Of a stretch of DNA of 64,000 nt, positions 1 to 64,000 are shown one piece after another. The notes under the pieces are model-generated. The model saw nothing but the letters and a program-made list of their open reading frames with translations, did not search any database and was not told where the DNA came from. The stretch lies in NCBI RefSeq assembly GCF_036203305.1, contig NZ_CP108131.1, forward strand, positions 2,294,001 to 2,358,000, written 5' to 3'. Position numbers and translations under genes: made by a program. Source of the DNA: Streptomyces sp. NBC_00190. Its GTDB lineage: Bacteria; Actinomycetota; Actinomycetes; Streptomycetales; Streptomycetaceae. The stretch's first letter is position 1, and each line of letters begins with the position of its first letter.

Positions 1-752
1 TCAAGGACGCGGGCGTGGTCGTCATCCCGAGCATCGGCGCCCGCCGGCACGCCGAGAAGGTGGCCGCGTGGGGCGCGGACGCGGTGATCGTGCAGGGCGG
101 TGAGGGCGGCGGGCACACCGGGGACGTGGCCACGACGGTGCTGTTGCCCCAGGTCGTCGACGCCGTGGACATCCCGGTGATCGCGGCGGGCGGTTTCAGC
201 GACGGCCGCGGCCTGGTCGCGGCCCTGTCCTACGGGGCCGCGGGCATCGCCATGGGTACCCGCTTCCTGCTGACCACGGACTCCACCGTCCCGGACGCCG
301 TGAAGGCCGAGTACCTGAAGGCCACCGTCAAGGACGTCACCGTGACCACGGCCGTCGACGGCCTGCCGCACCGGATGCTGCGCACCGAGCTGGTCGACGC
401 CCTGGAGCGGGCGGGCCGCGCCCGGGCGCTGGCCAGGGCGGTGCGGCACGCGGCGGGCTTCCGCAGGATCTCCGGTCTGAGCTGGGCGCAGATGGTGCGC
501 GACGGCCTGGCGATGAAACACGGCAAGGACCTGTCCTGGAGCCAGGTCCTGCTCGCCGCGAACACCCCCATGCTCCTCAAGGCGTCCATGGTCGAGGGCC
601 GTACGGACCTCGGTGTCATGGCATCGGGCCAGGTCGCGGGGGTGATCGACGATGTCCCGTCCTGTGCGGAGCTCGTCTCCCGCGTCATGGCCGAAGCACA
701 GCAGGTACTCGCGTCACTGCACTCGCTCCGCACCCTGCCACCACCAGGGTGA
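1..752 (+). CDS. Nitronate monooxygenase / IpdC-like flavoprotein (5' truncated)
   Basis: The frame is open from base 3, so the N-terminus lies outside the window; the stop is at 750-752. The visible 249 residues carry the C-terminal half of an FMN TIM barrel, with the class I nitronate monooxygenase signature GGEGGGHTGD (the His is the usual catalytic base) and the phosphate-binding GGFSDGRG and GAAGIAMGTRF segments. By family it would oxidise nitronates. However, the same fold is used by mycobacterial IpdC, a reductase of steroid C/D-ring catabolism. Because thiolase, KstR2-like, SDR and acyl-CoA dehydrogenase genes of that pathway lie at 4.2-9.1 kb, an IpdC role is plausible but is inferred only from context. 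Confidence 0.8.
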   Translation, partial: KDAGVVVIPSIGARRHAEKVAAWGADAVIVQGGEGGGHTGDVATTVLLPQVVDAVDIPVIAAGGFSDGRGLVAALSYGAAGIAMGTRFLLTTDSTVPDAVKAEYLKATVKDVTVTTAVDGLPHRMLRTELVDALERAGRARALARAVRHAAGFRRISGLSWAQMVRDGLAMKHGKDLSWSQVLLAANTPMLLKASMVEGRTDLGVMASGQVAGVIDDVPSCAELVSRVMAEAQQVLASLHSLRTLPPPG

Positions 753-782
753 TCCCCCTTCTCCGTCACAGGAGTCGCCTCC

Positions 783-1706
783 ATGAGCCGTGCCCGAATC
801 CGCCTGGCGACCGCGGTCCTCGCCTCCGCCCTCGCCATTTTGCCCGCTTCCGCGTACGCGGCGGCGGCGCCCGGAGCCGGGGCCCGTGCCCGGCACCACC
901 ACCTCCAGGCGGAATCGATCCGTCAGATCCCCCTCAAGGGCGCCGTCAACCTCCGCGACCTCGGCGGCTACCGCACGTACACCGGCGGCCAGGTCCGCCA
1001 GGGGCTCGTCTACCGCTCCGACGCACTGAGCAAGCTGACCGACGCCGACGTCACCACCGTCTCCGGTCTCGGCCTCACGAAGGTCGTCGATTTCCGCATC
1101 CCGATGGAGCTCCAGTACGACGGCGCCGACAGGCTGCCCGTGGGGCTCGCCGCCACCTCCCGCCCGGTCAGCGACCTCGGCCTGTACGGGACCCTCGTCG
1201 GCGCGATCTCCAGCGGTGACCCCGTCAAGCAGGAGCAGATGCTCGGCGGCGGCCGCGCCGAGGCGTACATGCGCGACATCTACCGCACGTTCGTGACCAG
1301 CCCCGAGAACCGGGCGCAGTTCGCGGCGACCGTGCGGGAGATCGCGGACGGCGGCCAGGGCCCGCTCCTGTACCACTGCACGTCCGGCAAGGACCGCACC
1401 GGCTGGATGAGCTACGTACTGCTGCGGGCGCTGGCCGTCCCCGAGGACGCCGCCGGGCGCGACTACCTGGCGTCGAACACGTTCCGCGCCGCCTACGACG
1501 CCCAGGTGCGGGCCGGTCTGGGGCAGTCCGGGCGGATGCAGAACCCCGATCTGCTGATTCCGCTCCAGGAGGTCCGCCAGGACTACCTGGATTCCGCGAC
1601 GGCGCAGCTGGAGGCCGACTACGGAAGCTTCTACGGCTATCTGACGGACGGCCTCGGGCTGGACCTGCGGACGCTGGCGAAGCTCCAGAACAAGATGGTC
1701 CGCTAG
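783..1706 (+). CDS. Secreted tyrosine phosphatase (DSP/PTP, Y_phosphatase3 family)
   Basis: The 307-residue protein starts with a clear Sec signal peptide (Arg-rich n-region, Ala/Leu core, cleavage near ASAYA at about residue 27). The family N-terminal element NLRDLGGYRT follows. The catalytic P-loop HCTSGKDRTG is at about residue 198, with the nucleophilic Cys and closing Arg present. It should hydrolyse phosphotyrosine or phosphoinositide-type substrates outside the membrane. The ATG has a weak purine-rich upstream region. The gene stands alone and is followed by a perfect 18-bp hairpin shared with the convergent helicase. Confidence 0.87.
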   Translation: MSRARIRLATAVLASALAILPASAYAAAAPGAGARARHHHLQAESIRQIPLKGAVNLRDLGGYRTYTGGQVRQGLVYRSDALSKLTDADVTTVSGLGLTKVVDFRIPMELQYDGADRLPVGLAATSRPVSDLGLYGTLVGAISSGDPVKQEQMLGGGRAEAYMRDIYRTFVTSPENRAQFAATVREIADGGQGPLLYHCTSGKDRTGWMSYVLLRALAVPEDAAGRDYLASNTFRAAYDAQVRAGLGQSGRMQNPDLLIPLQEVRQDYLDSATAQLEADYGSFYGYLTDGLGLDLRTLAKLQNKMVR

Positions 1707-1714
1707 CGGACAGC

Positions 1715-1757
1715 ACGACGCCGGGCACTGCTCGCGAGAAGCAGTGCCCGGCGTCGT
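1715..1757. terminator. Bidirectional hairpin terminator
   Basis: Perfect 18-bp inverted repeat (arms 1715-1732 and 1740-1757, 7-nt loop) between two convergent genes, the phosphatase ending at 1706 and the helicase ending at 1776. It lacks a T-run, as is usual in Streptomyces. Confidence 0.85.
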
Positions 1758-1775
1758 CGTACGTCTCTGCGGGTG

Positions 1776-3449
1776 TCAGACCGCCCGGCGGCGGCCCTGG
1801 CCGCCGGAGCCGACCCGGCTGCGCGCGGAAGCCGCGGCCGCGCCACCGGAGGCGCCGCCCCCGGTACGCCGGCCCTGGCCGGCCGAGCCGGCGCCGGAGG
1901 CGCCGCCCTGGCCGCGGCGGGCCTGGCCCGACCCGGAGGCCGCGGGGGCCTGCCCGGACGCGCCGCCACCGGAGCGGCGGCCACGGCCGCCGGCCGCCGG
2001 AGCGCCGCCCGTGGCGGAGGCGGTACGGGGTCCACCGGACCGGCGGCGCGCACCGGAGCCGGAACCGGAGCCGCTGCGCTGCTTCGGCGCGGTCGGCTGC
2101 GGCACCTCCAGCACCACCGGGATGCCCGAGGGCTCCTTGGCGCCGGTCAGGCGGGACAGCTCCTCGTCGGAGGACTTGATCTGCGCGGTGCGCGGGGAGA
2201 TCCCGGCGTCCGACATCAGGCGGGTCATGTCCCGCTTCTGGTCGGGCAGCACCAGGGTGACCACGCTGCCGGACTCGCCGGCGCGGGCGGTACGGCCGCC
2301 GCGGTGCAGGTAGTCCTTGTGGTCGGTGGGCGGGTCCACGTTGACGACGAGGTCGAGGTCGTCGATGTGGATGCCGCGCGCCGCGACGTTCGTCGCCACC
2401 AGCGCGGTGACCTCGCCCGTCTTGAACCAGTCGAGGGTCCGGTTGCGCTGCGGCTGCGAGCGTCCGCCGTGCAGGCCGGAGGCGCGGACGCCGTCCGCCA
2501 GGAGCTTCTTGACCATGCGGTCGACACCGCGCTTGGTGTCCACGAACATGATCACCCGGCCGTCGCGGGCCGCTATGCGCGTCGCCACGGCCTTCTTGTC
2601 GGTCTCGTCCATGACGTACAGGACGTGGTGCTCCATCGTCGTGACGGCGCCGGCCGACGGGTCGACGGAGTGGCCGACCGGGTCGGTCAGGAACATCTTG
2701 ACGAGCTTGTCGATGTTCTTGTCCAGCGTCGCCGAGAACAGCATGGTCTGGCCGCCGGCCTCGACCTGCTTGAGCAGGGCGGTGACCTGCGGCATGAAGC
2801 CCATGTCGGTCATCTGGTCGGCCTCGTCGAGGACGGTGATCGCGACCTGCGAGAGGTCGGCGTCACCGCGGTCGATGAGGTCCTTGAGGCGGCCGGGGGT
2901 GGCGACGAGGACCTCGGCGCCACGGCGCAGGGCACCGGACTGCCGGTTGATCGACATACCGCCGACGACGGTCGCGATGCGCAGGTTGACGGCCGTGGCG
3001 TACGGGGCCAGGGCGTCGGTCACCTGCTGCGCGAGCTCACGGGTCGGTACGAGGACCAGCGCGAGCGGCTGCTTGGGCTGCGCGCGGCGGCCGGCGGTGC
3101 GGGCCAGCAGCGCCAGGCCGAAGGCCAGCGTCTTGCCGGAACCGGTGCGGCCGCGGCCGAGCAGGTCACGGCCGGCCAGCGAGTTCGGCAGCGTCGCGGC
3201 CTGGATCGGGAACGGCTCGGTGACGCCCTGGGCGGCGAGGGTCTTCAGCAGCGCCTCGGGCATGTCCATGTCCTCGAACGCGGCGACCGGCGGCAGCGCC
3301 GGGGCGATCGGCTCGGGCATGGTGAATTCCTGGGGCCTGGCAACGGGCGCGGACTTCTGCCGTCCCGCGCCAGCCTTCGGACGTCCCTGAGCCGCACCTC
3401 GACCCCGGGTGGGGCGACGGCTGGGTCGTGCGGAGCTGGAGCTGGTCAT
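1776..3449 (-). CDS. DEAD-box ATP-dependent RNA helicase
   Basis: 557 residues from the ATG at 3449, chosen because AGGAGGG lies 9-14 bases upstream. Helicase motifs are in order: Q-motif region (FPIQAATLPNSLAGRD), Walker A GRTGSGKT, PTRELAQQ, DEAD (VLDEADQM), SAT (FSATLDKN), and motif VI HRGGRTARAG. The last 100 or so residues are a low-complexity Gly/Ser/Arg/Ala tail with many RR and GG pairs, typical of RNA-binding extensions. The protein should unwind structured RNA in the cytoplasm. It lies directly downstream of a cold-shock protein gene, separated by a hairpin, which fits a role in cold-stress RNA remodelling. Confidence 0.93.
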   Translation of the reverse strand: MTSSSSARPSRRPTRGRGAAQGRPKAGAGRQKSAPVARPQEFTMPEPIAPALPPVAAFEDMDMPEALLKTLAAQGVTEPFPIQAATLPNSLAGRDLLGRGRTGSGKTLAFGLALLARTAGRRAQPKQPLALVLVPTRELAQQVTDALAPYATAVNLRIATVVGGMSINRQSGALRRGAEVLVATPGRLKDLIDRGDADLSQVAITVLDEADQMTDMGFMPQVTALLKQVEAGGQTMLFSATLDKNIDKLVKMFLTDPVGHSVDPSAGAVTTMEHHVLYVMDETDKKAVATRIAARDGRVIMFVDTKRGVDRMVKKLLADGVRASGLHGGRSQPQRNRTLDWFKTGEVTALVATNVAARGIHIDDLDLVVNVDPPTDHKDYLHRGGRTARAGESGSVVTLVLPDQKRDMTRLMSDAGISPRTAQIKSSDEELSRLTGAKEPSGIPVVLEVPQPTAPKQRSGSGSGSGARRRSGGPRTASATGGAPAAGGRGRRSGGGASGQAPAASGSGQARRGQGGASGAGSAGQGRRTGGGASGGAAAASARSRVGSGGQGRRRAV

Positions 3450-3504
3450 GCGAGAAAGCCCTCCTGAAACCGGCAGGTAAAACAAAGGTCGAAACAGCAG
3501 ACAA

Positions 3505-3538
3505 GCCGGGGCCCGCACCTCACGGTGCGGACCCCGGC
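3505..3538 (-). terminator. Hairpin terminator after the cold-shock gene
   Basis: 15-bp inverted repeat (3505-3519 / 3524-3538, 4-nt loop, one G-T pair) just past the cspA-like stop at 3551 and before the helicase start. A T-rich stretch follows in the minus direction. Partial readthrough into the helicase is possible. Confidence 0.75.
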
Positions 3539-3550
3539 AAGCTGAAATAC

Positions 3551-3757
3551 TTAGTTGGCGGGGAGGATGTTCTCCGCCTGGGGGCCCTTCTGGCCCTGCG
3601 TCACGTCGAAGGACACGCGCTGGCCCTCCTGGAGCTCACGGAAGCCAGAGGTGGCGATGTTCGAGTAGTGGGCGAAGACGTCCGGGCCGCCACCGTCCTG
3701 CTCGATGAAGCCGAAGCCCTTTTCCGAGTTGAACCACTTCACGGTGCCAAGTGCCAT
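3551..3757 (-). CDS. Cold-shock protein, CspA family
   Basis: 68 residues, the normal length for a single cold-shock domain. RNP1 (KGFGFIEQ) and RNP2-like (VFAHYSNI) nucleic-acid-binding motifs are present after the [10 protein letters not shown] start typical of actinobacterial Csp proteins. The ATG at 3757 is preceded by AGGAG at proper distance. It binds single-stranded RNA/DNA as a chaperone. The gene has a long leader of about 120 nt with a hairpin followed by a T-rich tract (see separate entry), and its own terminator. Confidence 0.95.
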
Positions 3758-3890
3758 TTTAAATCTCCTGAATAGGCGGCAAAGGGCCCCATCCGGAGAT
3801 TCCGGCAAAACAATAAAAGCGCCTGAGGAACATTCCCGTCAGGCGCACATAAAGTTCATGGGTACCACAACTGCAACGAGCTCTAAGCTA
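3758..3890 (-). promoter_or_regulatory. cspA-like 5' leader with terminator-like hairpin
   Basis: Reading leftward, there is a possible -10 TAGCTT at 3890-3885. An 8-bp hairpin with arms 3846-3839 and 3826-3819 follows, then at once a run of mostly T (TTTTATTGTTTT, 3818-3807), and the Shine-Dalgarno and ATG about 60 nt further on. The hairpin plus T-tract has the shape of an intrinsic terminator placed inside the leader. It could end stray transcripts or act as a conditional leader element. The promoter call is weak; the hairpin is directly visible. Confidence 0.5.
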
Positions 3891-4252
3891 GCACACGTCT
3901 GCCGGGGAGTGTGGCCGCGTGCGTGTGACCTGCGCCCTTCGTGGTACTCGCGCGTCTGCGGGGCCGCCGGAAGCGGGCGCCCCGCCACCGAAGGAGACCT
4001 CCGCCGAGGCGGGCGCGGCGGCCGCGCGGCGCACGGCCGAGGTCTACGGGTCCGGCCGCCGCGCCGTCGCGGTCAGACGGAGCGCTTACAGCCGCTCGAT
4101 GATCGTCACGTTGACCTGGCCACCGCCCTCGCACATCGGCCCCTCCCTCACGGCCCCCTCGCACCGCTCGGCCCCGGGGGGCCTCCCCGGCTTCGCGAGC
4201 CTGCGCCGGCCTCCGGCCGGCGAGCCGCGGGGCCGCGGGGCCGCGCCACCGG
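3891..4252. other. Gene-free interval between cold-shock gene and thiolase
   Basis: No convincing gene. It contains the duplicated thiolase tail (4086-4138) and an 8-bp hairpin at 4204-4222 (3-nt loop) that probably terminates the thiolase transcript. The rest is GC-rich sequence without a recognisable start or domain. Confidence 0.6.
4086..4138 (-). repeat. Duplicated 3' end of the thiolase gene
   Basis: 53 bases match positions 4253-4305 with a single mismatch (Ala/Val codon). They encode the thiolase C-terminus MCEGGGQ(A/V)NVTIIERL and its TAA stop. The copies are 167 bp apart. The stretch is a remnant of a second thiolase gene or of a tandem duplication. No other thiolase sequence is seen between the copies. 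Confidence 0.85.
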
Positions 4253-5410
4253 TTACAGCCGCTCGATGATCGTCACGTTGGCCTGGCCACCGCCCTCGCA
4301 CATCGTCTGGAGGCCGAAGCGGCCGCCCGTGCGCTCCAGTTCGTGCAGCAGCGTCGTCATCAGCTTCACGCCCGTCGCGCCCAGCGGGTGGCCGAGCGCG
4401 ATCGCGCCGCCGTTGACGTTGACCCGCTCGGGGTCCGCTCCCGTCTCCTTCAGCCAGGCCAGCACCACCGGGGCGAACGCCTCGTTGATCTCCACCAGAT
4501 CGATGTCGGCGAGCGTCATGCCCGTCTTCTTCAGCGCGTACGCGGTGGCCGGGATCGGCGCCGACAGCATGCGGATCGGGTCCTCGCCCCGGACCGACAG
4601 GTGGTGGATGCGGGCCCGCGGCCGCAGGCCGTGTTCGCGTACCGCCCGCTCGGAGGCGATCAGCATCGCCGCGGCGCCGTCCGAGACCTGGGAGGAGACC
4701 GCCGCCGTGATGGTGCCGCCCTCCACGACCGGCCGCAGGCCGGCCATCTTCTCCAGCGACGTGTCCCTGCGGGGGCCCTCGTCCACCGTCACGTCCCCGT
4801 AAGCCACCGTCTCCCGCGCGAAACGTCCCTCGTCGATCGCGCGCAGCGCCCGCTGGTGGGACCGGAGCGCGAACTCCTCCATGTCGCGGCGCGAGATGCC
4901 CCACTTCTCGGCGATCAGCTGCGCGCCGTGGAACTGGTTCACGGGTGCGTCGCCGTACCTGGCCCGCCAGCCGGCGCTCCCCGCGTACGGGCCCTCGGTG
5001 AGGCCGAGCGGCTCCGCGGCCTGCCGTGAGGCGAAGGCGATCGGGATCATCGACATGTTCTGGGTGCCGCCGGCGACCACCAGGTCCTGGGTGCCGGAGA
5101 GCACGCCCTGTGCCGCGAAGTGCACCGCCTGCTGCGAAGACCCGCACTGGCGGTCGACGGTGACCCCGGGCACCTCCTCGGGCAGGCCGGCCGCGAGCCA
5201 TGCCGTCCTCGCGATGTCCCCCGCCTGCGGCCCCACCGTGTCGAGGCAGCCGAACACCACGTCCTCCACGGCGGCCGGGTCGACGCCGGACCGCTCGACG
5301 AGCGCCCTCAGGACGTGCGCGCCGAGGTCGGCCGGGTGGACCTCGGCCAGCCCTCCCTTGCGCCGGCCGACGGGGGTGCGGACCGCTTCGACTATGTATG
5401 CCTCGGGCAT
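4253..5410 (-). CDS. 3-ketoacyl-CoA thiolase / acetyl-CoA acetyltransferase (FadA6-like)
   Basis: 385 residues with all thiolase active-site residues. The acyl-accepting Cys89 is in DRQCGSSQQ, His341 in GHPLGATG, and the proton-transfer Cys371 in MCEGGGQ. It cleaves a 3-ketoacyl-CoA with CoA to release acetyl-CoA. It is the last gene of the leftward operon SDR-TetR-thiolase, with 20 bp to the TetR stop. In mycobacterial KstR2 regulons the same order (ipdF, kstR2, fadA6) serves degradation of steroid C/D rings, so a FadA6-like role is likely; generic fatty-acid oxidation is the alternative. The 3' end is duplicated downstream. Confidence 0.9.
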   Translation of the reverse strand: MPEAYIVEAVRTPVGRRKGGLAEVHPADLGAHVLRALVERSGVDPAAVEDVVFGCLDTVGPQAGDIARTAWLAAGLPEEVPGVTVDRQCGSSQQAVHFAAQGVLSGTQDLVVAGGTQNMSMIPIAFASRQAAEPLGLTEGPYAGSAGWRARYGDAPVNQFHGAQLIAEKWGISRRDMEEFALRSHQRALRAIDEGRFARETVAYGDVTVDEGPRRDTSLEKMAGLRPVVEGGTITAAVSSQVSDGAAAMLIASERAVREHGLRPRARIHHLSVRGEDPIRMLSAPIPATAYALKKTGMTLADIDLVEINEAFAPVVLAWLKETGADPERVNVNGGAIALGHPLGATGVKLMTTLLHELERTGGRFGLQTMCEGGGQANVTIIERL

Positions 5411-5430
5411 CGGAACTCCTCGGGTCGGGG

Positions 5431-6057
5431 TCAGGCGCGTACGGCGATCCCGTCCAGCACCATCGACAGGTACTGGCGGGCGATCTCCTCGGGGCTGTGC
5501 TGGCCGCCCGGCCGGTACCAGGACGCCGCCACCCACACCGTGTCGCGCACGAAGCGGTAGGTGAGGCGGATGTCGAGGTCGGCGCGGAAGACCTTGGCGG
5601 CGACCCCCCGCTCCAGCGTCCCGAGCCAGGCCTTCTCGAACTTCACCTGCGAGTCGGAGAGGTAGTGGAAGCGGGGCTGGGCGGAGAGGGTGCGGGATTC
5701 CTTCTGGTAGATCGCGACGGCGGCGCGGTGCCGGTCGATCTCCCGGAACGATTCGGTGACGAGGGCCTCGATGGTCTCCCTGGGGCCGAGACCGGCCGCG
5801 AGGACGGTGTCGTAGCCCTCCCACAGTTCGGTGAGGAAGGCGGAGAGGATCTCGTCGAGCATCGATTCCTTGGAATCGAAGTGGTAGTAGAGGCTGCCGG
5901 CGAGCATCCCGGCGGCGTCGGCGATCTTGCGGACGGTCGTGGCGTTGTAGCCCTGCGCGGCGAACACCTCGGCGGCGGTGTCGAGGAGTTCGCGACGCCG
6001 TTCGGGCGTGGCCGTCACCTGCGGCTTCTTCTTGGCTGTCGGCTTGTTGGTTGGCAC
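5431..6057 (-). CDS. kstR2: TetR-family repressor, KstR2-like
   Basis: 208 residues. A Lys/Thr-rich N-tail is followed by the TetR helix-turn-helix at about 20-65 (ELLDTAAEVF ... TVRKIADAAG ... GSLYYHFDSKESM), then a ligand-binding alpha domain. The HTH and the DEIL segment after it resemble KstR2, the HIP-CoA-responsive repressor. It sits between the SDR and thiolase genes as in the mycobacterial locus. A palindrome matching the KstR2 operator except at one base lies in the divergent promoter at 6892-6911. It probably represses both this operon and the acyl-CoA dehydrogenase pair. Family certain; KstR2 assignment is by inference. Confidence 0.8.
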   Translation of the reverse strand: MPTNKPTAKKKPQVTATPERRRELLDTAAEVFAAQGYNATTVRKIADAAGMLAGSLYYHFDSKESMLDEILSAFLTELWEGYDTVLAAGLGPRETIEALVTESFREIDRHRAAVAIYQKESRTLSAQPRFHYLSDSQVKFEKAWLGTLERGVAAKVFRADLDIRLTYRFVRDTVWVAASWYRPGGQHSPEEIARQYLSMVLDGIAVRA

Positions 6058-6072
6058 GCGTCCATTCTCGGC

Positions 6073-6855
6073 CTACGGGTGCTGGCTGCTGACCGACACG
6101 GTCTCGCCGGTCATGTACGACGAGTAGCCGCTGGCCAGGAAGACGATGACGTTGGCGACCTCCCAGGGCTCGGCGTAGCGGCCGAAGGCCTCGCGGGCGG
6201 TGAGTTCGGTGAGCAGGGCCTGGCTCGTGACCTTCACCAGGTGCGGGTGCATGGCCAGGCTCGGGGCGACCGCGTTGACCCGTACGCCGAACTCGGCGGC
6301 CTCCAGCGCCGCGCAGCGGGTCAGTGCCATCACCCCGGCCTTGGCGGCGGCGTAGTGGGCCTGCCCGGTCTGGGCGCGCCAGCCGACGACGGAGGCGTTG
6401 TTGACGACGACCCCGCCGGTGCCGGACGCCTTGAGCGACCGCAGCGCGGCGCGGGTGCAGCGGAAGGTGCCGTTCAGCGTGACGTCGAGGACGCGGGACC
6501 ACTGTTCGTCGGTCATGTCGACGAGGTCGCAGGTGCCGCCGAGGCCGGCGTTGTTGACGACGATGTCGAGGCCGCCGTGGGTCTGCTCGGCGAGCGCGAA
6601 GAGGGCTCCCACCTGGTCCTCGTCGGTGACGTCGCAGGGCAGGGAGGCGACGCGACCGGCCCCGAACTCTGCGGCGAGCGCCTTCTCGGTCTCCTCCAGG
6701 CGGCGGGCGTGGGCGTCGCCGATGACGATGCGGGCGCCCTCCTCCAGGAAGCGGCGGGCGGTGGCGCCGCCGATCCCGGCGCCGGCGGCGGCGGTGATGA
6801 CGGCGGTGCGGTCCTCCAGCAGGTGGTGACCGGCGGTGTACCGGGGCTCGTTCAT
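6073..6855 (-). CDS. Short-chain dehydrogenase/reductase (IpdF-like)
   Basis: 260 residues from the ATG at 6855, preceded by GAGGAG. Rossmann features are the dinucleotide-binding loop TAAAGAGIGGAT (about 21-32), NNAG (VVNNAGLGG), catalytic Ser region NNASVVGW, and Y-x-x-x-K in HYAAAKAG. The glycine loop lacks the strict TGxxxGxG form but keeps three Gly. It should oxidise or reduce a hydroxyl/keto group with NAD(P). As first gene of the operon ahead of a KstR2-like repressor it matches IpdF, the 5-hydroxy-HIP-CoA dehydrogenase. The exact substrate is inferred from context. Confidence 0.85.
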   Translation of the reverse strand: MNEPRYTAGHHLLEDRTAVITAAAGAGIGGATARRFLEEGARIVIGDAHARRLEETEKALAAEFGAGRVASLPCDVTDEDQVGALFALAEQTHGGLDIVVNNAGLGGTCDLVDMTDEQWSRVLDVTLNGTFRCTRAALRSLKASGTGGVVVNNASVVGWRAQTGQAHYAAAKAGVMALTRCAALEAAEFGVRVNAVAPSLAMHPHLVKVTSQALLTELTAREAFGRYAEPWEVANVIVFLASGYSSYMTGETVSVSSQHP

Positions 6856-6891
6856 GCGAACTCCTCGACGCTGCTCATGGTCGTACGTTAA

Positions 6892-6911
6892 CCTACCAAA
6901 CACTTGTTAGG
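6892..6911. promoter_or_regulatory. KstR2-type operator in divergent promoter
   Basis: A 20-bp imperfect palindrome of the form CCTAnCAA-N4-TTGnTAGG. Its core ACCAAACACTTGTT (6895-6908) differs at one position from the published KstR2 motif AnCAAGnnCTTGnT. It lies 37-56 bp upstream of the SDR start and 30 bp upstream of the acyl-CoA dehydrogenase start, where one dimer could control both directions. Confidence 0.7.
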
Positions 6912-6940
6912 GAAGTTGTCGCGGAGGGGGCGAGCACCTG

Positions 6941-8122
6941 ATGGACCTGACCCAGACGGCGGAGGTGGAGGCCTTCCGGGCCGAGGCCCGGGCCTGGCTG
7001 GCCGCCCACGTGCCCGCCGTGCCCCTGCCCTCCCTGGAGACCGAGGAGGGCTTCGCCGCCCACCGGGAGTGGGAGGCGCTCCTGCACGCGGACCGCTGGT
7101 CGGTGGTGTCCTGGCCGCAGGAGTACGGGGGCCGGGACGCGGACATCGTGAAGTGGCTGGTGTTCGAGGAGGAGTACTGGGCGGCGGGCGCGCCGGGCCG
7201 GGTCTCGCAGAACGGCATCAGCCTCCTGGCACCCACCCTCTTCGACCACGCGACGCACGAGCAGCGGGCGCGGGTGCTGCCCTCCATGGCGAGCGGCGAG
7301 ACGGTCTGGGCCCAGGCCTGGTCGGAGCCGGAATCGGGCTCCGACCTGGCCTCGCTGACGTCGCGGGCGGTACGCACCGAGGGCGGCTGGCTGCTGTCCG
7401 GGCAGAAGACCTGGTCCTCGCGGGCCGCGTTCGCCGATCGCGCCTTCGGCATCTTCCGGACGGACCCGGACGCGCCGAAACCGCACCAGGGGCTCACGTA
7501 CCTGATGTTCGACCTGCGGGCGCCCGGGGTGACGGTGCGGCCCATCGGCCGCCTGGACGGCAAGCCGGCCTTCGCGGAGCTCTTCCTGGACCAGGCCTTC
7601 GTACCGGACGGGGACGTGATCGGGGAGCCGGGGCAGGGCTGGCGGATCGCGATGGCCACCACCGGCAACGAGCGAGGGCTGACACTGCGCTCGCCCGGCC
7701 GTTTCCTGGCCGCTGCCGACCGGCTCGTCGCCCTGTGGCGGGCGCAGGGCGATCCGTCCGACACCGCGCTGCGCGACCGGGTCGCGGACGCGGTGGTCGG
7801 GGCGCGCGCCTACGAGCTGTTCACCTGGGCGGGCGCCTCCCGCTTCGCGGCGGGCGGTGGGGGCACCCCCGCGCGAGCGGAGCCGAGAGTGGGGGACATC
7901 GGCGCCGAGTCCAGCCTGAACAAGGTGTTCTGGTCCGAGTACGACATCGCCCTGCACGAGACGGCCCTGGACCTGCTGGGTCCGGACGCGGAGCTCGCCG
8001 GGGGCGAGTGGGCCGAACCGTGGGTCTTCTCGCTCGCGGGGCCCATCTACGCGGGGACCAACGAGATCCAGCGCGACATCATCGCCGAGCGGCTGCTCGG
8101 CCTTCCGAAGGGCCGCCGCTGA
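6941..8122 (+). CDS. Acyl-CoA dehydrogenase (FadE30-like)
   Basis: 393 residues with complete acyl-CoA dehydrogenase architecture: helical N-domain, central beta domain with WAQAWSEPESGSDLAS (FAD/substrate loop), and C-terminal helical domain ending GTNEIQRDIIAERLLGL. It introduces a C=C bond into an acyl-CoA using FAD. It is divergent from the SDR-TetR-thiolase operon across the KstR2-like operator and is coupled to the next gene by TGATG. Residues about 306-319 come from a 40-bp GC-rich interspersed repeat inside the coding region (7858-7897), unusual for the family. Confidence 0.9.
   Translation: MDLTQTAEVEAFRAEARAWLAAHVPAVPLPSLETEEGFAAHREWEALLHADRWSVVSWPQEYGGRDADIVKWLVFEEEYWAAGAPGRVSQNGISLLAPTLFDHATHEQRARVLPSMASGETVWAQAWSEPESGSDLASLTSRAVRTEGGWLLSGQKTWSSRAAFADRAFGIFRTDPDAPKPHQGLTYLMFDLRAPGVTVRPIGRLDGKPAFAELFLDQAFVPDGDVIGEPGQGWRIAMATTGNERGLTLRSPGRFLAAADRLVALWRAQGDPSDTALRDRVADAVVGARAYELFTWAGASRFAAGGGGTPARAEPRVGDIGAESSLNKVFWSEYDIALHETALDLLGPDAELAGGEWAEPWVFSLAGPIYAGTNEIQRDIIAERLLGLPKGRR
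7858..7897. repeat. Interspersed GC-rich repeat inside acyl-CoA dehydrogenase gene
   Basis: 40 bp beginning TGGGGGCACC and ending TGGGGGAC. The same ends occur in the intergenic element at 34385-34415. This is the style of short repeats scattered in Streptomyces intergenic DNA. Here it is within a reading frame that stays open, encoding a Gly/Pro/Arg-rich insert. Confidence 0.65.
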
Positions 8123-9120
8123 TGCGCTTCCTGCCGACCGACGAGCAGTCGGACTTCGCCCGTACGCTGCGCTCCCTGCTGGGCTCGGCGGACGTCCCGG
8201 CGGCGGTACGGGCCTGGGCGGGCGGCGGGCACGGACCGGGGCGGGCGCTGTGGGCGCGGCTCGCCGGTACGGGCCTGTTCGCGCTGGCCGTGCCGGAGGC
8301 CTGCGGCGACGCGGGAGGCCTGGGACCGCTCCCGCTGGAACTGGCCCTCGGCTTCGTGGAGCTGGGCCGGGCCGGGATGCCGGGGCCGGTGGTGGAGACG
8401 GCGGCCGTGTCGGTGCTCCTGTCCGAGCTGGGTGACGAGGGGCCGGCGAAACGCTTCCTCCCGGGGCTGGTGACGGGCGAGGCCTCGGCGACGCTGACGC
8501 TGCCGGGCGCCAGTCCGTACGCCCTGGACGCGGACGCGGCCACGTACTGCTTCACCGTGTCGGCGTCGGGCGAACTGCGCCTGGCGGACACGGCGGCGGG
8601 CGCGGCGGCGGCCTCCCTGGACCCGGCCCGCAGGCTCTCGGTCCCGTCGGGCGGCGGGGAACTGCTCGCGGCGGGCCCGGCCGTCGCGGCGGCCGCGGAG
8701 GCGGCGGGGCGCTGGGCCCGGCTGCTGACGGCGGCCCAGTGCCTGGGCGTCGGCGAGACCCTGCTGGACCGGACGGTGGAGTACGCGAAGCAGCGCACGC
8801 AGTTCGGGACGCCGATCGGGTCGTTCCAGGCGGTCAAGCACCGCCTGGCGGACACCCTGCTGGGCCTGGAGTTCGCCCGGCCCCTGCTCTGGGCGGCGGC
8901 GCTGACACTGACGCCGGGCGACGTGGCGGCGGCGAAGCTCACCGCGGGCGAGGCCTCGTACGCCGCGGCGCGGACGGCCCTCCAGCTGCACGGCGCGGTC
9001 GGCTACACGGAGGAGCTGGACCTGTCCCTGTGGCTGCGCAAGGCCCGCCCGCTGCGCGACGCGTGGGGCACTCCCGCGGCGTGCCGGGCGGAGGTCCTTC
9101 AGCCGCGGGTGCGGCGGTAG
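8122..9120 (+). CDS. Acyl-CoA dehydrogenase, second subunit-like
   Basis: 332 residues, shorter than the usual 380. The N-terminal helical domain is present, the central beta domain is abbreviated, and the C-terminal domain is recognisable (QRTQFGTPIGSFQAVKHRLAD; AARTALQLHGAVGYTEELDL). The canonical catalytic Glu segment near the C-terminus is replaced by WLRKARPLRDAWG. Start codon overlaps the stop of the previous dehydrogenase (TGATG). Actinobacterial steroid-catabolic dehydrogenases are often alpha2-beta2 heterotetramers encoded by adjacent fadE genes, so this is probably the partner subunit of the upstream enzyme. The pairing is inferred. Confidence 0.87.
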   Translation: MRFLPTDEQSDFARTLRSLLGSADVPAAVRAWAGGGHGPGRALWARLAGTGLFALAVPEACGDAGGLGPLPLELALGFVELGRAGMPGPVVETAAVSVLLSELGDEGPAKRFLPGLVTGEASATLTLPGASPYALDADAATYCFTVSASGELRLADTAAGAAAASLDPARRLSVPSGGGELLAAGPAVAAAAEAAGRWARLLTAAQCLGVGETLLDRTVEYAKQRTQFGTPIGSFQAVKHRLADTLLGLEFARPLLWAAALTLTPGDVAAAKLTAGEASYAAARTALQLHGAVGYTEELDLSLWLRKARPLRDAWGTPAACRAEVLQPRVRR

Positions 9121-9158
9121 GCGGTGGTAGCTCCCTTGGCGGCGAGTGGGGAGCCGGC

Positions 9159-9878
9159 TCAGAAGACGGCGACGCGGAGCGTGACGACGTAGGACTCCTC
9201 GACCGTGCCGTCCGGAAAGAGGGACTCCAGCCGTGCGCGCTCGGCGTCGACGAACGCGCGGGTGCCGTCCTCGCCGAGCAGCAGGAACGCGGAGTGGCTT
9301 GTGAGGTTGGCGAGGTGCGCCGCCAACGGGACCCTCCGGGACCACCGCACTTCGCGGGTGGTGACGTCCAGCCCTGGCGACTGCCGCGCGGGGAGCCCGC
9401 TCACCCCGAAGAAGGCCCGGAGCCGCTCGTCCTGCTCGGCGATCCAGGGGACGGACATGTCCGGGTCGTTCCACCAGAGCGCGAGCGCGCCGCCGGGGCG
9501 CAGGACGCGGCGGGCCTCGGGGACGGAGCGCTCGGGGTCGGTCCAATGCCAGGCCTGGGCATAGGTGAGCAGGTCGAACGCCCCGTCGGCCAGCGGCAGT
9601 CGGTCGCCGTCCCCGCGCACGAGGGCGATCCCGGGGTTCACCCGCCGGAACTCGGCGGCCATCCCGTCCCCGGGCTCCACGGCGACGACCTCGGCCCCGC
9701 GGGCGTGCAGCAGGGCGGTGGCGATCCCGGTCCCCGCCCCCACGTCGGCCGCCCTCGCCCCGGCGAGCGGCCGCCCGGCGAGTTCCTCGACGGCGTCGAA
9801 GAGCGCGGCCGGGTACCCGGGGCGGTAGGCCTGGTAGAGCTCGGCGGCGGCGTCGAATGAACGGGCTCGTTTCGTCAT
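9159..9878 (-). CDS. Class I SAM-dependent methyltransferase
   Basis: 239 residues from ATG 9878. SAM-binding motif I ADVGAGTGIATALL, acidic motif II VVAVEPGD, and post-motif LLTYAQAWHWTDPE are visible, typical of the Methyltransf_11 type. The substrate cannot be told. It converges with the acyl-CoA dehydrogenase operon, ending 38 bp away, and shows no operon partner. Confidence 0.85.
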   Translation of the reverse strand: MTKRARSFDAAAELYQAYRPGYPAALFDAVEELAGRPLAGARAADVGAGTGIATALLHARGAEVVAVEPGDGMAAEFRRVNPGIALVRGDGDRLPLADGAFDLLTYAQAWHWTDPERSVPEARRVLRPGGALALWWNDPDMSVPWIAEQDERLRAFFGVSGLPARQSPGLDVTTREVRWSRRVPLAAHLANLTSHSAFLLLGEDGTRAFVDAERARLESLFPDGTVEESYVVTLRVAVF

Positions 9879-9990
9879 ACGGTCATTGTTTTCGATCACG
9901 CCCTCCGGCACCAAGGTGAATAGCCGGCAGGGGATGTGATGGGATCTCCGGACACGATCGACGGATGACGCGGAACGAGGTTCGGGGATC

Positions 9991-10440
9991 ATGCGAAGGA
10001 CGATGACCGGGATGACGCTGTGCGCCGCGGTGGCGGTGCTGCTCACCGGCTGCGGAAGCGGCACCCCGAAGGCCGCCGCGGAAGGCGGCAAGCCCGCGGC
10101 GGCGTCGCAGAGCCCCGCGTCGGCGCCTGCGGCCAAGGCCGGCGGCACGACGCACGAGGTGACCCTGGAAGTCGGCGGCACGGGCAGGACGGCGGTCATG
10201 TACAGCGGCGTCGACAGCGGGTTCGAGCAGCAGACGCTACCGTGGACGAAGACGGGCACCGTCGAACTCACCGCCGCGGAGCAGAAGGTGGGCTACCTCG
10301 TGAACGTCGTCCCGGGCACGGTCACGGGCCCCGACGGCAAGCTGCAGCAGGCCCCCTGTGTCATCAAGGTCGACGGCAAGAAGGTCGCGGAGAGCGACGG
10401 CGTCAAGACCGCGAAGGGCTGCTCTTACACCATCAAGTAG
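9991..10440 (+). CDS. Putative lipoprotein, MmpS-like fold
   Basis: 149 residues. Signal sequence with lipobox LLTGC (Cys at residue 21), followed by an Ala/Gly-rich linker. A beta-rich domain of about 95 residues holds paired Cys residues and the segments EVTLEVGGTG, LPWTKTGTVEL and CVIKVDGKK, resembling the extracytoplasmic domain of MmpS-type transport accessory proteins. It would be lipidated by Lgt and anchored outside the membrane. Its 3' end overlaps the convergent next gene by 16 bp. The MmpS relation is a pattern-based guess. Confidence 0.75.
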   Translation: MRRTMTGMTLCAAVAVLLTGCGSGTPKAAAEGGKPAAASQSPASAPAAKAGGTTHEVTLEVGGTGRTAVMYSGVDSGFEQQTLPWTKTGTVELTAAEQKVGYLVNVVPGTVTGPDGKLQQAPCVIKVDGKKVAESDGVKTAKGCSYTIK

Positions 10441-10781
10441 GGGCGGAACTCGCGCACCACTTCGATGCGGCCGACGATGTGCGCGTTGAACTCGTCGAGT
10501 TCCTCCGCCGGGACCCACAGCTCCAGGATGGTCTCGCCGCCGGCCTGCTGCACCGGGTACCGGGCCAGGAAGGCCGAGTCGACCTCGAAGCGGGTCACGA
10601 AGCCCACCCCGGAGTGCTTGACGTTCCAGTCGCGGGCGATGCGGATCGCGTAGTCCTCGTTCAGGACCGGGTAGAAGATGGGCTGCTCGGGCAGGCGCGG
10701 CGGCCAGGCCCGCCAGTCGAGGGCGCGGACCAGGTCGAGCTCGACGGGGCCGGTGGGCCGCCAGAGGGTGGTCGTGGACAT
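10425..10781 (-). CDS. Conserved hypothetical protein (annotated elsewhere as ADP-ribosylation/crystallin J1 homologue)
   Basis: 118 residues beginning MSTTTLWRPTGPVELDLVRA, with a Trp/Pro-rich N-half and an acidic C-half. No catalytic motif is recognised. Homologues of this shape are common in streptomycetes and often carry the crystallin J1 label, but the DraG-type aspartate motifs are absent, so no enzymatic function should be assumed. It is convergent with the lipoprotein gene and overlaps it by 16 bp. Confidence 0.7.
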   Translation of the reverse strand: MSTTTLWRPTGPVELDLVRALDWRAWPPRLPEQPIFYPVLNEDYAIRIARDWNVKHSGVGFVTRFEVDSAFLARYPVQQAGGETILELWVPAEELDEFNAHIVGRIEVVREFRPYLMV

Positions 10782-10824
10782 GCGGCGACCCTAGAGCCAT
10801 GAGCAATGCGTCGACCAGCGGCTT

Positions 10825-11376
10825 TCACGCCCTGGGGCGGCGCAGCGAGAGCCGGCCGAGGGTGAGCGTCTGGAGCAGGAGCAGGGCCCCCGTGCCGACC
10901 GCGTGCCAGACCGGCGGGGCCGGGCGGGTGCCCACGGCCCAGGCCGGGCCGTCGGGGTCCGCCGTCACCGTCACGCGGGCGCCGACCGCGAGGTCCAGGG
11001 ACACCGGGCCGGGCAGGTCGCGGCCGGCCGCCGTACGCAGGCGCAGCGACGGGGAGCGGCCCGAGCCGTCCTCCACCATGGTGCGCGAGGCGACCACCGC
11101 CGCCTCCTCGCGGCCCCGGTCGTGGAGGGTGTGCCGGTCCCAGGTGATCCCGCCGAGCACCGCGACGCCGACCGCGACGAGCGCGACGGCGGTGCGGGCC
11201 ACGAACTCCGCGTCCGTGCCGTGCGGTACGGCGGCGCCGACGACGAACACGGCCAGCAGGACCGGGATCCAGGCGCCCTCGGGGCCCCGGAGCAGCCAGA
11301 TGGCGCCGGACTCCGCCGCCAGGAGCAGGCAGTTGCGGAGCAACGCCCCCGTCACCCTCCGCACCAATTCAGTCAT
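10825..11376 (-). CDS. Hypothetical membrane protein
   Basis: 183 residues from ATG 11376. Hydrophobic segments lie at about 10-26, 33-48, 57-75 and 155-175. A soluble stretch between them contains SLRLRTAAGRDLPG and VSLDLAVGARVTVTADPDG, a small beta-like domain of the type seen in DUF3592-like proteins. It is probably a membrane protein with an exposed beta domain. Function unknown. Confidence 0.65.
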   Translation of the reverse strand: MTELVRRVTGALLRNCLLLAAESGAIWLLRGPEGAWIPVLLAVFVVGAAVPHGTDAEFVARTAVALVAVGVAVLGGITWDRHTLHDRGREEAAVVASRTMVEDGSGRSPSLRLRTAAGRDLPGPVSLDLAVGARVTVTADPDGPAWAVGTRPAPPVWHAVGTGALLLLQTLTLGRLSLRRPRA

Positions 11377-11420
11377 GGACACATCATGCCTGGGGTCCGG
11401 GCGGGAACCCCGCCCGGCCG

Positions 11421-11650
11421 TCATCCCGCCGTCATCCCGCCGTCCACCGCGAACTCCGCGCCCGTCACGTACGAGGACGCGTCCGAGCAGAGGAAGAGGA
11501 CCAGCTCTCCGACCTCCTGCGGCCGCCCCATCCGCCCCAGCGGTACGTGGGACCAGTCCCGGCCGCAACCGCGTCGGCCACCATCGGCGTGTCGACGGCC
11601 CCCGGGTGCACGGAATTGACCCGGATCCGGTCCCCGACGCTCGCCCTCAG
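11421..11650 (-). pseudogene. Remnant of an SDR dehydrogenase (C-terminal third, frameshifted)
   Basis: On the minus strand one frame reads [20 protein letters not shown] (about 11641-11580). A different frame then continues as [20 protein letters not shown] ... [10 protein letters not shown] to a stop at 11421. Together these are the C-terminal third of a classical SDR, split by a frameshift. The Rossmann N-terminus and the catalytic Tyr-Lys are missing. Upstream the sequence changes into an unrelated plus-strand tail. Confidence 0.75.
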
Positions 11651-11735
11651 GTGGGCCGAGCGGTACTACGCCTCCGAGCGCGACCTGGCCGCCCGCATGC
11701 TCGACGACATCGAGGAGCTCGGCAAGCGCCCGTAG
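11651..11735 (+). pseudogene. C-terminal tail of an unidentified plus-strand gene
   Basis: An open stretch encodes [20 protein letters not shown] and ends at TAG 11735. It looks like the helical C-terminus of a small regulator such as PadR, but lacks a start and any N-terminal domain. It abuts the SDR remnant, suggesting a deletion joined two broken genes. Confidence 0.4.
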
Positions 11736-11768
11736 GCACGCTGCCGGGCCTCCCGTAATCTCGGCCGC

Positions 11769-12497
11769 ATGACGGGCAGTGCGATCAACCTCCGCAAGGT
11801 CGAGGAAACGGCTCCGGCGCTCGTGAGCCTCTACAAGAGCGCCGGGGTCTCCCTGCGCAAGTACGGCCTGGAGGGCGGGCGCGCCGCCGTCTACCTGGTG
11901 CTGGACTACTCCGGTTCGATGCGCCCGTACTACGAGGACGGCAGCGTGCAGGCCCTCGCCGACCGGGTGCTGGGCCTGTCCGCGCACCTGGACGACGACG
12001 GCCGGGTGCCGGTGGTCTTCTTCTCCACGGACGTCGACGCGGTGGAGGAGATCACCCTCGCCGGGCACGCCGGGCGGGTCACCGAGATCGCCTCCCGCCT
12101 CGGCCACATGGGCAAGACGGCCTACCACGCGGCGATGGACGCGGTGATCGACCACTACCTGGACTCGGGGTCCGCGCAGCCGGCCCTGGTCGTCTTCCAG
12201 ACCGACGGCGGGCCGGTCAACAAGCTCGCCGCGGAGAAGTACCTGTGCAAGGCGGCCCGCCTGCCGCTGTTCTGGCAGTTCGTCGGCTTCGGCAACACGC
12301 GCAGCACGCAGTTCGACTTCCTGCGCCGCCTGGACGAACTGCCCGTCCCGTCCCGGCGCGTGGTGGACAACGCGGGCTACTTCCACGCGGGGGCGGATCC
12401 GCGTGCCGTCCCCGATCCGGAGCTGTACGACCGCCTGGTCGGCGATTTCCCGGCCTGGCTGGCGGCGGCGCGCGGAGCGGGCATCGTGCGCGCCTGA
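11769..12497 (+). CDS. VWA-domain protein (TerF/TerY-like)
   Basis: 242 residues forming essentially one von Willebrand A domain. The MIDAS motif DYSGSM is near residue 48, with later metal-ligand segments ([10 protein letters not shown]) and FQTDGGP. Related VWA proteins accompany tellurium-resistance/Ter stress systems, where they bind metal and act as protein-assembly modules. No terD-type gene is present in this window, so this is a stand-alone copy. Its cellular role is not evident. Confidence 0.8.
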
Positions 12498-12533
12498 GCG
12501 GCGGCCGTCGGACCCACACGCTTTGATGGACGC

Positions 12534-13061
12534 ATGACGACGAACAACTGGGCAGCATTCGAGAAGGCGGAGCCGGAGTTCGCGGCGGCCGTCCGGGCCC
12601 GCTTCGCGCAGTTCCCGCACCACGTCCTGGCCACCCTGCGCAAGGACGGCTCCCCCCGGGTGGCCGGGCTGAATGTCGACTTCCGGGGCGGGGAGCTGTG
12701 GCTCGGCATGATGGCGGGCTCGATGAAGGCCAGGGACCTCCAGCGCGACCCGCGGTTCGCCCTGCACACCAATCCGGGCGCGGGCGAGGAGATGCCGGAC
12801 GGCGACGTACGGATCTCCGGGCGCGCCATCGAGATCGTGGACCCGCCGGAGCTGCACCGGTACGCGGAGGAGACGGAGAGCCCCCACCCGTTCCACCTCT
12901 TCCACGCCGACCTGACGGAAGTCGTCCACATCGGCGTGGAGGGCGATGACCTGGTGGTGCGGTCGTGGACCCCGGCGCGCGGCCTGCGCACCATCCGCCG
13001 GGGCAACGACGACGAGCCGCCGCGCGAAGACCCGGCGCCGGGCGCCGGCCTTGAGGCCTAG
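12534..13061 (+). CDS. Pyridoxamine-5'-phosphate-oxidase-like split-barrel flavin protein
   Basis: 175 residues with the split-barrel pattern [21 protein letters not shown] ... [15 protein letters not shown] ... RISGRAIEI, typical of PNPOx-like proteins binding FMN, F420 or heme. The segment [13 protein letters not shown] near 120 and the Pro/Asp-rich tail are typical of the actinobacterial subgroup. The cofactor cannot be assigned from sequence. The stop overlaps the convergent DUF1906 gene by 4 bp. Confidence 0.82.
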
Positions 13062-14356
13062 CTGAGCGGGAAGACGGCGCCGGTCCCGAAGGCGGAGGGA
13101 TCGACGTCGACCCAGTTGCGGTCGATGTTGATCGTGACCCCGCCGTAGGCCGCGTCGTGGTCGCCGCGGAACTGGTGGGCGCGGCGCGGCCCGTGCCACT
13201 GGGTCGTGCCGTTGGGCAGGCCCATGTCGGCATCGGTGACGGAGGCCGCGCCGTTCCAGCGGGCGACCCACAGTACGTCCGGCATGGCCTCGGGGGCCTG
13301 GTCGTGGTGGGCGCTCAGCGCCTGCGCCCCGGAGCTCGCCGAGACGTAGGCGGCCGAGCGGTAGCCGAGCTCGTGCAGCCGGACCGTCCAGGCGGTCAGG
13401 TAGGCGACGACGGGGGCGTCCCAGGTGTCGCGGTCGGTGTAGTTCTCCAGGTCGTTGTAGAGCACCGTGCCCGCTTCCAGGCCCAGCGACCCGGCCGCGG
13501 CCGCCGCCCCTTCGGCGGCGGACCGGCCCTGCTCGTCGGCCTCGGAGGGATCGGTGGACAGGCCGGTGCCGGAACTGTTCCAGGGCTGTCGGCCCACCCA
13601 GATCGGCATGAGGTGCCAGCCCGCCTCGGCCTGCCGGCGCACCCACGCGGCCGTGAGCTGCGGCTGGGCGCAGGCACGGGCGCCGCCGCCGATGTAGATG
13701 CCGACCGCGCCGAAGGGGGAATCGGCCCGCCAGGTGTCCATGGACTCCTGGGTCGGGGCGGTACAGGCGTCGAAGCCCTCGCCGGTGAAGGGCTCCTGGG
13801 CGTTACGGGTCCGCGCGGCGCCGGTGGCCAGTGCGGGGGCGGCGGGACGCGCGGGGGCGCCGGGGGCGGCGGGCGCGTCGGCGGACAGGGCGCGGGCGCG
13901 CGACAGGACCCTGCGGACGGCGTCGGGCGCGTCCCCGTACGAAACGGTGGCCATGACCCGGGGCCGGAGCAGGGCGTACCGCAGTTCGTTGCTGTCGGTC
14001 CGGGCCGGGGCCTCGGGCAGGGCGTCGGCGGAGTCCACGGCGACGGTGGGGATGTCGGCGCGCGGCGGGGCCGTGTCGAGGGGTTCGAGATGCAGGGTGT
14101 CGGCGCGGCTGGCGACGGCCCGGCCGGTGCATTCCGCCTGGGTGCCGGCGTGGCCGAGGTACAGGGTGGGCAGGTCGAGGCGCAGGCAGGCGCCGGGCTC
14201 GCGGTCGAGGTCGACGACCCGCCAGTCGGCGGGGACGGCCAGGCGCAGCCCGTGGTAGTCGACGGTCCGCGCGTCGGCGGCGGCGGTGGCGGCCGGCAGG
14301 ACGGGGAGCAGCAGGGCGGCGCCGAGCAGCACGCTCAGCATCGTTCGGGTGGGCAT
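13058..14356 (-). CDS. Secreted DUF1906 (glycoside-hydrolase-like) protein
   Basis: About 432 residues with a Sec signal peptide (MPTRTMLSV ... ATAAADA). A variable N-domain to about residue 180 is followed by an Ala/Pro linker and a C-terminal DUF1906 TIM-barrel-like domain: [55 protein letters not shown], and [20 protein letters not shown]. The domain resembles GH25-like lysozyme barrels, so action on cell-wall glycans is possible. A GTG 9 bp upstream (14365) is an alternative start. Confidence 0.8.
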
Positions 14357-14743
14357 GTGGCCCACTGTTACCAGACGAAATCCGCCTCAACTGCACGCAT
14401 CCGCCGGGCACATGCCCCGTTCGGCCTAGCCCTTGCCCAGCACCCGTCGGCCACCTCGGGGCAGCTCCGCTGCTGGGGCTCCGGTCCGCCCCGGCGGCCA
14501 GGCCCAGTTCGTCGAGAGCCCACTGCCACCCGAACGAGGCGCCTCCCTTGCCGGGGCGCCGGTATGGTCGAGGGGCGGCCGAAGCCAGTTGCGTTGGCTT
14601 CGGCCGCCCTTCCCCCTCACCCCGCCATCAGGAGGAACGTGAGCAACTGCGCCTCGGGCCGGGCGAACCGGTGCGCCGTCCGGCCCACATCGCCTACGAC
14701 GTGATGGTCATGCAGGCGGGGCGTCAGCAGTTGCGGTACGAGA
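14357..14743. other. Intergenic stretch with a hairpin, no clear gene
   Basis: No gene longer than 60 codons with recognisable features. It contains a perfect 14-bp hairpin at 14574-14608 and a good Shine-Dalgarno (GGAGG) before GTG 14639, opening only a 21-codon frame. The +1 frame after it (HIAYDVMVMQAGRQQ ... to 14772) looks like a protein tail, possibly a gene remnant. Confidence 0.5.
14574..14608. terminator. Hairpin terminator-like element
   Basis: Perfect 14-bp stem (14574-14587 / 14595-14608) with a 7-nt loop. It lies about 135 bp beyond the DUF397 stop on the minus strand and may end the XRE/DUF397 transcript. Confidence 0.5.
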
Positions 14744-14944
14744 TCAGGCTTGAGCCTTCACAGCCCGGATGAACGGAGCCCACGCGTCCGCCGGGAACAC
14801 CAGCACCGGGCTGAGGCCGGCGAGCTTGCTGTCGCGGACGGGGACGACACCGCGGAGGTCGTCGGACACCTCGACGCAGCTGCCGCCCTCTCCGTTGCTG
14901 TACGAGGACTTCCGCCAGGACAAGCCGTTCACGTCTGCGTGCAT
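14744..14944 (-). CDS. DUF397 small regulatory partner
   Basis: 66 residues with the DUF397 signatures [27 protein letters not shown] and [14 protein letters not shown]. In streptomycetes DUF397 proteins are encoded next to XRE/DUF5753 (Scr1-type) regulators and act as their partners. Here the start overlaps the 3' end of such a regulator by 16 bp, but that regulator is broken, so this DUF397 gene is likely orphaned. Confidence 0.88.
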
Positions 14945-15449
14945 GCCGCGTACTCCTCCGCCACCGACTCGATCAGGGTCAAGGACGCCTCCGGCGACAG
15001 CGCAGCGGCCCTGGCGAGATCGTATGTTTTCCAGTGGCGTTGGACCAGGGCCGGGTAATCGAGCAGCTGCCCGGCGTGAGGCCCTTCCGTATAGGCCACG
15101 TCCGGCGCATCGGCGAACTGCATGATGGTCATCATCGAACCCGGGGCCCCGTGGGCACCGGCCGAGAACGGCACGACCTGCGCGGTGATCCGGTGGGCCC
15201 GGACGTACGACGAGATGTGGCGCAGCTGAGCGGCCATCACGGCAGGCCCCCGACCGCCGTCCGCAGCACCGACTCGTGCAGGACAACCCACACGCCGTTC
15301 TCCATCTGTCCGACGTACGACCCGGTGGTGAAGATCCGCTCGCCCAGCCCCTCCTGGGTCAGCCCGGCCGCCTCGCGTCGCCCCCGCAGTTCCTCGCGGG
15401 CGAACTCCTCCGGTGTCTGAGCTCCACCCTCGCCCTTCGGATCAGCCAT
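14929..15449 (-). pseudogene. XRE-family / DUF5753 regulator, internally deleted and frameshifted
   Basis: The ATG at 15449 opens a normal XRE N-terminus ([19 protein letters not shown] ... [10 protein letters not shown]). It then jumps straight to the DUF5753 segment VVLHESVLR, so roughly 100-130 residues are missing compared with Scr1-type proteins of about 280 residues. At the G-tract following TAVGG (near 15237-15245) the frame shifts by one base. The C-terminus ([19 protein letters not shown]-like, [22 protein letters not shown]) continues in another frame to the stop at 14929. Confidence 0.8.
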
Positions 15450-15550
15450 GAGCCAACTCCCTGCTTCCGCAGTGCCCTCGCTCCACGAAAAGCGTAGTCC
15501 TCGCCACCCGGAGCAGGCAGCGGAACGCAATTGGTACGGCTACGGAACGC

Positions 15551-15594
15551 CACAGCGCCCGCCACCCCTGGTCGGGGACGTGGCGGGCGCTGTG
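15551..15594 (-). terminator. gltBD terminator hairpin
   Basis: Perfect 15-bp stem (15551-15565 / 15580-15594) with a 14-nt loop, extended outward by a second matching arm (15542-15548 / 15601-15607). It lies 66 bp past the gltD stop at 15660, in the right place to end the leftward gltB-gltD transcript. Confidence 0.75.
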
Positions 15595-15659
15595 TCAGAG
15601 TTCCGTACGCCGTTGTACGGACCGTATGAGGGGTCTCCCCGGAGGGAGGGGCGACGGGG

Positions 15660-17112
15660 TTACACCGTCAGCGAGCGGTCCGTCGGCTTGACCGGGTACG
15701 GCAGGGCGCTCGCGCCCGTCAGGAAGCGGTCCACGCCGCGGGCGGCCGAGCGGCCTTCCGCGATGGCCCAGACGATCAGCGACTGGCCGCGGCCCGCGTC
15801 ACCGGCGACGAAGACGCCGTCCACGTTGGTCGCGTACGAGGCGTCGCGCTCGATGTTGCCGCGTGCGTCCAGCGCCAGGCCGAACTGCTGGACCAGGCCG
15901 TTGGCCTGGTCCGTGCCCGTGAAGCCCATCGCCAGGGTGACCAGCTGCGCGGGGAGGGCGCGCTCGGTGCCGGGCTTCTGGACGAGCTTGCCGTCGACGA
16001 ACTCCACCTCGACGAGGTGCAGTGCCTTGACGTTGCCGTCCTCGTCGCCCTCGAAGTGGGTGGTGGAGACGGAGTAGACCCGCTCGCCGCCCTCCTCGTG
16101 CGCCGAGGTGACCTTGTACAGCATGGGGAACGTCGGCCACGGCTGGTTGGCGTTACGGTCCTCGCCGGGCTTCGGCATGATCTCCAGCTGCGTGACCGAG
16201 GCCGCGCCCTGCCGGTGGGCGGTGCCGACGCAGTCCGCGCCGGTGTCGCCGCCGCCGATGACGACCACGTGCTTGCCCTCGGCCGTGATGGGGGGCGCCA
16301 TGAAATCGCCCTCCTGGACCTTGTTCGCGAGCGGCAGGTACTCCATCGCGAAGTGGATGCCGTTCAGCTCGCGCCCCGGGACCGGCAGGTCGCGGGAGAC
16401 CGTGGCACCGGCCGCGACGACGACCGCGTCGAACCGCTTGCGCAGGTCGGTGGCCGTGATGTCGCGGCCGACCTCGACGCCGGTGCGGAACTTGGTGCCC
16501 TCCGCGCGCATCTGCTCGATGCGGCGGTTGATGTGCACCTTCTCCATCTTGAACTCGGGGATGCCGTAGCGCAGCAGGCCGCCGACACGGTCGGCGCGCT
16601 CGTACACCACGACGGTGTGCCCGGCCCGGGTCAGCTGCTGGGCCGCGGCGAGACCCGCCGGGCCGGAGCCGATGACGGCGGCCGTCTTGCCCGAGAGGCG
16701 CTCGGGCGCCTGCGGGGTGACGTTGCCGTTGTCCCATGCCTTGTCGATGATCGAGACTTCGACGTTCTTGATCGTGACGGCCGGCTGGTTGATGCCGAGC
16801 ACGCAGGCGGATTCGCAGGGCGCCGGGCACAGCCGCCCGGTGAACTCCGGGAAGTTGTTCGTGGCGTGGAGACGCTCGGACGCGGCGCCCCAGTCCTCGC
16901 GGTACGCGTAGTCGTTCCACTCCGGGATCAGGTTCCCGAGCGGGCACCCGTTGTGGCAGAACGGGATGCCGCAGTCCATGCAGCGGCCGGCCTGCTTGCT
17001 GATGATCGGGAGCAGCGAGCCCGGGACGTAGACCTCGTTCCAGTCCTTCAGCCGGTCGGCCACGGGACGGGTACAGGCGGTCTCGCGCGGGGTGGTGAGG
17101 AAGCCCTTCGGG

Positions 17113-17120
<8 letters not shown>
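15660..17120 (-). CDS. gltD: Glutamate synthase (NADPH) small subunit
   Basis: 486 residues. The N-terminal Fe-S domain has Cys47, Cys50, Cys55 and Cys59 ([17 protein letters not shown]). An FAD Rossmann motif [13 protein letters not shown] lies near 150, an NADPH-binding motif [13 protein letters not shown] near 290, and the final FAD motif [18 protein letters not shown] near 450. It passes electrons from NADPH to the large subunit for conversion of 2-oxoglutarate and glutamine to two glutamates. Start overlaps the end of gltB by 8 bp, so translation is probably coupled. Confidence 0.97.
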
Positions 17121-21714
<4,594 letters not shown>

Positions 21715-22030
21715 CGGCTCTCCCGTCGTCGTCGTGGCATATGTGCATAGCCGAGGGACGACGTTGGCCCTCTGCGAAATTTCGTGCAGATTACATGATG
21801 ACGACTATCCCGAGAACTGGATATGCCATTCCAACATGCGGACACTGCGCGAGGCAGAAAAGGGGGACCTTCGGGAACGTTTCACGGTTTCACGGGAACG
21901 AAGGTCCGGACGCGAGGCGGGCATCATTGCCCGGGCGCCATGGTGTGATGCCCGGCGGACACGCGATCGAAACCGCCGGGTAACGGACTACTTATGTTGC
22001 GTACCGCATAGTGTCTCACTCCGCGCCCGG
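21715..22030. promoter_or_regulatory. gltB upstream region with direct and inverted repeats
   Basis: No gene. It contains a tandem octamer GTTTCACG x2 (21879-21894) set inside a 9-bp inverted repeat (21865-21873 / 21899-21907). A second 9-bp inverted repeat (21918-21926 / 21946-21954) lies nearer the transporter stop and may be its terminator. The first set is a candidate binding site for a nitrogen- or amino-acid-responsive regulator of gltB. The regulator is not identifiable by eye. Confidence 0.4.
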
Positions 22031-22762
22031 TCAGCCTATGGCTCCGCCGATCCAGGTTCCCAGGACGTACGTCACACCGGCGGCCGCACCACCCAGCCCG
22101 AGCTGGCGCAGACCGCTGAACCACCAGGACCGGGCCGTGACCCGCGAGACGACCGCGCCGCAGGCGAAGAGCCCGGCCAGCGCCAGCAGCACCGCCGGCC
22201 ACAGGGACGTGGCACCGAGCAGGTACGGCAGTACGGGGAGCAGCGCGCCCAGGGCGAAGGAGCCGAAGGACGAGACGGCGGCGACGAGCGGCGAGGGCAG
22301 GTCGTCGGGGTCGATCCCGAGCTCCTCGCGGGCGTGTATCTCCAGCGCCTGCTCGGGATCGCGGGACAGCTGCATGGCGACCTCGCGGGCGAGCGCGGGC
22401 TCGACGCCGCGGGAGACGTAGAGCTCGGCCAGCTCCTCCATCTCGTCGACCGGATGCTTGCGCAACTGCTGGCGCTCCACGTCCAGTTCGGCGAGGACCA
22501 GCTCACGCTGGGAGGCGACGGAGGTGTACTCGCCGGCCGCCATGGAGAAGGCGCCGGCCGCCAGGCCGGCCAGGCCGGTGATCACGATGGTGGCCGGGGC
22601 CACGGCGCCGCCGGCCACACCGGTCATCAGCGCGAGGTTGGAGACGAGCCCGTCCATCGCGCCGAAGACGGCCGGCCGCAGCCACCCGCCGTTGACGTCA
22701 CGGTGGGTGTGGTTGTCACGGTGGGCGGTGTGCAGCGGTGCTTCGATGTCGATGATGGACAT
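22031..22762 (-). CDS. VIT1/CCC1-family metal transporter
   Basis: 243 residues. After a His-rich N-terminus, the VIT1 signature GAMDGLVSNLALMTGVAGG and TGLAGLAAGAFSMAAGEYTSV (first two membrane helices, with the conserved metal-path Met and Glu/Asp residues) is followed by a long soluble helical stretch QRELVLAELDVERQQL ... ELGIDPDD. Three further hydrophobic helices close the protein. It probably exports Fe2+/Mn2+ across the membrane. GGGGAG lies just upstream of ATG 22762. Transcribed leftward toward gltB. Confidence 0.9.
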   Translation of the reverse strand: MSIIDIEAPLHTAHRDNHTHRDVNGGWLRPAVFGAMDGLVSNLALMTGVAGGAVAPATIVITGLAGLAAGAFSMAAGEYTSVASQRELVLAELDVERQQLRKHPVDEMEELAELYVSRGVEPALAREVAMQLSRDPEQALEIHAREELGIDPDDLPSPLVAAVSSFGSFALGALLPVLPYLLGATSLWPAVLLALAGLFACGAVVSRVTARSWWFSGLRQLGLGGAAAGVTYVLGTWIGGAIG

Positions 22763-23008
22763 ACGGATATCTCCCCATTTGTGCGAACGGGTGCCGCGAG
22801 ACACCCCGCTCCCCCTGAACACCTCGAAACTACGCACGATTTCTGCCGCCCGCCAGCAAGGAAGGCCGTACTTACCTGGGGTTTTGGGGGTCGGCGACCG
22901 GGTGACGGGGGTGTTCGCGCGGTGTTTCGCAACGAGCGACAAACCGTATGCCATGGCACAAATCCCCCAAGGGCTCAATATGAGTCCCACCAAGTGGAGA
23001 GGCTCGCC

Positions 23009-23995
23009 ATGGAGCTGATTGCATGCAATCCGCAGGTCCTCCTCGAACGGGCCAGGGGCGCTCTTCTGGGCCTCGCGGTGGGCGACGCGCTGGGCGCCCC
23101 CGCGGAGAACATGAAGCCGTCGGAGATCCGGGCGAAGTGGGGCCGCATCGAGGGTTTCGTGTCGGAGGACCCGGCGGGCACGGACGACACCGAGTACGCG
23201 ATCTTCTCGGGGCTGCTGCTGGCCCGGCACGGCTCGGCGCTGACCGTCTCCCACGTGGAGCGGGCGTGGCACCACTGGATCGCCGACCTGGACGAGGGCC
23301 CGTTCCGCGGCGCGGGCTTCTCGGAGCGCGGCACCCTGGAGAACCTCCGCCGGGGCCTGGCGGCACCCATCTCGGCCCAGCACCGGCACGCGTGGAGCGA
23401 CGGCCTGGCGATGCGGGCGGCCCCCTTCGGCGTCTTCGCGGCCGGCCGCCCCGCGGAGGCCGCGCGGCTCGTCGCCATCGACGGCTGCGTCAGCCACGAC
23501 GGCGAGGGCATCTACGGCGGCCAGGCGGTGGCGGCGGGCGTGGCCGCGGCCATGGCGGGCGGCAGCCCCGCGTCGGTGGTCTCCGCCGCCCTGTCGGTCA
23601 TCCCCTCCGACTCCTGGACGGCCCGCTCGCTGCGCCGGGCCGTCACCGCCGCCCCGCGCGGCGAACGGGCCGTGCGGTCGGCGGTCGTCATCGGCGGCTA
23701 CCCGTGGACGGACCTGGCGCCCGAAGCCGTGGGCCTGGCCTTCGGCGCCTTCGCCGCGTGCCGGGGCGATTTCCCCACCTCGGTCCTGACCGCGGTCAAC
23801 ATGGGCCGCGACGCGGACACCACCGCGGCGGTGGCGGGCGCCCTGGCCGGCGCGATGTCGGGCGCCCCCGCGATCCCCGCCGACTGGGCCTCGGCCATCG
23901 GGCCGGTGCGCGGCAGCTGCCTCCCCTCGATGCGGGGCTACCACGTCCTGGACATCGCGGACCTCCTCACACCGGAAAACGAGGGCCCCCGATGA
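23009..23995 (+). CDS. ADP-ribosylglycohydrolase family protein 1
   Basis: 328 residues and a canonical DraG/ARH fold. LLGLAVGDALG (20-29), the dinuclear-metal loop TDDT (58-61) and the C-terminal GRDADT (266-271) retain every expected metal ligand, so this copy should be catalytically active on an N- or O-ribosyl bond. GGAGAGG precedes ATG 23009. It is the first gene of a seven-gene operon in which each following gene overlaps or nearly touches its neighbour. The natural substrate is unknown; DraG-type protein de-ADP-ribosylation and hydrolysis of small ribosides are both possible. Confidence 0.9.
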   Translation: MELIACNPQVLLERARGALLGLAVGDALGAPAENMKPSEIRAKWGRIEGFVSEDPAGTDDTEYAIFSGLLLARHGSALTVSHVERAWHHWIADLDEGPFRGAGFSERGTLENLRRGLAAPISAQHRHAWSDGLAMRAAPFGVFAAGRPAEAARLVAIDGCVSHDGEGIYGGQAVAAGVAAAMAGGSPASVVSAALSVIPSDSWTARSLRRAVTAAPRGERAVRSAVVIGGYPWTDLAPEAVGLAFGAFAACRGDFPTSVLTAVNMGRDADTTAAVAGALAGAMSGAPAIPADWASAIGPVRGSCLPSMRGYHVLDIADLLTPENEGPR

Positions 23996-25275
23996 CCCCC
24001 ACCCCGTTCAGCCCGGACACGATCCCCGCCCCGCCGGACCCGCCCGCGCCCCGCGCCTTCGCACCCCCCGCGGCATCCCCTCCGGGCACGCGGGCCACCG
24101 GGCCGGCCCCAGGTACCCCGGACGTCGCCGCCCCTGCCGTGGGGGACACGTCCGGCCCCCGCCGGATCGAGGGGCTGCTCCTCGGACTCGCCGCGGGCGA
24201 CGCCGCCGGGTGGCCCGCAGCCCGGCACCGCGCCAGCCGGATGCCCGAATGGACCCGCCGCCTGACCCGCGAGCTCGACACCTTCGCCGAGCAGAACGCC
24301 ACCACCACCCTCCCCGTCCCCATCGCCCTCAACCAGCCGCCCGAACCCCTGCGCCTCGGCCCCTCCGACGACGCCGAGTGGGCCGCCTTCGTCGCCGAGT
24401 CCGTGCTCACCGCCGCCGGCGTCCTGCTCAGCGACCTCTCCCGGTCCAGGAGGATGCGCGCCGCCATCGACCTCGCCTGGAACGCCCTCGCCTCCGAAGT
24501 GGCCGCCGCGGCGGAACGCGCGCCCGAGGTCGAGTCCGCCGTCCTGCCCCTGCGCGCCCGGATCTCCGTCCGCGCCGGCCTCGGCAACCTCGCCACAGGC
24601 CTGCGCCCGCCCGCCACCGGCCACGACAACCCGCACTTCTTCGACGACGCCGCCTGCGTCCGCGCCTGCGTCCTCGCCGTCGTCCACCCCGGCGACGCCC
24701 GCGCGGCGGCCGACCTCGCCGAGTTCGACGCCCGCTACACCCAGGACGGCGACGGCGTCCACGGCGCCCGCGCCATGGCCGCCGCCCTCGCGACCGCCCT
24801 CGCCGGCGCGGACGTCGACGCCGCCGTCGACGCCGCCCTCGCACAGCTCCCCGGGACGACCGAGATCGGCCGCAACGCCCGGCACGCCGTCAAGCTCGCC
24901 CGTACCCAGACGGAGGGCGGCGGCGCCTTCGCCATCGTCCCCGTCCTCGAACACGAGATCGTCGACCACGTCTACAGCTACGGGATCGCCGCCGCCGAGA
25001 CCGTCCCCGTGGCGCTCGCCCTGGCCACCGCCGCCCGCGGCAGGACAGCCGAAGCGGTCCCGGCCGCCGCCTGCCTGTCGCGCGTCGCGGACTCCGCCCC
25101 CGCCCTCGCCGGCGCGCTCACCGGCGCCCTCGGCGGCGGCGACTCGATCCCCACCGCCTGGCGGGAGGCCTGCCGCACCCTGTCCGGCTGCACCCTCCCC
25201 CGCCTCGCCGGCACCGATCTCGTGGAACTCGCCGCGCTCCTCGCTCGCACGGAACTCACCTCACCCAAGGGATGA
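23992..25275 (+). CDS. ADP-ribosylglycohydrolase family protein 2 (degenerate metal site)
   Basis: 427 residues. A Pro/Ala-rich extension of about 55 residues precedes the hydrolase fold. GLLLGLAAGDAAG is intact and the first metal loop reads SDDAEW (125-130). The C-terminal loop, GRDxDT in its neighbours, has become SRVADS (363-368), losing the first Asp ligand and replacing Thr by Ser. The protein may bind metal differently or be a non-catalytic subunit. It overlaps gene 1 by ATGA and gene 3 begins 7 bp after its stop. Confidence 0.87.
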   Translation: MTPTPFSPDTIPAPPDPPAPRAFAPPAASPPGTRATGPAPGTPDVAAPAVGDTSGPRRIEGLLLGLAAGDAAGWPAARHRASRMPEWTRRLTRELDTFAEQNATTTLPVPIALNQPPEPLRLGPSDDAEWAAFVAESVLTAAGVLLSDLSRSRRMRAAIDLAWNALASEVAAAAERAPEVESAVLPLRARISVRAGLGNLATGLRPPATGHDNPHFFDDAACVRACVLAVVHPGDARAAADLAEFDARYTQDGDGVHGARAMAAALATALAGADVDAAVDAALAQLPGTTEIGRNARHAVKLARTQTEGGGAFAIVPVLEHEIVDHVYSYGIAAAETVPVALALATAARGRTAEAVPAAACLSRVADSAPALAGALTGALGGGDSIPTAWREACRTLSGCTLPRLAGTDLVELAALLARTELTSPKG

Positions 25276-25282
25276 TTCGGAC

Positions 25283-26428
25283 ATGACGCTCACGTTGGAG
25301 GACCGGGCCTGCGGCGCTCTCGTCGGAGCCGCCGTCGGCGACGCGCTCGGCGGCCCGGTGGAGGGCTGGAGCCCGGACCAGATCCTGGAACGGCACGGCG
25401 GCCGGGTGCACGGCATCGTCGGCCCCTGGCACGAGGACTGGCGCACGGCCCGCCCGATCGCCCCGTACCACAAGGGAGATGGCCACGTCACCGATGACAC
25501 CCTCATGACGCACGCCCTGGTAAGGGTCTACGAGACGGTACGGGACCACCTGGACGCCTACGCGGTCGCGGACCACCTGGTGCCGGACCTGATGACCAAC
25601 CCGCGGTGGATCCCGGAGCTGGAGGCCGAAGCCCTCCCGCTCCAGCGGATCTTCCTCGCCGAGAAGTGGATCGTGACCCGGCTGCACTACGCGCACGCCG
25701 ACCCGCGCGAGGCAGGCAGCGGCAACATCGTCAACTGCGGTGCGGCGATGTACATGGCGCCGGTGGGGATCGTCAACGCGGGCAACCCGGCGGGCGCGTA
25801 CGCGGAGGCCCTGGACATCGCCGGCGCGCACCAGTCCTCGTACGGGCGGGAGGCGGCGGGCGTGTTCGCGGCGGCCGTGGCGGCCGCGTGCGTCCCCGGG
25901 GCCACGGCCGCCTCGGTGGTGGACACCGCGCTGTCCCTCGCGAAGGACGGCACGCGCGAGGCCGTCTCCGCGGTGTGCGAAGTCGCCTCCCGCCACCGGG
26001 ACTTCGAGTCGGCGCTGGCACCGCTGCGCACGGCGGTGGCCCCGTACGACTCGGTCGGCCCGGACTACCGCGCCCCCTCGCTCGGCGCCCGCCGCCCGTC
26101 CCGCCTCCACTCCATCGAGGAACTCCCGGTCGCCCTCGGCATGCTGCTGATCGCGGACGGGGGGTACGAGACCTCCGTGCTCGGAGCGGTCAACTACGGC
26201 CGGGACTGCGACTCCATCGCCACGATGGCGGGCGCGATCGCCGGGGCCCTGGGCGGCGAGGCCGCGGTCCCGGCCGCCTGGGCCAAGCAGGTCGCCGAGG
26301 CCAGCCGCCTCGACCTGCACGCCCCGGCCAGGTCCCTGGCCGCCGTGGCCCGCGAGGTCTTCGCCCGCGACCGCTCCCGCCGCCGCTCCCACGAGTCGGC
26401 CTTCACCGCGATCTCGACCCCCCGATGA
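25283..26428 (+). CDS. ADP-ribosylglycohydrolase family protein 3
   Basis: 381 residues, canonical motifs: GAAVGDALGGPVEG (15-28), VTDDT (69-73) and GRDCDS (306-311), so metal binding and catalysis look intact. The segment LVPDLMTNPRWIPELEAEAL and the Asn/Cys-rich loop GSGNIVNCGAAMYMAPVG distinguish it from copy 1 and suggest a different substrate. Start lies 7 bp after the gene 2 stop; stop overlaps the start of gene 4 (ATGA). Confidence 0.9.
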   Translation: MTLTLEDRACGALVGAAVGDALGGPVEGWSPDQILERHGGRVHGIVGPWHEDWRTARPIAPYHKGDGHVTDDTLMTHALVRVYETVRDHLDAYAVADHLVPDLMTNPRWIPELEAEALPLQRIFLAEKWIVTRLHYAHADPREAGSGNIVNCGAAMYMAPVGIVNAGNPAGAYAEALDIAGAHQSSYGREAAGVFAAAVAAACVPGATAASVVDTALSLAKDGTREAVSAVCEVASRHRDFESALAPLRTAVAPYDSVGPDYRAPSLGARRPSRLHSIEELPVALGMLLIADGGYETSVLGAVNYGRDCDSIATMAGAIAGALGGEAAVPAAWAKQVAEASRLDLHAPARSLAAVAREVFARDRSRRRSHESAFTAISTPR

Positions 26429-27900
26429 CCCCGCCCTGCCCGGACCAGCCCGCGCCGGTACGGCTCACCTGGGCGCAGCCCGAGGACCTCGTCGGGCACG
26501 AGCTGCGCCAGGCGGCCGAGGACGGCCGGGATCCCGGGCCCGCGCTGCGGGTCTGGCTGGCGGCGGGCGGCCACCCGGCGCCGGCCCGGGCCGGCGCCTC
26601 CCCCGCCCCCGCGCCACCCGAGCTCCGCGCCCTGGCCTCCCGCATCCTGGACGAGCTGGCCGCCCTCCCGTCCCCGGCGGCCGCCACCGAGCCGCAGTCC
26701 TGGAACGCCATCCGCGCCACCTGGCTCCCGGACCCGCGGGGAACGCCCGGCGGCTCCACGGCCCGGGAGCCCACCGCCCCGGGGCCTGCGGTCCTGCCCC
26801 CGGCCCCGGAAGCGGCGCCGGCGGGGCGGGACCCCCGTCTGCGGACCCGGCTGGAGGCCGCCTGGCTGGGGCGGGCCGTCGGCTGCCTTCTCGGCAAGCC
26901 CGTCGAGAAGCTGCCCCTCCACGGGATCCGGGCACTGGCCCGTGCCGCGGGCAACTGGCCGCTGAACGACTGGTTCACGGCCCGCGGCGTGCCGCCGGAG
27001 GTACTGGCCGCGTACCCGTGGAACCGCCGCTCCGCCCCCACCTCCCTCGCCGAGAACATCGACGGCATGCCCGAGGACGACGACCTCAACTACCCCCTCC
27101 TCGGCCTGCTCCTGCTCCGGCGCCACGGCAAGGGCTTCACCACCGACGAGGTCGCCCGGCTCTGGCTCGACGAACTGCCCGCCGGGCGGACCTTCACCGC
27201 CGAGCGCGTCGCCTACCGCAACCTCCTCCTCGGGCTGGAGCCGCCCGCCACCGCCACCCACCACAACCCCTTCCGCGAGTGGATCGGCGCCCTCATCCGC
27301 GCCGACGTGCACGGCTGGACCAACCCCGGCGACCCGGCCGCCGCCGCGGCCCAGGCCTACCGCGACGCCGCCTTGACCCACACCGGCAACGGCGTCTACG
27401 CCGCCCTCTTCATCGCCGCCGCCACCGCGCGGGCCGCCACCGGCCGGGCCGACGTCCACACCGCGCTCCGGGCCGGGCTGGCCGTCGTACCGCCCCGCTC
27501 ACGCCTCGCCGAGGCCGTCCGCTTCGGGATCGCCGCCGCCGCCGAACCCGACTTCGACCGCGTCGTCGACCGCCTGCACGCCCGCTACGGCCACTACCAC
27601 TGGGTGCACGCCGTCCCCAACACCGCCCTCATCGCCGCCGCCCTCACCCACGCCGACGGCGACTTCACCCGCTCCGTGTGCCGCGCCGTCTCCGGCGGCT
27701 GGGACACCGACTCCAACGGCGCCACCGCCGGCGCCCTCGCCGGACTCCTCGCCGGCTCCCCGGACGCCATCCCGCACCGCTGGACCGCACCCCTCAAGAA
27801 CCGTCTGGCCACCACCGTCCCCGGATTCGACGGCGTCGGCTTCGACGCCCTCGCCGACCTCACCCACCGGCTCACCGCACAGGAGGCAGCACGCTCATGA
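26425..27900 (+). CDS. ADP-ribosylglycohydrolase family protein 4 with N-terminal extension
   Basis: 491 residues, the largest paralog. Residues 1-135 form an extra region (RLTWAQPEDLVGHELRQAAE, then a Pro/Ala linker) of unknown function. The hydrolase follows with GRAVGCLLGKPVEK (149-162; the usual GD is GC), PEDDDLNY (216-223) and GGWDTDSN (424-431). The acidic DDD and WDTD motifs put it in a different subgroup, the one found next to PfkB sugar kinases (e.g. E. coli yegU-yegV). It overlaps the ribokinase start by ATGA, so hydrolysis to a free pentose followed by phosphorylation is a reasonable inference. Confidence 0.88.
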   Translation: MTPPCPDQPAPVRLTWAQPEDLVGHELRQAAEDGRDPGPALRVWLAAGGHPAPARAGASPAPAPPELRALASRILDELAALPSPAAATEPQSWNAIRATWLPDPRGTPGGSTAREPTAPGPAVLPPAPEAAPAGRDPRLRTRLEAAWLGRAVGCLLGKPVEKLPLHGIRALARAAGNWPLNDWFTARGVPPEVLAAYPWNRRSAPTSLAENIDGMPEDDDLNYPLLGLLLLRRHGKGFTTDEVARLWLDELPAGRTFTAERVAYRNLLLGLEPPATATHHNPFREWIGALIRADVHGWTNPGDPAAAAAQAYRDAALTHTGNGVYAALFIAAATARAATGRADVHTALRAGLAVVPPRSRLAEAVRFGIAAAAEPDFDRVVDRLHARYGHYHWVHAVPNTALIAAALTHADGDFTRSVCRAVSGGWDTDSNGATAGALAGLLAGSPDAIPHRWTAPLKNRLATTVPGFDGVGFDALADLTHRLTAQEAARS

Positions 27901-28820
27901 CGGCCATCGCCGTGCTCGGCAGTACGAACATGGACCTCGTCGCCTACGTCCCCAAAGCCCCCCGCCTCGGCGAGACCGTCACCGGCCGCGCCTTCCGCAC
28001 CGTCCCCGGCGGCAAGGGCGCCAACCAGGCCGTCGCCGCCGCCCGCTGCGGCGGGAAGGTGGTGATGATCGGCGCGGTCGGGGCGGACGAGTTCGGCGTA
28101 CGGCTGCGCTCCGCGCTCACCGCCGCCGGGATCGACACCGCGGCCCTGCGCACCGTCGAGGGCGCCAGCGGCACCGCCCACATCACCGTGGACGACGAGG
28201 GCGGCAACAGCATCATCGTCATCCCCGGCGCGAACGCCGCCGTCACCGGCCTGGAGTCGGGGGACGAGTCCCGGATCGCCGCCGCGGGCACCCTCCTCCT
28301 CCAGCTCGAACTCCCGCTGCGGGCCGTCCTCGCCGGGGCCCTCGCCGCCCGGTCGCGCGGCGTCCGTACGGTCCTCACCCCGGCCCCGGTACAGCCGCTG
28401 CCGGCCGAACTCCTCGCCGCCACCGACCTCCTGGTCCCCAACGAGCACGAGGCCGCCGCGCTCACCGGCCTCACCGACCCCCGCCAGGCCGCCGAGGCCC
28501 TGCTGGAGGACGTGCCCGAGGTGGTGATCACCCTCGGCGCGGCCGGAGTCCTGTACGCCGCCCGCGGCCGGGAGCCGCTGACCGTGCCCGCGCCCGGGGT
28601 CCGGGCCGTGGACACGACCGCCGCCGGGGACACCTTCGTCGGCGCCCTCGCCGTGGCCCTCGGCGAGGGCCGGTCCATGCCCGAGGCGCTGCGCTGGGCC
28701 TGCGCGGCGGCCGCGCTCTCCGTCCAGCGGCCCGGCGCCCAGGACTCCATGCCGACCCGCGCCGAGACCGACGCCTTCGCCGGGCCACGGCCCGCAGCCC
28801 GGCCCGGAGCCGCCTCGTGA
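27897..28820 (+). CDS. rbsK: Ribokinase (PfkB family)
   Basis: 307 residues with PfkB/ribokinase signatures: GSTNMDLVAYVP, GGKGANQAVAAAR (38-50), substrate-lid segment, and the catalytic loop DTTAAGDTFVGA with catalytic Asp245. It should phosphorylate ribose or a related pentose using ATP. There is no rbs transporter nearby. Instead it is coupled to four ADP-ribosylglycohydrolase paralogs, suggesting its sugar comes from their hydrolysis rather than from uptake. It overlaps both neighbours by 4 bp. Confidence 0.87.
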   Translation: MTAIAVLGSTNMDLVAYVPKAPRLGETVTGRAFRTVPGGKGANQAVAAARCGGKVVMIGAVGADEFGVRLRSALTAAGIDTAALRTVEGASGTAHITVDDEGGNSIIVIPGANAAVTGLESGDESRIAAAGTLLLQLELPLRAVLAGALAARSRGVRTVLTPAPVQPLPAELLAATDLLVPNEHEAAALTGLTDPRQAAEALLEDVPEVVITLGAAGVLYAARGREPLTVPAPGVRAVDTTAAGDTFVGALAVALGEGRSMPEALRWACAAAALSVQRPGAQDSMPTRAETDAFAGPRPAARPGAAS

Positions 28821-30010
28821 CGACCGCCGGGCCCCTGGAAGGGCTCCGCGTCCTCGACCTCGCCACCCTCTTCGCCGGGCCGCTGGCCGCCACCCTGCTC
28901 GGCGACTTCGGCGCCGAGGTCGTCAAGGTCGAGCACCCCGGCCGTCCCGACCCCTCCCGGGGCCACGGCCCCGCCAAGGGCGGCGTCGGCCTGTGGTGGA
29001 AGCTGCTCGGCCGGAACAAGCGGACGATGACCCTCGATCTGTCCACCCCCGGCGGCCGGGACACCCTGCTGCGGCTGGCCGCCACCGCCGACGTCGTCAT
29101 CGAGAACTTCCGCCCCGGCACCCTGGAGAAGTGGGGCCTGGGCTGGCCCGAGCTGTCCGCCGCCAACCCGCGGCTGGTCCTGGCCCGCGTCACGGCCTTC
29201 GGCCAGCAGGGCCCGTACGCCCGCCGCCCCGGCTTCGGCACCCTCGCCGAGGCGATGAGCGGCTTCGCCGCGATCACCGGGGAGCCGGACGGGCCGCCGA
29301 CCCTGCCGCCCTTCGGGCTCGCGGACTCGATCGCCGCGCTGACCACCGCGTACGCCGTGATGACCGCGCTCGCGGGCCGCGACCGCACCGGGCACGGGCA
29401 GGTCGTCGACCTGGCCATCATCGAGCCGATCCTGACGGTGCTGGGCCCGCACCCGCTCTGGTACGACCAGCTCGGCTACGTCCAGCCGCGCACCGGCAAC
29501 CGGTCCACCAACAACGCCCCCCGCAACACCTACCGCAGCGCGGACGGCCGCTGGCTGGCGGTGTCCACCTCCGCCCAGTCCGTCGCGGAGCGCGTGCTGC
29601 GGCTGGTCGGCCGGGACGAGCTGATCGCCGAGCCCTGGTTCGCGACCGGCTCCGGGCGGGCGGCCCACGCGCACGTCCTGGACGAGGCGGTCGGCGGCTG
29701 GATCGGCCGTCACAAGGCGGAGGAGGTCGTCACCGCCTTCGAGGAGGCCGAGGCGGCCGTCGCCCAGGTCTACGACGTCCGGGATGTGATGGCCGATCCC
29801 CAGTTCGCGGCCCTGGACACGGTCACGGAGGTCGAGGACCCCGAGCTCGGCCCGATCCGGATGCAGAACATCCTCTTCCGGCTCTCCGAGACCCCCGGCG
29901 GGATCCGCTGGGCCGGCCGCCCGCACGGCGCGGACACCGACGAGGTCCTGACCGAGCTCGGCCTGACCCGGGCCGAGATCACCGCTCTGCGCACCGAGGG
30001 GGCGCTGTGA
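28817..30010 (+). CDS. CaiB/BaiF family (class III) CoA-transferase
   Basis: 397 residues from GTG 28817 (GTGA overlap with rbsK). Family features: RVLDLATLFAGPLAATLLGDFGAEVVKVE at the N-terminus, ENFRPGTLEKWGLG, and the catalytic Asp in FGLADSIAALTTAY near residue 175. It transfers CoA between a carboxylic acid and an acyl-CoA donor through an Asp-acyl anhydride. Followed with a GTGA overlap by a CitE-like lyase, it would activate a hydroxy- or keto-acid that the lyase then cleaves. Acid identity unknown. Confidence 0.9.
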   Translation: MTTAGPLEGLRVLDLATLFAGPLAATLLGDFGAEVVKVEHPGRPDPSRGHGPAKGGVGLWWKLLGRNKRTMTLDLSTPGGRDTLLRLAATADVVIENFRPGTLEKWGLGWPELSAANPRLVLARVTAFGQQGPYARRPGFGTLAEAMSGFAAITGEPDGPPTLPPFGLADSIAALTTAYAVMTALAGRDRTGHGQVVDLAIIEPILTVLGPHPLWYDQLGYVQPRTGNRSTNNAPRNTYRSADGRWLAVSTSAQSVAERVLRLVGRDELIAEPWFATGSGRAAHAHVLDEAVGGWIGRHKAEEVVTAFEEAEAAVAQVYDVRDVMADPQFAALDTVTEVEDPELGPIRMQNILFRLSETPGGIRWAGRPHGADTDEVLTELGLTRAEITALRTEGAL

Positions 30011-30822
30011 TCCTGACCTGGCTGTACGCGCCGGGCGACCGTCCCCAGGTGGTGGCCAAGGCCCTGGGCTGCGGGGCGGACGCCGTCATCGTGGACCTGG
30101 AGGACGCGGTACCGGCCTCCCGCAAGGAGTACGCCCGCGCGGCGACCGCCGAGCTGCTCGCCGGCCGGCCCCCGGTCCCCGTCCACGTCCGCGTCAACGC
30201 GATCGACTCCCCCTGGGGCGGCGCCGACCTCAACGCCCTCGCCGGGCTGCACGGCCTGGCGGGACTGCGGCTTCCCAAGGTCAACGCCCCGGACCAGATC
30301 GTCGCCGCCGCCGTGCGCACCGGCGGGGTGAGCCTGCACGCCCTGCTCGAATCGGCGGTGGGCGTGGAACGCGCGTACGAGATCGCCCGCGCGCACCCCG
30401 CCCTGCGCGGGCTCTCCCTCGGCGAGGCGGACCTGCGGGCCGACCTGGCAGTCAGCGCGGAGACGGGCCTGGACTGGTGCCGCTCCCGGGTGGTGGTGGC
30501 GGCCCGCGCGGCCGGCCTCGCGCCCCCGGCCCAGTCGGTGTTCCCCGACATCCGGGACCTGGAGGCGCTGGCCGTCTCCTGCGCGCGCGGCCGCTCGCTC
30601 GGCTTCCTCGGCCGGGCGGCGATCCACCCCCGTCAGCTGCCGGTGATCGAGCAGGCCTACCTCCCCGGGCCCGAGGAGGTCACGGCCGCACAGGAGGTGC
30701 TGAGCGCCGCGCGGGCCACCCCGGGGGCGCTGGCCCTGCCCGACGGCCGGTTCGTGGACCCGGCCGTCGTGGCGGCGGCCCACCGCACCCTGGCCCTGTC
30801 GCGGCGGATGGCTACGCGTTGA
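30007..30822 (+). CDS. HpcH/HpaI (CitE-like) CoA-ester lyase
   Basis: 271 residues from GTG 30007. TIM-barrel motifs with metal and CoA-binding residues: YAPGDRPQVVAKAL, VDLEDAVP, VHVRVNAIDSPWG, LLESAVGVERAYEI, GEADLRADL and AAIHPRQLPVI. Enzymes of this family cleave malyl-, citramalyl- or citryl-CoA to acetyl- or other acyl-CoA plus a keto acid. It is the last gene of the operon; its 3' end overlaps the convergent beta-helix protein gene by 11 bp. Confidence 0.88.
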   Translation: MILTWLYAPGDRPQVVAKALGCGADAVIVDLEDAVPASRKEYARAATAELLAGRPPVPVHVRVNAIDSPWGGADLNALAGLHGLAGLRLPKVNAPDQIVAAAVRTGGVSLHALLESAVGVERAYEIARAHPALRGLSLGEADLRADLAVSAETGLDWCRSRVVVAARAAGLAPPAQSVFPDIRDLEALAVSCARGRSLGFLGRAAIHPRQLPVIEQAYLPGPEEVTAAQEVLSAARATPGALALPDGRFVDPAVVAAAHRTLALSRRMATR

Positions 30823-32173
30823 GCGCCGACCAGAGCCACTGGCCGCCGACCCGGACGTAGAGCCGCTTGTTGACGGAGTCCACCGCCATGGTGCCGTCCA
30901 GCGGCTGGCGGGTGAAGGAGGCGTCGGTGACCGGCCCGGGCACCAGCCGCAGGGGCGGGTTCGGCGCGTTCTTGACCGGGATCGTGCCGGTCGCCTGGGC
31001 GCCGAGGGTGCCGTAGCTGTTCTCCACGCGGAAGTCGCCGGTGGACGACTGCTCGTAGTAGATGTGGGTGCCGGTGGGCGCGGTGCCGTAGAGCCCGACG
31101 ACGTTGCGCAGCACGGCGGTGGAACCGGGACCCGAGTAGAGCGCCACGCCCGCGTTGACGGTGGCCTTGTCCCGGTTGGCGATGACCACGTTCTCCAGCG
31201 CGCTGGAGCTCGCCGCCCAGCTGATGATGTTGCGCGCGGTGGCCGGGGTGCCCGCCGCGAAGTCGCCGGCGTAGCAGTAGATGTTGGTGGCGTAGACCTG
31301 CTTGCAGCCCGCGTCGGTCTTCAGGTGCGGACCGCCCTGCATCCGGGAGGTCTCGAACTTGCAGTCCGTGAGGTAGACGCCGTTGGGGTTGTTGGTGGTG
31401 ACCGCGCCCTGGCCGATCCACAGGGCACCGGTGCCGAAGGCCTCCAGGCGGCACCCGGTGAAGTGGATCTGGTTGATGTTGTCCTTGCTGTGGCCCCAGG
31501 CGCCCTCGGTGGCGGAGGAGGCGTTGCGCAGCCAGACGTTGGGCTGGGTGGTGCTGCCGGTGGTGCCGGTGCAGTCCTCGATGACCAGGTTGTAGAAGCG
31601 GGAGTCCCAGAACTCCACGGCGTCGATGCACATGTCGTTGTTCGATGACATGAACACGTCGCGGAAGTAGGAGTTGTTGTTGTAGTAGAGCTCCAGCAGC
31701 AGGCCGGTCTTGCGGTTGCCGTTGAACCCGAGGTTCTCGACGGAGCAGTAGCGGCGATGGGTGGCGCCGGTGGAGTAGGCCGCTCCGGTGCCGGACATCC
31801 GCAGGAGGATGCCGTCGCCGCCCTTGATCAGCGTGGAGGCCTTGGCCCCGGCGCCCGCGAGGCGGATGCCGTCCGCCTTGACGGCCAGGGCCGGCGCCCC
31901 GGCCGCGGGCTTGACCAGGTACTTCCCGACGGGGAAGTACACGGTGCCGCCGCCGGCCGCGGCCGCCGCGTCGAGGGCGCGCTGGACGGCCGCGGTGTCG
32001 TCGGTGGAGCCGTCGCCGACCGCGCCATGGCCCTTCACGTCGAACCAGTCGGGCGTTCCCGCGGCCGTGGCCGCCGCGGCGGCCCCGCCGCCGGACATCA
32101 CCGCGGCCCCGGCCAGCCCGGCCACGGCCCCCGTCAGCAGTGCCCGGCGGGCGGTCTTCGGCTGTTCGGTCAT
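30812..32173 (-). CDS. Tat-exported pectate-lyase-superfamily (right-handed beta-helix) protein
   Basis: 453 residues from ATG 32173 (GGGGGAG upstream). N-terminus MTEQPKTARRALLTGAVAG has a twin-arginine signal. Then the Pectate_lyase_3 module FDVKGHGAVGDGSTDDTAAVQRAL and a parallel beta-helix of short repeats rich in Asn and aromatic residues (LYYNNNSYFRDVF, FYNLVIEDC). The C-terminus (DSVNKRLYVRVGGQWLWSAL) resembles a small capping module. It is extracellular and probably acts on or binds a polysaccharide. Catalytic residues were not identified. An operator-like palindrome lies directly upstream. Confidence 0.82.
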   Translation of the reverse strand: MTEQPKTARRALLTGAVAGLAGAAVMSGGGAAAAATAAGTPDWFDVKGHGAVGDGSTDDTAAVQRALDAAAAAGGGTVYFPVGKYLVKPAAGAPALAVKADGIRLAGAGAKASTLIKGGDGILLRMSGTGAAYSTGATHRRYCSVENLGFNGNRKTGLLLELYYNNNSYFRDVFMSSNNDMCIDAVEFWDSRFYNLVIEDCTGTTGSTTQPNVWLRNASSATEGAWGHSKDNINQIHFTGCRLEAFGTGALWIGQGAVTTNNPNGVYLTDCKFETSRMQGGPHLKTDAGCKQVYATNIYCYAGDFAAGTPATARNIISWAASSSALENVVIANRDKATVNAGVALYSGPGSTAVLRNVVGLYGTAPTGTHIYYEQSSTGDFRVENSYGTLGAQATGTIPVKNAPNPPLRLVPGPVTDASFTRQPLDGTMAVDSVNKRLYVRVGGQWLWSALNA

Positions 32174-32185
32174 GGTCTCCCCCTG

Positions 32186-32213
32186 ATGATCAACAGACAT
32201 CGGGGTTGATCAT
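32186..32213. promoter_or_regulatory. Perfect 9-bp inverted repeat upstream of the beta-helix gene
   Basis: ATGATCAAC (32186-32194) and GTTGATCAT (32205-32213) separated by 10 bp, 13-40 bp upstream of the start codon. Its AT-rich, symmetric form is unlike surrounding DNA and suggests a repressor operator rather than a terminator. Confidence 0.55.
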
Positions 32214-32235
32214 GCCAGGCGGCTCCGACAACGAG

Positions 32236-32268
32236 AGGGGGGTGCCGCGCGGTACGCGGCACCCCCCT
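32236..32268 (-). terminator. lgt terminator hairpin
   Basis: Perfect 14-bp stem (32236-32249 / 32255-32268) with a 5-nt loop, 17 bp past the lgt stop. Confidence 0.8.
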
Positions 32269-32284
32269 CCAGCGACCCTTCGGG

Positions 32285-33316
32285 TCAGCGCTTCCCGGCC
32301 CCGGGAGCCTCGCCCTCGGCGCGCTCGGCGTCAGCCGACGGCGCCGCCCCGGCCTGCGCGCCCTTCGTCAGGACGGCCGCCTTCGCCTCGGCGGTCTCCG
32401 GCTTCGCCGGGTCCCCGGAGGCAGCCGCGGCCTCGCCGTCCTTCGGCTCCGTCCCGGCAGGGACGTCGGTGCCCTTGCCCTCGGCGCCCGAGGCATCGGA
32501 ACCGGTGTCCGGTTCGACGACCTCCTCGCGGCCCGGCCGCAGCTTCGCCGACAGCACCAGGTAGACCACGGCCAGCACGAAGACGACGATCGAGGTCCAC
32601 ACGTTCAGCCGGAGGCCCAGGATGTGGTGCGCCTCGTCGACCCGCATGTACTCGATCCAGCCGCGGCCCACGCAGTACGCGGCCACGTACAGGGCGAACG
32701 CCCGGCCGTGTCCGAGCGTGAAGCGGCGGTCGGCCCAGATCACCAGCAGGGCGACGCCGACGCACCACAGTGACTCGTACAGGAAGGTCGGGTGGTAGGT
32801 GCCCGCGACCCGGTTCGGGGCCTCGCTGATCTCCACCGCCCACGGCAGGTCGGTGGCCCTGCCGTACAGCTCCTGGTTGAACCAGTTGCCCCAGCGGCCG
32901 CAGGCCTGGGCCAGCGCGATGCCGGGGGCCAGGGCGTCCGCCCAGGCCGGAAGCGGGATGCCGCGCAGCCGGCAGCCGATCCAGGCTCCGACCGCGCCCA
33001 GCGCGATCGCACCCCAGATGCCGAGGCCGCCCTCCCAGATCTTGAAGGCGTCGACCCAGTTGCGGCCCTCGCCGAAGTAGAGCTGGTAGTCGGTGATCAC
33101 GTGGTAGAGGCGACCGCCGACAAGGCCGAACGGCACCGCCCACACGGCGATGTCCGCGACGGTGCCGGGCTTGCCGCCGCGCGCGATCCACCGCTTGTTG
33201 CCGAGCCAGACGGCGACGAAGACGCCGATGATGATGCAGAACGCGTAGCCGCGGAGCGGGATCGGTCCGAGATGGATCACGCCGGTCGACGGACTGGGGA
33301 TGTAAGCAATGTCCAT
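32285..33316 (-). CDS. lgt: Prolipoprotein diacylglyceryl transferase
   Basis: 343 residues from ATG 33316. Seven hydrophobic segments with the Lgt signatures: PLRGYAFCIIIGV, YHVITDYQLYF, WEGGLGIWGA, GRWGNWFNQELYG and FLYESLWC. It transfers diacylglycerol from phosphatidylglycerol to the Cys of lipoprotein signal peptides. The last 70 or so residues are a charged, Ala/Glu/Gly-rich cytoplasmic tail typical of actinobacterial Lgt. The neighbouring DsbA-like gene (88 bp upstream) also acts on exported proteins. Confidence 0.96.
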   Translation of the reverse strand: MDIAYIPSPSTGVIHLGPIPLRGYAFCIIIGVFVAVWLGNKRWIARGGKPGTVADIAVWAVPFGLVGGRLYHVITDYQLYFGEGRNWVDAFKIWEGGLGIWGAIALGAVGAWIGCRLRGIPLPAWADALAPGIALAQACGRWGNWFNQELYGRATDLPWAVEISEAPNRVAGTYHPTFLYESLWCVGVALLVIWADRRFTLGHGRAFALYVAAYCVGRGWIEYMRVDEAHHILGLRLNVWTSIVVFVLAVVYLVLSAKLRPGREEVVEPDTGSDASGAEGKGTDVPAGTEPKDGEAAAASGDPAKPETAEAKAAVLTKGAQAGAAPSADAERAEGEAPGAGKR

Positions 33317-33404
33317 GGCAGACCCGACGCTACCTTGCCGGACGGGCACCACCGCAACCCGCCCGGCAAGCCGAAACCAAATCCACACCTGCCCCAGGCG
33401 TCGC

Positions 33405-34316
33405 TCAGCGCTCCCCGGGCCCTGACGAGGCACTCTTAGACGGCGTCCTCGACGGGGTCCTCGACGACGCCTTCGACCCCGTCCCGGAGCCGCCGGCCGG
33501 GGACGCCGACGGCGAGGAGACGCCCTTGGCCTTGGCCTCCACCTGCTCCTTCAGCTTCTGCGGGGTCACCGGATGGGCCTGGTCGGCGAAGATGTCCTTG
33601 CCGTCCAGCAGCACGCTCGGGGTGCCCCGGAACTTCCCGGCGGCGAAGGCCTCGTGCGATTTGGCCACCCACGCGTTGTGCGTGCCGTCCTCGACGCACT
33701 TGCGGAACGCGGGGGTGTCCAGCCCGTCCACCTTGCCGGCCAGTTCCAGCAGCTTGGCGTTCTTCCCGTAGGCGTCGTCGACCTCCTGCGGCTGGTTCTG
33801 GAAGAGGACGTCGTGGTACTCCGCGAACTTGCCGGCGTCCTGCGCGCAGGCCGCTGCGTTCGCCGCTTTCAGCGATCCGCTGCCGCCCATGTTGCCGTCG
33901 ATGAGCGTGACCAGGTGGTAGTCGACCTTGAGGAGCCCCGCGGCCTCCAGCTCGTGGACGGTGGCCCGGTAGTTGTCCTCGAAGGACTTGCAGGCGGGGC
34001 AGCGGAAGTCCTCCCACACGGTCAGGGTGGACTTGGCCTCGTCCTTGCCCGTACGGATGGCCAGCGCGTCCTTGCCGGTGGCCCCGGAGGGGGCGACCAC
34101 CGGTCCCGCCTTGCCCGCACCGCCGTCCTTGCCGCTGTTGGCCGCGATCAGGCCGACGACGGCGGCTAGGCCGAGCACGCCGACCACCGCCGCCGACACG
34201 ACGAGGGTCCGCCGGCGCTTGTCCCGGGTCTTCTGCCGCTCGCGCTCCACGAGGAGTCGCTCCCGGGCCGATCGTTTCGTCGCATCGCGGTTCGCACCGT
34301 CGTTCTTCTCGCTCAC
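33405..34316 (-). CDS. Membrane-anchored DsbA-like thioredoxin-fold protein
   Basis: 303 residues from GTG 34316. A basic cytoplasmic N-terminus of about 40 residues rich in Arg/Lys precedes one transmembrane helix (RTLVVSAAVVGVLGLAAVVGLI, trimmed). An extracytoplasmic DsbA-type domain follows with redox motif FRCPACKSFE and the cis-Pro segment GTPSVLLDG. A Ser/Pro tail closes the protein. It is expected to form or isomerise disulfides outside the membrane. Related in layout to the second DsbA-like protein at 62301. Confidence 0.88.
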   Translation of the reverse strand: MSEKNDGANRDATKRSARERLLVERERQKTRDKRRRTLVVSAAVVGVLGLAAVVGLIAANSGKDGGAGKAGPVVAPSGATGKDALAIRTGKDEAKSTLTVWEDFRCPACKSFEDNYRATVHELEAAGLLKVDYHLVTLIDGNMGGSGSLKAANAAACAQDAGKFAEYHDVLFQNQPQEVDDAYGKNAKLLELAGKVDGLDTPAFRKCVEDGTHNAWVAKSHEAFAAGKFRGTPSVLLDGKDIFADQAHPVTPQKLKEQVEAKAKGVSSPSASPAGGSGTGSKASSRTPSRTPSKSASSGPGER

Positions 34317-34330
34317 GTTCGGCCAAACGA

Positions 34331-34360
34331 AGCGGGGAGGCACTCGCGTGCCTCCCCGCT
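34331..34360 (-). terminator. Terminator after the trp genes
   Basis: Perfect 12-bp stem (34331-34342 / 34349-34360) with a 6-nt loop between trpA and the DsbA-like gene. Confidence 0.75.
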
Positions 34361-34384
34361 CCCACTTCCACCCGATCGGGCTAC

Positions 34385-34415
34385 TGGGGGCACCTCCCAG
34401 CGTTAGCTGGGGGAC
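34385..34415. repeat. Interspersed GC-rich repeat (intergenic copy)
   Basis: 31 bp starting TGGGGGCACC and ending TGGGGGAC, with an internal 6-bp hairpin (34396-34401 / 34406-34411). It shares both ends with the copy inside the acyl-CoA dehydrogenase gene at 7858-7897. Confidence 0.6.
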
Positions 34416-34436
34416 CGCTCGGATATGCGCTTCACG

Positions 34437-35267
34437 TCAGCTCCTGCGTACGCCTTCCGCAAGCTCGCCCGCCAGCGACCGTACGGCGGCCAGCCCGGCC
34501 GGCAGGTCCGGCGCGTCCAGCAGCAGCTTGACGAAGGCCGAGCCGACGATCACCCCGTCGGCGAAGGCCGCGACCTCCTTGGCCTGGGCCGGGTTGGAGA
34601 CGCCCAGGCCGACGCAGACGGGGAGCTCGGTGGTGGCGCGGGTGCGCCGCACCAGCGCCTGGGCCTCGTTGCCGACCGATTCGCGGGTGCCGGTGACACC
34701 CATGAGCGAGGCGGCGTAGACGAAGCCGGAGCCGGCCGCCGTGATGGTGGCCAGGCGCTCGTCCTTGCTGCTGGGGGCCACGACGAAGACGGTCGCCAGA
34801 CCGTGCTTCTCCGCGTGCTCACGCCACAGCGCGGACTCCTGGACCGGCAGGTCGGGCAGGATGCAGCCGGCGCCGCCCGCCGCCGCGAGCTCGGCGGTGA
34901 ACCGCTCGACGCCGTAGCGGTCGATGGGGTTCCAGTACGTCATCACCAGGACCGGGGCCCCGGTCGCCTCGTGCGCCTCGCGCACGGTGCGGATCACGTC
35001 GGCGATCTTGACGCCGCCGCGCAGGGCGATGTCGTCGGCGGTCTGGATGATCGCGCCGTCCAGGACCGGATCGCTGTGCGGCAGGCCGACCTCGACCACG
35101 TCCGCGCCGCCCGCGATGACGGCCTTGACCGCCTCGATGGCACCGTCGACGGTCGGGAAGCCCGCCGGGAGGTAGGCGACGAGGGCCGCGCGGTCCTCGG
35201 ACTTCGCCTTGGCGAGCGTGTCGCTCAGCAGCTGGATGCGCCCGGTCTTCTCACTGGCCGTGCTCAC
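34437..35267 (-). CDS. trpA: Tryptophan synthase alpha chain
   Basis: 276 residues from GTG 35267. Alpha-barrel motifs: [14 protein letters not shown], the catalytic Glu in [33 protein letters not shown] (catalytic Asp region), and the phosphate-binding [14 protein letters not shown] with GSAFVK. It cleaves indole-3-glycerol phosphate to indole, passed to TrpB. Overlaps trpB by GTGA. Last gene of trpC-trpM-trpB-trpA. Confidence 0.97.
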
Positions 35268-36541
35268 TTCGACTCCCCCTCGGTGTTCTTGGTCGCGCTC
35301 CGCCTCGGCTGCTCGGTGGCGTCGTACAGCCCGAAGTAGCGGGCCGCCGTGTCCATGTCCTTGTCACCGCGGCCGGACAGGTTGACGACCAGCAGGCCGT
35401 CCTTGCCCAGCTCCTTGCCGAGGTCGAGCGCGCCCGCGAGGGCGTGCGCCGACTCGATCGCCGGGATGATCCCCTCCGTACGGGAGAGCAGGCGCAGGGC
35501 CTGCATCGCCGCGTCGTCGGTGACCGCGCGGTACTCGCCGCGGCCCGTGTCCTTCAGGTACGAGTGCTCCGGGCCGATGCCCGGGTAGTCCAGACCGGCC
35601 GAGATGGAGTACGGCTCGGTGATCTGGCCCTCCTCGTCCTGCAGGACGTAGGAGCGGGAGCCGTGCAGGATCCCCGGCTCGCCCGCGGTCAGCGTGGCCG
35701 CGTGCTCGCCGGTCTCCACGCCGTGCCCGGCGGGCTCGAAGCCGACCAGGCGGACGTCGGCGTCCGGGATGAAGGCGTGGAACAGGCCGATGGCGTTCGA
35801 GCCGCCGCCGACGCAGGCCGCGACGGCGTCGGGCAGCCGGCCCGCGCGCTCGATGATCTGGCGGCGGGCCTCGACGCCGATGACCCGGTGGAAGTCGCGG
35901 ACCATGGCCGGGAAGGGGTGGGGGCCGGCGACCGTACCGAAGAGGTAGTGGGTCCGGTCCACATTGGCGACCCAGTCCCGGAACGCCTCGTTGATGGCGT
36001 CCTTCAGCGTCCGGGAGCCGGACTTCACCGCGATGACCTCGGCGCCCAGCATCCGCATCCGGGCCACGTTCAGCGCCTGGCGCTGGGTGTCGATCTCGCC
36101 CATGTAGATGGTGCAGTCGAGGCCGAAGAGCGCGCAGGCGGTGGCGGTGGCCACGCCGTGCTGGCCGGCCCCGGTCTCGGCGATGACCCGGGTCTTGCCC
36201 ATGCGCTTGGTGAGCAGCGCCTGGCCCAGCACGTTGTTGATCTTGTGCGAGCCGGTGTGGTTGAGGTCCTCGCGCTTGAGGAAGATCCGCGCGCCGCCCG
36301 CGTGCTCGGCGAACCGGGGCACCTCGGTGAGGGCGCTCGGGCGGCCGGTGTAGTTGACCATCAGGTCGTTGAGCTCGGCCGCGAAGGCCGGGTCGCCCTT
36401 GGCCTTCTCGTACTCGACGGCGACCTCGTCGACGGCGGCGACGAGCGCCTCCGGGATGAACTTGCCGCCGAAGTCACCGAAGTAACCCTCGGCGTTGGGG
36501 ACGTGACCCTCCGGGTCCGGGATGAAGAATTGGCTGGACAT
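35264..36541 (-). CDS. trpB: Tryptophan synthase beta chain
   Basis: 425 residues with PLP Lys in [11 protein letters not shown], substrate loop [13 protein letters not shown], and phosphate-binding [13 protein letters not shown]. It condenses indole with serine. It starts 206 bp after the trpM stop, so there may be an additional promoter or processing site in the interval 36542-36747, where no other gene is seen. Confidence 0.97.
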
Positions 36542-36747
36542 GCCAGTGCTCCTACGGGAACGGAATGCGACGAGTGGTTTTCACCGTATTGCGCCGTCCG
36601 CCCGCGACACGCACACCACTCCACGACGGGGTGGCCGGTGCCGCCTGCGGGAAGGAGGACCCGCGCCCGGAGCCGGTCGGCCCGGGCGGTGGGCCGTACG
36701 GGGACCGGCGGGACGGTACGTCTCGTACCGTCGGCCGCAAGCCCTCG

Positions 36748-36972
36748 TTACAGCGCGCCTCCGGGACGCCATCGCATGCCGTTGACCTGACCGGGCTCGG
36801 AGCCGATCACGTACCGGACCCGCCGCCCGTGCACACGCCGGGCCGGGGCGCGGCAGCCGCGAGGGCGGCAGCCGCGCGCCAGGGGCGCGTGCGCCGTCGG
36901 CACGGCGACCGGGCCGCGGCGAGCTGCCTGCGGCGCGTGCGTCGTGCTGACGGAGGGGCGGTCGTGGGCCAT
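36748..36972 (-). CDS. trpM: Tryptophan biosynthesis modulator TrpM
   Basis: 74 residues, beginning 8 bp after the trpC stop and preceding trpB, exactly where streptomycete trp operons carry the small orf known as trpM/trpX. The conserved core is Arg/Gly-rich with two Cys: LARGCRPRGCRAPARRVHGR followed by YVIGSEPGQVNGMRWR. In S. coelicolor TrpM was reported to modulate tryptophan biosynthesis; its mechanism is not visible in sequence. ATG 36972 is favoured. Shorter starts are possible because the first 30 residues are less constrained. Confidence 0.78.
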   Translation of the reverse strand: MAHDRPSVSTTHAPQAARRGPVAVPTAHAPLARGCRPRGCRAPARRVHGRRVRYVIGSEPGQVNGMRWRPGGAL

Positions 36973-36980
36973 GGGAGCGG

Positions 36981-37790
36981 TCAGCTCCGCCCGTGGCGCA
37001 GGGCGGGGTGGGCGCCGGCGGCGACGAGGTCGGCCACGGCCGCCTTCGGGTCGCGGCCGGTCACCAGGGACTCCCCGACGAGGACGGCGTCGGCACCCTC
37101 GTTGGCGTAGGCGATCAGGTCGTGCGGCCCGCGGATGCCGGACTCGGCGACCTTGACGATGTGGGCCGGGATCTCGCCGACGACGCGCTCGAAGGTGGAG
37201 CGGTCGACCTTGAGGTCCTTCAGGTTGCGGGCGTTGACACCGATGATCTTGGCGCCGGCCGCAACCGCACGCTCGACCTCTTCCTCGTCGTGGACCTCGA
37301 CGAGCGGGGTGAGACCGATGGACTCGGCCCGCTCGATGAGGGAGACGAGGGCCTCCTGCTCCAGGGCCGCGACGATCAGCAGCGCGAGGTCGGCGCCGTA
37401 GGCGCGGGCCTCCCAGAGCTGGTACGCCGTGACGATGAAGTCCTTGCGCAGGATCGGGATGTCCACGCGTGCGCGGACGGCCTCCAGGTCGGCCAGCGAG
37501 CCACCGAAGCGGCGCTGTTCGGTGAGGACGGAGATGACCGCCGCACCACCCGCTTCGTAGTCGGCGGCGAGCCCGGCCGGATCGGCGATCGCGGCCAGCG
37601 CGCCCTTGGACGGGCTGGAACGCTTGACCTCGCAGATCACCTTGACGCTGTCGCCGCGCAGGGCAGCGACGCCGTCCTTGGCCTGGGGCGCCTTGGCGGC
37701 ACGCTCCTTGAGCTCGTCGAGGCTCACGCGGGCCTGCCGTTCGGCAAGGTCTTCGCGGACCCCTTCGATGATCTCGTCGAGCACACTCAC
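36981..37790 (-). CDS. trpC: Indole-3-glycerol phosphate synthase
   Basis: 269 residues from GTG 37790. TIM-barrel motifs with catalytic Lys/Glu: [67 protein letters not shown], and [11 protein letters not shown] ending in GESLV. It cyclises CdRP to indole-3-glycerol phosphate. First gene of trpCMBA. The leader 37791-37962 holds an 8-bp inverted repeat at 37828-37853. Confidence 0.97.
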
Positions 37791-37827
37791 GCGAGCGGCC
37801 CCCTTCCGGGTCGATGACGGTCGGCCG

Positions 37828-37853
37828 CCTTGCAGACACGTACAACTGCAAGG
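37828..37853. promoter_or_regulatory. Inverted repeat in trpC leader
   Basis: CCTTGCAG (37828-37835) and CTGCAAGG (37846-37853), 10-bp spacer, 38-63 bp upstream of trpC. It could be an operator or leader hairpin. No convincing Trp-rich leader peptide accompanies it. Confidence 0.4.
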
Positions 37854-37962
37854 TCAGCAATCAAATGGTATCCGCAGGAGGCGTTGCGCTCCGCACGCGG
37901 TTGACGGCGTCCCAGTAACTGGACATTCGGAATCCGGGCTTCATCCGGGCCCCGCACGGGAC

Positions 37963-38442
37963 TCAGGGTGCCAGCGCCGAGCCGAAAGAAAGATTTCGGA
38001 CAACGGCGAATGTCAGGCCCACCACGCCGATGGCCCACCAGTACGGCGGCCGCAAGGCGAGGCGGGGTACGGGCCCGCCGCGGTAGGCGCGAACCAGCCA
38101 CAGGGTCATGAATCCCGCGAAGACGAAGTAGCCGACGACAGCGAGGGCATTTGCGCCGAAAGCTGTGGTCAGATCGCCGTGGGCGAACGCGTGCGCGCTG
38201 CGCAGACCGCCACATCCGGGACACAGGATTCCGGTCAGCCGCAGCAGCGGACAGACCGGGTAATGGCCCGGCTCGTTGGGGTCCACTGTGCCCACATACG
38301 CAAAGGCCGCCGCGGCCGCGGCCAGGGTGAGCACCGGGGCCGCGAGCCGCCGGGCCCGGGAGACCCGTACGGCGGGCGCGGTCCGCGGCGGCGCGGCGTC
38401 GGGGGTGTGAGAGGCGTCCACCCGCCGATTCTCGCCGATCAT
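37963..38442 (-). CDS. DUF2752 membrane protein
   Basis: 159 residues with three hydrophobic helices and the DUF2752 core CPLLRLTGILCPGCGGLRSAH, holding three Cys in a C-x2-C-type arrangement that might bind metal or disulfide-bond. Genes of this family often lie beside trpC in streptomycetes, but no enzymatic link to tryptophan is known. It ends 172 bp before trpC. Confidence 0.82.
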   Translation of the reverse strand: MIGENRRVDASHTPDAAPPRTAPAVRVSRARRLAAPVLTLAAAAAAFAYVGTVDPNEPGHYPVCPLLRLTGILCPGCGGLRSAHAFAHGDLTTAFGANALAVVGYFVFAGFMTLWLVRAYRGGPVPRLALRPPYWWAIGVVGLTFAVVRNLSFGSALAP

Positions 38443-38525
38443 GACGACGGGCGCAGCACGACGGAGCGGGATGACAAAAGGCGCAGCCCGACCGGGCCGT
38501 GCCTTTCGGATCCGCGGTACCGCGC

Positions 38526-38777
38526 TCAGACCTTGGCGGGGACCTTGGAGGCGGCGATGACCTCGGCGAGGTCCTTGTGGGCAGCCTTCGGCATGCCCAT
38601 GCCCGCGGCCTTCATCGCCATGCCGACGACACCGCCGAGCGCGACGACGACGAGACCGGCCCAGAAGCCCAGCGGGTTCGCGAGCACCATGAAGGCGCCG
38701 GAGATGCAGAAACCGATGAAGGCGATGATGACACCGGTCCAGGCGGCCGGGGTGTGTCCGTGGCTAGTGCCCGCCAT
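38526..38777 (-). CDS. HGxxPAAW-motif small membrane protein
   Basis: 83 residues from ATG 38777 (GAGGAG upstream). The N-terminal motif HGHTPAAW that names the family is followed by two transmembrane helices (TGVIIAFIGFCISGAFMVLA; FWAGLVVVALGGVVGMAM) and a Lys/Ala-rich tail. It is conserved next to trp genes in actinobacteria. Function unknown. Confidence 0.82.
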   Translation of the reverse strand: MAGTSHGHTPAAWTGVIIAFIGFCISGAFMVLANPLGFWAGLVVVALGGVVGMAMKAAGMGMPKAAHKDLAEVIAASKVPAKV

Positions 38778-38891
38778 GAGTTGCTCCTCGTTGGTCTGTC
38801 GCTGTGCTGTGTCGAAACGCGCGGCCTGTGTCGAACGCTCGGAGCCCATTGTCCCGCACAGGGCGGGGCCGCCGTCCACGGGGGGGGTCCG

Positions 38892-39527
38892 TCAGCGGGT
38901 CGGGTCCTCGCCCCGGTCCAGAGCCTTCCACAGATCCTCCGGGCGGTCCGGGTCCACCGCCGCGGGCCTGCGCGCACGGGGGCTGCCGTCCCGCTCGTAG
39001 CGCCCGCCCATCGCGGGCCAGCTGCGGCCGAAGCGCAGGGCCAGCAGCCCGGCCGTCAGGATCAGGGCCGCCCCGGCGGCCGTGACGTACGGCCACGCCG
39101 TATGGGTCAGCCCCACCACCTGGGCCGCGGTGTCCGCGGTCGTACGGGCGGCCTCCGCGTCCAGGGCCCGGCGGCCGTCGGCGGCGAAGACCGCGGTCAG
39201 CGCGGCGCCCAGGCCGCTGAGCGCCAGCAGCCCCGACACCAGCAGCCGCCCCTTGCCGCGTACGGCGAAGACGGCGACCAGGGCGGCGAGCCCGACGATG
39301 GCCAGGGCGGCGGGGAGTCCGGTGACGGCCCGCCCGTCCGCGGTCAGGGCGAGCGAATCGCCGCCCATCGCGGTGGTGCCCCGGGCCCAGATCCGGCCGG
39401 AGGCGAGCAGGACGACGGTGGAGCCGAGCGTGCCGAGCAGCAGGGCGACGGCCACGCTGCGGCGGCCGCCCTTGCTCTCGGGAGCCTCGGCGTCGGCATC
39501 GGTTCGGGGCGGGGGTACGGCACTCAC
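38892..39527 (-). CDS. Trp-region conserved membrane protein (TIGR02234 type)
   Basis: 211 residues from GTG 39527 (an in-frame GTG 9 bp upstream is an alternative). Four hydrophobic helices, with the conserved extracytoplasmic segment between the first two (ASGRIWARG). The C-terminus is charged. Proteins of this type are regularly encoded beside trpE/trpC in actinobacteria and are named for that association. Their role is unproven. It ends 114 bp before the HGxxPAAW gene. Confidence 0.8.
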   Translation of the reverse strand: MSAVPPPRTDADAEAPESKGGRRSVAVALLLGTLGSTVVLLASGRIWARGTTAMGGDSLALTADGRAVTGLPAALAIVGLAALVAVFAVRGKGRLLVSGLLALSGLGAALTAVFAADGRRALDAEAARTTADTAAQVVGLTHTAWPYVTAAGAALILTAGLLALRFGRSWPAMGGRYERDGSPRARRPAAVDPDRPEDLWKALDRGEDPTR

Positions 39528-39550
39528 GTACCCCACTATCCCCTACGCCC

Positions 39551-41041
39551 TCAGGAGCCGTGGAGGCGGTTCGCCGCTCCCACCGCGCGCAGCACCGCGG
39601 CCGCCTTGTTGCGGCACTCGTTGTCCTCCAGCTCGGGCACCGAGTCGGCCACGACCCCGGCGCCGGCCTGCACGTACGCCGTCCCGTCGCGCAGCAGCGC
39701 GGTGCGGATGGCGATGGCCGTGTCGGAGTCCCCCGCGAAGTCCAGATAGCCCACGCAGCCGCCGTACAGCCCGCGGCGGGTGGGCTCCAGCTCCTCGATG
39801 ATCTGCATCGCGCGGGGCTTGGGCGCCCCCGAGAGGGTGCCCGCCGGGAAGCAGGCGGTGAGCACGTCGAAGGCGGTCCGGCCCTCGGCGACCCGCCCGG
39901 TGACGGTGGACACGATGTGCATGACGTGCGAGTACCGCTCGATGCTCATGAAGTCGACGACCTCCACGGAGCCCGGCTCGCAGACCCGGCCGAGGTCGTT
40001 GCGGCCCAGGTCGACGAGCATCAGGTGCTCGGCGCGCTCCTTGGGGTCGGCCAGCAGTTCCTCGGCGAGGTCGTTGTCCTCCTGCGGCGTGGCTCCGCGG
40101 TGGCGGGTGCCTGCGATGGGGTGGACCATGGCCCGGCCGTCCTCGACCTTGACCAGCGCCTCGGGGCTGGACCCGACCACGTCGAAGCCGTTCTCGAAGC
40201 GGAAGAGGTACATGTACGGGGACGGGTTGGTGGCCCGGAGCACCCGGTAGACGTCCAGCGCGGAGGCCTGGCAGGGGGTCTCGAACCGCTGCGAGGGCAC
40301 GACCTGGAAGGCCTCGCCGGCGCGGATCCGCTCCTTGACGTCCTCGACGGCGGCCTGGTACTTCTCGCCGCCCCACAGCGCGGAGAACTCCGGCAGCTCG
40401 GAGGCGGGCAGCGGGGCCGGGACGTAGGGGGCGGGCCGCGCCAGGTCGGCCTCCATGGCGTCGAGGCGGGCCACCGCGTCGGCGTACGCCTCGTCCACAC
40501 CCGATTCGAGGTCGTTGTGGTTGATGGCGTTGGCGATGAGCAGGACGGTGCCGTCCCAGTGGTCCATGACCGCCAGGTCCGAGGTGAGCAGCATCGTCAG
40601 CTCGGGCAGCTTCAGGTCGTCGGCGGCGTGCTCCCCGATGCGCTCCAGGCGGCGCACGATGTCGTAGCCGAGGTAGCCGACCATGCCGCCGGTGAAGGGC
40701 GGCATCCCGCCCGCGAGGTCGCGCGGGGTGTGCAGGGCCTCGACGGTGGCGCGCAGGGCTTCGAGGGGGTCGCCGTCGGTGGGCACGCCCACGGGCGGGG
40801 TACCGATCCAGTGCGCCTGGCCGTCCCGGACGGTCAGCGTGGCGTCGCTGCGCACGCCGACGAAGGAGTACCTCGACCAGGAGCGGCCGTTCTCGGCGGA
40901 CTCCAGCAGGAAAGTGCCGGGGCGTTCGGCGGCCAGCTTGCGGTAGAGCCCGACGGGGGTGTCCCCGTCGGCCAGCAGCCTGCGGCTCACGGGGATGACG
41001 CGGCGGTCGGCCGCGAGCTTGCGGAACGAATCGAGATCCAT
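39551..41041 (-). CDS. trpE: Anthranilate synthase component I
   Basis: 496 residues. Feedback-site motif [18 protein letters not shown] near 45-62 and the chorismate-binding core: [60 protein letters not shown], and [23 protein letters not shown] (trimmed family block). It makes anthranilate from chorismate with ammonia or a TrpG partner; trpG is not in this window. It begins 15 bp after the hisI stop, so it is probably cotranscribed with hisI and lacks its own attenuator. Confidence 0.96.
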
Positions 41042-41056
41042 GTGCGTGGGACCTGT

Positions 41057-41425
41057 CTAGTCGGCGTCGCGGAGGAGGACATCGTCGTCGAAGCAGGTGC
41101 GGGCGCCGGTGTGGCAGGCGGCTCCGACCTGGTCGACCTTGACGAGCACGGTGTCGGCATCACAGTCGAGGGCGACGGACTTCACGTGCTGGAAGTGGCC
41201 GGAAGTATCCCCCTTCACCCAGTACTCCTGGCGGCTGCGGGACCAGTAGGTACAGCGGCCGGTGGTCAGGGTGCGGTGCAGGGCCTCGTCGTCCATCCAT
41301 CCGAGCATGAGCACCTCACCGGTGTCGTACTGCTGGGCGATGGCCGGTACCAGGCCGTCGGCGGAGCGCTTGAGGCGCGCGGCGACGGCGGGATCGAGGT
41401 TGTCGGGGCGGGGGGACGTACTCAT
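41057..41425 (-). CDS. hisI: Phosphoribosyl-AMP cyclohydrolase
   Basis: 122 residues, the stand-alone HisI form. Motifs: [54 protein letters not shown], with the Cys and Asp residues that bind Zn and Mg. It opens the adenine ring of PR-AMP in histidine synthesis. It is separated from the main his cluster and heads the hisI-trpE pair. hisE and hisG are not in the window. Confidence 0.96.
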
Positions 41426-41517
41426 GCCGCCATTGTGCCGGGCCGGAATGCCTGTTAAGGATCTCTGTCCGCCTGATGGGCAGGCGCGCGGCGGTATCCG
41501 GCCGTAGGCTGACCCGT

Positions 41518-42150
41518 ATGTCTACCCATGCGAAGCGCGAACGACTGCTGCTGGCCGACCTGTTGGAGGCGGCCGGGCCGGAGGCGCCGACGCTGTGCGA
41601 CGGCTGGAGCTGCCGGGAGCTGGCGGCGCACGTGGTCGTCCGGGAGCGCCGGCCGGACGCGGCGGGGGGCCTGCTGCTGAATGTGCTCAAGGCGCGGCTG
41701 GACAAGGCGATGGAGGAGTACACGGCCAAGCCGTACGAGGAGCTCATCCAGCTGATCCGGACCGGGCCGCCGAAGCTGTCGGTGTACGCCCTGAAGCCGA
41801 TCGACGAGGCGGCGAACGCGGTGGAGTTCTTCGTCCACGCGGAGGACGTCCGGCGGGCCCAGCCGGACTGGTCGCCGCGGGAGCTGGACCCCGTGTTCGC
41901 GGACTCCCTGTGGACCCGGCTGGAGAGGCTGGCCCGGCTGACGGGCCGACGCTCGCCGGTGGGCCTGGTCCTGCGGCGGCCCGACGGCCGTACGGCGGTG
42001 GCGCACAAAGGCGTGCCCGTGGTGACCGTGACGGGAGAGCCGGGCGAGCTGACCCTGTTCTGCTTCGGCCGCCAGGACGCTGCCGCGGTGAACCTGGACG
42101 GTGACAAGGAGGCCGTCGCGATGCTGACGAGGGCACGACTGGGCATCTAG
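41518..42150 (+). CDS. TIGR03085-type metal-binding protein (DinB/MDMPI-like)
   Basis: 210 residues from ATG 41518. The N-terminal DinB/MDMPI helical domain has [21 protein letters not shown], containing a metal-binding His, and a second His at [13 protein letters not shown]. The C-terminal domain is small and beta-rich. Relatives include mycothiol-dependent enzymes, so a thiol-transfer or isomerase role is possible but unproven. It is a monocistronic gene facing away from hisI. Confidence 0.82.
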
Positions 42151-42193
42151 GAAGCCTGGCGTCGGGGCGGGTGCACTTGGCGTGAACATTCCC

Positions 42194-42223
42194 TTGCCCT
42201 TGTGACATCGGGCGAGCTTAATG
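42194..42223 (+). promoter_or_regulatory. Candidate promoter for the DUF6232 pair
   Basis: TTGCCC (42194-42199) and TTAATG (42218-42223) with an 18-bp spacer, ending 43 bp before the DUF6232 start. Weak match to the vegetative consensus. Confidence 0.28.
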
Positions 42224-42266
42224 AAGCCTCGCGCGGTCACATCGTCGACAACGCACGGGGGAAATC

Positions 42267-42896
42267 ATGGAATCCGGCCCGGTCCCACCGCCACCGTTAC
42301 CGCCCCGGCCACCGGCGGCGCCACCGCCTGCGCCACCGCCCAGAGCATCCGAGCCCGGTGTGGAGCTGCGGGTGGGCAAACGGCTGCTGTGGGTGGACGG
42401 CGCGGCCTATCCGCTGCACAACGTCGTCCGGGTGCGCACCTTCCAGATCAAGCCCGACCGCGGGGAAGCCTTCCTCCAGTTCCTGAAGTGGCTCGGTGCC
42501 ACGGCAGCGCTGATCATCGTGCTCCAGGTCGCCTCTGCGGACGCGGGGTCGTCCAGCAGCTCGGACTACCGCTCGGGCAACGCCGCGGACAGCCTGTGGA
42601 CCCTCGGCGCCATCATGGCGGTCATCCTCCTCGTCCGGCTGGTCACCCAGCTGGCCGCGCCGTCCCGGCACGTTCTGTCCGTGGAGACGTCGGGCCCCTC
42701 CACCGCCCTGGTGACGCTGCCCGACAAGGAGCAGCTGCGGCAGCTGGTCCGGCAGATCGTCCACGCCATCGAGCACCCGGAGACCGAGTTCGCCGTACGC
42801 GTCGAACGTCTGAGCATCAATCCGAGCAACTACCACCTCGGCGACACCGTGAACATGTACGGCGGCATCGGGAACACGGGGGTCGTGAAGAAATGA
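42267..42896 (+). CDS. DUF6232 membrane protein with C-terminal amyloid-like motif
   Basis: 209 residues. A Pro-rich N-terminus (1-30) is followed by a PH-like DUF6232 segment VGKRLLWVDGAAYPLHNVVR, two transmembrane helices (about 73-90 and 110-130) and a cytoplasmic C-domain of about 50 residues. The last 21 residues (189-209) contain GDTVNMYGGIGNTGVVKK. A closely similar motif opens the next protein. The Gly/Asn pseudo-palindromic form resembles bacterial amyloid-signalling (RHIM/PP-like) motifs. GGGGG precedes the ATG. The gene overlaps its partner by ATGA. Confidence 0.78.
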   Translation: MESGPVPPPPLPPRPPAAPPPAPPPRASEPGVELRVGKRLLWVDGAAYPLHNVVRVRTFQIKPDRGEAFLQFLKWLGATAALIIVLQVASADAGSSSSSDYRSGNAADSLWTLGAIMAVILLVRLVTQLAAPSRHVLSVETSGPSTALVTLPDKEQLRQLVRQIVHAIEHPETEFAVRVERLSINPSNYHLGDTVNMYGGIGNTGVVKK

Positions 42897-43243
42897 CCGG
42901 TGGCAACCACTACGGCGACATCGTCAACATGAACCAGGGAAGCGGCAACACCGGAATCGTGAAGAACCAGTTCCCGGCCGTCGCCCCGCAGCTGCCCGCC
43001 GACCAGCGGGAGGCCATCGCCGAGCTGATCCGGCTGCTCGAAGAGGTGCGCGGCCAGCTCCCGCCCGCCGCCGTAGAGACCGTCGACGGCTCCCTGCGCA
43101 CGATCTCCTCCGCCGGCAGCACCCCGCAGGAGCGCCACGGCGCCCTGATGACCGTGGCCGGCGTCGCGGCGGTGATCGGCCCGCTCGCCCAGCCGGTCGT
43201 CGACGCGGTCCAGGCGATCCTTCGGCTGCTGGGTGCGGGATGA
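42893..43243 (+). CDS. Small partner protein sharing the N/G-rich motif
   Basis: 116 residues. Residues 5-25 contain GDIVNMNQGSGNTGIVKN, 13 of 21 positions identical to the C-terminus of the upstream DUF6232 protein. A Pro-rich linker and a helical domain follow (REAIAELIRLLEEVRGQL) ending in a hydrophobic stretch (VAGVAAVIGPLAQPVVDAVQ) that could insert in a membrane or form a bundle. No known enzyme domain. Translationally coupled to the upstream gene by a 4-bp overlap. Function unknown; a signalling or effector partner is the leading guess. Confidence 0.75.
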   Translation: MTGGNHYGDIVNMNQGSGNTGIVKNQFPAVAPQLPADQREAIAELIRLLEEVRGQLPPAAVETVDGSLRTISSAGSTPQERHGALMTVAGVAAVIGPLAQPVVDAVQAILRLLGAG

Positions 43244-43247
43244 GGTG

Positions 43248-43272
43248 CGGGCCCGGCCACAGGCCGGGCCCG
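43248..43272. terminator. Bidirectional terminator hairpin
   Basis: Perfect 11-bp stem (43248-43258 / 43262-43272), 3-nt loop, between convergent genes ending at 43243 and 43280. Confidence 0.75.
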
Positions 43273-43279
43273 TCCGGTC

Positions 43280-44035
43280 TCAGCGGACCGGGTGACCCGC
43301 CTCCCGGAGCGTGGCCTTGACCTCGGAGATCCGCAGGTCGCCGAAGTGGAACACCGAGGCCGCGAGCACCGCGTCGGCGCCGGCCGCGATCGCCGGCGGG
43401 AAGTGCTCCAGCTTGCCGGCGCCGCCCGAGGCGATCACCGGGACCGTGACGTGCCCCCGCACCGCCGCGATCATCTCGGTGTCGTACCCGTCCTTGGTGC
43501 CGTCGGCGTCCATCGAATTCAGCAGGATCTCCCCGGCGCCCAGTTCGGCCGCCCGGTGGGCCCACTCGACGGCGTCGATGCCGGTGCCCCGGCGGCCGCC
43601 GTGGGTGGTGACCTCGAAGGAGCCCGACGCGGTCCGGCGGGCGTCGACCGACAGGACGAGGACCTGGCGGCCGAAGCGCTCGGCGATCTCCTGGATGAGC
43701 TCGGGGCGGGCGATGGCGGCGGTGTTCACGCCCACCTTGTCCGCTCCGGCCCGCAGCAGCTTGTCCACGTCGTCGGCGGCGCGCACGCCGCCGCCGACGG
43801 TCAGCGGGATGAAGACCTGCTCGGCGGTGCGGCGCACCACGTCGTAGGTGGTCTCCCGGTTCCCGGAGGACGCGGTGATGTCGAGGAAGGTCAGCTCGTC
43901 GGCGCCCTCGGCGTCGTACAGCTTGGCCATCTCCACCGGGTCGCCGGCGTCGCGCAGGTTCTGGAAGTTGACGCCCTTGACGACCCGGCCGTTGTCCACG
44001 TCCAGGCAGGGGATCACCCGTACGGCGAGGGTCAT
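43280..44035 (-). CDS. hisF: Imidazole glycerol phosphate synthase cyclase subunit
   Basis: 251 residues. Catalytic Asp in [15 protein letters not shown] (Asp11-region) and the second Asp in [13 protein letters not shown]. Phosphate loops [11 protein letters not shown] and [11 protein letters not shown]. It joins PRFAR with ammonia from HisH to give IGP and AICAR. Start overlaps the RidA-family gene by ATGA. Confidence 0.97.
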
Positions 44036-44418
44036 GCCGCACCTCCGTACGCTTCCACCTCGACCTCGACGACCATGCTGGGGTCGACGAAGCCGGAGAC
44101 GATGATCATTGATGCGGCGGGGCGGACCGCGTCGAACAGTTCCTTGTGGGCGCGGCCCACCTCGTCCACGTCCCGGGCGTGGGTGAGGTACATCCGGGTG
44201 CGGACCACCTGCTCCGGGCCGAGACCGGCCTGGGCGAGGGCCTTGAAGGCGACGCCGAAGGCGGCGACGGCCTGGTCGTACGGGCCGTTGGCGTCGGCCG
44301 CGGTGCAGCCGGAGACCAGGACGAGGCCGTTCGGGAGCTGGACGGCGCGGGAGTAGCCGATGACGTCCTCGTAGGCGCCACCGGAGGAGATGCGGCGCAC
44401 ATCGGAAGTGCTGCTCAT
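44032..44418 (-). CDS. RidA/YjgF-family protein
   Basis: 128 residues with the RidA trimer fold: [28 protein letters not shown] (trimmed), [19 protein letters not shown], and [11 protein letters not shown]. Canonical RidA hydrolyses reactive enamine/imine products of PLP enzymes. The Arg that salt-bridges the substrate in active RidA is replaced near RTRMYLT, so it could belong to a Rid subgroup with different activity. It is embedded between hisF and priA with 4-bp overlaps on both sides, which ties its expression to histidine synthesis. Confidence 0.87.
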
Positions 44419-45143
44419 GCGGAGACCACCTTCAGGGCTTCTTCCAGCGTGAAGGCCTTGGCGTACAGGGCCTTCCCGACGATCGCGCCCTCGACGCCCA
44501 GCGGGACCAGCTCGGCCAGCGCCCGCAGGTCGTCCAGGGAGGAGATGCCGCCGGAGGCCACGACGGGCCGGTCGGTGGCGGCGCAGACGTTCTTCAGCAG
44601 CTCCAGGTTGGGGCCGGTCAGCGTGCCGTCCCTGCCGATGTCGGTCACGACGTACCGGGCGCAGCCCTCGGAGTCCAGGCGGGCGAGGGTCTCGTACAGG
44701 TCGCCGCCCTCGCTGGTCCAGCCGCGGCCCTTGAGGGTGGTGCCGCGGACGTCGAGGCCGATCGCGATCTTGTCGCCGTGCTCGGCGATCGCCTTGGCGG
44801 CCCACTCGGGGGTCTCCAGGGCGGCGGTGCCGAGGTTGACGCGGGTACAGCCGGTGGCGAGGGCCGCGGCGAGCGAGGCGTCGTCGCGGATGCCGCCGGA
44901 CAGCTCGACCTTGATGTCCATGGCGGCGGTGATCCCGGCGACCAGGGCGCGGTTGTCGCCGGTGCCGAAGGCGGCGTCCAGGTCGACCAGGTGCAGCCAC
45001 TCGGCGCCGGAGCGCTGCCAGGCGAGGGCCGCCTCCAGCGGGGAGCCGTAGGAGGTCTCGCTGCCGGACACCCCGTGCACGAGGCGGACGGCCTGTCCGT
45101 CGCGGACGTCGACCGCGGGGAGGAGCTCAAGCGTCTTGTGCAT
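44415..45143 (-). CDS. priA: Bifunctional HisA/TrpF isomerase
   Basis: 242 residues from ATG 45143. Motifs [16 protein letters not shown] with catalytic Asp12, [10 protein letters not shown], and the second catalytic Asp in [15 protein letters not shown]. The C-terminal phosphate loop is [14 protein letters not shown]. In actinobacteria lacking trpF this enzyme isomerises both ProFAR (histidine) and PRA (tryptophan). The trp genes here indeed lack trpF, supporting the dual role. Overlaps the hisH stop by one base (TGATG). Confidence 0.95.
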
Positions 45144-45802
45144 CAGAGGGTCTCGATCCAGTTGGTGAGGAGCTGGGCTCCGGCGTCGCCGGACTTCTCG
45201 GGGTGGAACTGGGTCGCCCACAGGGCGCCGTTCTCCACCGCCGCGACGAACGGCTCACCGTGGGTGGCCCACGTGACGCGGGGGGCGCGGATCGCCGGGT
45301 TGGTGACCTCCAGGGTCCACTCGCGCGCCGCGTAGGAGTGCACGAAGTAGAACCGGGCGTCGGCGTCCAGGCCGACGAAGGCCTGGCTGTCGGCCGGGGC
45401 CTCGACGGTGTTCCAGCCCATGTGGGGGACGATCGGGGCCCTCAGCGGGCCGACCGTGCCGGGCCACTCGTCGAGGCCCTCGGTCTCGACGCCGTGCTCG
45501 ATGCCGCGCTCGAAGAGGATCTGCATGCCGACGCAGATGCCCATGACCGGGCGGCCGCCGGAGAGCCGGCGGCCGATGATCCAGTCGCCGCGGGCGTCCT
45601 TGAGGCCCTGCATGCAGGCGGAGAAGGCGCCGACGCCGGGGACGAGGAGTCCGTCGGCGTCCATGGCCTTGTCGTAGTCGCGGGTGATCTCGACGTCGGC
45701 GCCGACGCGCGCCAGGGCGCGCTCGGCGGACCGGACGTTGCCGAAGCCGTAGTCGAAGACGACGACGGTCTTGGTGGGACGGGTGGTTGCGGCAGTGCTC
45801 AT
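45143..45802 (-). CDS. hisH: Imidazole glycerol phosphate synthase amidotransferase subunit
   Basis: 219 residues from ATG 45802. Class I amidotransferase triad: Cys in [14 protein letters not shown], His in [10 protein letters not shown], followed by Glu. It supplies ammonia to HisF. Start overlaps the stop of the small membrane protein by ATGA. Confidence 0.96.
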
Positions 45803-45966
45803 GCCCAGATTCCTTGGATTCGCAGGACCCCGGCGGCCAGACACATCGCCGAGGCGATGGCGAGCAGGAAGACGACCGACCTGGGCATCTGCTGCTTCTG
45901 GAAGGAGTAGACACCTCCGGCCAGGAACAGGCCGAGGACGATCAGGATCGTGTTGAGCCCGTTCAC
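45799..45966 (-). CDS. Small two-helix membrane protein in the his operon
   Basis: 55 residues from GTG 45966. Two hydrophobic helices ([37 protein letters not shown]) joined by QKQQMPR. It begins 2 bp after the hisB stop and overlaps hisH by 4 bp, so it is a true operon member despite its size. No motif gives a function. Similar small proteins are conserved at this position in streptomycetes. Confidence 0.78.
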
Positions 45967-45968
45967 GG

Positions 45969-46562
45969 TTAGAGGGCGCCCTTCGTGGAGGGCAGGATGC
46001 CGGCCGCGCGCGGGTCGAACTCGGCCGCGTAGCGCAGGGCGCGCGCGAGCGCCTTGAACTGGCACTCCACGATGTGGTGGGCGTTGCGGCCGTACGGGAC
46101 GTGGATGTGCAGGGCGATCTGGGCCTGCGCGACGAAGGACTCGAAGATGTGCCGGGTCATCGTCGTGTCGTAGGTGCCGATCATCGGCGCCATGTTCTCG
46201 GGCTCGGTGTGCACGAGGTAGGGGCGGCCGGACAGGTCGACGGTGACCTGGGCGAGGGACTCGTCGAGCGGCACGGTGCAGTTGCCGAAGCGGTAGATGC
46301 CCACCTTGTCGCCCAGGGCCTGCTTGAAGGCGGCGCCGAGCGCGAGGGCGGTGTCCTCGATGGTGTGGTGGGTGTCGATGTGCAGGTCGCCGTCGGTCTT
46401 GACGGTGAGGTCGAAGAGGCCGTGGCGGCCGAGCTGGTCGAGCATGTGGTCGTAGAAGCCCACGCCCGTCGAGACGTCGACCTGGCCGGTGCCGTCGAGG
46501 TTTATCTCGACGACGACCGAGGTCTCCTTCGTGGTCCGTTCGACCCGTCCGATGCGGCTCAT
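45969..46562 (-). CDS. hisB: Imidazoleglycerol-phosphate dehydratase
   Basis: 197 residues, monofunctional form. Mn-binding His clusters: [28 protein letters not shown], and [20 protein letters not shown]. It dehydrates IGP to imidazole acetol phosphate. Start overlaps the hisC stop by ATGA. Confidence 0.97.
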
Positions 46563-47665
46563 GCGTGCTGCTCCTTCTTCAGTGCGCGAACCGCTTCCAG
46601 GAACGCGTCGTTCTCGGCCGGGGTGCCCGCGGTGACCCGCAGCCAGCCCGGTACGCCGTTGTCCCGGACCAGGACACCCTGGTCGAGGATCTTCTGCCAG
46701 GCGGTGTGGGAGTCCTCGAACCTGCCGAACTGGATGAAGTTCGCGTCGGACTCGGTGACCTCGTAGCCGATGGCCCGCAGTTCGACGACCAGCCGGTCCC
46801 GCTCGGCCTTGAGCTGCTCGACGTAGCCGAGCAGGGTGTCGGTGTGCTCCAGGGCGGCCAGCGCGGTCGCCTGGGTGACGGCCGACAGGTGGTACGGCAG
46901 GCGCACCAGCTGGACGGCGTCGACGACGGCGGGGTGCGCGGCCAGGTATCCCAGGCGCAGTCCGGCGGCGCCGAAGGCCTTGGACATGGTCCGGGAGACC
47001 ACCAGGTTCGGGCGGCCCTCGATGAGGGGCAGCAGCGAGTCGCGGTGGCTGAACTCCACGTACGCCTCGTCCACGATGACCAGGGACGGCTTGGCCGCCT
47101 GCGCGGCCTCGTACAGGGCGAGGACCGTCTCGGCCCCGACCGCCGTGCCCGTGGGGTTGTTGGGCGAGGTGATGAAGACGACGTCGGGGGCGTTCTCGGC
47201 GATCGCCTGCTCCGCCGCCTCCACGTCGATCGTGAAGTCGTCCCGGCGCGGGCCGGAGATCCAGCCGGTGCCGGTGCCGCGGGAGATCAGCGCGTGCATC
47301 GAGTACGAGGGCTCGAAGCCGATCGCGGTGCGGCCGGGCCCGCCGAAGGTCTGCAGCAGCTGCTGGATGACCTCGTTGGAGCCGTTGGCGGCCCATACGT
47401 TCTCCCGCGCGACCGGGTGCTTGGCCGTACGGGTGAGGTAGGCGGCCAGCTGGGTGCGCAGCTCGACCGCGTCCCGGTCGGGGTAGCGGTTGAGGGTGCG
47501 GGCGGCGTCGGCGACGCGCTCGGCGATGCGCCGGACCAGCTCCTCGGGCAGCTCGTACGGGTTCTCGTTGGTGTTCAGCTGGACGGGTACGTCGAGCTGG
47601 GGGGCGCCGTACGGGGTCTTGCCGCGCAGCTCGTCCCGGATGGGGAGGTCGTCGATTCCGGTCAC
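46559..47665 (-). CDS. hisC: Histidinol-phosphate aminotransferase
   Basis: 368 residues from GTG 47665, chosen for its GTGA overlap with hisD. ATG 47683 (374 residues) is an alternative. Fold-type I PLP motifs: [47 protein letters not shown] Lys in [17 protein letters not shown]. It transaminates imidazole acetol phosphate with glutamate. Confidence 0.96.
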
Positions 47666-48984
47666 GCCTGGGGGACCTTCCATCCGAAGCGCGCCTTCAG
47701 GGCGGCGCCGTGCGCGGGCAGGTCCTCGGCCTCGGCCAGCGTCACCACGTGGTGGGTGACCTCGGCGAGGGCGTCGCGGGTGTAGTCGACGATGTGGATG
47801 CCGCGCAGGAAGGACTGCACGGACAGGCCGGAGGAGTGGCAGGCGCAGCCGCCGGTGGGCAGCACGTGGTTCGACCCGGCGCAGTAGTCGCCGAGCGAGA
47901 CCGGGGACCACGGGCCGACGAAGATCGCGCCGGCGTTGCGTACGCGGGCGGCCCAGGCGGCGGCGTCGGCCGTCTGGATCTCCAGGTGCTCGGCGCCGTA
48001 CGCGTCGACGACCTTGAGGCCGTCCTCCAGGCTGTCGACCAGCACGATCGCGGACTGCTTGCCCGCGAGGGCCGGCTTGATCCGGTCGTGGACGTGCTTG
48101 GAGGCCGCGACCTGCGGCTCCAGCTCGCGCTCGACGGCGTCCGCGAGCTCGGCGGAGTCCGTGACGAGGACGGCTGCGGCCAGCGGGTCGTGCTCGGCCT
48201 GGCTGATCAGGTCGGCGGCCACGTGTACCGGGTCGGCGGTGGAGTCGGCGAGGACCGCGATCTCGGTCGGGCCGGCCTCGGTGTCGATGCCGATCTTCCC
48301 GGTGAAGTAGCGCTTCGCGGCGGCGACCCAGATGTTGCCCGGGCCGGTCACCATGTTGACGGGCAGGCAGTCCTCCGTGCCGTACGCGAACATCGCGACG
48401 GCCACGGCGCCGCCCGCCGCGTACACCTCGTCCACGCCGAGCAGCGCGCACGCGGCGAGGATCGTCGGGTGCGGCAGGCCGCCGAACTCCTTCTGCGGCG
48501 GGGAGGCCAGCGCGATCGACTCGACGCCCGCCTCCTGCGCCGGTACGACGTTCATCACGACGGAGGACGGGTAGACCGAGCGGCCGCCCGGGGCGTACAG
48601 CCCCACGCGCTCCACCGGAACCCACTTCTCGGTCACCGTGCCGCCGGGGACCACCTGGGTGGTGTGCTCGGTGCGGCGCTGGTTCCGGTGCACGATCCGG
48701 GCGCGCCGGATCGACTCCTCCAGGGCGGCGCGGACGGCCGGGTCGAGCTCGTCGAGGGCGGTCTTGAGCGCCTCGGCAGGCACCCTGACCTGCTCCAGCG
48801 TCACCCCGTCGAACTTCTGCGCGTACTCGATCAGCGCCGCCGTGCCACGATGATGGACGTCCTCGCAGATGGGCCGCACCTTGTCCAGGGCAGCTTCTAC
48901 GTCGAACTCGGCACGGGGCAGCAGATCGCGCAGGGCGCCGCCCTCGGGGAGGGCGTCACCGCGCAGGTCGATACGAGAGATCAC
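47662..48984 (-). CDS. hisD: Histidinol dehydrogenase
   Basis: 440 residues from GTG 48984. Family motifs: [20 protein letters not shown] (trimmed), Zn-site His/Glu in [15 protein letters not shown] and AEHDPLAA, and C-terminal [10 protein letters not shown]. Two-step NAD-dependent oxidation of histidinol to histidine. It heads the leftward his operon; 124 bp of shared promoter region separate it from the divergent gene at 49109. Confidence 0.97.
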
Positions 48985-49108
48985 CCCCCAATTCTCTCAG
49001 ACCGTCTCGCGCCACCGTTCGCCCGTATCACTGGCTGATACACGCCCCGGATGTCACAGGCGCCCGTTAGCTTGGATCTACACGTAATGACAGCGGAGGG
49101 GGGCCGCC

Positions 49109-50722
49109 ATGACCGAGGCACGCGCGGGTACCGAGGCACTGGTGGGCGAGGAGCCGGCCGACCTCTCCGCCTCCGAGCGCCGCATGTGGACCGCGTACCG
49201 CACGGGCAGCATCTGCGACCTGAGCGTCCGCGCCGCCGACCGGGACGATCCGCACGGTCGGCACGTCTGGGGCCCCGAGCGCAGCGTGCGTGCCCGGGTG
49301 GTGGCGCTGCTACTGCTCCACGGGCCGCCGCCGGTGCCGGGCCGGGTGGCCTCGCTGAAGCTGCGCGGCGTACGGATCACCGGGCGGCTCGACCTGTCCG
49401 GGGGCACGGTGAGCCCGTACGTGGAGCTGCAGTCCTGCAGCTTCGACAGCGAGATCCAGCTGTCCGAGGCCCGTTTCGGCACCCTGCGCCTGGTGAACTG
49501 CGCGATCCCCCGGCTGGAGGCGGCCCGCCTGCACACCGAGGGCGATCTGCACATGCCGCGCTGCCGGGTGGCCCGTGGCGTCCGGCTGACCGACGCGCAG
49601 ATCGGCACCGACCTGCTGATCAGCCAGGCAGTGGTGCAGAAGGACTCCAAGGGCCGGGCGATCGCCGCCGACGGGATGTCGGTGGCGCAGGACTTCCAGG
49701 GCGAGCTGCTGGAGACGTACGGCGAGGTGAGCCTGCGCGGCGCGAAGGTCGGCGTGTCGATGAACCTGCGCGGGGCCCGCCTGCGCAACCCGAACGGGCG
49801 GTACGCGCTGAACGCGCCGCAGCTGACCGTCGAGCGGACCCTGTACCTGACCTCGATCGCCCTGGACTACGTCCCCGGGTCGAACTCCTCCACTCCCCCG
49901 TACGGACTGGGGCTGACGCCGACGCGCGGTCAGCCCTCGCAGCGCTTCGAGTGCCGGGGCGGGCTGCGGATGGACGACGGCCGCTTCGGTGACGCCATCG
50001 ACTTCTACGGGGCGCGCTTCGTGCTCACCGACGAGCAGGAGATATCCCTGCGCCGGATCCAGACCCCCGAGTTCCGCTTCGTCGGCGAGCGGCCGGAGCA
50101 CGGCCGGGTCGTGGTGTCGGGGTCCAAGGTGGTCAAGCTCGTCGACACCTCCACCAGCTGGCCGGGGCCGGGCGGGGTGTCGATCGAGGGCTTCGTCTAC
50201 GAGAACCTCGCCCCCCGGGGCCACTTCCCCCTCGCCCGCCGGCTGGCGTGGGTGGAGGCGGCCACGCCCGAGTACTCGCCGGAGCCGTACGAGCGGCTGG
50301 CCGCCGTACTGCGGGCCAGCGGTGAGGACGCGGACGCCCGCGAGGTGCTGCTGGCCAAGCAGCGCCGCCGCCGGGCCACCCTGCCTCCCGCGGCCAAGGC
50401 CTGGGGCTACGTCCAGGACTGGACGGTGGTCTACGGGTACCGCCCGGGCCGGGCCGCGCTGTGGATGCTGGTCCTGTGGGCGGCGGGCGCACTGCTGTTC
50501 TCCCGGCACCAGCCGCCCCCGATCAAGGCGGACGAACATCCGACGTGGGATGCCGCCCTGTACGCCCTGGACCTCCTGCTCCCGGTGATCGACCTGGGCC
50601 AGCAGGGCCAGTGGAAGGTGGAGGGCGGCTGGCAGTGGGCGGCGGCGGCGCTGGTCCTGCTGGGATGGATCCTGGCCACCACGGTGGCGGCGGGCGCCTC
50701 AAGGCTGCTGCGGCGGGGGTGA
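49109..50722 (+). CDS. Pentapeptide-like beta-helix protein with C-terminal membrane helices
   Basis: 537 residues. From about 80 to 340 the sequence runs in short beta-helix-like turns with repeating patterns (LKLRGVRITGRLDLSGG, VELQSCSFDSEIQLSEARF, VSLRGAKVGVSMNLRGARL). A helical linker and two transmembrane segments follow (AALWMLVLWAAGALLFS; WAAAALVLLGWILATTV). Sometimes labelled oxidoreductase in streptomycetes, but no cofactor motif is present. It could be a membrane-tethered scaffold. Divergent from hisD. Confidence 0.8.
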   Translation: MTEARAGTEALVGEEPADLSASERRMWTAYRTGSICDLSVRAADRDDPHGRHVWGPERSVRARVVALLLLHGPPPVPGRVASLKLRGVRITGRLDLSGGTVSPYVELQSCSFDSEIQLSEARFGTLRLVNCAIPRLEAARLHTEGDLHMPRCRVARGVRLTDAQIGTDLLISQAVVQKDSKGRAIAADGMSVAQDFQGELLETYGEVSLRGAKVGVSMNLRGARLRNPNGRYALNAPQLTVERTLYLTSIALDYVPGSNSSTPPYGLGLTPTRGQPSQRFECRGGLRMDDGRFGDAIDFYGARFVLTDEQEISLRRIQTPEFRFVGERPEHGRVVVSGSKVVKLVDTSTSWPGPGGVSIEGFVYENLAPRGHFPLARRLAWVEAATPEYSPEPYERLAAVLRASGEDADAREVLLAKQRRRRATLPPAAKAWGYVQDWTVVYGYRPGRAALWMLVLWAAGALLFSRHQPPPIKADEHPTWDAALYALDLLLPVIDLGQQGQWKVEGGWQWAAAALVLLGWILATTVAAGASRLLRRG

Positions 50723-50766
50723 CGGGGGATAGGGCGGGTCGGCCCTCGGCCATTACCCTGTGCCTC

Positions 50767-51504
50767 GTGACCACCGTTCGTCTGCCCCTCTTTCCCCTGA
50801 ACTCGGTGCTGTTCCCGGGACTCGTCCTCCCGCTGAACATCTTCGAGGAGCGTTATCGCGCCATGATGCGCGAGCTGCTGAAGACGAGCGAGGACGAGCC
50901 GCGCCGTTTCGCGGTCGTCGCCATCCGCGACGGCCGCGAGGTCGCCCCGACCGCGCCCGGCCTGCCCGACCAGACGGCCCTGCCCGAGCGCGGCCCCGCC
51001 GCGGGCTTCGGCCCGGACCCGGTCCAGGCCTTCCACCGCGTGGGCTGCATCGCGGACGCGGCGACGATCCGGGAGCGGGAGGACGGCAGCTACGAGGTCC
51101 TCGCGACGGGCACCTCACGGGTCCGGCTGATCTCGGTCGACGCCTCGGGCCCCTTCCTCACCGCGGAGCTGGAAGAGCTCCCGGAGGAGGCGGGCGAGGG
51201 CGCCGGGGCCCTGGCCGAAGGGGTGCTGCGGGCTTTCCGCACCTACCAGAAGCGGCTGGCCGGAGCCCGCGAGCGGTCCCTGACCGGCGCGGAACTCCCC
51301 GACGAGCCGTCGGTGGTCTCGTACCTGGTGGCAGCGGCGGCGGTGCTGGACATCCCGGCGAAGCAGCGGCTGCTCCAGGCCCCGGACACGGCGACCCGCC
51401 TGGCGGAGGAGCTGAAGCTGCTGCGCGCGGAGACCGCGGTGATCCGCCACCTCCCCTCGCTGCCCGCGGTGGACCTGACCCGTACCCCGACGAGCCCGAA
51501 CTGA
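50767..51504 (+). CDS. Lon N-terminal (substrate-binding) domain protein
   Basis: 245 residues from GTG 50767. The N-terminus LPLFPLNSVLFPGLVLPLNIFEERYRAMM (trimmed block) is the LON_substr_bdg signature, followed by VGCIADAATIREREDGSYEV and a helical C-half. There is no ATPase or protease domain, so this is a free-standing Lon-N protein that may bind unfolded proteins. The following ybaK gene starts 4 bp after its stop. Confidence 0.87.
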   Translation: MTTVRLPLFPLNSVLFPGLVLPLNIFEERYRAMMRELLKTSEDEPRRFAVVAIRDGREVAPTAPGLPDQTALPERGPAAGFGPDPVQAFHRVGCIADAATIREREDGSYEVLATGTSRVRLISVDASGPFLTAELEELPEEAGEGAGALAEGVLRAFRTYQKRLAGARERSLTGAELPDEPSVVSYLVAAAAVLDIPAKQRLLQAPDTATRLAEELKLLRAETAVIRHLPSLPAVDLTRTPTSPN

Positions 51505-51507
51505 CCG

Positions 51508-51996
51508 ATGGCGAAGAAGAAACCGGCCGGGACCCCGGCGATCGTGGCCCTCACCGCGGCGGGCGCCGAGTTCACCACGCACGCCTACGAACACGACCCG
51601 GCGCATCCCTCGTACGGCGAGGAAGCCGCCTCGGCGATGGGCGTCTCGCCCGACCGGGTCTTCAAGACGCTCGTCGCGGAGGTGGACGGAGTCCTGACGG
51701 TGGCGGTGGTCCCGGTCTCGGGCTCGCTGGACCTGAAGGCCCTCGCCTCGGCGGTGGGCGGCAAGCGGGCGGTGATGGCCGATCCCGCACTGGCGGAGCG
51801 CACGACGGGCTACGTCCTGGGCGGCATCTCCCCGCTCGGCCAGCGCAAGCGCCTGCGCACGGTGATCGACGCCTCGGCCCGCAACCACCCGACCATCTGC
51901 TGCTCGGCGGGCCGCCGCGGCCTGGAGGTCGAGCTCTCCCCGTCGGCCCTGACCACCTTGACCGGGGCCACGCTGGCCCCCATCGCCCGCCCGTAG
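51508..51996 (+). CDS. ybaK: Cys-tRNA(Pro)/Cys-tRNA(Cys) deacylase
   Basis: 162 residues, the full length of YbaK. The core YGEEAASAMGVSPDRVFKTLV, LKALASAVGGKRAVMAD and GYVLGGISPLGQRKRL, with the conserved Lys of the active site, identifies an INS/YbaK editing domain. It hydrolyses mischarged Cys-tRNA(Pro) in trans. Probably cotranscribed with the Lon-N gene. Confidence 0.9.
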   Translation: MAKKKPAGTPAIVALTAAGAEFTTHAYEHDPAHPSYGEEAASAMGVSPDRVFKTLVAEVDGVLTVAVVPVSGSLDLKALASAVGGKRAVMADPALAERTTGYVLGGISPLGQRKRLRTVIDASARNHPTICCSAGRRGLEVELSPSALTTLTGATLAPIARP

Positions 51997-52024
51997 CGTC
52001 CGCGGAGCCCGGGGGCGCGGCGGG

Positions 52025-52723
52025 TCAGGTGCGCGGCGGGTTCGGGGCCTGCGGATCGGGGGCCGGCGGGTTCGGGGCCTGCGGATCGGGAGCCTGTGGG
52101 TCGGCGTGGACGTGCGGCGGCGGGTAGACGGCCCAGGCGGGCTCCGGGTCCGGGTCCCGCGGGGACCAGAGGGCGGTCAGGCCCAGGTGCACCAGGACGG
52201 CCGTCATCGGCCAGACCAGCAGCACCCCGTGTGCCAGCATCTGCAGCGGCGCGTCGAACGGGACGCCCTTCCCCGCCTTCAGCGCCGCGGCCAGCAGGTC
52301 CGAGGACGGCCCCAGCCACAGCCCGAACCGCCACCCCACCAGCGCGGCGAAGAGGGACCCGAGCCCGAGCCCGATCACCAGCGGCACACCGCCGGCCCGG
52401 CGCCACAGGAAGACACCGACGGCACTCAGGACGCCCAGCCCCACGGACAGCAGGAAGAAGGTCCCGTCGGCCCCGATCCGCGCCTCGCTCTCGCTGTTGC
52501 GCAGGAACACCGCCTCCCCGTTGGAGACGTACTGCACCCGCGGCGCCAGCCACATCCACAGCAGTCCGAGGAGCAGGCCCGCCACCCCGACCGCCAGGGC
52601 GACGACGGCCCCGTCCCGGATGTCCTGCGGGGTGATGGCCGCGTCGGCGGCCCCCGGCTTCTCGGGCGGGAGCGAGGGCGGGTCGAAAGGAGACGGCGGG
52701 GTCACGGCTTCGGTCACCCCCAC
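52025..52723 (-). CDS. DUF2567-type membrane protein with Pro-rich repeat tail
   Basis: 232 residues from GTG 52723 (GTG 52717 also possible). A Pro-rich N-terminus is followed by four transmembrane helices in the DUF2567 pattern (AVVALAVGVAGLLLGLLWMW; VSNGEAVFL; LVIGLGLGSLFAALVGW; MLAHGVLLVWPMTAVLVHL). The tail is built from a tandem DPQAPNPPAP repeat encoded by 30-bp units (about 52028-52100). Function unknown. It lies downstream of the ABC transporter genes, 28 bp after the permease stop. Confidence 0.75.
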   Translation of the reverse strand: MGVTEAVTPPSPFDPPSLPPEKPGAADAAITPQDIRDGAVVALAVGVAGLLLGLLWMWLAPRVQYVSNGEAVFLRNSESEARIGADGTFFLLSVGLGVLSAVGVFLWRRAGGVPLVIGLGLGSLFAALVGWRFGLWLGPSSDLLAAALKAGKGVPFDAPLQMLAHGVLLVWPMTAVLVHLGLTALWSPRDPDPEPAWAVYPPPHVHADPQAPDPQAPNPPAPDPQAPNPPRT

Positions 52724-52751
52724 ATCGTGCCAGGTGCGTCCGCCGTCGGCG

Positions 52752-53563
52752 TCAGCGGACCGCCGCCCGCCGGTACGCCCACGTGGCGACGGCCAGCGAC
52801 AGGACCCCGACGGCCCCGCACACGCCGAGGTCGAAGGCGACCGCGGACCAGTCCGGATCCGGGGCGAAGGTCCGCGCGAACGCCTCCACCCCGTAGGTGG
52901 AGGGCAGCAGGTCCCGCGCCCACACGATCACCTCCGGCATCCGCTCGGGCGGCAGCACTCCCAGCAGCAGCGCCGCCGACATGCCGAGCTGCCCGGCCAG
53001 CGTGGCCAGCTCCTGTCGCGGCGCCAGCAGCCCCAGCGCCGCGCCGAGTCCGGCCAGCGCGGCCCCGGCGAGCGGCACCACCGCGGCCAGGATCCACAGC
53101 CCGCCCATCGGCAGCCCGAAGAGCACGGACCCGAAGACGGCGGTGACCAGGGTCCCCGGCAGCGTGAAGGAGGCGTACGCGGAGGCCGCGCCCAGCACCA
53201 CCGACGCGGGCGGCACCGGCAGGGTGGCGTAGTGGTCGAGGCCGCCGCCCGCCCGCAGCTGCCCGAAGTACTGCGCGAGCAGGTTCAGCGCGACGAAGGC
53301 CACGACGAGGACGGAGGAGCCGGCCACGACGGCCCGGGCCTCGGAGCCCCCGTCCACCACGCCCCGCATCAGGATCATGATCCCGACGGACTGGAAGGTG
53401 GCCACGAACAGCAGCGGGATCCGCGCCACCCGGGCCCGGGACAGCTGCGCCCGGTACACGGCGGCCAGCGCGGGGAAGAACCGCGCCTTCGGAGCCAGCT
53501 CGGCGGGAGCACATGCGGAGCCCGTGGCGTCCACGGCACCCGCGGTGCCCACGGCAGCGGTAG

Positions 53564-53567
<4 letters not shown>
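52752..53567 (-). CDS. ABC-2 type transporter permease
   Basis: 271 residues from GTG 53567 with six hydrophobic segments, typical of an ABC-2 permease: LLFVATFQSVGIMILM, LVVAFVALNLLAQYF, LPMGGLWILAAVVPL, and RDLLPSTYGVEAFART near the last helices. It pairs with the ATPase encoded upstream (GTGA overlap) to form an exporter. The exported compound is not evident. Confidence 0.9.
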
Positions 53568-54613
<1,046 letters not shown>

Positions 54614-54641
54614 GAGGGAGCAGCCTACGCGGCTCCCGCCC

Positions 54642-55946
54642 CTACTCGGCCGCCGGGGTCGACGGCGCGGCCGCGCCCAGGGGCGGTGATCCCGGCGCCG
54701 CGGCCGGTACGGCGGCCACGTGTTCGGCGGCCGCCCGGACGTCGATCTCCCGCCAGAACCCGGCGCGGATGGCGTACCGGTCGTGCTCGTCGATCTGGTC
54801 GTCCTTGTGCGCGAGCAGCCCGAACCGGGCGGCGTAGCGCAGCAGCTCCCCGTCGATCCGGTGCGGGATGCGCGGGTACATCGTGGCCAGCTTTTGCAGG
54901 TGGACGGTCTCCGGGAGCCGCTCCATCCAGCGCCGGGCGAACACCTGTCCCACCTCGAACGGGTCGCCGCCGACGGTGGTGATGTCCTCCTCCCGGTCGG
55001 CCCAGCGCTGCTCGGCGCTGGTGAGCTGGGCGAGGGTGGGCAGCGAGGCGGTCTCGGCGGGTTCGCCGAGCGGTCCGGCGCGGTCGATCCAGCCCTTGTC
55101 GGAGGACCAGCGCAGGGCGCTGCCGGCGGGGGGCTGGCTCCCGTTGGAGCCGGGCGCGGCCTGCTGCCCGGGTGCGCGCAGCGAGCCGGCGAGGTCCTTG
55201 GGCGTGGGCACGGCCCGGCCCCCGGGGGTGGCGGGCGCGGGTACGGGGACCCCGTCGGCCTCGTCCTCCCGGGCGTCGGCGGAGCCGTTGCGGGCGGCTT
55301 CGGCGAGCGCCGCCTCGGGCAGCGGGGCGGAGAGGATGGCGGCGATGTCGGGGCGCGGGGCCGGCGGCGGGGAGCACAGCCCGGTGAGGTCCTTGGCGCG
55401 GACGGCCCGGGTGATCCAGGCCCGGTCGAGGACGCGGCGTTCGTCGGCCTCCGCGACGAGGTCCTCGGACTGGTTGTAGTCCCCGTCGGCGGCCTGTACG
55501 GCCCACAGGTGGACGGCGACCCCGTGCTCCTTGGCGGACATCAGGCCGGGCAGCAGGTCTCCGTCGCCGGTCACCAGGACCACGTCGGAGCAGGCGCGGT
55601 TGCGGGCCAGCTCGGTGAGTTCCGCGTGCATGGCGGCGTCGACGCCCTTCTGCGCCCAGCGGCCGTCGCTGCGGGTCAGGGCGCCGAGCCGGACGGTGAC
55701 GCGGGGCATGACGCGCAGCCGCCGGTGCTCGGGCTGGGGCACCCGGTCGGGTGCGCCGTCGAACCAGTAGATGCGCAGCAGGGGCTGCTCGGTATCCGCT
55801 TCGGCGCGCTCACGCAGGCCCTGGATGAGGGCGGCGTGGTCGACGGTGATGCGGGATCGGGAGGGCTCTCCTGCGAGAAGGCTCGCGGCGGCGCCCAGCA
55901 GATAGCCGGCGTCCACCAGGACGACGCAGCGGTCCACGCGTACCAC
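54642..55946 (-). CDS. NYN-domain putative ribonuclease
   Basis: 434 residues from GTG 55946. The NYN (PIN-like) nuclease domain spans about 1-180 with acidic residues in VLVDAGYLLG, QKGVDAAMHAELTELA and VLVTGDGDLLPGL. A Pro/Ala-rich linker leads to a C-terminal helical domain (RRWMERLPETVHLQKLATMY, RYAARFGLLAHKDDQI) with winged-helix/OST-HTH-like character. Likely a metal-dependent RNase of unknown target. Confidence 0.85.
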   Translation of the reverse strand: MVRVDRCVVLVDAGYLLGAAASLLAGEPSRSRITVDHAALIQGLRERAEADTEQPLLRIYWFDGAPDRVPQPEHRRLRVMPRVTVRLGALTRSDGRWAQKGVDAAMHAELTELARNRACSDVVLVTGDGDLLPGLMSAKEHGVAVHLWAVQAADGDYNQSEDLVAEADERRVLDRAWITRAVRAKDLTGLCSPPPAPRPDIAAILSAPLPEAALAEAARNGSADAREDEADGVPVPAPATPGGRAVPTPKDLAGSLRAPGQQAAPGSNGSQPPAGSALRWSSDKGWIDRAGPLGEPAETASLPTLAQLTSAEQRWADREEDITTVGGDPFEVGQVFARRWMERLPETVHLQKLATMYPRIPHRIDGELLRYAARFGLLAHKDDQIDEHDRYAIRAGFWREIDVRAAAEHVAAVPAAAPGSPPLGAAAPSTPAAE

Positions 55947-56159
55947 CCTCTTCCCTGGGGGTCCTCGATAGGTTTTCCCCGAGTCTGCCCGACCGCAAGG
56001 GTGTTGACGGCCGGAACTCGATCATCGGCGTGGCGGATCTCACAGGCGGGAAGGGGACGGACTCCGACTACGCGCGGTAATGATCCAAAATGCGCGGTTT
56101 CTGGCGTTGTGTGAGTGTGAAGGCGGTCCTGGCCCCTAGACCCTCACGGAGGCTCCACC

Positions 56160-56327
56160 ATGGCCAAGAACAAGCAGCAGAAGCAGCCGAAGCAGCAGCA
56201 GACCCGTTCGTCCGCGTCGGACCCGTCGCGGAGCTCCTCGGGATCCTCGCCCGAGTCGACCTCGCAGGCGCCGAGTCCGATGGACATGGCCCACAAGAGC
56301 AAGACGAAGAAGTTCGGCCACAACTGA
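56160..56327 (+). CDS. Small basic hypothetical protein
   Basis: 55 residues, preceded by GGAGG at good distance. Gln/Lys-rich N-terminus (MAKNKQQKQPKQQQ), a Ser-rich middle and a C-terminus MDMAHKSKTKKFGHN. It looks like an intrinsically disordered, basic protein of the type found abundantly in streptomycetes. It is followed by a strong hairpin, supporting a real transcription unit. Function unknown. Confidence 0.72.
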   Translation: MAKNKQQKQPKQQQTRSSASDPSRSSSGSSPESTSQAPSPMDMAHKSKTKKFGHN

Positions 56328-56351
56328 CGCCTTCGCGTCCCGTGACCGGAA

Positions 56352-56384
56352 AAGGGCCTGCCCGGCGGCGCCGGGCAGGCCCTT
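56352..56384. terminator. Bidirectional terminator hairpin
   Basis: Perfect 14-bp stem (56352-56365 / 56371-56384), 5-nt loop, between the small basic protein gene and the convergent dnaE stop. A short A-run at one end and TT at the other. Confidence 0.82.
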
Positions 56385-56424
56385 CCGTACGCGGTGCGAC
56401 CCCGCCTACCTGCCTCGTCCGGCC

Positions 56425-59400
56425 CTATCCGGCCAGGCAGGACGGGCCGAGCAGCACCTTGAGGTCGCCGAAGAGGGCGGGGTCGGGCTGCACCCGGTGG
56501 CGGTCGAGGCGCAGCACGGTGGTGGTCCGCGGCCCCTGGAGCTTGATCCGTACCTCGGTGTTGCCCTTGTGGTGGCGCAGGATCTCCCCCAGTCGGGTCA
56601 CCATCGGCGGCGTGACCTTGACGGTGGGGATGGTGAGGACCACGGGGGCGTTGGTGCCGGCCGAGGAGAGGTCGGGGACCATCATCTCCATGGCGACCAG
56701 ACGGGGGACGTCCTCGCGCTTGTCGAGGCGGCCCTTGACGAAGACGACGGTGTCCTCGACCAGCTGGGTGGAGACGAGCTGGTAGGTCGCGGGGAAGAAC
56801 ATGCACTCGATGGAGCCGGCGAGGTCCTCGACGGTGGCGATGGCCCAGGCGTTGCCCTGCTTGGTCATCTTGCGCTGGAGGCCCGAGATGATGCCGCCGA
56901 TGGTGACGACGGCGCCGTCCGAGTGCTCACCGCCGGTCAGCTGGGAGATCCCGGCGTCCGTCTTGTCGGAGAGGACGTGCTCCAGGCCGAAGAGCGGGTG
57001 GTCGGAGACGTAGAGACCCAGCATCTCGCGCTCCTGGGCGAGCAGGTAGGACTTCTCCCACTCGACGTCGGAGAATTCGACGTCGAGACCGAAGCCCGGC
57101 TCGTCGCTCGCGCCCTCGTCGCCCATTCCGCCGAACAGGTCGAACTGGCCCTCGGCCTCCTTGCGCTTCACGGCGACCACGTTGTCGATCATCGACTCGT
57201 GGTGTGCGACCAGGCCCTTGCGGGTGTGGCCCATCTCGTCGAAGGCCCCGGCCTTGATCAGCGACTCGACGGTCCGCTTGTTGCAGACGACGGCCTCGAC
57301 CTTGTCCAGGAAGTCGGGGAAGGTCGAGTACTTCCCCTTGCCCTTCCTGGTCTTGATGATCGACTCCACGACGTTCTGGCCCACGTTGCGCACCGCGGTG
57401 AGGCCGAAGAGGATCACGTCGTCGCCCTGGGCGGCGAAGTTCGGCTCCGACTCGTTCACGTTCGGAGGGAGCACCTTGATGCCCATCCGGCGGCACTCGT
57501 TCAGGTAGATCGCGGACTTGTCCTTGTCGTCCTTGACCGAGGTGAGCAGGCCGGCCATGTACTCGGCCGGGAAGTTCGCCTTGAGATAGGCGGTCCAGTA
57601 GGAGACCAGGCCGTACGCGGCCGAGTGGGCCTTGTTGAAGGCGTAGCCGGCGAAGGGGACCAGCACGTCCCACAGGGCCTGGATCGCCTTGTCGGAGTAG
57701 CCGTTCTTCTTCGCGCCCTCCTGGAAGATGACGAAGTTCTTCGCCAGCTCCTCGGGCTTCTTCTTGCCCATCACGCGGCGCAGGATGTCGGCCTCGCCCA
57801 GCGAGTACCCGGCGATGATCTGGGCGGCCTTCTGCACCTGCTCCTGGTAGACGATCAGACCGTAGGTGACCGCGAGCACCTCTTCGAGGGGCTCCTCCAG
57901 CTCCGGGTGGATCGGGGTGATCTCCTGCTGCTTGTTCTTGCGCAGGGCGTAGTTCGTGTGCGAGTTCATGCCCATCGGGCCCGGCCGGTACAGGGCCGAG
58001 ACGGCGGAGATGTCCTCGAAGTTGTCGGGCTTCATCAGGCGCAGCAGCGAGCGCATGGGGCCGCCGTCGAACTGGAAGACGCCGAGGGTGTCACCGCGGC
58101 CGAGCAGTTCGAAGGTCTTGGGGTCGTCGAGCGGCAGGGCCAGGAGATCGATGTCGATCCCCTTGTTGGCCTTCACCATCTTGACGGCGTCGTCCATGAT
58201 CGTGAGGTTGCGCAGGCCCAGGAAGTCCATCTTCAGCAGGCCGAGCGACTCGCAGCTCGGGTAGTCCCACTGGGTGATGGTGACGCCGTCGGTGTGCCGC
58301 ACCCAGACGGGTACGTGGTCGGTGATCGTCTCGCTGGACATGATCACGCCGGCGGCGTGCACGCCCATCTGGCGGACCAGGCCCTCCACACCGCGGGCGG
58401 TGTCGATGACCTTCTTCACGTCCGGCTCGTTCTCGTACATCCCGCGGATCTCGCCGGCCTCGCCGTAGCGGGGGTGCTGCGGGTCGAGGATGCCGGAGAG
58501 CGGGATGCCCTTGCCGAGGACGTCGGCGGGCATCGCCTTGGTGAGCCGGTCGCCCATGGCGTACGGGTAGCCCAGGACGCGCGCCGAGTCCTTGATCGCG
58601 TTCTTGGCCTTGATCGTGCCGTAGGTGCCGATCATGGCGACCTTGTCGGCGCCGTACTTCTCGGTCACGTACCGGATCACCTCGACGCGCCGACGCTCGT
58701 CGAAGTCGATGTCGACATCGGGCATGGAGACGCGCTCGGGGTTCAGGAAGCGCTCGAAGATCAGGCCGTGGGTGAGCGGGTCGAGGTCGGTGATGCCCAT
58801 GGCGTACGCGACGATCGAGCCGGCCGCGGAGCCTCGGCCCGGGCCGACCGCGATGCCCTGGTTCTTGGCCCACATGATGAAGTCGGCGACCACGAGGAAG
58901 TAGCCGGGGAAGCCCATCGAGATGATCGTGTCCATCTCGTACTCGGCCTGCTTCATCCGGTCGTCCGGAATGCCTCCCGGGTAGCGGCGGTGCATGCCGC
59001 GCATGGTCTCCTCGCGGAACCAGGTGACCTCGGTGTAGCCGTCCGGGATGTCGAACTTCGGCATCAGGTTCCGGAACTTGAACATGCCCTCGGTGTCGAT
59101 CTGGTCCGCGACCAGCCGCGTGTTGGCGCAGCCCTCCTGCCAGGCGTCCGAGGAGTCGATGGCGTACATCTCGTCCGTGGACTTCAGGTAGTAGCCGGTT
59201 CCGTCGAAGCGGAAGCGGTCCGGGTCCGAGAGGTTCTTGCCGGTCTGGATGCAGAGCAGGGCGTCGTGGGCGCCGGCCTCGCTCGCGTACGTGTAGTGCG
59301 AGTCGTTCGTCACGAGCGGCGGGATGCCGAGCTTCTTGCCGATCTCCAGCAGCCCGTCGCGGACCCGGCGCTCGATCTCGATGCCGTGGTCCATCAGCTC

Positions 59401-59967
59401 CAGGAAGTAGCGCCCCTCGCCGAAGATGTCCTTGTAGTCGGAGGCGGCCTGCACGGCCTCGTCGAACTGGCCGAGCCGCAGCCTGGTCTGCACCTCGCCG
59501 GACGGGCAGCCGGTGGAGGCGATCAGGCCCTCGGACCACTTGGAGATGGTCTCCTTGTCCATCCGCGGCCACTTCGTGAGCCAGCCCTCGGCGTAGGCGT
59601 CGGAGGACAGCCGGAAGATGTTGTGCAGACCGGTGGCGTTCGACGCCCAGATCGTCTTGTGGGTGTAACCGCCGGAACCGGAGACGTCGTCCCGCTTCTG
59701 GTGCGGCTGGCCCCACTGGATGCGCCGCTTGTTGCGCCGGGACTCGGGGGCGACGTACGCCTCGATGCCGATGATCGGCGTGATCCCGGCCTTCTGGGCG
59801 GTGTGGAAGAAGTCGTAGGCCCCGTGGAGGTTGCCGTGGTCGGACATGGCGATGTGCGTCATGCCCATCTCGTTGCACGCGTTGAACATGTCCTTCAGCC
59901 GCGCGGCACCGTCCAGCAGCGAGTACTGGGTGTGGACGTGCAGGTGCGTGAACGGCGGCTTGGTCAC
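56425..59967 (-). CDS. dnaE: DNA polymerase III alpha subunit
   Basis: 1180 residues from GTG 59967 (GGAGG upstream), the usual actinobacterial DnaE1 length. N-terminal PHP domain (THLHVHTQYSLLDGA; MSDHGNLHG). Polymerase palm with the catalytic aspartates in MPDVDIDFDERRR at about 413-424 and GPGRGSAAGS before it. Helix-hairpin-helix region, OB domain and C-terminal tail. Replicative polymerase. Monocistronic. Confidence 0.97.
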   Translation of the reverse strand: MTKPPFTHLHVHTQYSLLDGAARLKDMFNACNEMGMTHIAMSDHGNLHGAYDFFHTAQKAGITPIIGIEAYVAPESRRNKRRIQWGQPHQKRDDVSGSGGYTHKTIWASNATGLHNIFRLSSDAYAEGWLTKWPRMDKETISKWSEGLIASTGCPSGEVQTRLRLGQFDEAVQAASDYKDIFGEGRYFLELMDHGIEIERRVRDGLLEIGKKLGIPPLVTNDSHYTYASEAGAHDALLCIQTGKNLSDPDRFRFDGTGYYLKSTDEMYAIDSSDAWQEGCANTRLVADQIDTEGMFKFRNLMPKFDIPDGYTEVTWFREETMRGMHRRYPGGIPDDRMKQAEYEMDTIISMGFPGYFLVVADFIMWAKNQGIAVGPGRGSAAGSIVAYAMGITDLDPLTHGLIFERFLNPERVSMPDVDIDFDERRRVEVIRYVTEKYGADKVAMIGTYGTIKAKNAIKDSARVLGYPYAMGDRLTKAMPADVLGKGIPLSGILDPQHPRYGEAGEIRGMYENEPDVKKVIDTARGVEGLVRQMGVHAAGVIMSSETITDHVPVWVRHTDGVTITQWDYPSCESLGLLKMDFLGLRNLTIMDDAVKMVKANKGIDIDLLALPLDDPKTFELLGRGDTLGVFQFDGGPMRSLLRLMKPDNFEDISAVSALYRPGPMGMNSHTNYALRKNKQQEITPIHPELEEPLEEVLAVTYGLIVYQEQVQKAAQIIAGYSLGEADILRRVMGKKKPEELAKNFVIFQEGAKKNGYSDKAIQALWDVLVPFAGYAFNKAHSAAYGLVSYWTAYLKANFPAEYMAGLLTSVKDDKDKSAIYLNECRRMGIKVLPPNVNESEPNFAAQGDDVILFGLTAVRNVGQNVVESIIKTRKGKGKYSTFPDFLDKVEAVVCNKRTVESLIKAGAFDEMGHTRKGLVAHHESMIDNVVAVKRKEAEGQFDLFGGMGDEGASDEPGFGLDVEFSDVEWEKSYLLAQEREMLGLYVSDHPLFGLEHVLSDKTDAGISQLTGGEHSDGAVVTIGGIISGLQRKMTKQGNAWAIATVEDLAGSIECMFFPATYQLVSTQLVEDTVVFVKGRLDKREDVPRLVAMEMMVPDLSSAGTNAPVVLTIPTVKVTPPMVTRLGEILRHHKGNTEVRIKLQGPRTTTVLRLDRHRVQPDPALFGDLKVLLGPSCLAG

Positions 59968-60158
59968 GGTGGGAGTCCTCCGGGGGGAGAGAGGGGCGGC
60001 AGCTCTGAATCCTACGTCTCCCGGGTGACACATCCGGGGCACCGACCGGTACCTTCATCCGTTGCAGAGCCAGAGGGGAAGGACACCCGTCCGAGCCCCT
60101 CCGGATCAGATACGTGATCGGCAAGCGATCCACCCCGCACCACCAGGAGGCACCGGCC

Positions 60159-61493
60159 ATGGCGGTTCCCGAGACGACCGACGAGCAGCGCGCCGAGCAG
60201 ATACTCGACGTCTTCGACACCGCGTTCGGTGAGCTCCTCGCCGCCGACCCCGCTGCCTTCCAGGTCAAATTCCGGAAGATGGCGGCCTCCGCCTTCGCCT
60301 TCTACCGGGGCACGGCCTGCCTCTTCTACGCGGACCTGGAGCGCGACCGCCACGGCGGCCCGTACCTGGACGAGCGCACCGGCCGGGTGTGGATCCACGG
60401 CGATCTCCACGCGGAGAACTTCGGCACGTACATGGACTCGAACGGCCGCCTCGTCTTCAACGTCAACGACTTCGACGAGGCCTACGTCGGCCCCTTCACC
60501 TGGGACCTCAAGCGGTTCGCCGCCTCCGTCGCCCTGATCGGCTACACCAAGGCGTTCAGCGACGACCAGATCAGCGAGCTGGTGCGGGTCTACGCGGGCG
60601 CCTACCGGGAGCGGATCCACCACCTGGCCGCCGGGTCCAAGGACTACGACACGGCGGACCTGTCCTCCTTCACCCTCGACACGGCCGAGGGCCCGCTGCT
60701 GGACGCGCTGCGCTCGGCCCGCGCCCGCACCCGCTTCTCGCTCCTGGACTCGATGACGGAGATCCGCGACTTCGAGCGCCGCTTCACCCCGGGCCCCGGC
60801 ACCATCGAACTGGACGCGGCCACCCGCTACAAGGTGCTCGCCGCCTTCGACGGGTACCTGGAGACCCTGCCCGACGAGTCCCTCGTACGGCCCGACTCCT
60901 ACCGGGTCAAGGACGTCGTGGGCCGCCGTGGCGTCGGCATCGGCTCGGCCGGCCTGCCCTCGTACAACATCCTGCTGGAGGGGCACAGCGACGCCCTGGA
61001 GAACGACGTCGTGATCTACCTCAAGCAGGCGCAGACCCCGGCGGTCTCCCGGCACATCACCGACCGGGCGGTGCGGGAGTACTTCCAGCACGAGGGGCAC
61101 CGCACGGTGATCTCCCAGCGGGCGCTCCAGGCGCATGCCGACCCGTGGCTGGGCTGGACCGAGCTGGACGGCTCGGGTCAGCTGGTGGCGGAGGTCTCCC
61201 CGTACGCGGTGGACCTGGACTGGTCGGACCTGGACGACCCGGAGGAGATCGCCGCCGTCGTCGCGGACCTCGGCCGGGCCACGGCGACCATGCACTCGGC
61301 GGCGGACGAGGCCGAGAGCGGCCACTCGCTGGTCCCCTTCTCCACCGAGCGGGCCATCGACGCGGCCATCGCGGCCGACGAGGAGGGCTTCGCCCGGCTG
61401 CTCGTGGACTTCGCCCACGCGTACGGGGCCCGGGCGCGCGCCGACCACCAGATCTTCGTGGACCTCTTCCGCAACGGCCGGCTCACGCCGTAA
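60159..61493 (+). CDS. DUF2252 protein
   Basis: 444 residues from ATG 60159 (AGGAGG upstream). DUF2252 motifs: MAASAFAFYRGTACLFYADL, VWIHGDLHAENFGTY, FNVNDFDEAYVGPFTWDLKR, and QISQRALQ-like VISQRALQAHADPWLGW. HGDLHxxN and D-F-D resemble the catalytic loops of aminoglycoside-phosphotransferase/kinase-like folds, so a phosphotransferase role is possible. Divergent from dnaE. Confidence 0.85.
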   Translation: MAVPETTDEQRAEQILDVFDTAFGELLAADPAAFQVKFRKMAASAFAFYRGTACLFYADLERDRHGGPYLDERTGRVWIHGDLHAENFGTYMDSNGRLVFNVNDFDEAYVGPFTWDLKRFAASVALIGYTKAFSDDQISELVRVYAGAYRERIHHLAAGSKDYDTADLSSFTLDTAEGPLLDALRSARARTRFSLLDSMTEIRDFERRFTPGPGTIELDAATRYKVLAAFDGYLETLPDESLVRPDSYRVKDVVGRRGVGIGSAGLPSYNILLEGHSDALENDVVIYLKQAQTPAVSRHITDRAVREYFQHEGHRTVISQRALQAHADPWLGWTELDGSGQLVAEVSPYAVDLDWSDLDDPEEIAAVVADLGRATATMHSAADEAESGHSLVPFSTERAIDAAIAADEEGFARLLVDFAHAYGARARADHQIFVDLFRNGRLTP

Positions 61494-61564
61494 GGGCGGC
61501 GCAATTCAGGCCGGAACGGGACCTGAGGGCCGCTTTCACAGGGACGCGTGGCAGACTCGCGGCG

Positions 61565-62254
61565 ATGGACATATCAGGGGTGAGGCTACGAGGGCTGCGG
61601 GCCGCGCTGTTCAGCGCGCTCGTCGTGCTGCTCTCGGCGGGCTCGCACGTCCTCATGTCCCGGGTGCCGCTGCCGCCCGTGCTGGTGGGCGGGGCCTTCG
61701 CCGCCGTGTTCACCGTCTCCTACGCGCTGGCGGGCCGCGAGCGCGGCTTCGGCCCGATCGCCGCGCTGCTCGTCCCGCTGGAGCTGGCCGCCGACACCGT
61801 CTTCACCGCCGGGCAGCACGTCTGCTACGGCCCCGCGGGCGGCCCGGTCTCGGGCCCGCTGCGCGCCCTGGGCCTGGACGAGCTGTGCGGCGGGACGCCG
61901 GTGGGCGGGCCGCTGGCCGAGGTGGCCGGGCCCGCCGCCGATGCGGCCGCGCTGCTGTCCGCGCCCGGGCCGTGGGCGCCCTGGCTGCTGCTCGCCACCC
62001 ACGTCTCGGTCGGGCTGCTCGCCGCCGGCTGGCTCCACCACGGCGAACGGGCGCTGGCCCGGCTGCTGCGCGCGCTGGCCGCGTTCGCCTTCCGGCCGCT
62101 GCTGCTGGCGGAGGCCGGGGCGCCGGTCGCCGCCGGCCCCGCGCGGCGGTCGCCGCGGCCGGTCCGGCCGGGCCCGGTGGCCCGTACGCGCTTCCCCGCA
62201 CACTCCGTGGGACGGCGGGGACCTCCCGTGCCGGGCGCGCTCGCGCGCGCCTGA
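61565..62254 (+). CDS. Hypothetical membrane protein
   Basis: 229 residues. Hydrophobic helices at about 13-28, 38-53, 65-82 and 135-160, paired Cys in HVCYGPAGG and DELCGGTPVGG, and a His/Arg-rich C-terminus. The layout (four helices, extracytoplasmic Cys/Gly loop) is common in actinobacterial membrane proteins near DsbA-like genes. No specific function recognised. Confidence 0.7.
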   Translation: MDISGVRLRGLRAALFSALVVLLSAGSHVLMSRVPLPPVLVGGAFAAVFTVSYALAGRERGFGPIAALLVPLELAADTVFTAGQHVCYGPAGGPVSGPLRALGLDELCGGTPVGGPLAEVAGPAADAAALLSAPGPWAPWLLLATHVSVGLLAAGWLHHGERALARLLRALAAFAFRPLLLAEAGAPVAAGPARRSPRPVRPGPVARTRFPAHSVGRRGPPVPGALARA

Positions 62255-62300
62255 CGCACGTACGGCACCCCCTGACACGTCACACCCCACGGAGATCATG

Positions 62301-63095
62301 ATGAGTTCACGCAACAGCCAGGCCAACAAGGCGGCGGCCCGCGAGCGGCTGCGCGCCGAGCGCGAGGCGCAGGCGAAGAAGGACAAGGTGCGCCGCCAGG
62401 TGATCGTGGCGGGCGCGGTCCTCGCCGTGCTCGCCCTGGCCGGCGGCGTCGGCTACGCGGTCGTGCAGGCCAACCAGCCCGGCTACTGGGAGAAGGCCGC
62501 CAAGGCCGCGCTGGTCAAGCCCAAGAACACCGAGGGCGAGGACGGCACCACGGTCGTCATCGGCAAGGCCGAGGCGAAGAAGACCCTGGAGCTGTACGAG
62601 GACTCCCGCTGCCCGGCCTGCGCCCAGTTCGAGCAGGCGGCGGGCGAGCAGGTCAAGAAGGACGTCGACGCGGGCAAGTACAAGCTCCAGTACTTCGGTG
62701 CCACCTTCATCGACAACATGTCCAAGGGCGAGGGGTCGAAGAACGCGCTGAGCGCGCTCGGCGCTGCGCTGAACGTCAGCCCGCAGGCCTTCCTCGACTA
62801 CAAGGCCGCGCTCTACTCCAAGGACCTGCACCCCGAGGAGACCGTCGACAGTTTCGCCAAGGACGACTACCTGCTGAAGGTCGCGGACACCGTCCCGGCG
62901 CTCAAGGGCAACGCCGAGTTCAAGAAGGCCGTCGAGGGCGGCACCTACGACCGGTGGGCGCTGGAGATGTCCAAGGCCTTCAACAACTCCAGCGTGAAGG
63001 GCACGCCCACGCTGAAGATGGACGGCAAGAAGATCGACACTCCGCAGACGGCGGAGGCGTTCACGGCCGCGATCGACAAGGCCCTGCAGGGCTGA
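62301..63095 (+). CDS. Second membrane-anchored DsbA-like protein
   Basis: 264 residues from ATG 62301, preferred to ATG 62298 because of GGAG spacing. A basic N-terminus rich in Ala/Arg/Lys precedes one transmembrane helix near 35-53 and an extracytoplasmic thioredoxin-fold domain with CPAC in YEDSRCPACAQFEQ and cis-Pro segment KGTPTLKMDG. Same overall plan as the protein at 33405 and probably a disulfide oxidoreductase. The phosphatase gene downstream encodes an exported protein. Confidence 0.87.
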   Translation: MSSRNSQANKAAARERLRAEREAQAKKDKVRRQVIVAGAVLAVLALAGGVGYAVVQANQPGYWEKAAKAALVKPKNTEGEDGTTVVIGKAEAKKTLELYEDSRCPACAQFEQAAGEQVKKDVDAGKYKLQYFGATFIDNMSKGEGSKNALSALGAALNVSPQAFLDYKAALYSKDLHPEETVDSFAKDDYLLKVADTVPALKGNAEFKKAVEGGTYDRWALEMSKAFNNSSVKGTPTLKMDGKKIDTPQTAEAFTAAIDKALQG

Positions 63096-63139
63096 GCCCC
63101 ACCCTTCCGGAGGCGCATTTCCGGACAGGCCTGGCCAAT

Positions 63140-63170
63140 GGGCGGGCGGACTCCCAGAGTTCGCCCGCCC
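63140..63170. terminator. Hairpin terminator after the DsbA-like gene
   Basis: 9-bp perfect stem (63140-63148 / 63162-63170) with flanking partial pairing, between 63095 and the phoD start. Confidence 0.65.
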
Positions 63171-63223
63171 GTTGCATTCCCGAGCCTGTCCCGCCTCCAT
63201 ACCCGTCAGTAATATGATTATCC

Positions 63224-64000
63224 GTGACCAGTCATCTCTCCTCTTCCGCTGCCGCGGCAACTCCCCGCCGCCGTACGGTCGTCCTCGCCGCCGCGGCCAC
63301 GGCCACGCTGGCCCCCCTCACCTCATTGGGCGCCTCGGCCGCCCATGCCGCCGGCAGTGCGCCGGCCTTCCTGCACGGCGTCGCCTCGGGTGACCCGCTG
63401 CCCGACGGGATCCTGCTGTGGACCCGGGTGACCCCCACCGCCGAGGCCGTGCCCGGCTCCGGCCTCGGCCCGGCCGTCCAGGTGGGCTGGGAGGTGGCCT
63501 CGGACAAGGCCTTCTCCCGGATCGTCGCGAGCGGCACCACCACCGCGAGCGCCGCCGCCGACCACACGGTCAAGGTGGACGTGCGCGGGCTGCAGCCGCA
63601 GACCCCCTACTGGTACCGGTTCACCGCCGGCGCCGCCGTCTCCCCCGTCGGGCGCACCCTGACCACCGCGGGCCACGACGTGACCACGGCAGGGGTCCGC
63701 TTCGGCGTGGTCTCCTGCGCCAACTGGGAGTCGGGCTACTTCTCCGCGTACCGGCACCTGGCCGCCCGCACCGACCTCGACGCGATCCTGCACCTCGGCG
63801 ACTACATCTACGAGTACCAGACCGGGGGCTACCCGGAGGCGAAGTACGTCGTACGCCAGCACGAGCCGAAGAACGAGATCATCTCGCTCGCCGACTACCG
63901 CATCCGGCACGGCAAGTACAAGACGGACGCCGACCTCCAGGCGCTCCACCACGCGCACCCGATCATCGCCATCTGGGACGACCACGAGTTCGCCAACGAC
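63224..64000 (+). CDS. phoD: PhoD-type alkaline phosphatase (3' end outside window)
   Basis: 259 codons from GTG 63224 are open to the window edge. The N-terminus [19 protein letters not shown] is a twin-arginine signal. Then the PhoD N-domain [20 protein letters not shown], and metal-site segments [29 protein letters not shown] and [11 protein letters not shown]. These are the Fe/Ca-binding motifs of phosphodiesterase/phosphatase PhoD, exported by Tat and typically induced by phosphate starvation. A GATTA/AATATGATTA stretch precedes the start; no clear PHO box could be assigned by eye. Confidence 0.92.

Follow-up and report, generated by a model that had tools for sequence, protein, structure and literature searches.

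The seven-gene operon at positions 23009 to 30822 of the 64,000-nucleotide stretch of Streptomyces sp. NBC_00190 DNA analysed here (the window) probably supplies the cytoplasmic half of a system that imports and catabolises a ribose-containing conjugate. All seven genes lie on the plus strand in the order g1 to g7, with the following coordinates within the window:

g1, 23009-23995, plus strand: DraG/ARH-family hydrolase; PF03747, 205.6 bits; TDDTE, GRDADT and Glu33 intact
g2, 23992-25275, plus strand: degenerate sister of g1, predicted non-catalytic partner; PF03747, 121.4 bits
g3, 25283-26428, plus strand: DraG/ARH-family hydrolase with intact metal motifs; PF03747, 172.6 bits
g4, 26425-27900, plus strand: DraG/ARH-family hydrolase; PF03747, 170.5 bits; divergent motifs DDDL/WDTDS intact
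g5, 27897-28820, plus strand: ribokinase; PfkB (Pfam); TIGR02152, 311.4 bits
g6, 28817-30010, plus strand: family III CoA-transferase; PF02515 (CoA_transf_3), 402.9 bits
g7, 30007-30822, plus strand: CitE/RipC-like C-C lyase; PF03328 (HpcH_HpaI), 105.6 bits

We infer a chemistry, an order of steps and a substrate as follows. A sugar-type ABC importer, unlinked here and accompanied by lacI in relatives, would take up the compound, and the DraG-fold enzymes g1-g2, g3, and g4 would cleave its ribosyl bonds stepwise, g1 being paired with the degenerate g2 in a heteromer. Ribose would be converted to ribose-5-phosphate by g5 or by another ribokinase of the genome. From the carboxylic-acid part, for which a hydroxy-dicarboxylate of malate or citramalate type is the most likely candidate, g6 would form a CoA ester, and g7 would cleave this ester to an acyl-CoA plus an oxo acid. 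We know of no naturally occurring compound that joins ribose to a malate-type acid. The initial annotation had proposed a salvage pathway; its ribosyl hydrolysis, ribose phosphorylation, and acid-CoA branch are supported, and the scheme is modified here by the addition of a LacI regulator and an ABC importer, both from relatives, and of a TIM-barrel-like protein from some families, and by the recognition of the acid branch as a separable module.

Gene set and its conservation

Recomputed coordinates bear out the annotated layout of co-directional genes joined by 4-bp overlaps (five of the six junctions) and a single 7-bp gap (between g2 and g3). The reading frames have no internal stops and a GC3 of 0.94 to 0.98. 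Rfam gave no match at the gathering score in the window. A defence role for the operon was considered and rejected, as PADLOC matches none of the seven proteins.

Among 197 genomes sampled from the class, 32 ortholog-type loci were fetched. The order g1-g2-g3-g4-(g5)-g6-g7 is found in 31 of these, allowing for a missing g5 and for contig ends; locus L070 has a different order. The CoA genes g6-g7 are likewise linked to the hydrolases in 31 of the 32 loci, and the exception stops at a contig edge. Within Streptomyces, the best 80 named loci among the matches listed comprise 53 with complete g1-g7, 20 without g5, six cut by contig ends, and one (L150) without g6-g7. L150 is thus the sole exception among the 78 of these loci with enough contig, 77 of which keep g6-g7 with the hydrolases. 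The idea of a single pathway had been staked on this linkage, which holds in nearly all of the loci compared. At E<=1e-40, g3 is found in 10 of 396 genomes of a phylum-wide sample, all of its own genus; three genomes of family f36 have no g3 match at this threshold among the 30 listed of the 396. A literature search found no paper joining ADP-ribosylglycohydrolase, ribokinase, CoA-transferase, and Streptomyces, and, among the papers listed, none describing the seven-gene set as judged by titles and the beginnings of abstracts; combined with ribokinase, the search covered the family under the name ADP-ribosylglycohydrolase.

Hydrolases g1-g4 and the degenerate copy g2

The products of g1-g4 belong to the PF03747 fold family, with scores of 121 to 206 bits against a gathering cut-off of 26.2. 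The four metal-motif pairs noted earlier (TDDT/GRDADT, SDDA/SRVADS, TDDT/GRDCDS, and DDDL/WDTDSN) are all present in the translations. The g1 protein can be aligned with the DraG structures 2woe/2woc, and this alignment was used to locate the equivalents in g1-g4 of E28, D60, D61, D243, and D245 (DraG numbering), which we take to be the metal and catalytic residues of DraG. The set is complete in g1 (31 rows), g3, and g4 (33 rows each) and incomplete in g2. The motif columns of g1 are identical in 31/31 rows apart from one T/S change. TDDT and D-x-D-S are present in all 33 rows of g3, one of which (L054) has an internal stop, and DDD and DTDS in all 33 rows of g4. The latter protein has an N-terminal extension of about 140 amino acids, its PF03747 match starting at residue 145, and no PDB sequence matches it at E<=0.01.

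None of the 32 g2 rows has Asp at the first position of the D-x-D motif (V in 16, L in 12, T in three, and N in one), and none of 11 g2 rows has the Glu that g1, g3, and g4 retain. In the paralog tree g2 is the sister of g1 (support 95/89); it adjoins g1 in 31/31 loci, and four Allokutzneria proteins are natural g1-g2 fusions. The lost residues, the constant adjacency, and the fusions support the earlier suggestion that this copy is a structural or regulatory subunit, and g2 is likely a pseudoenzyme partner of g1.

The family membership of g1-g4 also permits a quite different reading, in which they are erasers of protein or nucleic acid ADP-ribosylation and the kinase and CoA genes merely recycle parts of the freed ADP-ribose. 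Characterised DraG/ARH family members do remove ADP-ribose, and the operon hydrolases share the fold of DraG, ARH1, and ARH3 and, in g1, g3, and g4, the metal-site Asp motifs. SCO2028-2031, the S. coelicolor counterparts of g1-g4 by synteny, are counted among eight uncharacterised DraG/ARH homologues of that species (PMC9411070), in which the ARH-like SCO5809 reverses phosphate-end ADP-ribosylation of RNA (PMC11833690). However, a further study reports that U-ADPr activity was undetectable for SCO2028 and SCO2030, as for the other ARH-like proteins tested, a result that applies to that substrate only (PMC13036486). Unlike DraG, ARH1, and ARH3, the operon hydrolases occur in a sugar-catabolic context, with a LacI regulator and sugar importer linked in relatives, and g2 lacks two of the residues. 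The DraG and Tri1 equivalog models (TIGR02662 and NF041672) are missed by far, with best scores of 77.4 versus 337.05 and 49.5 versus 490. There is no PADLOC match, and no transferase or toxin gene was recognised in the clusters with listed genes, the Pfam scan covering locus L055. An eraser function also gives no reason for the CoA-transferase/lyase pair. We therefore regard it as quite improbable and favor a catabolic role.

Importer, regulator, and ribokinase

In 17 of the 32 class loci the operon is accompanied by a lacI gene, two permease genes, and a binding-protein gene; these immediately precede g1 in 16 loci, whereas in L070 they precede g3. The 15 loci without a linked importer comprise 13 from Streptomyces and two cut by contig starts. 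This LacI-controlled sugar ABC catabolic layout is absent at the window and present in five of the best 80 Streptomyces loci; one of the five (L153) adjoins gltB, as does the window operon. The importer trio of the window's genome lies about 3.9 Mb from the operon, with no lacI beside the operon and none seen beside the trio. Importer and regulator were invisible to the initial annotation because they are unlinked from the operon in this genome. An ortholog of the binding protein is present in 29 of the 197 class genomes, all 29 of which contain the gene set; in nine Streptomyces among them it is unlinked from the operon. At E<=1e-60 it is absent from five of the 14 Streptomyces of this sample that carry the operon, and within the 16 Streptomyces alone the association with the gene set is not significant.

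A LacI-type palindrome, TGTAAACGTTTACA, occurs upstream of lacI in L052, L053, L058, L070, and L191 (1-2 mismatches) and in four of the five linked Streptomyces loci (0-1 mismatch). It is confined to loci with a linked lacI: at <=1 mismatch there is no further match in the best 80 Streptomyces loci and none in one shuffle of them, and the operator is absent from the window. In Jiangella-type loci, where lacI is present, it was not found at <=2 mismatches. Palindromes that precede g1 in Streptomyces vary between species, so we claim no conserved operator at that position.

The g5 protein scores above the cut-off of the NCBIfam ribokinase equivalog (299.65) and below that of the narrower PRK11142 model (278.6 versus 341). 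Its PDB matches at E<=1e-30 (n=14) are all named ribokinase. It is the sole match at E<=1e-50 in 16 of 37 g5-bearing genomes, and a strong ribokinase is encoded elsewhere in 24/24 examined genomes without g5. Presence and absence of g5 switch about eight times on the Streptomyces tree, with at least five switches forced by well-supported branches. A kinase accepting ribose-type sugars, which had been set as a test of the single pathway, is thus predicted both for g5 and for the genomes that lack it.

An alternative is that the sugar is another pentose or a mixed oligosaccharide and the DraG-fold enzymes are general furanosidases. The binding protein belongs to the SBP_bac_1 family, and g4-like paralogs stand beside other sugar-type ABC importers in L075 and L076 and about 3 kb from one in L078, all of which suits a broader sugar range. 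So does a protein whose gene separates g5 from g6 in 11 of the 32 class loci; it has a TIM-barrel-like N-terminus (in a weak fold comparison, TM 0.26-0.37) and an FGE-fold C-terminus. We treat this protein as TIM-barrel glycosidase-like with a putative lectin-type domain, the fold matches being weak. FGE activity requires a Cys pair; it was rejected for this protein, which matches the FGE family over part of its C-terminus only and shows no second conserved Cys in the FGE-matching part of the alignment. Against another sugar stand the ribokinase score of g5 and the replacement ribokinases where g5 is missing, and we consider this alternative unlikely and ribose the preferred sugar.

The CoA genes and related systems

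The g6 protein is a family III CoA-transferase with Asp170 invariant in 12/12 rows; the catalytic Asp of this family is Asp169 in formyl-CoA transferase. It falls below the cut-offs of all seven NCBIfam models matched, the best being succinate-glutarate CoA-transferase (229.8 versus 750). Its specificity is not readable from kinship, because transferases from quite different gene neighbourhoods intermix with those of the operon in the tree. The g7 protein has the CitE fold, with Arg62, Glu115, and Asp142, which we take to be the metal-site residues of CitE-fold lyases, invariant in 13/13 rows. It too scores below equivalog cut-offs (RipC, its best NCBIfam match, 148.7 versus 375; citE, 130.3 versus 443.4), and its best PDB matches, 8khl and 9nzb, are named acyl-CoA lyase beta chain. 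CoA-transferase and CitE-type lyase are also combined in RipA-RipC itaconate/citramalate degradation and in citramalyl-CoA lyases. Unlike RipA-RipC, the seven genes include no MaoC-type hydratase, so the acid would need its hydroxyl already in place.

In L176, L179, and L181, a GntR regulator and a DctM-like transporter accompany a g6-g7 pair that is separate from the hydrolases. The lyases of these loci form one group with the operon lyases (98/97) and, with weaker support (81/91), nest inside the operon lyase group. The g6-g7 pair is a separable acid module, and its occurrence with a DctM-type transporter indicates that two modules, one for the acid and one for the sugar, are combined in the operon. 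The acid branch is also not obligatory, since L150 has the importer and g1-g5 without g6-g7 at the locus, and in L071, L179, and L190 the operon that holds g1-g2 with an importer includes no CoA genes. These arrangements would also suit two unrelated functions on one transcript, with scavenging of ribosides or ribo-oligosaccharides (importer and g1-g5) beside an independent hydroxy-acid degradation (g6-g7). However, g6-g7 stay with g1-g4 in nearly all class loci and nearly all Streptomyces loci with enough contig, even though g5 has changed state several times and the importer has moved; unrelated functions would not be expected to remain together in this way. We judge this reading fairly unlikely and retain a joint breakdown of sugar and acid.

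Known ribose-scavenging systems resemble the operon in part. The rus loci contain ribokinases, ribosyl hydrolases including an ADP-ribosylglycohydrolase-type gene, and a dedicated transporter and regulator, obtain ribose from nucleosides and other conjugates, and have SusC/SusD-type uptake and a nucleoside hydrolase. They are ribose-scavenging loci of Bacteroides thetaiotaomicron, reportedly described by Glowacki et al. in 2020. Where rus has SusC/D-type uptake, the present system has an ABC importer and LacI; it also has four DraG-type genes, one of them for a likely pseudoenzyme, and the CoA-transferase/lyase acid branch. No Pfam match to SusC/SusD or nucleoside hydrolase was found in g1-g7 or in eight scanned L055 proteins, and no such acid branch is known to us from rus loci. 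In E. coli yegTUV, the ADP-ribosylglycohydrolase YegU is encoded with the PfkB kinase YegV and a transporter. The present system likewise combines PF03747 proteins, a PfkB kinase, and a transporter, but differs in having four hydrolases versus one, another transporter class, and the CoA genes.

More tentatively, it is possible that Streptomyces and relatives have a dedicated pathway for undescribed ribosides joined to a hydroxy-dicarboxylic acid, with DraG-fold proteins as catabolic glycosidases, one of them a heteromer with a built-in pseudoenzyme. If so, a ribose-acid conjugate would serve as food for soil bacteria, which to our knowledge has not been described. The PF03747 family would be placed in a clear catabolic setting, with a class of substrates that can be tested, and a heteromer of catalytic subunit and pseudoenzyme would be predicted inside this family. 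Of the eight DraG/ARH homologues that PMC9411070 lists for S. coelicolor, four would be sugar-catabolic rather than ADP-ribosylation erasers, and the abundance of the family in actinobacteria would be read differently.

The seven genes and their conservation

The seven-gene layout of the initial annotation was borne out: five of its six junctions are 4-bp overlaps and the remaining one is a 7-bp gap. The features are as follows.

23009-30822: operon genes g1-g7
g1-g4: four ADP-ribosylglycohydrolase-fold proteins (Pfam, NCBIfam)
g5: ribokinase, above the TIGR02152 cut-off (NCBIfam)
g6: family III CoA-transferase, under the cut-off of every NCBIfam model matched (Pfam, NCBIfam)
g7: CitE/RipC-like lyase, likewise under the cut-off of every NCBIfam model matched (Pfam, NCBIfam)
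30812-32200 (-): convergent pectate-lyase-like gene (by eye), which shares 11 bp with the end of g7

The flanks include gltB, a VIT-type gene, and the pectate-lyase-like gene (by eye), and gltD, lgt, trpB, and trpM (NCBIfam). Among the best 80 of 584 Streptomyces loci, a single one has the convergent gene. GC skew over g2-g4 (24001-28000) is -0.166, the strongest value in the window. Nine PF03747 genes are present in this genome, four of them in the operon.

In S. coelicolor, trpM is SCO2038 (trpX) according to a passage of PMC5036795, and SCO2028-2031 appear in part of PMC9411070 as consecutive DraG/ARH homologues, all termed uncharacterised there. Synteny with trpM and this consecutive numbering place g1-g4 as the probable counterparts of SCO2028-2031. 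An excerpt of PMC13036486 reports that purified SCO2028 and SCO2030 were inactive on the assayed substrate U-ADPr.

A search with g4 found matches in 40 of 197 genomes of the class, and 20-kb regions were fetched around 32 ortholog-type matches (one per genome) and 8 weaker ones. All 32 class loci contain g3 and g4. Contig starts account for the missing copies of g2 (31 present) and g1 (30 present), and a contig end for the one locus without g6 and g7 (31 present); g5 is found in 27. The Streptomyces set comprised the best 80 named loci among 584 confirmed stretches. In 49 of these 80, gltB, the VIT-type gene, and g1-g7 follow one another in that order; 20 are missing g5 alone of those genes that fall within their contigs; a further 5 carry lacI and a sugar-type ABC importer before g1 (one, L153, beside gltB); and contig ends truncate the other 6. 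In one Streptomyces locus (L149), g4 is in pieces. In 11/32 class loci, g5 and g6 are separated by a gene for an additional protein of ~640-690 aa. The AlphaFold model of a Jiangella homologue (mean pLDDT 74.8) best matches TIM-barrel glycosidases, with an FGE/EgtB-like C-terminus, at low TM-scores; a search of the window's own genome yielded nothing beyond a 64-residue match.

Divergence of the DraG-type paralogs

In a 53-row tree, g1, g2, g3, and g4 each form one group and g1 and g2 are sisters (support 95/89), under a midpoint root and with long branches. The metal motifs of g3 and g4 are retained in 33/33 rows. From several observations, g2 is likely a pseudoenzyme partner of g1. Its D-x-D motif is without the first Asp in 32/32 rows, and the Glu retained by g1, g3, and g4 is missing from it in 11/11 rows. 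In all 31 loci with both genes (including the otherwise rearranged L070 and L071), g1 and g2 are co-directional and within 1.1 kb of each other, and in four Allokutzneria proteins they are fused (673-676 aa; g1 part 65-67%, g2 part 58-60%). The earlier proposal that the second copy may be a structural or regulatory subunit is strengthened by these losses, the adjacency, and the fusion.

Ribokinase, sugar importer, and regulatory sites

If the pathway yields ribose, g5 is expected to be missing only where the genome has another ribokinase, and this is the pattern found. TIGR02152 was searched in 61 operon-bearing and 2 operon-less genomes, a few of which may be one species under two handles. 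A strong ribokinase (284-304 bits) occurs elsewhere in all 24 operon-bearing genomes without g5 (20 named Streptomyces, G073, G133, G123, and G168 from another family). Among 37 g5-bearing genomes, 21 have a second match at E<=1e-50 and 16 do not. Across 60 Streptomyces, g5 absence is associated with a ribokinase elsewhere (Fisher p = 1.5e-4, with kinship ignored and 26 of the g5-bearing genomes hand-chosen). On a rapidly constructed tree of g3+g6 (78 rows), g5 changes state 8 times, with at least 5 changes forced by well-supported branches; their direction may include gains.

A lacI gene, two permeases, and a binding protein (Pfam labels from one example, L055) are linked in 17/32 class loci, directly 5' of g1 in 16 and before g3 in L070; these comprise all non-Streptomyces class loci apart from two truncated by a contig start. 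Given the Streptomyces layouts, including the 5/80 with lacI and importer before g1, the importer seems ancestral at this site. The closest trio in the window's genome (G000:C1 6217317-6220443) has permeases of 64% and 62% identity and a binding protein of 46% (E 1.6e-119; second-best match only 28%), with no lacI beside it. At E<=1e-60 the binding-protein profile matches 29/197 class genomes, all 29 with the gene set (G131 via locus L191). The gene set occurs in 34 of the 197; all five that lack the binding protein belong to Streptomyces, and the two sampled Streptomyces without the gene set likewise lack it. Within this genus alone, the association (9/14 vs 0/2) is not significant. Smaller g1-g2 clusters with an importer occur at L071 (also with g4 and a ribokinase), L179, and L190. 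Genes resembling g4 adjoin other sugar-type ABC importers in L075 and L076 and lie ~3 kb from one in L078, suggesting a broader role of the PF03747 fold in sugar catabolism.

Upstream of lacI, five loci (L052, L053, L058, L070, and L191; <=2 mismatches) carry a LacI-type palindrome, as do, in a scan of the best 80 of 584 Streptomyces loci at <=1 mismatch, 4/5 of those with linked lacI and importer. At <=2 mismatches it was not found in loci of family f19, the window, or L088. Palindromes upstream of g1 in Streptomyces loci vary by species, for example TGCCATGGCA and TGTCACCCGGGTGACA, a pattern that repeated replacement of the regulator would produce.

The acid module and the proposed pathway

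Relatives of g6 occur outside the operon, since its profile matches 53/197 class genomes at E<=1e-120. Sixteen such contexts were fetched, two of which (L180 and L182) yielded no usable gene calls. In three (L176, L179, and L181; Pfam on L181 only), GntR and g6-g7 accompany a DctM-like transporter; in L179 this cluster is ~8 kb from the g1-g2/importer cluster on the same contig. The DctM-linked and operon lyases form one group (98/97), in which the former nest inside the latter with weaker support (81/91); the g6 tree leaves the position of the DctM-linked transferases unsettled. Eight further contexts (L174, L177, L178, and L183-L187) combine a g6-like gene with varying subsets of MmgE/PrpD, cyclase, flavoprotein, amidohydrolase, and Asp/Glu racemase genes; in three, the g6-like gene has g7 as its neighbour. 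The transferases of these contexts fall among the operon transferases, and the gene sets suggest an as yet undescribed pathway, of the polycarboxylate or ring-opening kind.

Linkage to a transporter of the DctM family favours a free carboxylic acid as the probable substrate of g6-g7. Known chemistry of CitE-fold lyases points to malate-like hydroxy acids, and by this analogy the acid should be of that kind. The operon is best read as a conserved system for the catabolism of a ribose-containing conjugate, with a well-supported ribose branch and a moderately supported acid branch.
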